A stretch of DNA of 21,622 bases from a virus, in the IMG/VR virus record IMGVR_UViG_3300044655_000583, positions 1-21,622 of that record; one strand, given 5' to 3'. The translations under genes were made by a program, and so were the position numbers. Below, piece after piece: positions 1 to 21,622 of this stretch. Every line of letters begins with the position of its first letter. The stretch's first letter is position 1. The notes under the pieces were generated by a model. That model saw only the letters and a program-made list of their open reading frames with translations, was not told the DNA's origin and made no database searches.

Positions 1-83
1 AATTTCTCAACATCCAAATCCTTTAAATCTATTCCAAGCGTTACCGCCTGGTTATAGAACTTTTGTTTTGCTCTAATGCTCAT
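1..83 (-). CDS. Hypothetical protein, partial (N-terminus only)
   Basis: A minus-strand reading frame opens with ATG at 83 and stays open to the left edge, giving about 27 residues beginning MSIRAKQKFYNQAVTLGIDL. It starts 5 bases after the stop of the next minus-strand gene (89-175) and so looks like a continuation of the same compact operon. The visible part is polar and basic and I recognise no domain. The coding call rests on operon position, an ATG start and the open frame. Confidence 0.5.
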   Translation of the reverse strand, partial: MSIRAKQKFYNQAVTLGIDLKDLDVEK

Positions 84-88
84 AATAA

Positions 89-175
89 TTAATATAAAAA
101 TCGGGTTAAAAAATATACTGCAATAAATCCTATTGCGTAAACTTGGTACTTTTGTTTGCTTAAAAATGTTTTCAT
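89..175 (-). CDS. Small single-pass membrane peptide (28 aa)
   Basis: ATG at 175 opens a 28-residue frame ending at TAA 89-91. The N-terminus is basic (MKTFLSKQKYQ) and is followed by one hydrophobic stretch, VYAIGFIAVYFLTRFLY, long enough to cross the membrane once. It lies between two minus-strand genes with gaps of 5 and 17 bases, so it fits the operon. The basic head and hydrophobic tail suggest the N-terminus stays in the cytoplasm. I do not recognise the family; such peptides in phages can be exclusion or host-modifying factors, but nothing here proves a role. The frame is short enough to be chance. Confidence 0.45.
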   Translation of the reverse strand: MKTFLSKQKYQVYAIGFIAVYFLTRFLY

Positions 176-192
176 AATGTTTGGTTTAAAAA

Positions 193-324
193 TTATCTAT
201 TAATTGCTGTTTTTTTTGTACATAATCTACTTCCATCTTCAAATTTAATAACAACGTGTGAAGTATTAAACAAAACTACTTGAGCTTTTTTACCAAAGTA
301 GTTTACTATATCACCTATTTTCAT
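193..324 (-). CDS. Small hypothetical protein (43 aa), beta-rich
   Basis: ATG at 324 opens a 43-residue frame ending at TAA 193-195. It begins MKIGDIVNYFGKKAQVVLF and contains VVIKFEDGSRLCTKK. Alternating hydrophobic residues, and the pattern of an I-G-D-I-V start followed later by F-E-D-G, resemble the small SH3/KOW-like barrels common among short phage proteins. That is an impression, not a demonstrated match. Its start lies one base after the stop of the upstream minus-strand gene (326-496), the tight packing expected of a co-transcribed pair. Confidence 0.6.
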   Translation of the reverse strand: MKIGDIVNYFGKKAQVVLFNTSHVVIKFEDGSRLCTKKTAINR

Positions 325-325
325 A

Positions 326-496
326 TTAGTTTAATATTATATATTTATTTATTTCTAATTGAGAAATTGGAAAAAATCTTCCAAAAGAATATCTGTAATA
401 TCTTATTCCTTTTTTTGTCATTTTAGTATGAATACCAAATTGTTTTCCGTTTTCGTATTTAATTACATTTCCAGTGAATTTCATTTCTGTTTTCAT
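326..496 (-). CDS. Small hypothetical protein (56 aa), first gene of the minus-strand operon
   Basis: ATG at 496 opens a 56-residue frame ending at TAA 326-328. The product is basic and aromatic-rich (MKTEMKFTGNVIKYENGKQF at the start, then KKGIRYYRYSFGRFFPISQL). It is the promoter-proximal gene of the leftward operon: a near-ideal Bacteroidota promoter lies 32 bases upstream of the ATG. The leader is A/T-rich with no Shine-Dalgarno sequence. No family is recognised. Its position beside the divergent promoter suggests an early or accessory function rather than a virion part. Confidence 0.6.
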   Translation of the reverse strand: MKTEMKFTGNVIKYENGKQFGIHTKMTKKGIRYYRYSFGRFFPISQLEINKYIILN

Positions 497-527
497 AATT
501 TTTGATTTATTAGTGATTAATTATATG

Positions 528-558
528 CAAATATAGTTATTTATAATAAACTACCAAA
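528..558 (-). promoter_or_regulatory. Bacteroidota-type promoter for the leftward operon
   Basis: Read on the minus strand, TTTG (558-555) is followed after 19 bases by TATATTTG (535-528). This matches the known Bacteroidota consensus of a -33 TTTG and a -7 TAnnTTTG with about 19-21 bases between. It lies upstream of the ATG at 496, giving a leader of roughly 25 bases. Both elements and the spacing are visible; use by the host housekeeping sigma factor is inferred. Confidence 0.7.
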
Positions 559-562
559 CATT

Positions 563-589
563 TTTGTAATTATTTTTTATATATCTTTG
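563..589 (+). promoter_or_regulatory. Probable rightward host-type promoter
   Basis: TATCTTTG at 582-589 matches the Bacteroidota -7 consensus TAnnTTTG and lies 5 bases before the ATG at 595. The best upstream TTTG is at 563-566, giving a 15-base spacer, shorter than usual, so the -33 element is weak or absent. If the box is used, the transcript would start at or next to the ATG and be nearly leaderless. It would drive the gene at 595 and then the sigma-like gene. Confidence 0.5.
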
Positions 590-594
590 TTTTT

Positions 595-810
595 ATGAAG
601 CAGCCGAAAGTTTTAATAAGCCAATACGATGAAGCTCCTGAATTTAGGAACTTCGATTTTGTCATCGCAGATGTGATTGGAATTTATGTATTGGATGCTG
701 AACAAATGGGGATCATGCTAAATGGCTTTGAGTATATTTTAGAGTTTAATACTGAATTATATGATGAGATAAAAAAGAATATTGTCATAAAAAATTTAAT
801 GAATGCTTGA
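595..810 (+). CDS. Hypothetical protein (71 aa), first rightward gene
   Basis: This acidic 71-residue protein begins MKQPKVLISQYDEAPEFRNF and has alternating hydrophobic segments (FDFVIADVIGIYVLDAEQ). There is no signal peptide, membrane segment or recognised motif. The start is supported by the TAnnTTTG-like box ending 5 bases upstream. Its end overlaps the sigma-like gene by 8 bases, so the two are probably translated together. It could be a small partner of that regulator, but only position supports that. Confidence 0.65.
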   Translation: MKQPKVLISQYDEAPEFRNFDFVIADVIGIYVLDAEQMGIMLNGFEYILEFNTELYDEIKKNIVIKNLMNA

Positions 811-1267
811 AGAATTAGCAAAGCGAGATAAAGATTGGCGAAAGATGGCATTTCACATTTGTAAAAGCCATGATACCGCTGACGATATTGTCCAAGATAT
901 GTATCTTAAATTTGCTAACTACGATAAAAAGGTCAATGATTTTTATATTTACTTTGCAATCAAATCCATTTGGCTCGATAAACTAAAGGACAAAAAAACA
1001 AAAACAGTTGAACTGATTGATAATTGTAATACCTTTGCTGATACTTACGATTTTGAATTAGATGAAATAAAAGAAATAACATTAAAAAAAGTAAAACAAT
1101 TACCTTTTTTTGAACGTGAACTTTTAAAAGTAACAACCCAAGAGATGAGCCAACGAGAACTATCTCGACAAACAGGCATAAATCTTTTAGTGATTCAGAA
1201 AACGGTTAAAAAAACAAAAGAACAACTATGGGAAGACGTAAAAAAATTACAGGAGCGGGAGATATAA
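803..1267 (+). CDS. Phage sigma-70-like RNA polymerase sigma factor
   Basis: The 154-residue protein has the two-domain layout of small ECF-like sigma factors. Residues about 17-37 contain ADDIVQDMYLKF, typical of sigma region 2. Residues about 100-142 form a region-4-like unit: LPFFERELLKV, then a helix-turn-helix with MSQRELSRQTGINLLVIQKT. The linker is short and acidic. Such proteins redirect host RNA polymerase to specific promoters or act as DNA-binding transcription activators. It overlaps its neighbours on both sides (8 bases before, 40 bases after) and lies just before the terminase genes, a normal place for a late-gene regulator. I infer that it may recognise the TCGTTATA leaders at 3069, 10901 and 13604. 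It is shorter than many ECF factors, so activity as a stand-alone sigma is not assured. Confidence 0.75.
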   Translation: MLEELAKRDKDWRKMAFHICKSHDTADDIVQDMYLKFANYDKKVNDFYIYFAIKSIWLDKLKDKKTKTVELIDNCNTFADTYDFELDEIKEITLKKVKQLPFFERELLKVTTQEMSQRELSRQTGINLLVIQKTVKKTKEQLWEDVKKLQEREI

Positions 1268-1554
1268 TTGCATCCATAACCGAAGCAGTAGGAATTGAGC
1301 CATGTGATGGCTGCAATAAAAGAAAAGAAAAGCTTAACAATCTTTTCCCGATTGGCGCATTGGAATTAGAAGATGATGAGAGAGAATATTTAACCACATT
1401 ATTCGCATCCAATCCAACTGAACTAAATAAAGAAATGCAAGTTAAAATCTCAAGCATTTATTTTAGATGTTACCGAGTAAAGCCATTTGATCCTTGCACT
1501 AATTGTTCGGGAGTTTGGAAGTCATTTATTAATAAACTAAAGAAGTTGTTATAA
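1228..1554 (+). CDS. Conserved phage protein with paired CxxC motifs
   Basis: The 108-residue protein starts MGRRKKITGAGDI. It contains CDGC at residues 26-29, within a C-x-x-C-x-x-R-K context followed by NLFP, and CTNC at 90-93, with a further C at 81. The cysteine pairs suggest one bound zinc. I recall the N-terminal pattern from small Bacteroidota phage proteins encoded near terminase genes, with no established function. It begins 40 bases inside the sigma-like gene, in another frame; no later in-frame ATG would keep the first CxxC, so the overlap is probably real. A nucleic-acid-binding or packaging-accessory role is possible but unproven. Confidence 0.7.
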   Translation: MGRRKKITGAGDIIASITEAVGIEPCDGCNKRKEKLNNLFPIGALELEDDEREYLTTLFASNPTELNKEMQVKISSIYFRCYRVKPFDPCTNCSGVWKSFINKLKKLL

Positions 1555-1583
1555 AGAAATTAACTAATTAATTTTTATTAATT

Positions 1584-1868
1584 ATGGATAATAGAGCAAA
1601 TAATGGCGGACATAGTACAGCAGGGAAAGCCGGAAGGCCATCACAAAGAGATGAATTAAAAGCGATTGATTTAGCAAGTCCACATATTGAAAGTGCGTTT
1701 AGAACTATTGCAGAAATAATGATTAATCCTGATGAAAATTCAAAAGATAGAATAACAGCAGCGAAAATTCTAATTGAATATGGATGCGGTAAACCAAAAG
1801 AAACAGTTGACCAAAATGTAAATATTAATAACTTTGATTTAAAAGATATTATTAAATTTAAAGAGTGA
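1584..1868 (+). CDS. Terminase small subunit-like protein
   Basis: The 94-residue protein lies directly before the large terminase and overlaps its GTG start by 4 bases. The N-terminus carries KAGRPSQRDELK, a basic G-R-P-S segment seen in many small terminases of this type. A helical middle follows (ASPHIESAFRTIAEIMIN), then ITAAKILIEYGCGKPKETVD, in which the Y-x-x-G-K-P-K-x-x-V/T-D ending is characteristic. Small terminases bind the packaging site and load DNA onto the large subunit. It is shorter than classical versions, which often have an extra HTH domain. The start follows an AATT leader. Confidence 0.8.
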   Translation: MDNRANNGGHSTAGKAGRPSQRDELKAIDLASPHIESAFRTIAEIMINPDENSKDRITAAKILIEYGCGKPKETVDQNVNINNFDLKDIIKFKE

Positions 1869-3067
1869 TAACTCTCAACAATAAATACAAATCTTTATTT
1901 GAGAATGATACTCGTTACTTTATAGTTACAGGTGGCCGAGGTTCAAGTAAATCATTCGGGGTTGGTACTTTTACCAATCTCTTATCATTTGAGCATGGCC
2001 ATAAAATATTATTCACTCGTCAGACAATGACAAGTGCGCATCTTTCAATTATACCGGAGTTCCAAGAAAAGATTGATCTAATGCAATTGAATCAATTGTT
2101 TGAGGTCACAAAATCGGAAATAAGGAATAAGCAATCCAATAGCGAAATAATATTTAAAGGGATAAGAACTTCAAGCGGGGATCAAACCGCAAACCTTAAA
2201 TCGCTCCAGGGAGTTACGACATGGGTACTCGATGAAGCTGAAGAACTAACTGACGAAAGCACCTTTGACAAAATCAATTTATCCATCCGGCAAAAGGGTA
2301 AACAGAACAGAGTTATTTTAATCCTTAACCCAAGCACAAAAGAACATTGGATTTATAAAAAGTTCTTTGAAGAACGTGGAGTTCAAGAAGGATTCAATGG
2401 AGTTAAAGACGATGTAACTTATATACATACTACATACGAGGATAACCTTGATAACCTTGACCAATCTTTTATAAATGAAATACTGCGCATAAAAGAAACC
2501 AATCCGCAAAAATATAAACACCAAATACTTGGCGGATGGCTTAACAAAGCGGAAGGAGTTGTTTTCAATAATTGGCGAATTGATAATTTTGAAGAAGTAG
2601 GAACGGTTATATTCGGACAAGATTTTGGATTTAGTATTGATCCAACAACTTTGATAAAAGTATCAATTGACAAAGCCAAAAAGCGCATTTATGCAAAGGA
2701 ATATTTATATAAGCCATCGTTAACTACAAGCGATATTTATTACGAAAATTTACGATATTGCAATAAGTCTTTAATTGTAGCCGATAGCGCAGAGCCAAGA
2801 CTTATTCAAGAATTAAAGAGCAGGGGTTTAAATATAAAAGGAATTAAGAAGCCAACTATAATTGACCGTATTGCTTTGGTCCAAGATTATGAATTGATAG
2901 TTGACAGCGAAAGTTCCAATTTAATTAAAGAATTGAATAATTACGTTTGGCACGATAAGAAAAGTCAAACACCTATTGACGATTACAATCACTTACTCGA
3001 TGCCCTTGGATATGCTGTTTGGGATTTAATCGGTAACTCTCGCAAATCAATATCTGACTTTAGATAA
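1865..3067 (+). CDS. terL: Terminase large subunit (ATPase and nuclease)
   Basis: The 400-residue packaging motor has a Walker A-like motif GGRGSSKS at residues 23-30 and Walker B WVLDEAEE at 120-127 (D123, E124). The motif ILNP at 153-156 fits the coupling motif. The C-terminal RNase H-like nuclease shows acidic residues D253 (GQDFGF), D307 (VADSAEP) and D373/D379 in DDYNHLLDALGYA. The length is usual for the PBSX-like terminase family. The start is GTG, overlapping the small subunit stop as GTGA, which suggests coupled translation. The protein pumps DNA into the prohead and cuts the concatemer. Confidence 0.96.
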   Translation: MITLNNKYKSLFENDTRYFIVTGGRGSSKSFGVGTFTNLLSFEHGHKILFTRQTMTSAHLSIIPEFQEKIDLMQLNQLFEVTKSEIRNKQSNSEIIFKGIRTSSGDQTANLKSLQGVTTWVLDEAEELTDESTFDKINLSIRQKGKQNRVILILNPSTKEHWIYKKFFEERGVQEGFNGVKDDVTYIHTTYEDNLDNLDQSFINEILRIKETNPQKYKHQILGGWLNKAEGVVFNNWRIDNFEEVGTVIFGQDFGFSIDPTTLIKVSIDKAKKRIYAKEYLYKPSLTTSDIYYENLRYCNKSLIVADSAEPRLIQELKSRGLNIKGIKKPTIIDRIALVQDYELIVDSESSNLIKELNNYVWHDKKSQTPIDDYNHLLDALGYAVWDLIGNSRKSISDFR

Positions 3068-3068
3068 A

Positions 3069-3098
3069 ATCAAAACGTTTTTTTGTCGTTATAATGGT
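3069..3098 (+). promoter_or_regulatory. Repeated leader motif, copy 1 (putative phage late promoter)
   Basis: ATCA (3069-3072), 13 bases containing a T run, TCGTTATA (3086-3093), 5 bases, then ATG at 3099. The same elements with the same spacing precede the starts at 10931 and 13634. The motif differs from the host TAnnTTTG box. It lies in the only gap between the terminase and the tail-gene block. A promoter giving a nearly leaderless transcript, or a translation-start element, would both fit. Confidence 0.6.
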
Positions 3099-3692
3099 AT
3101 GAAGTTAAACATACCAACATCGCTACAGGATATCACACTAAATCAATTTGTAGAGTTTCAAAACTCGGAGCAATCTAATCATGATTTAGTATCAATCTTT
3201 TGTGAAATTGAAAACACAAATCTATTACAGTTAAAAGACTTTCAAGAAATAACTGAAATAGTTACAAATGCTTTAAATAGCAATCCTAATTTTTATCGCA
3301 GATTTATTTATAAAGGCATTCACTATGGATTCATTCCAAAGTTGGATAACCTTTCAACTGCTGAATATATTGATTTGGAAATGTATATGTCAAAGCCGGA
3401 AACATTTTACAAAGCGATGGCGATATTATATCGACCTGTTGTAAAGTTTAAACGTAATTGGTTTAAAAAGACAGAGCCATTTTATGATATTGCTCCTTAT
3501 ACAGGAACGCATGAAATATTTAAAGATGCTCCAAGTGAATATTATTTGGGTGCGTGTGCTTTTTTTTTCGCTTTACTGAACGACTTAGGAAGTTACACAG
3601 TGGACTATTCGATGTCTATTTTGAAAAAGAGCAAACAAGGGAGAGCCTATTTAACGCAAAATGGGGATGGTATGTTAGCATCCGAGCTTTAG
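3099..3692 (+). CDS. Putative tail assembly chaperone-like protein, short (0-frame) form
   Basis: The 197-residue protein starts MKLNIPTSLQDITLNQFVEF and is mostly helical, with no membrane segment or catalytic motif. It heads the block after the terminase and is preceded by the repeated TCGTTATA leader. Its last 130 or so bases overlap a -1 frame that stays open to 3820, and slippery sequences lie in the overlap. A short product plus a -1 frameshift extension is the hallmark of lambda G/GT-type tail assembly chaperones, and the neighbouring genes are neck and tail genes. However, such chaperones normally lie immediately before the tape measure, which here is 5 kb away. The role is therefore tentative; a structural protein split by a sequencing error is the main alternative. 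Confidence 0.6.
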   Translation: MKLNIPTSLQDITLNQFVEFQNSEQSNHDLVSIFCEIENTNLLQLKDFQEITEIVTNALNSNPNFYRRFIYKGIHYGFIPKLDNLSTAEYIDLEMYMSKPETFYKAMAILYRPVVKFKRNWFKKTEPFYDIAPYTGTHEIFKDAPSEYYLGACAFFFALLNDLGSYTVDYSMSILKKSKQGRAYLTQNGDGMLASEL

Positions 3693-3820
3693 CAGAATTG
3701 AACCACAAAGAAGAAGAAGAAGTTTTAGAATATCCAATTACAAAAACATTAAGGATATTGGAGTTTGAAAAAGAAAAAGCAGAGTGCGCAACTGAAATGA
3801 TTAAAAAGCATAACAAATGA
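3554..3820 (+). CDS. -1 frame extension of the preceding gene (frameshift product C-terminus)
   Basis: This frame is open from before 3554 to TGA at 3818-3820. The only initiators are poor (GTG at 3554, inside the upstream gene), so it is unlikely to start on its own. The distal part looks like genuine protein: FNAKWGWYVSIRALAEL, then an acidic run, and LRILEFEKEKAECATEMIKK. Its stop overlaps the next start as ATGA (3817-3820), the coupling used at other gene junctions here, while the 0-frame stop at 3692 leaves a gap of 124 bases. Both points favour translation of this frame through a -1 shift from the gene at 3099, giving a fusion of about 240 residues. Confidence 0.55.
   Translation: MCFFFRFTERLRKLHSGLFDVYFEKEQTRESLFNAKWGWYVSIRALAELNHKEEEEVLEYPITKTLRILEFEKEKAECATEMIKKHNK
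3560..3629 (+). promoter_or_regulatory. Candidate -1 programmed frameshift region
   Basis: Two slippery candidates lie in the overlap of the two frames. Nine T residues at 3560-3568 followed by C give T TTT TTC in the correct phase (3563-3569), a textbook X XXY YYZ heptamer. At 3623-3629 G AAA AAG is also in phase, with slippable tandem lysine codons. The first matches the consensus better. The second would keep a more natural codon choice in the stretch between them, where the -1 frame uses CGC, CGA, AGG and CTA. I cannot decide between them from sequence alone. Confidence 0.5.
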
Positions 3821-4272
3821 GAGGATTTTATTTAACGATTGAACTATTAAAAGAGTTGCTCCAAGAGGATGTCAATGTTCATACTATTGTACATGGATTA
3901 AAGTCGGGAATGGATATAAATAAAAAAAATGTATTCCCTTTGGCACATTTGCAGGTAACATCTTCAACTGCTGACAATCAATTTATATCTTTTACGTTTG
4001 AGGTTGCTGTTGTTGATTTGAGAAATATAAGTAAAAAGATAGTAACTGATAAATGGTTGCAAAACGATAACGAGTTGGATAATCTTAACACTTGCCACGC
4101 TGTTCTAAATAGATTGGTTACAAAGTTAAGATTACAAAATAATGCTGATAAGATTGAACTGAATAACATCCCTATTTTAACCCCGATTATTTTTGAAGAT
4201 ATGAACTTGTTGGATGGGTGGCGAACTGAATTAGAGTTGATAATCCCTAATAACGAAATCAATGTCTGTTAG
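3817..4272 (+). CDS. Probable tail completion / neck protein
   Basis: The 151-residue protein alternates helices and strands: LTIELLKELLQED at the start, a strand-rich middle (NQFISFTFEVAVVDLRN), then helical LNTCHAVLNRLVTKLRLQ, and an acidic end with WRTELELIIP. This size and pattern resemble tail-terminator or tail-completion proteins that cap the tail tube at the neck. The assignment also relies on the next gene, an HK97-gp10-like neck protein, which commonly accompanies such proteins. The start overlaps the previous -1 frame stop as ATGA and the end overlaps the next gene by 11 bases. No catalytic motif is seen. Confidence 0.5.
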   Translation: MRGFYLTIELLKELLQEDVNVHTIVHGLKSGMDINKKNVFPLAHLQVTSSTADNQFISFTFEVAVVDLRNISKKIVTDKWLQNDNELDNLNTCHAVLNRLVTKLRLQNNADKIELNNIPILTPIIFEDMNLLDGWRTELELIIPNNEINVC

Positions 4273-4804
4273 TCAAAAAAATACGGAGATAGCATTGAAG
4301 CAATTTATAAACGAGGTTGTTTCAAAGGCACGTACAAATTTAGCACGTAAAGGCAAAAACGCAACAGGCAATTTATCGAAGTCAATTAGTGGCGATTTTA
4401 AAGTAAGTCCTAACAGCTTTGAGATTTCATTTTCTATGGAAGATTACGGAACGTTTCAAGACTTGGGAGTTAAGGGTGCAAGGTCAAGTAGTAAAGCACC
4501 AAACAGCCCTTATAAATTTGGAACAGGAACAGCACCGAAAGGAATGTTTAAAACTGCTATCAATGCTTGGGTAATTAGAAAAGGAATAGCACCGAGAGCA
4601 AATGGCAAGTTTGCAAGTAGATCACAAATGCTTTTTAATATTAGAAGGTCGATATTCAATACAGGATTAAGGCCAAGTTTATTTTTTACTGATGCCTTTG
4701 CAGTTGGATTTAAAGGATTAGACAATACAATATTAGAAGCATACGGATTAGATGTTGAATCGTTTTTAAAATATAGTTTAGAAGATAATGGGAAAAAGGC
4801 TTAA
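4262..4804 (+). CDS. HK97 gp10-like neck/head-tail joining protein
   Basis: The 180-residue basic protein has the layout of the HK97-gp10-like family. An N-terminal helix with ARTNLARKGKNATGNLSKSI is followed by a strand region ending in MEDYGTFQDLGVKG, where the Y-G-x-x-x-D-x-G turn is the family's most recognisable feature. The second half has KGMFKTAINAWVIRKGIAPR, a basic segment, and RPSLFFTDAF. Members sit at the head-tail interface. It lies between a tail-completion-like gene and a tail protein gene, overlapping both by 11 and 17 bases. Confidence 0.7.
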   Translation: MSVSQKNTEIALKQFINEVVSKARTNLARKGKNATGNLSKSISGDFKVSPNSFEISFSMEDYGTFQDLGVKGARSSSKAPNSPYKFGTGTAPKGMFKTAINAWVIRKGIAPRANGKFASRSQMLFNIRRSIFNTGLRPSLFFTDAFAVGFKGLDNTILEAYGLDVESFLKYSLEDNGKKA

Positions 4805-6194
4805 TATAATTTTAGATAGCAACCCTACAAACGGAACGAGTTTTTTGTTTTCTGTTAATGTGGTTAGCGAATATCAAACCAATTATTTTAGCGGGGTTTT
4901 TAAAACAACTCCGGTAAATACAGATGATATATTAATTGGAGTTGATGCTAACGCTTCAGCAACAAATTTACTTACCTATTTACAAGCATTTGCAGTTCCC
5001 GATTATATTACTTTTACAAGAACTGCTAATATAGTTCATTGTGATGTTGAGCCTGACAATTCAAGCGAAGGAAATATCAATATAAGTTATAGCGGAACTG
5101 CCGGAATTACTTATGAAATAATTAACACCAATGTTGAGTTGCCATTGACTTATGCTTTAGTAAGAAGCACCTATTCTTTGCGCATAACTCCAAACGTTTT
5201 ATTTGATACTGTAACAATGGAGTTCTTTGCGTATAGTCCTGATGTAAATACATTGCCAACATTACCTAACTATCAACTATCAAAGCAAGTTGTTCAGTTA
5301 GGACAAAGCACAATATCTTTTGACATTAACCACTTGATAAAAGAAAATACAAATCCAAGCATTGATAATTATCTTTTGGCAGGAGTTCAGCCAACTCAAC
5401 CCGATGCGACATGTTGGGTAAAATATAACGCTTTGTGCTTTGATTATAACGATCAAGTTTTTCAAGTTGAGGGAACACTTTTAGCGATGTACGGTTATGG
5501 ATATTTTAACGAGGGTTTCAATCCACAATTAACGAGCAAAGTTTTAATATCAAATAACAATCAAAGACATTTCAGAGATAACGATAATAGGCTTTATTTT
5601 ATAACTGATGGGTTGACTTCTTTAGAGGTTAATGGTGATGCAATTACTATTACTGCCAATTTGGATTTGAATACAGAGTACATTCAAAGCATAAATTTAA
5701 AAGACTACGATACTGATGATGTTATAGTTTGTGAGTTTGTTTATGAGGATGAAACTCGAACAATTACTTACGATGTTTTAGATGGCTGTATTTATCCGGT
5801 TATCAATTGTGTATTTATAAATAAGTTCGGATTTCCACAATCGTTTTTTCTTACATTGGTAAACAAAATAACTGACGATGTTGATGGCGAAGATTACAGA
5901 GGGTTAACTTCTAATTTCGGGATTTATAATACAACGGATCATCAATATAGCACATTTAATTTAAATGGAAGAAGCGCAATTATTTGTAATACTGATTATT
6001 TGAGTGAAGAAGAAAATGAGAACGTAAAACAAATGCTATTGTCAGAGAAGAAATGGTTTATTGAAGATGGCGAGATACTTCCGGTTAATTTAGAAAGCAA
6101 ATCAGTAGCTTATAAAACGCAATTAAATGATAAGTTAATACAATATTCGTTTAACTTCAAATATTCATTTGACATTATAAATAACGTACAATAA
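4788..6194 (+). CDS. Large tail-associated structural protein (468 aa)
   Basis: The protein is beta-rich throughout, acidic, with many N, T, D and aromatic residues, no membrane segment and no enzymatic motif. That composition is typical of virion proteins. It starts 17 bases inside the neck gene and ends in a TAATG junction with the next, larger tail gene. I recognise the general type from Bacteroidota phage tail modules but cannot name a function; baseplate hub, distal tail or adhesin scaffold are possible. A cytoplasmic enzyme is unlikely given the sequence character and neighbours. Confidence 0.65.
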   Translation: MGKRLNIILDSNPTNGTSFLFSVNVVSEYQTNYFSGVFKTTPVNTDDILIGVDANASATNLLTYLQAFAVPDYITFTRTANIVHCDVEPDNSSEGNINISYSGTAGITYEIINTNVELPLTYALVRSTYSLRITPNVLFDTVTMEFFAYSPDVNTLPTLPNYQLSKQVVQLGQSTISFDINHLIKENTNPSIDNYLLAGVQPTQPDATCWVKYNALCFDYNDQVFQVEGTLLAMYGYGYFNEGFNPQLTSKVLISNNNQRHFRDNDNRLYFITDGLTSLEVNGDAITITANLDLNTEYIQSINLKDYDTDDVIVCEFVYEDETRTITYDVLDGCIYPVINCVFINKFGFPQSFFLTLVNKITDDVDGEDYRGLTSNFGIYNTTDHQYSTFNLNGRSAIICNTDYLSEEENENVKQMLLSEKKWFIEDGEILPVNLESKSVAYKTQLNDKLIQYSFNFKYSFDIINNVQ

Positions 6195-8662
6195 TGATAG
6201 GAACTAACCTATACATACAAGACATAAACAACCCCGATAATTTTATAAAGGTTGATTTATTCAAGGATGAAAACTTTGAGTTAAATTCAAGCGTTCAAAA
6301 TATAAATGATATTTCAAAAACGTTCAGTGATTTTAGTCAGAGTTTTACAGTTCCAGCAAGTGATACAAATAATAGAATATTTCAGCACTATTATAATTCT
6401 GATGTCGATGGAAGTTTTAACCCTAACATTCGTGTAAGCTCATTAATTGAAATTGGTAGTTTGCCATTTAGATTTGGTCTTATTCAGTTGGAAGATGTTA
6501 AATTAAAAAATGCTCAACCTACAAGTTACACAATTCGTTTCTTTTCTAAAGTAGTAAACCTATCTGATAGTTTTGGAGATGATGACTTGACAGTTTTAGA
6601 CTTGTCAGAGTTTGACCATGATTTTACAAGAAGCATTGTTTTCAATGCAACTCAAAATGAAAGTATAAATAATGGTGATGTTTATTATCCTTTGATTTCA
6701 AGTATTAGAAACTTTCAAATTGGAACAGGAAATACGGATGATATTACAAATGTTTTAGGTGAGATAAAATACACCGATTTAAAACCTGCTTTAAGAATCA
6801 TTAGAATATTAGAAGCAATAGAAAATAAATATAATATTTTATTTGATAGGGAGTTTTTAAATCGTGCTGCTTTTGGTAATTTGTTTATGTGGTTGCATTC
6901 TTATTCAGGCGAAATAAAAGTTTTTTCAACACCATTAAGTATAGATTATACAAGTTTATCAACTGTAATTGCTGATTGGAGTGTTCCAAGTCCGGAGATA
7001 AATATTACTACTAATTCGGTTGCTGTAAATTGGGATATTAATTTTAGTGCTTATAATATAAGACCAAATTATAAAAGAGCAAAAGTATTTGTTAAAATAA
7101 TTACAACATCTTCTTATCCTTATGTTTTAGAAGTTTTTGATAATGGTGTTTTATACAATACCTATAATAATTTATTTCAAACTACAACTACTCAAATTTA
7201 CAATAAAAGAGAAGATGGTGATTCCTCAAATCATTTATTTACTTTTAAAGTTTCAAGTATAGGCGGTAATTTAACTTTTACATCTCAATTAAGATATGAA
7301 GGTTGGATATATTATTATCCTTTAGATTGGCCACCTATTGCTGTTTCACAAAGAATTTTAACTGCAACTTCAGCAAGTCAAACAACAGCTAATTCTATTT
7401 TAAAAATATCTGAACAAATACCAAAGTTAAAAGTTAGAGATTTTATAACTTCAATTATAAAAATGTTCAATTTGGTTTTAACACCAATTTCGAATAATAC
7501 CTTTTCTTTTATTCCTTTGGATGATTGGTATAGTAAGGGTAAATTAGTTGATATTACCAAATACATAGATACAAAAGATATTACAATTAAAAAACCAAAG
7601 CTATTTAAAAGAATAGACTTTAAACATCAAAAATCGGGGCAAATACTCAACGAACAATTTAGAGAAAATAACGGTCTTGATTTAGGTTATGGGGATTTGG
7701 CTACGACATACGATATTGATGGCGGTGAATTGAAAGTTGAAACGCAGTTTGATAACTTAATGTTTGAGCGATTAACTGATAGATCAACAGACGATATCAC
7801 AAATGTTCAAGTTGGAAAATCTATTGACAAAACTTTACAGCCTTATATCGGAAAGCCTTATTTGTTTTATCGTGCAGGTTATCAATTTTATGATTTACCA
7901 ATTAAGGCAGATGGCCATTCTGATTTAGATTATACTTGGTTTACATCAACTGAAAATGATAGTAATTTTGACCAAGTTACACAATCGGTAAACTTTTCTG
8001 CTGATGTAAGTACTTTTTTGTATTCTGAAATAACAAATAATCTATTCAGCAACTATTGGCAAGACTATATTTCGGACTTATATTCAACAAAAAGACGATT
8101 AGGAAACTACCGAGCGCAGTTACCAATAGGCAAAATGATTGATATTAACCTAAATGATAGGATACAGATAAGCGATAGGACATATATCATTAACTCAATG
8201 AGGTCTAATCTTACCACAGGAGAGGTAAATTATGAATTATTGAACTATATCGGTGCGCCTTATAAAAGTATAAATTCAATTATACCGATTACAGTTGATA
8301 CTATTGAATACTCGGTTGATACAACTGAAATAAGTGCGGATGCTACTTATTATTATTTGCCACAATATTCACCATTTGATAATGGCATTCAATACACAGA
8401 ATTATTTGCTACAAGTGGAGCGCAAGATTATGATTTAAAAATACTTGCAAATAGTCCTTATGTAGTTACAAAAGTTGATACAGGTGATGGTGTTGGATGG
8501 GTTGATTTAGAAAATACTTTTGGAAATACAAGTGCTTATCTTTTAATCAAAGTTTCAGAGTACACAAGCGCAATAACAAATCCGACAAATATAAGAAGCA
8601 TGGAATTAGAGGTAATTATAGGACTTGACACATTTACATTAACAATAACACAAACACAATGA
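6194..8662 (+). CDS. Large tail protein with a C-terminal BACON-like domain
   Basis: The 822-residue protein begins MIGTNLYIQDINNPDNFIKV. Its N-terminal region includes DISKTFSDFSQSFTVPAS and SLPFRFGLIQLEDVKLKN, a pattern I associate with large tail proteins of Flavobacterium-type phages. The central part is beta-rich with aromatic residues. Residues about 737-822 look like a BACON-type Ig fold: SGAQDYDLKI, then a W in VGWVDL, spaced strands, and the ending TLTITQTQ, close to the typical I-T-Q close of BACON domains. BACON domains in phage proteins are thought to help bind glycans or mucin. It starts in a TAATG junction. A role in host recognition or at the tail tip is inferred. Confidence 0.7.
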   Translation: MIGTNLYIQDINNPDNFIKVDLFKDENFELNSSVQNINDISKTFSDFSQSFTVPASDTNNRIFQHYYNSDVDGSFNPNIRVSSLIEIGSLPFRFGLIQLEDVKLKNAQPTSYTIRFFSKVVNLSDSFGDDDLTVLDLSEFDHDFTRSIVFNATQNESINNGDVYYPLISSIRNFQIGTGNTDDITNVLGEIKYTDLKPALRIIRILEAIENKYNILFDREFLNRAAFGNLFMWLHSYSGEIKVFSTPLSIDYTSLSTVIADWSVPSPEINITTNSVAVNWDINFSAYNIRPNYKRAKVFVKIITTSSYPYVLEVFDNGVLYNTYNNLFQTTTTQIYNKREDGDSSNHLFTFKVSSIGGNLTFTSQLRYEGWIYYYPLDWPPIAVSQRILTATSASQTTANSILKISEQIPKLKVRDFITSIIKMFNLVLTPISNNTFSFIPLDDWYSKGKLVDITKYIDTKDITIKKPKLFKRIDFKHQKSGQILNEQFRENNGLDLGYGDLATTYDIDGGELKVETQFDNLMFERLTDRSTDDITNVQVGKSIDKTLQPYIGKPYLFYRAGYQFYDLPIKADGHSDLDYTWFTSTENDSNFDQVTQSVNFSADVSTFLYSEITNNLFSNYWQDYISDLYSTKRRLGNYRAQLPIGKMIDINLNDRIQISDRTYIINSMRSNLTTGEVNYELLNYIGAPYKSINSIIPITVDTIEYSVDTTEISADATYYYLPQYSPFDNGIQYTELFATSGAQDYDLKILANSPYVVTKVDTGDGVGWVDLENTFGNTSAYLLIKVSEYTSAITNPTNIRSMELEVIIGLDTFTLTITQTQ

Positions 8663-8814
8663 TAGGGAAGTTAGTAGAATTATTAAACACAATGGATTTT
8701 TATAACGGAAGCGAAAATATAGAATTTGCAAAAGGTGCTTATCGTTACCCAAGAACTTATAAAGAATTATTTAAAACAGTAAAAAGATGGCGATTAAGAA
8801 AACGATTGAAATAG
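8659..8814 (+). CDS. Small hypothetical protein (51 aa) before the tape measure
   Basis: ATG at 8659 overlaps the previous stop as ATGA, and the frame runs to TAG at 8812-8814, 28 bases inside the tape-measure gene. The product begins MIGKLVELLNTMDFYNGSEN and ends in a very basic segment, KTVKRWRLRKRLK. No family is recognised. The overlaps on both sides and the lack of any other use for bases 8663-8786 support a real gene. Position directly before the tape measure is where tail assembly factors are often encoded, but the protein is too short to call. Confidence 0.6.
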   Translation: MIGKLVELLNTMDFYNGSENIEFAKGAYRYPRTYKELFKTVKRWRLRKRLK

Positions 8815-10892
8815 ATGTTGATGTTGTACGTGCCAATGGCGGGTTAGATAACTTTACTCAAAATTTTAAAAAAACCGAGGAGGCAGCCAAGTCTTTAAAA
8901 ACTCAATTAAGAGAGGCTCAAGCGGAAGTAGCTGCCTTATCTGATAAGTTCGGAGCAACTTCAAAAGAAGCGGTTGAGGCATCAAAAAGAGCAGCAGATC
9001 TAAAAGATAGAATTGGAGATGCTAAAAATTTAACAGATGCATTTAATCCCGATGCAAAATTTAAAGCATTAAGCGCATCTCTTTCGGGAGTGGCCGGTGG
9101 ATTTGCCGCTTATCAGGGTGCAATGGGATTAGTAGGAGTTGAGTCTAAAGATTTAGAAAAACAACTTTTAAAAGTTCAATCTGCTATGGCTATCGCTCAA
9201 GGTTTCCAAGCATTAGGAGAGGCAAGAGATAGCTTTAAACAATTAAAGGCTGTTGCTATTGATGCGCTTAATGGTATTAAAAAAGCAATAGGAAGTACAG
9301 GAATAGGTTTGTTAGTTGTTGCATTAGGAACTATTTATGCTTATTGGGATGATATAAAAGAGGCAGTTAGTGGAGTTAGTGAACAACAGAAAAAACTAAA
9401 CGCAGAAAGCAAGAAAAATTTAGCGCAAGAGCAGGAAAAATTAAAAGCTATTGGTAACCAAGATGAGATTTTAAAACTTCAAGGTAAAAGTGAAAGAGAT
9501 ATTTTGAAAATGAAAATTGCTCAAACTGACCAAACTATTCTTGCTGCTAAAGTTGACCTTAAAAGAATTGAAACAACTAACGAACAACAACAAAAAGCGG
9601 TAGAACTAAACTATCAATATTTAAAATCTTTCATTGATTTTATATCTATACCCCAAAGACTTTTATTTGAAAATGGCGCAAAAGCTATAAATAAAGTTAT
9701 TGATTTAATTAATAAAATCCCCGGTGTTGAAATAAAAGCAAAGATTGATGAAAAGTTTGCAGAAAAAGCAGCGGATTATGTAACCAAATTAGGTTTTGAT
9801 CCTGCTAAAACAAAAGCAGAAGGAGAAAAAACAGTTAAAGAAGCTAAATTATATTTAGATGAATTAGCTAATGACAAAGCAGGTTTTCAAAATCAAATAA
9901 ATGATATAGATAAAAAAGCAGGTGAAGATGCTGCTAAAATAGCAGAAGAAAATGCTAAAATAGAAGAAGAAAGGTTACAAAAACTTAATGATTTATATGC
10001 TAATTATTTAAAAGCAAATCAAGATGCATCGGCAGTTACAGAACAAGAAAAACTTGACTTACAAAAACAACGTGATTTAGAAGAAATAAATCAATTAGCA
10101 AAAACAGAAAATGAAAAAGCAAATTTAAAAGCATTATTAGACGAAAAATATTTTAATCTTCAATTAGAATTAGACAAAAAATTAGCACAACAAAAAATAG
10201 CTAAAGAAGATGCCGAGTGGTTGCGATTACAAGAATTGTCAATGGAAAAAAGCGAGTATGAAAAACTTGTTTTAACCCAAAAATATGAGGCCGAATATTT
10301 AGCGGCTGAAGGAAATGCAGCATTACAAACAGAATTAAAAAAGAAACTTGAAAAGGATTTAGCTGATATTGACGATAAAGCTAAAGAAGAAGCTAAACAA
10401 AAAGAACAAGCCTTATTAGATGCTAAATTAGCTTTCGCTCAACAAGGATTATCTTTAGTTGCTGAAATAGCAGGGAAAGGTTCTAAAATAGGAAAAGCGG
10501 TTGCGGTTGCACAGGCTACAATTAGTGGAATCGAGGGTGTTCAAAATGCTTACTCAACTGCTCAAAAATCACCTATTACTATTGGATTCCCTGCATATCC
10601 GGTTGTACAAGCATCTTTAGCTGGAGTGTTTGCAGCCTTACAAATTAGAAAAATATTATCTACAAATGTGGGGAGCGCATCTGCTTCATCTGTTGGAGGT
10701 GGAGGCGGAGGTGGTGGAAGCGCACCTGCTCCGCCACAATTTAATATCGTAGGTCAAAGTTCAACAAACCAATTAAGTCAAACAATTGCAGGGCAACAAA
10801 ATAGACCAATACAAACTTATGTCGTGGGTAATCAAGTAAGCACACAGCAATCACTTGACCGTAATGCGGTGGCTACATCAACTTTTGGATAA
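8787..10892 (+). CDS. Tail tape-measure protein
   Basis: The 701-residue protein is largely helical and coiled. The N-terminus (residues about 20-80) has repeated K/E/A/L helices. Residues about 171-187 form a hydrophobic segment (TGIGLLVVALGTIYAYW). A long charged coiled region from about 200 to 560 follows. The C-terminus has the A/G-rich stretch GKAVAVAQATISGIEGVQNA and ends in a glycine run near residue 640 and a Q/S/T-rich tail. These features are typical of tape measures, which set tail length and reach the host during injection. By the usual rule of about 0.15 nm per residue, the tail would be roughly 100 nm. It is the largest helical protein in the block and overlaps the gene before it. 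Confidence 0.88.
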   Translation: MAIKKTIEIDVDVVRANGGLDNFTQNFKKTEEAAKSLKTQLREAQAEVAALSDKFGATSKEAVEASKRAADLKDRIGDAKNLTDAFNPDAKFKALSASLSGVAGGFAAYQGAMGLVGVESKDLEKQLLKVQSAMAIAQGFQALGEARDSFKQLKAVAIDALNGIKKAIGSTGIGLLVVALGTIYAYWDDIKEAVSGVSEQQKKLNAESKKNLAQEQEKLKAIGNQDEILKLQGKSERDILKMKIAQTDQTILAAKVDLKRIETTNEQQQKAVELNYQYLKSFIDFISIPQRLLFENGAKAINKVIDLINKIPGVEIKAKIDEKFAEKAADYVTKLGFDPAKTKAEGEKTVKEAKLYLDELANDKAGFQNQINDIDKKAGEDAAKIAEENAKIEEERLQKLNDLYANYLKANQDASAVTEQEKLDLQKQRDLEEINQLAKTENEKANLKALLDEKYFNLQLELDKKLAQQKIAKEDAEWLRLQELSMEKSEYEKLVLTQKYEAEYLAAEGNAALQTELKKKLEKDLADIDDKAKEEAKQKEQALLDAKLAFAQQGLSLVAEIAGKGSKIGKAVAVAQATISGIEGVQNAYSTAQKSPITIGFPAYPVVQASLAGVFAALQIRKILSTNVGSASASSVGGGGGGGGSAPAPPQFNIVGQSSTNQLSQTIAGQQNRPIQTYVVGNQVSTQQSLDRNAVATSTFG

Positions 10893-10900
10893 AAAAATAT

Positions 10901-10930
10901 ATCACTTAAAAAAAAAATCGTTATATAGTT
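10901..10930 (+). promoter_or_regulatory. Repeated leader motif, copy 2 (putative phage late promoter)
   Basis: ATCA (10901-10904), 13 bases with a ten-A run, TCGTTATA (10918-10925), 5 bases, then ATG at 10931. Spacing is identical to copies 1 and 3, although the homopolymer is A here and T there. It fills the gap between the tape measure and the head-gene block. Confidence 0.6.
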
Positions 10931-12040
10931 ATGAAAACATACGAGTTATTTTTATCGGATGAAGAAATACAAGGGATTGACTGCATTTCAGTAGTTGGAT
11001 CTCCGGCCATGGAGAGCAAGTTTATTGCTTTGGCAGATGAAAAAAAAGTACAATTTGCAAAAATCGATAATGAAAAGAAAATCTTATTAGGGGTTGCATT
11101 GATTCCCGAAAAAAAGATTTATCGATTTGACGAAAAAACAAAGGAAGAGTACTATGTTTATTTTTCTAAAGAAACAATAAAACGTGCCTCGGAATTGTAT
11201 CTTAAAAAAGGCAATCAAAGTAATGCAAATTTAGAACATTCTAAATATACTTTGAATGGCACAATTGTAGAGAGTTGGATTGTTGAAGATTTAGAAAAAG
11301 ATAAGACAGCATTATACGGAATTGATGCGCCTGTTGGCAGTTGGGTTGTGGCTATGAAAATAGAAGATGAGGAGCAATGGCAATTGTGTAAAGATAACGG
11401 AAGCGGATTTTCAATAGAAGGTATGTTTGACGAAAAAGTAACATTAACAAAAGTAAATATGGATTTTAAACAAATGAAAGATGATTTGCTAAATGAGTTT
11501 AAGACTCTTTTAGGCAAACAAGTTAAATTAGCCGAATGGAAGACAGAAGATGGCAGTTTAACATTGGTAACAGAAACTGAAATACCGGAGATTGGTGGTA
11601 CTATTTCAGTTTTAACTCCTGATGGAAATGTTCCTGCTCCAATTGGAGAGTATATCTTAAACGATGGAACTAAAATTTCAGTAGCAGAGGTTGGCATAAT
11701 TGCAGAGATTTCAGCAAAAGAAGAAGAAGAAGTAGTTGAAGCACCTGTTGAAGAAATGGCTGCTCCTGCATCAGTAAACACAAGTGAGGTTTCAGATTTA
11801 AAAAATGCTATTAGTTCAATGCTTATTAAATTCAATGAGAATTTAGAGCAAAGATTTTCAGCAATCGAAACTAAATTATCGGAGCAAATTAAAGAAAACG
11901 AAACTTTAAAAGTTGAACTTTCTGAAACTCCTGCGGTAACAAAAACAAAAGTAGCACCATTACAAGCTACAACAGAAAAACCAAAAACATTAAAAGGGCG
12001 TTTAGCATTATCATTAACAGAATTAAAAAATAAAAACTAA
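10931..12040 (+). CDS. Prohead protease (XkdF-like) fused to a scaffold-like C-terminus
   Basis: The first 175 or so residues look like the XkdF/S78-type prohead serine protease: VVGSPAMESKF near the start, KILLGVALIPEKKIYR, a histidine in NLEHSKYTLNG (H103), WIVEDLEKDKTALYG, and a serine in GSGFSIEGMF (S161). H103 and S161 are the likely catalytic pair. Residues about 175-369 contain acidic low-complexity sequence and a coiled coil near 289-330 (AISSMLIKFNENLEQRFSAI), ending in a basic tail, as expected for a scaffold. The protease would mature the capsid and remove the scaffold. The major capsid gene follows after 5 bases. The 369-residue length fits a protease-scaffold fusion. An internal start near M177 could yield scaffold alone, but I cannot show it. 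Confidence 0.8.
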   Translation: MKTYELFLSDEEIQGIDCISVVGSPAMESKFIALADEKKVQFAKIDNEKKILLGVALIPEKKIYRFDEKTKEEYYVYFSKETIKRASELYLKKGNQSNANLEHSKYTLNGTIVESWIVEDLEKDKTALYGIDAPVGSWVVAMKIEDEEQWQLCKDNGSGFSIEGMFDEKVTLTKVNMDFKQMKDDLLNEFKTLLGKQVKLAEWKTEDGSLTLVTETEIPEIGGTISVLTPDGNVPAPIGEYILNDGTKISVAEVGIIAEISAKEEEEVVEAPVEEMAAPASVNTSEVSDLKNAISSMLIKFNENLEQRFSAIETKLSEQIKENETLKVELSETPAVTKTKVAPLQATTEKPKTLKGRLALSLTELKNKN

Positions 12041-12045
12041 AAAAA

Positions 12046-12960
12046 ATGGCAACAACAACAACAGTAAACAGTTCCTATGCCGGAACGGTGGCAGGGGAAA
12101 TAATAGGGAAAGCTTTTAAAGAAGCAGATACTATTCAAAAAGGTTTGGTAACAATTTTACCAAACATTCCGGTAAAACAAGTAATCCGTAAAATTGATTA
12201 CGGAAATGGTCGTCAAGATTATTCATGTGGTTTCGCTCCTGCGGGAAGTGTAACACTTGACGAGGTAATTTTAGAGCCAAAGAAAATCAAAAACGAGGCT
12301 GAACTTTGTAAAGAAGATTTCAGAAATGTATGGGATACTGCTTCAATGGGATTCTCTGCTCACAATGACAATATGCCTGTTGATGAAGAACAAGCTTTAT
12401 TAGTAGAAATTTTAGCAGATACTGCTCAAGCAACTGATTCAGATATTTGGATTGGAGAGGCTACAGATGATGGTCACTTTGATGGATTCATTCCATTGTT
12501 TTTAGGTGATGCAACTGTAATCGATGTGGCATCACCTGCAACTATTACTGCTTCAAACGTAGTAGCTGAAATGCAAAAAGCATCAAACGCAGTTCCTGTT
12601 GCTTTGAGAAGAAAAGCTGATTTAGTATTCGCAATTTCTGCTGATGTGGCACAAGCTTATAACAATGCTTTAATTACTGCAGGAATCAATAATGGTTTAG
12701 GTGGTCAAGGTCAAGAATTGTATTTAGGAATGTACAAATTAGAAATCATCAACGGTTTACCTGCTAACACAATGGTAATCTACCAAAAGAAAAATCTTTA
12801 TTTTGGTACAGGTTTGCTTTCAGATCACAATGAAGTACGAATCAAAGACATGGATGAAACTGATTTGAGCGGAACAGTACGTTACAAAATGGTTTATACT
12901 GCGGGAGTACAATATGTGAGAGGATCTGAAGTTGTATTATACACAACTTACACAGTTTAA
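12046..12960 (+). CDS. Major capsid protein
   Basis: The 304-residue protein follows the protease-scaffold gene directly, the usual order. It begins MATTTTVNSSYAGTVAGEII. It has an extended early region with PVKQVIRKIDYGNG, an acidic helical region (MPVDEEQALLVEILADTAQA), and a strand-rich C-terminal half ending GVQYVRGSEVVLYTTYTV. These features and the size fit an HK97-fold coat protein. The gene is cleaner in codon use (more AAC and ATC) than its neighbours, as expected for the most abundant virion protein. A hairpin follows the stop. Identity rests on context, size and fold impression rather than a diagnostic motif. Confidence 0.82.
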   Translation: MATTTTVNSSYAGTVAGEIIGKAFKEADTIQKGLVTILPNIPVKQVIRKIDYGNGRQDYSCGFAPAGSVTLDEVILEPKKIKNEAELCKEDFRNVWDTASMGFSAHNDNMPVDEEQALLVEILADTAQATDSDIWIGEATDDGHFDGFIPLFLGDATVIDVASPATITASNVVAEMQKASNAVPVALRRKADLVFAISADVAQAYNNALITAGINNGLGGQGQELYLGMYKLEIINGLPANTMVIYQKKNLYFGTGLLSDHNEVRIKDMDETDLSGTVRYKMVYTAGVQYVRGSEVVLYTTYTV

Positions 12961-12968
12961 TAAATAAC

Positions 12969-12991
12969 AAGGCGGTTGAAAATACCGCCTT
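12969..12991 (+). terminator. Hairpin after the capsid gene, weak or partial terminator
   Basis: AAGGCGGT (12969-12976) pairs with ACCGCCTT (12984-12991) around a 7-base loop, giving a GC-rich 8-bp stem in a very AT-rich setting, 9 bases after the capsid stop. No proper U tract follows (TATTTAAAAC), so it may attenuate or protect the capsid mRNA 3' end rather than stop transcription fully. Confidence 0.55.
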
Positions 12992-13009
12992 ATTTAAAAC
13001 ATTATAATA

Positions 13010-13546
13010 ATGGCAGCGTGTGAATTTATAACGAACGGCAGACTTTTAGAATGCAAAAATTTTACAGGTGGTTTAGTTAATGCCTTTTTTGCTCCATTTT
13101 CAGATATTGGTGCAACGGTAGTTAATTCAGAACTTACAGGTTTAGGAACTTTAGATGAAGTTTTCAAATTTGAATTGAAAAATACAGGTAACACTTATGT
13201 TGAAACTGAAACAGCTTCAAGAGATAACGGAACTATTTTTTATGATAGTCAATTAAATTTGATGCTAACCGGCTTGACTGCTGCTTTAGTAAATCAAGCT
13301 AAATTGCTTTCAAGAGATAGAATGTTAATCTTTTTAGAAGATAACAATGGAACATACCATGCAATCGGATTGAGAAATGGTGTTGATAAAACAACAGGAA
13401 CAAGAGAATTAGGTGGTGCTTTAGGTGATTTTTACGGATTAAAAATGACTTTACAAGCGTTAGAGCCTCAAACTGCTCCAATATTATCAGGTGCAGCAGT
13501 AACTTCTTTACTTGCTTTGGTTTCTGACCAATATGTAAACGATTAA
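13010..13546 (+). CDS. Probable tail-tube / major virion structural protein
   Basis: The 178-residue protein starts MAACEFITNGRLLECKNFTGG, then has a strand-rich core: DEVFKFELKNTGNTYVETET, SRDNGTIFYDSQLNLMLTGL, and LGGALGDFYGLKMTLQALEP. I associate this C-E-x-x-x-x-G-R-L opening, the S-R-x-N-G-T-x-F segment and the G-G-A-x-G-D-x-x-G-x-x-x-T ending with abundant structural proteins of Bacteroidota phages, most likely tail tube. It lies directly after the capsid gene and before a strong terminator. A head decoration protein is the main alternative. Confidence 0.6.
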   Translation: MAACEFITNGRLLECKNFTGGLVNAFFAPFSDIGATVVNSELTGLGTLDEVFKFELKNTGNTYVETETASRDNGTIFYDSQLNLMLTGLTAALVNQAKLLSRDRMLIFLEDNNGTYHAIGLRNGVDKTTGTRELGGALGDFYGLKMTLQALEPQTAPILSGAAVTSLLALVSDQYVND

Positions 13547-13566
13547 GTTTTTTTTAAAATAAATGT

Positions 13567-13602
13567 AAAAGTCAGCGTATTGAGTTATGCTGACTTTTTT
13601 TG
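13567..13602 (+). terminator. Intrinsic terminator ending the capsid block
   Basis: AAAAGTCAGC (13567-13576) pairs with GCTGACTTTT (13589-13598), and the stem can extend by GTA/TAT including a G-T pair, leaving a TTGAGT loop. The right arm runs into seven T residues (13595-13601). This is a classic rho-independent terminator about 20 bases after the stop at 13546. The A-rich upstream arm would also make it work partly in the other direction. Confidence 0.85.
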
Positions 13603-13603
13603 T

Positions 13604-13633
13604 ATCAAAAACTTTTTTTTTCGTTATATTAGT
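13604..13633 (+). promoter_or_regulatory. Repeated leader motif, copy 3 (putative phage late promoter)
   Basis: ATCA (13604-13607), 13 bases with an eight-T run, TCGTTATA (13621-13628), 5 bases, then ATG at 13634. It begins within a few bases of the terminator's T tract. Transcription of the portal block must restart somewhere in these roughly 30 bases unless the terminator is read through, so this copy argues for a promoter rather than only a translation signal. Confidence 0.65.
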
Positions 13634-13924
13634 ATGATAATATTTAGACCATCTGAAGAAACTCAAACTGTAACTATTATACCTCGTTATGAAGCGAATT
13701 TAGTTACTTTAAAAATACGTGATGAAAGCAAAGCCACAGAAGAAACTTTTGAGGATTTGTCGGCTGTTTATAGTTATGGTTATTTGACTTTTGAATTTGA
13801 CAAAACAGTTAGCGAAGGAAGCACTTTTGAATTTGAAGTTTACGATAATGAAAATACACTATTTCGAGGCAAAGCATTTGCAACGGATCAAACAGATTTA
13901 CAAAATTATAAAATCAATCAATAA
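13634..13924 (+). CDS. Small structural protein (96 aa) preceding the portal
   Basis: I chose the ATG at 13634 over an upstream TTG at 13580, because that TTG lies in the terminator loop and would add residues encoded by the terminator and the leader motif. The product begins MIIFRPSEETQTVTIIP and is a compact acidic beta-rich protein, with strands around LVTLKIRDES and YGYLTFEFDK, then FEFEVYDNENTLFRGKAFAT. Small proteins like this often accompany head genes in Bacteroidota phages. No function is known to me. It ends in a TAATG junction with the portal gene. Confidence 0.7.
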   Translation: MIIFRPSEETQTVTIIPRYEANLVTLKIRDESKATEETFEDLSAVYSYGYLTFEFDKTVSEGSTFEFEVYDNENTLFRGKAFATDQTDLQNYKINQ

Positions 13925-15738
13925 TGGGAGATTTAAGAACAATAAGTTTAAGCGCATTTGATACGCAGATTTTTGACGAGGTCAAGCCAAGCGGTAAAAC
14001 TTATGTATTAAACGGAAAAAATAATGAGGGTTATGATTATGTGATTAATCGCTACAAATATTCTCCAACAAACGCTGCTATTTTAGATAGTTACTATTCT
14101 TATACTTATGGCCAAGGATTGACCGCAAATTATATGGCTAATCAAGCTATTCAAATGGCTAAAGTTAACAAACTATTTACAAAAGATACAGTTCGTAAAT
14201 TAGTAAAAGATTATACCTTATTTCATGAATGTAGTTTTGAGATAATTTTAGGTAAAACAGGAAATGAAATTGCACAAATAAATCACTTGCCAAAAAATAA
14301 AGTAGTTCCAAATGAAGTTGATGAAAATGGAGTTATTAATTCATATTGGTATTCTTACGATTGGAGTGATACAAGAAAATATCCGCCAACTCAAATACCG
14401 GTATTTGTACAAGGTACAACAGAAAAAAAGACAGTCTTTGTAATTAAAGAATATTCAATAAACGATTTCTATTTTGCAAGGCCATCATATTATTCAGGGT
14501 TAAATTATGCTGAATTAGAGGAGCAAATTTCTGTTTATTGTGTGAACCACATTAAAAACGGATTGAGCGCAGGACATATAATAAACGTAAATGAAGGTGT
14601 TACTGATGATGAGGTTAAAACGCAATTTGAACGTAACATTATTAAAAAATGGACAGGCGCAAATAACGCTAATAAGTTTATCTTATCCTTTAACTCAAAT
14701 AAAGACAATGCCACTACAATTGAAACAATAACGATAGCAGATGCGCATCAACAATATCAATTTTTAACAGAGGAAGCGAGAAAGCAATTATTGACAGCTC
14801 ACAAAGTTGTAAGCGGTGCAATTTTAGGAATACAAACAGCGACAGGATTTAGCAGTAATGCGGATGAAATTGCAACAGCATTTGATGAAACAATGTTGAA
14901 TGTAATAACACCAATGCAAAATGCTTTAACTGATGGATTCGAGTACGTATTAAGTCAAAATCAAATTACTTTACAATTGTATTTTGAAAATTTAAGGGAT
15001 GTTGATGTTGAAAATAATAAAAATGAAAGTTCTTATAATGGAGCGCAAATTTCAAGTGCGGTAGAAATATTGCAAAATGTTAAAGATGGCATTTTAACAA
15101 AAGAACAAGCTATGGTTTTCTTAATTCAATTCTTGAAATTGGATAAAGATGTTGCTACTTCAATGTTCAATGTTGGAAATTCAGTTCAAAAACTATCAGA
15201 AGAAAAAAAAAAGATAGGTAGTGAACTTATTGAATTAGGCGAGGATGAAGATTTAGAGAATTACGAGTTAATAGAGTGCAAACCTGTTGACTATGAAGAA
15301 GAAGAAAAGTTATCTTATAAATTTGCCACAAGCACAGGAATTGCTAATTCAAATCGAAGAAGTATTTATGATACTGATTTTTATCTTTTTCGTTATAGAT
15401 ACGCAGGTAATTCATCACCTGAAAGAGAATTTTGCAAAAATATGATGAGAGCAAATAAGATTTACAGAAGAGAGGATATTGAAGCCATGGGTGATATAAC
15501 AGTTAACCCCGGATTCGGTAAACATCCTAACCCAAATAACCCTTATTCTATTTGGAAATATAAGGGCGGTGGATTGTTAAGTGCTACATTTACAGGGGGA
15601 ACTTGCAAACACTATTGGGAAAAATTAACCTATAAAATTAAAGATGTTAAACCTGATGTTAAATCACCAATTGCTATTGACGATGCGAAAAAAGATAGAG
15701 CAAGTGGAATAGCAGGGATAGCACCTCACGACATATAA
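13924..15738 (+). CDS. Portal protein with a C-terminal head-morphogenesis-like extension
   Basis: Residues about 1-425 look like a portal: AAILDSYYSYTYGQGL early, HECSFEIILGK, a wing/stem region with FILSFNSNKDNATTIETITI at 252-271, helices LTEEARKQLLTAHKVVSGAI, and AFDETMLNVITPMQNAL. Portals form the dodecameric channel for DNA packaging and the head-tail joint. After an acidic linker (about 435-462), residues about 477-570 contain REFC (C504), YRREDI, NPGFGKHPNP, and a G-T-C-K-H-Y-W box (C561, H563, W565), a pattern seen in MuF-like or head-morphogenesis proteins. At 604 residues it is longer than a plain portal. The start is in a TAATG junction. Confidence 0.82.
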   Translation: MGDLRTISLSAFDTQIFDEVKPSGKTYVLNGKNNEGYDYVINRYKYSPTNAAILDSYYSYTYGQGLTANYMANQAIQMAKVNKLFTKDTVRKLVKDYTLFHECSFEIILGKTGNEIAQINHLPKNKVVPNEVDENGVINSYWYSYDWSDTRKYPPTQIPVFVQGTTEKKTVFVIKEYSINDFYFARPSYYSGLNYAELEEQISVYCVNHIKNGLSAGHIINVNEGVTDDEVKTQFERNIIKKWTGANNANKFILSFNSNKDNATTIETITIADAHQQYQFLTEEARKQLLTAHKVVSGAILGIQTATGFSSNADEIATAFDETMLNVITPMQNALTDGFEYVLSQNQITLQLYFENLRDVDVENNKNESSYNGAQISSAVEILQNVKDGILTKEQAMVFLIQFLKLDKDVATSMFNVGNSVQKLSEEKKKIGSELIELGEDEDLENYELIECKPVDYEEEEKLSYKFATSTGIANSNRRSIYDTDFYLFRYRYAGNSSPEREFCKNMMRANKIYRREDIEAMGDITVNPGFGKHPNPNNPYSIWKYKGGGLLSATFTGGTCKHYWEKLTYKIKDVKPDVKSPIAIDDAKKDRASGIAGIAPHDI

Positions 15739-15746
15739 AATAAATT

Positions 15747-16286
15747 ATGATATTACTAATCACACCACAGCAAGTAGTCGCAAAAACGCCTTTAAATGGC
15801 AACATTGACTTTGATAAGATAGTGCCTTGCATTGAGGATGCGCAAATAACAGATTTAGAGCCTTTAATAGGTCAAGTTTTATACGATAAGATTTGCACCG
15901 ATTTTGAGAATGACGATTTAGAGGATAATTATTTGACTTTATACAATGATTTTATAGTTGACTTTTTAATTCGTGCAACCGCTAAAAATGTGCTTTTGGT
16001 TTTAGCTTATCAAATATCAAATGGTGGTGTTTATAAGCATACTGCTGAAAATGCTGAAAGTGTAAGCAAATCAGAGGTTGATTATTTAATGGTTCAACAA
16101 AGAAGCAAACAAGAAGTTTTCGGACTTCGTATGCAAAAATGGTTATCTTACAACAGAATACCGGAATATACTAAACACAGCGATACAATTTCAAGAAAAA
16201 AATTAAATGTAGGCAGTTGGTGGTTTGGAAATAATAGTTGTAATGATTGCGGAAATATAGAAATCGACACTTATGGACAAGACTAA
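15747..16286 (+). CDS. Probable head-tail connector protein
   Basis: The 179-residue protein starts MILLITPQQVVAKTPLNGNI, then DFDKIVPCIEDAQITDLEPL and IGQVLYDKI, a helical pattern found in connector proteins that follow the portal in Bacteroidota phages. A long helical middle (YNDFIVDFLIRATAKNVLLV) follows. The C-terminus contains SWWFGNNSCNDCGN, with a CxxC at 165-168. Connectors sit below the portal ring and help attach the tail. The gene is 9 bases downstream of the portal and uses an AAATT-ATG start. I am moderately sure of the role. Confidence 0.65.
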   Translation: MILLITPQQVVAKTPLNGNIDFDKIVPCIEDAQITDLEPLIGQVLYDKICTDFENDDLEDNYLTLYNDFIVDFLIRATAKNVLLVLAYQISNGGVYKHTAENAESVSKSEVDYLMVQQRSKQEVFGLRMQKWLSYNRIPEYTKHSDTISRKKLNVGSWWFGNNSCNDCGNIEIDTYGQD

Positions 16287-16380
16287 AAAGCCAAACATCG
16301 CACGTTTAAGAAATGAAGAAAAATTGAAGCAGTTTTTATTTAAAAAACAAGTAAAAAAAGATGGCAAAGCAAATAATTAA
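16273..16380 (+). CDS. Tiny basic ORF (35 aa) between connector and fibre genes
   Basis: ATG at 16273 lies inside the connector's last codons and the frame ends at TAA 16378-16380, inside the fibre gene. The product is very basic (MDKTKKPNIARLRNEEKLKQ, then FLFKKQVKKDGKANN). It fills a gap of 74 bases that otherwise holds nothing. The overlaps at both ends resemble those of accepted genes here, but the length and low complexity mean chance is quite possible. Confidence 0.35.
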   Translation: MDKTKKPNIARLRNEEKLKQFLFKKQVKKDGKANN

Positions 16381-18097
16381 TGTCGGCACAACTGCCAACG
16401 ATGGCACAGGTGATAAGGTAAGGAATGCTTTTATAAAAGTCAATTCAAATTTTGATGAATTGTACGATGAAGGTGGTGCAAATATTACCGTAAACAATCC
16501 GGTTACTTCAACCGAAACAACATTAGATGAAGCCTTAAGCGATTTAAATACCGGTGGCGGTGGCACTCCAACGCTTCAAGAAGTTTTGGATAATAACCAC
16601 GATTTAGTTGATGGAAATAACTTTCAAGGAACAGGAGCAGGAGCAACCAATACAGGAACTGATGTAAATGCATTTGGAGCAGAGTCATCGGTAGATAACA
16701 CAGGAAATAATGTAAACGCTTTAGGTAGAGAAACTGCTATTGAAAATACGGGAAGCAACTTAAACGCATTTGGATATGCAGCCGCAACTCAAAATTCAGG
16801 AGATAATGTAAATGCTTTAGGTGCTTCTGCTGCACAATATAACATAGCAAATAATGTAAACGCTATGGGTTTAGATGCTGCGAGAAGTAACTCGGGTGAG
16901 CAAGTAAATGCTATTGGTGAAGCAGCCGCACTTAATAATACATTTAACAACGTAAACTTATTTGGACAATCTGCAACTGCTGATGAAGATGGTCAAACAG
17001 TACTTTCAAAAGATGGTACTATTATGGCTCGTATTTCAACTACTGATTTAACAGCAACAAGAAAATATAATTTACAAGATGGTGATGGAACTTTAGCTTT
17101 TTTAAGTGATATTACAACAGGTGGTGGTGTTACATCTGTTGGATTAACTATGCCAAGTGCTTTTAGTGTTACAAATAGTCCAATTACTTCAAGTGGTGAT
17201 ATAGCAGTAACAGGTGCAGGATTGGTTTCGCAATATGTTAGAGGTGATGGCACATTAGCTAACTTCCCAAATTCAACAGGTGGTGGTTCATCAGTTAATT
17301 ATTATCTTAATGGTAGTGTTTCTCAAGGTACATTTGGCGGTGATACTTATTATGAAATGAGTAAAACGCCAATACTTGGTGCGGGTACTAATTTTACAAG
17401 AACAAATGGACAAGGTAATGGATATATTGCATCTTTTATAACTGACGCAGGTGATCCTTCATTTTTGAATATCCCCGGTGGTAATTGGAATGTAGAATTT
17501 TATTTTCAATCAAGTGCAACAGGTGGAAGTCCACAATTTTATGCAGAACTTTACAAAGTTAGTGCTACTGATGTATTTACACTTGTTGCAAGTGGTTCAG
17601 CAAATCCTGAAGGTATTACAAATGGTACAACTGTTGACCAATACTTTACTTCAATTCCTGTTCCACAAACTTCATTACTTATAACTGATAGGTTAGCAAT
17701 TAGAATTTATGTTATTACAAGTGGAAGAACTATAACACTACATACAGAAAATGGAAATCTTTGCGAAGTATTAACTACATTTACAACAGGATTAACTGCA
17801 TTAAATGGACTAACAGATCAAGTGCAATTTTTTAATGTTGGAACAGGAGCTACAAATTTTAATATATCATCAAGTGGTGATACACATACATTTAATCTAT
17901 TATTCAATATAAGAAGGAATGCAAATAATTCTTCTAATAATAATATAAATTATAATGGATATGCCGTAACAGGTTCAGCAGAATCATCAGCAGTATGGAC
18001 TATAACAAGATTAACAATAGCTGCAAGTGGTTCAATCACAGTAGCAACCGCTACAAACGTAGCTTGGACAAATAGAGAATCAGCAACATATATATAA
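16361..18097 (+). CDS. Tail fibre / receptor-binding protein with seven 16-residue repeats
   Basis: The 578-residue protein opens with INVGTTANDGTGDKVRNAF then KVNSNFDEL, an N-terminal signature found in many phage fibre and baseplate proteins. After a linker with G runs, residues 99-210 form seven exact 16-residue repeats with a V-N-A-F/L/M/I-G core. A G/T/S-rich shaft follows with VTSVGLTMPSAFSVTNSPIT, a motif frequent in phage fibres. The C-terminus (about 480-578) has beta-rich sequence ending WTITRLTIAASGSITVAT and NVAWTNRES, typical of a fibre tip. It would bind the host surface. It starts with ATGGCA after an A-rich leader and overlaps the tiny ORF before it. Confidence 0.8.
   Translation: MAKQIINVGTTANDGTGDKVRNAFIKVNSNFDELYDEGGANITVNNPVTSTETTLDEALSDLNTGGGGTPTLQEVLDNNHDLVDGNNFQGTGAGATNTGTDVNAFGAESSVDNTGNNVNALGRETAIENTGSNLNAFGYAAATQNSGDNVNALGASAAQYNIANNVNAMGLDAARSNSGEQVNAIGEAAALNNTFNNVNLFGQSATADEDGQTVLSKDGTIMARISTTDLTATRKYNLQDGDGTLAFLSDITTGGGVTSVGLTMPSAFSVTNSPITSSGDIAVTGAGLVSQYVRGDGTLANFPNSTGGGSSVNYYLNGSVSQGTFGGDTYYEMSKTPILGAGTNFTRTNGQGNGYIASFITDAGDPSFLNIPGGNWNVEFYFQSSATGGSPQFYAELYKVSATDVFTLVASGSANPEGITNGTTVDQYFTSIPVPQTSLLITDRLAIRIYVITSGRTITLHTENGNLCEVLTTFTTGLTALNGLTDQVQFFNVGTGATNFNISSSGDTHTFNLLFNIRRNANNSSNNNINYNGYAVTGSAESSAVWTITRLTIAASGSITVATATNVAWTNRESATYI
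16655..16990 (+). repeat. Seven tandem 48-bp protein-coding repeats
   Basis: Seven consecutive units of exactly 48 bases encode 16 residues each. The shared core reads V/L-N-A/L-F/L/M/I-G, followed by two or three small residues and ending N-T, N-S or similar. Representative units are GTDVNAFGAESSVDNT, GNNVNALGRETAIENT and ANNVNAMGLDAARSNS. The DNA has diverged while the amino-acid core is kept, so selection acts on structure. A short-period beta-solenoid, as in some fibre shafts and adhesin heads, is the likely fold. Confidence 0.85.
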
Positions 18098-18108
18098 AAA
18101 TAGAAATT

Positions 18109-18399
18109 ATGCCAATTACAAGTACAAATCCGATTGAAGTAGATGGAGTAGAGTATCCATATTTTATGATTAATTTAGCAATATCGCCATTAGTTAAACC
18201 AACTGACATAGGTGCAAGTGTTGCTATGAGATTAACACCTTATAGAGTTTTAGAAGATGGTAGTTCAGTAAGTTTACCCGACAATTCTATTCCTATTACT
18301 TATATGGATGTTTTTGATAGTGGAGATACAGATGCTATAAATGCAGCAGCTACAATTATGGGTGCTTTGCAAACTTTTATTAATGATAAAAATCTTTAA
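18109..18399 (+). CDS. Small hypothetical protein (96 aa) between fibre genes
   Basis: The product begins MPITSTNPIEVDGVEYPYFM, followed by INLAISPLVKPTDIGASVAM and a C-terminal helical segment (AINAAATIMGALQTFINDKN). It has no signal peptide or known motif. It lies 11 bases after the fibre gene and 2 bases before the second adhesin, with the AAATT-ATG start common here. Proteins of this size next to fibres can be fibre chaperones or small virion components, but no specific feature supports either. Confidence 0.65.
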   Translation: MPITSTNPIEVDGVEYPYFMINLAISPLVKPTDIGASVAMRLTPYRVLEDGSSVSLPDNSIPITYMDVFDSGDTDAINAAATIMGALQTFINDKNL

Positions 18400-18401
18400 T
18401 T

Positions 18402-19658
18402 ATGGCTTTTAGATATGCAGTAGCAAGTGGTAACTGGAGTAATACAGCAACTTGGGATGGTGGTACATTACCAACCGCATCAGATGATGTATTTTCTAAT
18501 AACTTTACAGTAACTATTGATGGAACTTTTACAGTTTTGTCAATTAGAAATACATTAAATGCAGCATTGCCTACTATTGCAGCTGGTGGACAATTTAGAT
18601 ATGCAAATGGTGGTAATTTAACTTGTACTGCTGCACAAGCTATTTATGTAGGTTCAACAACACCAACACTTGAAATGACTTTAGCAAGTCCTAATACTGC
18701 TACTTTTAATGGTAGTGTTTTGACAATGACTGCTACTGCAAATTATAACGCAATTAGACATTCAAGTAGTGGCACTTTAAATTGTAATGGAAATTACAGT
18801 ATAGATGGTTCTACTGCTAGAGCTATAATATCAGTAACTTCTACGGGCATTCTCAATATTGTTGGAGATATTTCTTCTACATATACTGGAAGTTCCAATG
18901 GTATTGTTACTATATCTATGGCTACTGCTGGAACTATAAATATAACTGGAAATGTAACTGCTGGAACTACTACTTTTATTGCATCTTCCAGTATTAGTGT
19001 AAGTGCTGGAACTTTAAATATAACTGGAAATACAACTGCAAATAATACATCGGCAGTTTATTTAGGTGGTGCAGTTAATTATACTCAAATAGGAAATGTA
19101 AATGCATCAACAGTACAACCAGCTATTTATAATGCAACAACTGCTGCAACGATTTCTGTTACTGGAATAATAACTGCATCAACTGGAAGTCCAGCAATAT
19201 ATTCTGGTTTTGCTTTAGTAAGTGGGTATTCATCTGGAACATTTGTAAGAGTAAGTGGAAACGTAGTTAATTCATCTAATAATATGGCTATTGTAGCACC
19301 AAGAGTAACAATAGACACAAATACCGCAAGTTGGTTATTTCAAATATCAACAGGTGGTAATAGAACTTTATATGCAGCAGGTGTAGCTTTAGGTAATCCT
19401 GAAACAAGCAATGTAAGATTTGGAACTACTTATGGTGCATCAAGTGAACTTACAGGAACTTTAAGAGTACCAACTGCTGCAAATGTATTGAGTGGAGTTT
19501 TAGTAGATAACACAACTGGAACATTATTAATGACACCAGCAGACTTTTGGAACTATTTAATTGCAAGTGGATTTACTGCTAATAGTATTGGAGATAGATT
19601 GCAAAACGCTTCAACAGTAGCAACAACAGGTGGACAAATAGCAGCATATACTATATAA
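18402..19658 (+). CDS. Beta-helical tail fibre/adhesin-like protein
   Basis: The 418-residue protein opens with ASGNWSNTATWDGGTLPTAS then DDVFSNNFTVTIDG, a W-x-x-x-x-x-W-x-G-G-x-x-P start typical of Bacteroidota surface and adhesin proteins with parallel beta-helix folds. Its body is almost entirely T, S, G, N, I and V with repeating turns such as GTLNITGNTTA and GTINITGNVTA. Such composition fits a beta-solenoid fibre or tailspike shaft. A short helical C-terminus with TPADFWNYLIASGF follows, possibly a trimerisation or tip element. No depolymerase active site can be read. A second receptor-binding protein is the likeliest role. Confidence 0.72.
   Translation: MAFRYAVASGNWSNTATWDGGTLPTASDDVFSNNFTVTIDGTFTVLSIRNTLNAALPTIAAGGQFRYANGGNLTCTAAQAIYVGSTTPTLEMTLASPNTATFNGSVLTMTATANYNAIRHSSSGTLNCNGNYSIDGSTARAIISVTSTGILNIVGDISSTYTGSSNGIVTISMATAGTINITGNVTAGTTTFIASSSISVSAGTLNITGNTTANNTSAVYLGGAVNYTQIGNVNASTVQPAIYNATTAATISVTGIITASTGSPAIYSGFALVSGYSSGTFVRVSGNVVNSSNNMAIVAPRVTIDTNTASWLFQISTGGNRTLYAAGVALGNPETSNVRFGTTYGASSELTGTLRVPTAANVLSGVLVDNTTGTLLMTPADFWNYLIASGFTANSIGDRLQNASTVATTGGQIAAYTI
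18926..19039 (+). repeat. Direct repeat inside the beta-helical adhesin gene
   Basis: Two 36-base copies, 18926-18961 and 19004-19039, match at 33 of 36 positions and are offset by 78 bases (26 codons), so the frame is kept. Each encodes an A-G-T-x-N-I-T-G-N-x-T-A strand-turn unit. The high DNA identity suggests recent duplication or recombination within the gene. Confidence 0.8.
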
Positions 19659-19661
19659 ATT

Positions 19662-20021
19662 ATGAAAACAATTAGAAATATAGCGCATTACATAATTGGT
19701 TTTGTTTTCCTTTATACTATTGGGAATGCAACTTATGTGAATGATTTTTGGTTTTGGCAAAAGATAATTGGTTCAATAGTAATAGGATTAGTCTTTGGTG
19801 GAGCAATGGGCGCATTTTGGGAGTTTGGAAACAATGTTGCATTTGGCATTCAACATGACGAAAAGGATGTAAAAAGAACTGCAATAGGCGGTATTTTCGG
19901 CTGTATGTTGGCTTGTTTTTATACAGATATATATTTTATTAGCTTTTGGCTATTTAACTCTTGTATAGTATTAATTATAATTGATTTGATAAGAGCCATT
20001 ATAAAGAAGAATAAAAAATGA
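19662..20021 (+). CDS. Multi-pass membrane protein of the lysis region (119 aa)
   Basis: Several hydrophobic segments are visible: residues about 8-22 (AHYIIGFVFLYTIGN), 34-52 (KIIGSIVIGLVFGGAMGAF), 74-88 and 92-111 (FISFWLFNSCIVLIIIDLIR), with a basic end (KKNKK). It overlaps the next small membrane protein as ATGA, and the block ends in a peptidase gene, so it probably belongs to the lysis cassette. It could be a holin-like or regulatory membrane protein. Three to four membrane passes at this size are compatible with a holin, but the next gene is a better candidate. Confidence 0.65.
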   Translation: MKTIRNIAHYIIGFVFLYTIGNATYVNDFWFWQKIIGSIVIGLVFGGAMGAFWEFGNNVAFGIQHDEKDVKRTAIGGIFGCMLACFYTDIYFISFWLFNSCIVLIIIDLIRAIIKKNKK

Positions 20022-20245
20022 AACTATTAACAGACACTTTAAAATCTAACGGAAAATGGAGTCAAAAAAGATTGATGACATTTAGTTCATTTTTTATTGC
20101 CAGTACTTATGCTTTTATGCCTTTAGTAGATAATAAATTTGATGTTAAAGAGTTTGTCTTTTTAGGATTTTTGGGTGCTGGAGGATTTAGTTTATTTCGC
20201 ACACAGAAACAGAATGAGAATATAATAAATAATAGAAATGAATAA
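20018..20245 (+). CDS. Putative holin (75 aa, two membrane segments)
   Basis: The small protein has a basic N-terminus (KSNGKWSQKRL), a first hydrophobic segment at about 20-37 (MTFSSFFIASTYAFMPLV), a short loop with D-N-K-F-D-V-K-E, a second segment at about 46-60 (FVFLGFLGAGGFSLF), and a polar Q/N-rich tail. Two membrane passes with a charged tail fit class II holins, which open the inner membrane so the peptidase reaches the cell wall. It overlaps its neighbours by 4 and 8 bases. The role is inferred from topology and the downstream peptidase. Confidence 0.6.
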   Translation: MKLLTDTLKSNGKWSQKRLMTFSSFFIASTYAFMPLVDNKFDVKEFVFLGFLGAGGFSLFRTQKQNENIINNRNE

Positions 20246-20423
20246 CGCTCACGACTTAAAAGTTTTAATGGTAAATGGTTTTTTAATTAGTTTCTCTTTC
20301 TCAAATGTAGAGTTAGGATTAAAGATTTTATCTTTATTACTGGCGGTAGGTTATACTGCTAGACGTTGGTGGTTAATGGAAAAAAATAAACAAAATGATA
20401 ACTCAAGAACAACTGATTTCTAA
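20238..20423 (+). CDS. Small single-pass membrane protein (61 aa), lysis-associated
   Basis: The product has one clear membrane segment at about 25-40 ([16 protein letters not shown]), followed by basic and aromatic residues ([10 protein letters not shown]) and a polar tail. An earlier weakly hydrophobic stretch at 9-22 could insert too. It lies between the putative holin and the peptidase, overlapping them by 8 and 29 bases. It could be a second holin component, a pinholin-like protein or an antiholin. No spanin lipobox is present. Confidence 0.6.
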
Positions 20424-20853
20424 ATACGGAACACCAAATAAGGATGGTAAAGGATATATTGTGCAAATAACATTACCTTATCCAATGTATTATGATGGCA
20501 AAAAAGTCACTAAAATAAGATGTCATAAATTAGTTGCTGATAAGCTACTTGCAATCTTTAACGATATATTAGAGTTTTATGGTCAGGATGCAATTCGCGA
20601 TTTAAAAATTGACGATTATGGCGGTTGTTTTAATTATCGTTTAATGCGTGGTGGCACTAAATTAAGCGTACATAGTTGGGGTTGTGCTATTGATTTAAAC
20701 CCAAGCCGAAATCTATTAAAAGAAACTTCAAAGACTGCTCGATTTGCACGAATGGAATATAAGCCAATGATTGACATTTTTTATAAGCATGGCTTTGAAA
20801 GTTTAGGCAGAGAAAAGAATTACGATTGGATGCATTTTCAAGTAAAAGATTAA
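20395..20853 (+). CDS. M15-family peptidase endolysin
   Basis: The 152-residue enzyme carries the M15-type motif [10 protein letters not shown], with H93 and D100 as zinc ligands, and a C-terminal N-Y-D-W-M-H in which H147 is the third ligand and D144 the likely catalytic acid. Members such as L-alanyl-D-glutamate endopeptidases cut the peptide cross-links of peptidoglycan. There is no signal peptide, so it needs the membrane proteins encoded just upstream to reach its target. The length fits a single-domain endolysin without a cell-wall-binding domain, normal for phages of Gram-negative hosts. The start lies inside the preceding gene. Confidence 0.9.
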
Positions 20854-21622
20854 ATGGCTGAAAAAGGGAATCAAAACGCTGCTACTTATAAAAAAGATAT
20901 TGTTTTATCTTTTATAAATCAATTTCCAAACGCAAGTACAATGGCCATTTCCCGATTAATTTATAATGAGCATAAATTAGATTTTACTTCACTTGATGGC
21001 GTAAGGTCAAACGTTAGAAGATACAGAGGGGAAAATGGTAAAAATAGTTCACCTATTTCCAAAGCGGGAGTGCGTACTGAAACTCAAAAAAAACAATCTA
21101 TGAGCAGAATAATTGATTTACCTAATAGCGATTACGAAAAGTGTGAAGCCTTTATTATTCCCAAAGGCCAAAATAATATTTTAATTTTAAGTGATATTCA
21201 TTTCCCTTATCAAGATAACAAAGCGTTAGAACTTGCTTTAAATTATGGACTTGAAAACAAAGTCAATACAATATACTTAAATGGTGATATTGCAGACTTT
21301 TACCAATGCAGTCGATTTACTAAAGACAGACGATTAAGGGATATGGCTGGAGAGTTAGAAATGGTGAGAGGGTTTTTAAAAACAGTTCAAGACCTATTCA
21401 AATGTCCTATTTACTATAAAATCGGAAATCACGAAAAAAGATATGAAGATTATTTAATGATTAAAGCACCGGAACTTTTAGGGATTGATGATTTTAAACT
21501 TGAACAATTATTAAGATTCAGAGAGTTTGGCGTTACATTAGTTAAAGATAAGCAAATGGCAATGGCTGGTAAACTTCCAATACTTCATGGTCATGAGTGG
21601 TTCGGTGGATTTGCTCCGCCTG
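20854..21622 (+). CDS. Calcineurin-like metallophosphoesterase, partial (C-terminus outside window)
   Basis: ATG at 20854 directly follows the peptidase stop, and the frame stays open to the right edge (256 residues seen). Metal-binding motifs appear in the usual order: D-I-H at 114-116 (SDIHFP), G-D at 144-145 (NGDIADF), G-N-H-E at 191-194, and H-G-H at 245-247. These coordinate a two-metal centre that hydrolyses phosphate esters. Residues 1-100 form an extra N-terminal region with helical, basic sequence (VRSNVRRYRG), which could be a small DNA-binding fold. In phages such enzymes are usually linked to nucleic-acid metabolism; the substrate cannot be told. It may open the next functional module. 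Confidence 0.9.
   Translation, partial: MAEKGNQNAATYKKDIVLSFINQFPNASTMAISRLIYNEHKLDFTSLDGVRSNVRRYRGENGKNSSPISKAGVRTETQKKQSMSRIIDLPNSDYEKCEAFIIPKGQNNILILSDIHFPYQDNKALELALNYGLENKVNTIYLNGDIADFYQCSRFTKDRRLRDMAGELEMVRGFLKTVQDLFKCPIYYKIGNHEKRYEDYLMIKAPELLGIDDFKLEQLLRFREFGVTLVKDKQMAMAGKLPILHGHEWFGGFAPP

Follow-up and report, generated by a model that had tools for sequence, protein, structure and literature searches.

The window analysed here, a stretch of 21,622 nt from a virus that is a phage of Bacteroidota, carries a small gene at 803–1267 (this and all other coordinates refer to the + strand unless stated) upstream of its structural genes, and raises the question of what switches those structural genes on. 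Phage sigma factors that turn on late or middle genes are familiar from T4 (gp55) and SPO1 (gp28/gp34), which are of sigma types, and serve promoters, unrelated to those of the window; Bacteroidota hosts use unusual promoters, which adds interest to late-gene control in their phages. The first-pass annotation of this DNA had proposed a two-step cascade, in which host polymerase makes a sigma-like regulator that then opens the late promoters. On the evidence presented below, it is highly likely that an ECF-type phage sigma factor, made from a host-read promoter, directs the host core polymerase to three late operons.

The 154-aa product of 803–1267 had been described as having parts resembling sigma regions 2 and 4, and on this the profile searches and the AlphaFold and Foldseek matches agree. 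Pfam Sigma70_r2 matches the window protein with an E-value of 1.4e-3 and a score of 18.8, which does not reach the cut-off of 24. Likewise, the NCBIfam models NF058625 (E=2.7e-9) and TIGR02937 (E=3.5e-8, score 33.3 against a cut-off of 42.9) match below their curated cut-offs. PHROG 1740, ‘RNA polymerase sigma factor’, matches at 5.5e-5, and there is also a match to PHROG 31712, which is labelled ‘unknown function’. The NCBIfam ECF superfamily model is matched by 37 out of 39 relatives at E <= 0.01, and a search of the PDB with a profile of 19 relatives identified RpoE of Bartonella (5uxx, 6e-4) and further ECF sigma factors. The complete phage P12024L encodes the ortholog, P12024L_35, at the equivalent position before the terminase; its annotation reads hypothetical protein, ‘Sigma-70 region 2’.

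The AlphaFold model (mean pLDDT 77.5, pTM 0.44) has two helical domains separated by a short break, sigma region 2 at residues 9–74 (827–1024) and sigma region 4 at residues 84–153 (1052–1261). Foldseek matches of the model are to the ECF sigma factors SigL, SigE, SigH, RpoE, and SigW, with whole-model TM-scores that are low because the two domains are differently placed. Region 4 alone fits region 4 of Escherichia coli SigE on −35 DNA, with a TM-score of 0.81 on the target and an rmsd of 1.5. Within region 2, W12, D27, D28, V30, Q31, D32, M33, and Y34 are near-invariant among the 39 relatives, and this DD-VQDMY stretch (residues 27–34), which resembles sigma region 2.2, is consistent with a predicted binding to core RNA polymerase. 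The presence of sigma2 and sigma4 only, joined by a linker of fewer than 50 residues, is the ECF (group IV) architecture and is a feature of the 154-aa protein. With these structural features, and with the promoter features described below, the product of 803–1267 is an ECF-type sigma factor of the PHROG 31712 family.

The second question is how the sigma gene is itself expressed. The cascade had been drawn from a host-type −7 box said to end 5 nt before the sigma ATG. The box, TATCTTTG, is present at 582–589 and is kept in close relatives, however the ATG that follows it by 5 nt is that of a different gene, a 71-aa ORF at 595–810 that leads the sigma operon; the sigma ATG at 803 is 213 nt beyond the box. 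Since this ATG overlaps the stop of ORF 595, the two genes are probably co-transcribed. The two-step reading is amended in this respect, the host box serving the operon headed by ORF 595, and also in that the motif before the structural genes gains a −35-like half, as described below. The box fits TAnnTTTG, the housekeeping −7 element of Bacteroidota, and by this consensus match the gene for the sigma factor would be served by a host-type promoter. Of 93 distinct leaders of sigma operons, 34 contained TAnnTTTG, where 4.7 were expected from shuffling; the exact host box is thus seen in only about one third of these automatically found leaders. No confident family match was found for ORF 595 in the Pfam and PHROG searches.

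The leader of the sigma operon contains TATCTTTG and is without the CGTTAT signal of the late genes, giving no indication of autoregulation. Positive autoregulation is frequent among ECF sigma factors, and is no longer regarded as a defining property (PMC8103513). Between 470 and 600 in the window the host-type boxes are divergent, with TATATTTG (535–528, − strand) directed toward a small leftward gene with an ATG near 497 and TATCTTTG (+ strand) directed toward ORF 595, an arrangement like that of an early-gene switch region.

The third question is which signal such a sigma factor might read. An octamer, TCGTTATA, had been reported before three structural-block starts, and it does lie exactly 5 nt ahead of the ATGs at 3099, 10931, and 13634. 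The octamer is the downstream half only of a signal with two halves, (A/T)(A/T)CAAAA and CGTTAT, ahead of the ATG. Late promoter 1 (3067–3093), with ATCAAAA from 3069 and TCGTTATA at 3086–3093, forms the leader of ORF 3099 and is the putative promoter of late operon 1, which by gene layout extends from 3099 to 10892 and contains the tail genes up to a tape measure-like protein. The terminase large subunit gene (1865–3067; Terminase_3, 2.5e-37) lies between the sigma gene and this promoter. Late promoter 2 (10899–10925), with ATCACTTA from 10901 and TCGTTATA at 10918–10925, sits ahead of the head protease gene, ORF 10931, with which late operon 2 (10931–13546) starts; in this operon Pfam and PHROG identify a head maturation protease and a major capsid-like protein. 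This operon is closed by an intrinsic terminator with a 13-bp stem and a T run (13567–13598), which precedes late promoter 3 (13602–13628; TATCAAAA from 13603 and TCGTTATA at 13621–13628) in the leader of ORF 13634. Late operon 3, identified from gene layout and PHROG, contains the portal and following genes from 13634 onward, listed to 20853.

When both strands of the window were searched for the whole pattern, exactly three matches were found, all on the + strand and all at the heads of late operons (3099, 10931, and 13634); none was found at the internal genes of these operons. The TCGTTATA octamer alone is not enriched, with 29 one-mismatch matches against 24 expected. Its placement is non-random, with the octamer at exactly −13 in 3 of 26 gene starts and in none across 3000 shuffles. 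Another exact copy of TCGTTATA, the fourth, falls within the portal gene (15390–15397), where it has neither the upstream element nor a gene start; in several relatives an ATG, in frame or by chance, comes 3 nt after such a portal-internal copy.

In 26 non-redundant leaders, from three different genes, the register is fixed, with the C of (A/T)(A/T)CAAAA at −28 and CGTTAT starting at −12. The distance from the AAC-type triplet to CGTT is 15 nt in the window clade, where the −35 element has ATC rather than AAC (ATC-N15-CGTT), and 16–17 nt in other clades, including P12024L. ECF promoters are characterised by an AAC in the −35 and a CGT in the −10 element, and those of EcfG by AAC and CGTT (PMC8103513). 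In the relatives and in P12024L the bipartite signal matches the ECF pattern of AAC and CGT 16–17 nt apart. The constant 5 nt to the ATG, seen across nearly all leaders, could also be expected of a signal for translation or for a leaderless start, or of an mRNA element, rather than of a promoter for the sigma factor. This is extremely unlikely, as there is a second element 15–17 nt upstream in a fixed register, the motif is found only at operon heads, in one case after a terminator, with internal genes lacking it, and the motif accompanies the sigma factor and varies in step with it.

Whether phages carrying the gene also carry the motif had been suggested as a check on the cascade. Homologues of the sigma factor down to approximately 30 % identity co-occur with AAC-N15-17-CGTTA(A/T) at late-gene starts, and the refuting condition named in the first-pass annotation, homologues occurring without such leaders, did not overturn the proposal. 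In P12024L, where the sigma factor is ~30 % identical, the bipartite signal is present at 6 of the 58 CDS starts and CGTTA at 7 of 58, compared with shuffled means of 0.14 and 0.30, respectively, and a maximum of 3; the signal-bearing starts are mostly those of structural genes. A strict regular expression with an 11–13 nt spacer, fitted to the window clade, missed sites of the P12024L type, and leaders were read genome by genome. Among terminase relatives of >50 % identity, nearly all encode the sigma factor 0.5–4.6 kb ahead of the terminase. In most of these sigma-bearing relatives the gene following TerL has the signal; in the P12024 group other late genes have it.

Loss of the sigma gene and loss of the signal also go together. 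In L225 (27.9 kb), L240 (40.8 kb), and L254 (39.8 kb), where TerL is 75–81 % identical, sigma matches are absent even at E <= 1, and no leader of this kind occurs in the parts that were read. Likewise, the signal is absent from six further sigma-less Bacteroidota phages (RAP44, jmh47_hp, Harreka_1, 6H, phi13:1, and BS-TP2). In L002, L003, L009, L012, L017, and L020, TerL has been swapped for one that is 30–37 % alike, with the sigma gene and promoter retained, therefore the signal follows the sigma factor and not the neighbouring gene. In L002, L003, L009, and L012, and also in L017 and L020, the sigma factor and the post-terminase gene remain 88–99 % identical or have clade-typical identity, a pattern of module swapping around the sigma gene. 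One diverged sigma homologue, in L159 (E 8e-34), has no such signal after TerL; the gene leaders of L159 look host-type (TATCTTTA) rather than like CGTTAT.

These distributions bear on the possibility that an alternative (ECF) sigma factor or other regulator of the host reads the signal, and that the phage protein has a different role, for example as an anti-host decoy. Bacteroidota hosts are rich in ECF sigma factors, and the MAG in which a near-identical phage contig is binned itself gives weak matches to the sigma profile. Against this, that 2.4-Mb MAG, possibly not that of the host, has 6 pattern matches compared with 5 for the reversed control, which is background, whereas two sigma-bearing phage records (33–35 kb) have 3 matches each and zero control matches. 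Together with the absence of the signal from sigma-less phages, and the covariation between its bases and one position in the phage sigma factor, this makes a host reader very unlikely. An origin of the sigma locus in a host genome was also considered and rejected: the profile scan of genome contigs matched one locus only, a near-identical 32-kb phage contig (L162, CANLAV010000016.1) binned in the Bacteroidetes MAG ZE-Jul18-81. The position of this contig in the MAG is possibly a hint of the host, or possibly a binning error.

The covariation links the phage protein to individual bases of the signal. Within a genome, the late promoters share their first two −10 bases in 61 out of 62 pairwise comparisons, against a mean of 41 and a maximum of 52 on permutation, as expected with one trans-acting reader. 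Every column of the sigma alignment was then scanned across 30 sigma lineages against the presence or absence of ‘CG’ at these bases. The column ranked first is residue 59, which lies in the last, DNA-reading helix of sigma2 (region 2.3–2.4; Asp59 in the window, codon at 977–979). It is acidic in all 20 CG lineages and in 3 of the 10 remaining ones (Fisher 6e-5, family-wise p=0.0065, with lineages taken as independent, promoter labels read by hand, and residue 59 noticed before the scan). Among the non-CG lineages, which are scattered across the sigma tree, residue 59 is N with TG (three lineages), N with AG (one), R with TA, and M and Q with CA; in three lineages the first base is changed (AG) and the acidic residue is kept. 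The second-ranked column, residue 62, lies three positions on in that helix and is not significant (corrected p=0.31). The −35 element also differs in the sigma groups L199, L204, and L221. Subgroups with an altered −35 (TTAAATTA, AGAAAAAAATAC) or −10 (CGATAATA, CGGTAATA) are L199/L194, L204/L208/L215, L221/L201, and L227–L246.

That residue 59 best predicts the −10 bases, and that the signal has the architecture of an ECF promoter, also weigh against another phage regulator being the reader, with the sigma-like protein acting as a co-factor or bystander. Small ORFs at 595 and 1228 travel nearby, and phiEco32 is known to require the co-activator gp79 (PMC8948821). Neither of these neighbours of the sigma gene had an informative family match in Pfam or PHROG, and no anti-sigma factor was recognised; a cognate anti-sigma gene close by is common for ECF sigma factors, although it does not define them. 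It is highly unlikely that such a regulator, rather than the sigma factor, reads the signal.

The reading preferred here is of an ECF-type phage sigma factor acting on its own late promoters. Based on consensus and conservation, host RNA polymerase with the main host sigma factor would transcribe the sigma operon from TATCTTTG. The phage sigma factor would bind the host core RNA polymerase, with sigma4 placed on CAAAA (−35) and sigma2 on CGTTAT (−10), and the two together would open the promoters and start the late operons at 3099, 10931, and 13634, presumably late in infection. If the first base of CGTTAT is placed at −12, transcription would begin on the A of the start codon, and the late mRNAs are therefore predicted to be leaderless or to have almost no leader. 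What was computed directly is the sigma fold, the two-part signal with its position, its joint presence and joint loss with the sigma gene, and the covariation of residue and bases. The cascade first put forward from this DNA gains support from the co-occurrence, the co-loss, the residue 59 covariation, and the host boxes upstream of sigma operons, and at the level of sequence a late-sigma cascade of the phage can be regarded as strongly supported.

The nearest proven systems would be those of phage 7-11 and phiEco32, which are likened here by mode of working and not by descent. In phage 7-11, which is phiEco32-like, gp47 (SaPh711_gp47) has been shown experimentally to be a late sigma factor, with bipartite late promoters of the form GTAAtg-16-aCTA (PMC8948821). 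As proposed for the window phage, it is a phage sigma factor working with host core polymerase on bipartite promoters upstream of late genes, with the early promoters read by the host sigma factor; it differs in host phylum and in promoter sequence, and the promoters of the window phage abut the ATG. In the Kuravirus phiEco32, gp36 is likewise an ECF-class phage sigma factor that binds host RNA polymerase and serves middle and late promoters (PMC7881722; PMC8948821), although its promoters have a single element and depend on gp79 (PMC8948821), whereas those of the window phage are of the canonical two-part ECF type. Canonical ECF sigma factors of the RpoE/SigW/EcfG type share with the window protein the possession of sigma2 and sigma4 only, and the AAC...CGT(T) promoter with 15–17 nt between. 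They differ in that the window protein is a late regulator of a phage, without autoregulation from its own motif and without a recognised anti-sigma factor. P12024L_35 and the P12024S homologue, from Nonlabens phages (Inhavirus; PHROG 31712), belong to the orthologous family and have the same site upstream of the terminase; the P12024L_35 record assigns no function, promoter, or regulon. A literature search, with most subscription journals outside its scope, found no paper describing these promoters, and no mechanism of late-gene control in small Bacteroidota phages was found described in the literature searched.

A broader proposal, to which we give an even chance, is that PHROG 31712 is a widespread family of ECF sigma factors that run the late genes of many Bacteroidota phages from promoters starting at the ATG (leaderless), with residue 59 repeatedly re-tuned together with all of the late promoters. 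If so, this would provide a natural series of sigma-promoter specificity swaps. The reading preferred above, if right, would give a natural record of a sigma factor and all of its promoters shifting specificity jointly. It would also tell what a phage protein family annotated as unknown does and which genes it controls, yield a simple late-promoter signature for the genomes of aquatic Bacteroidota phages, and add orthogonal pairs of sigma factor and promoter to the few parts with which tools can be built in this phylum. As a minor observation on the records compared, the terminase of OQ791282.1, ‘Shigella phage Henu10’, has the same coordinates and identity as that of Riemerella phage PT15, and its host label looks doubtful.
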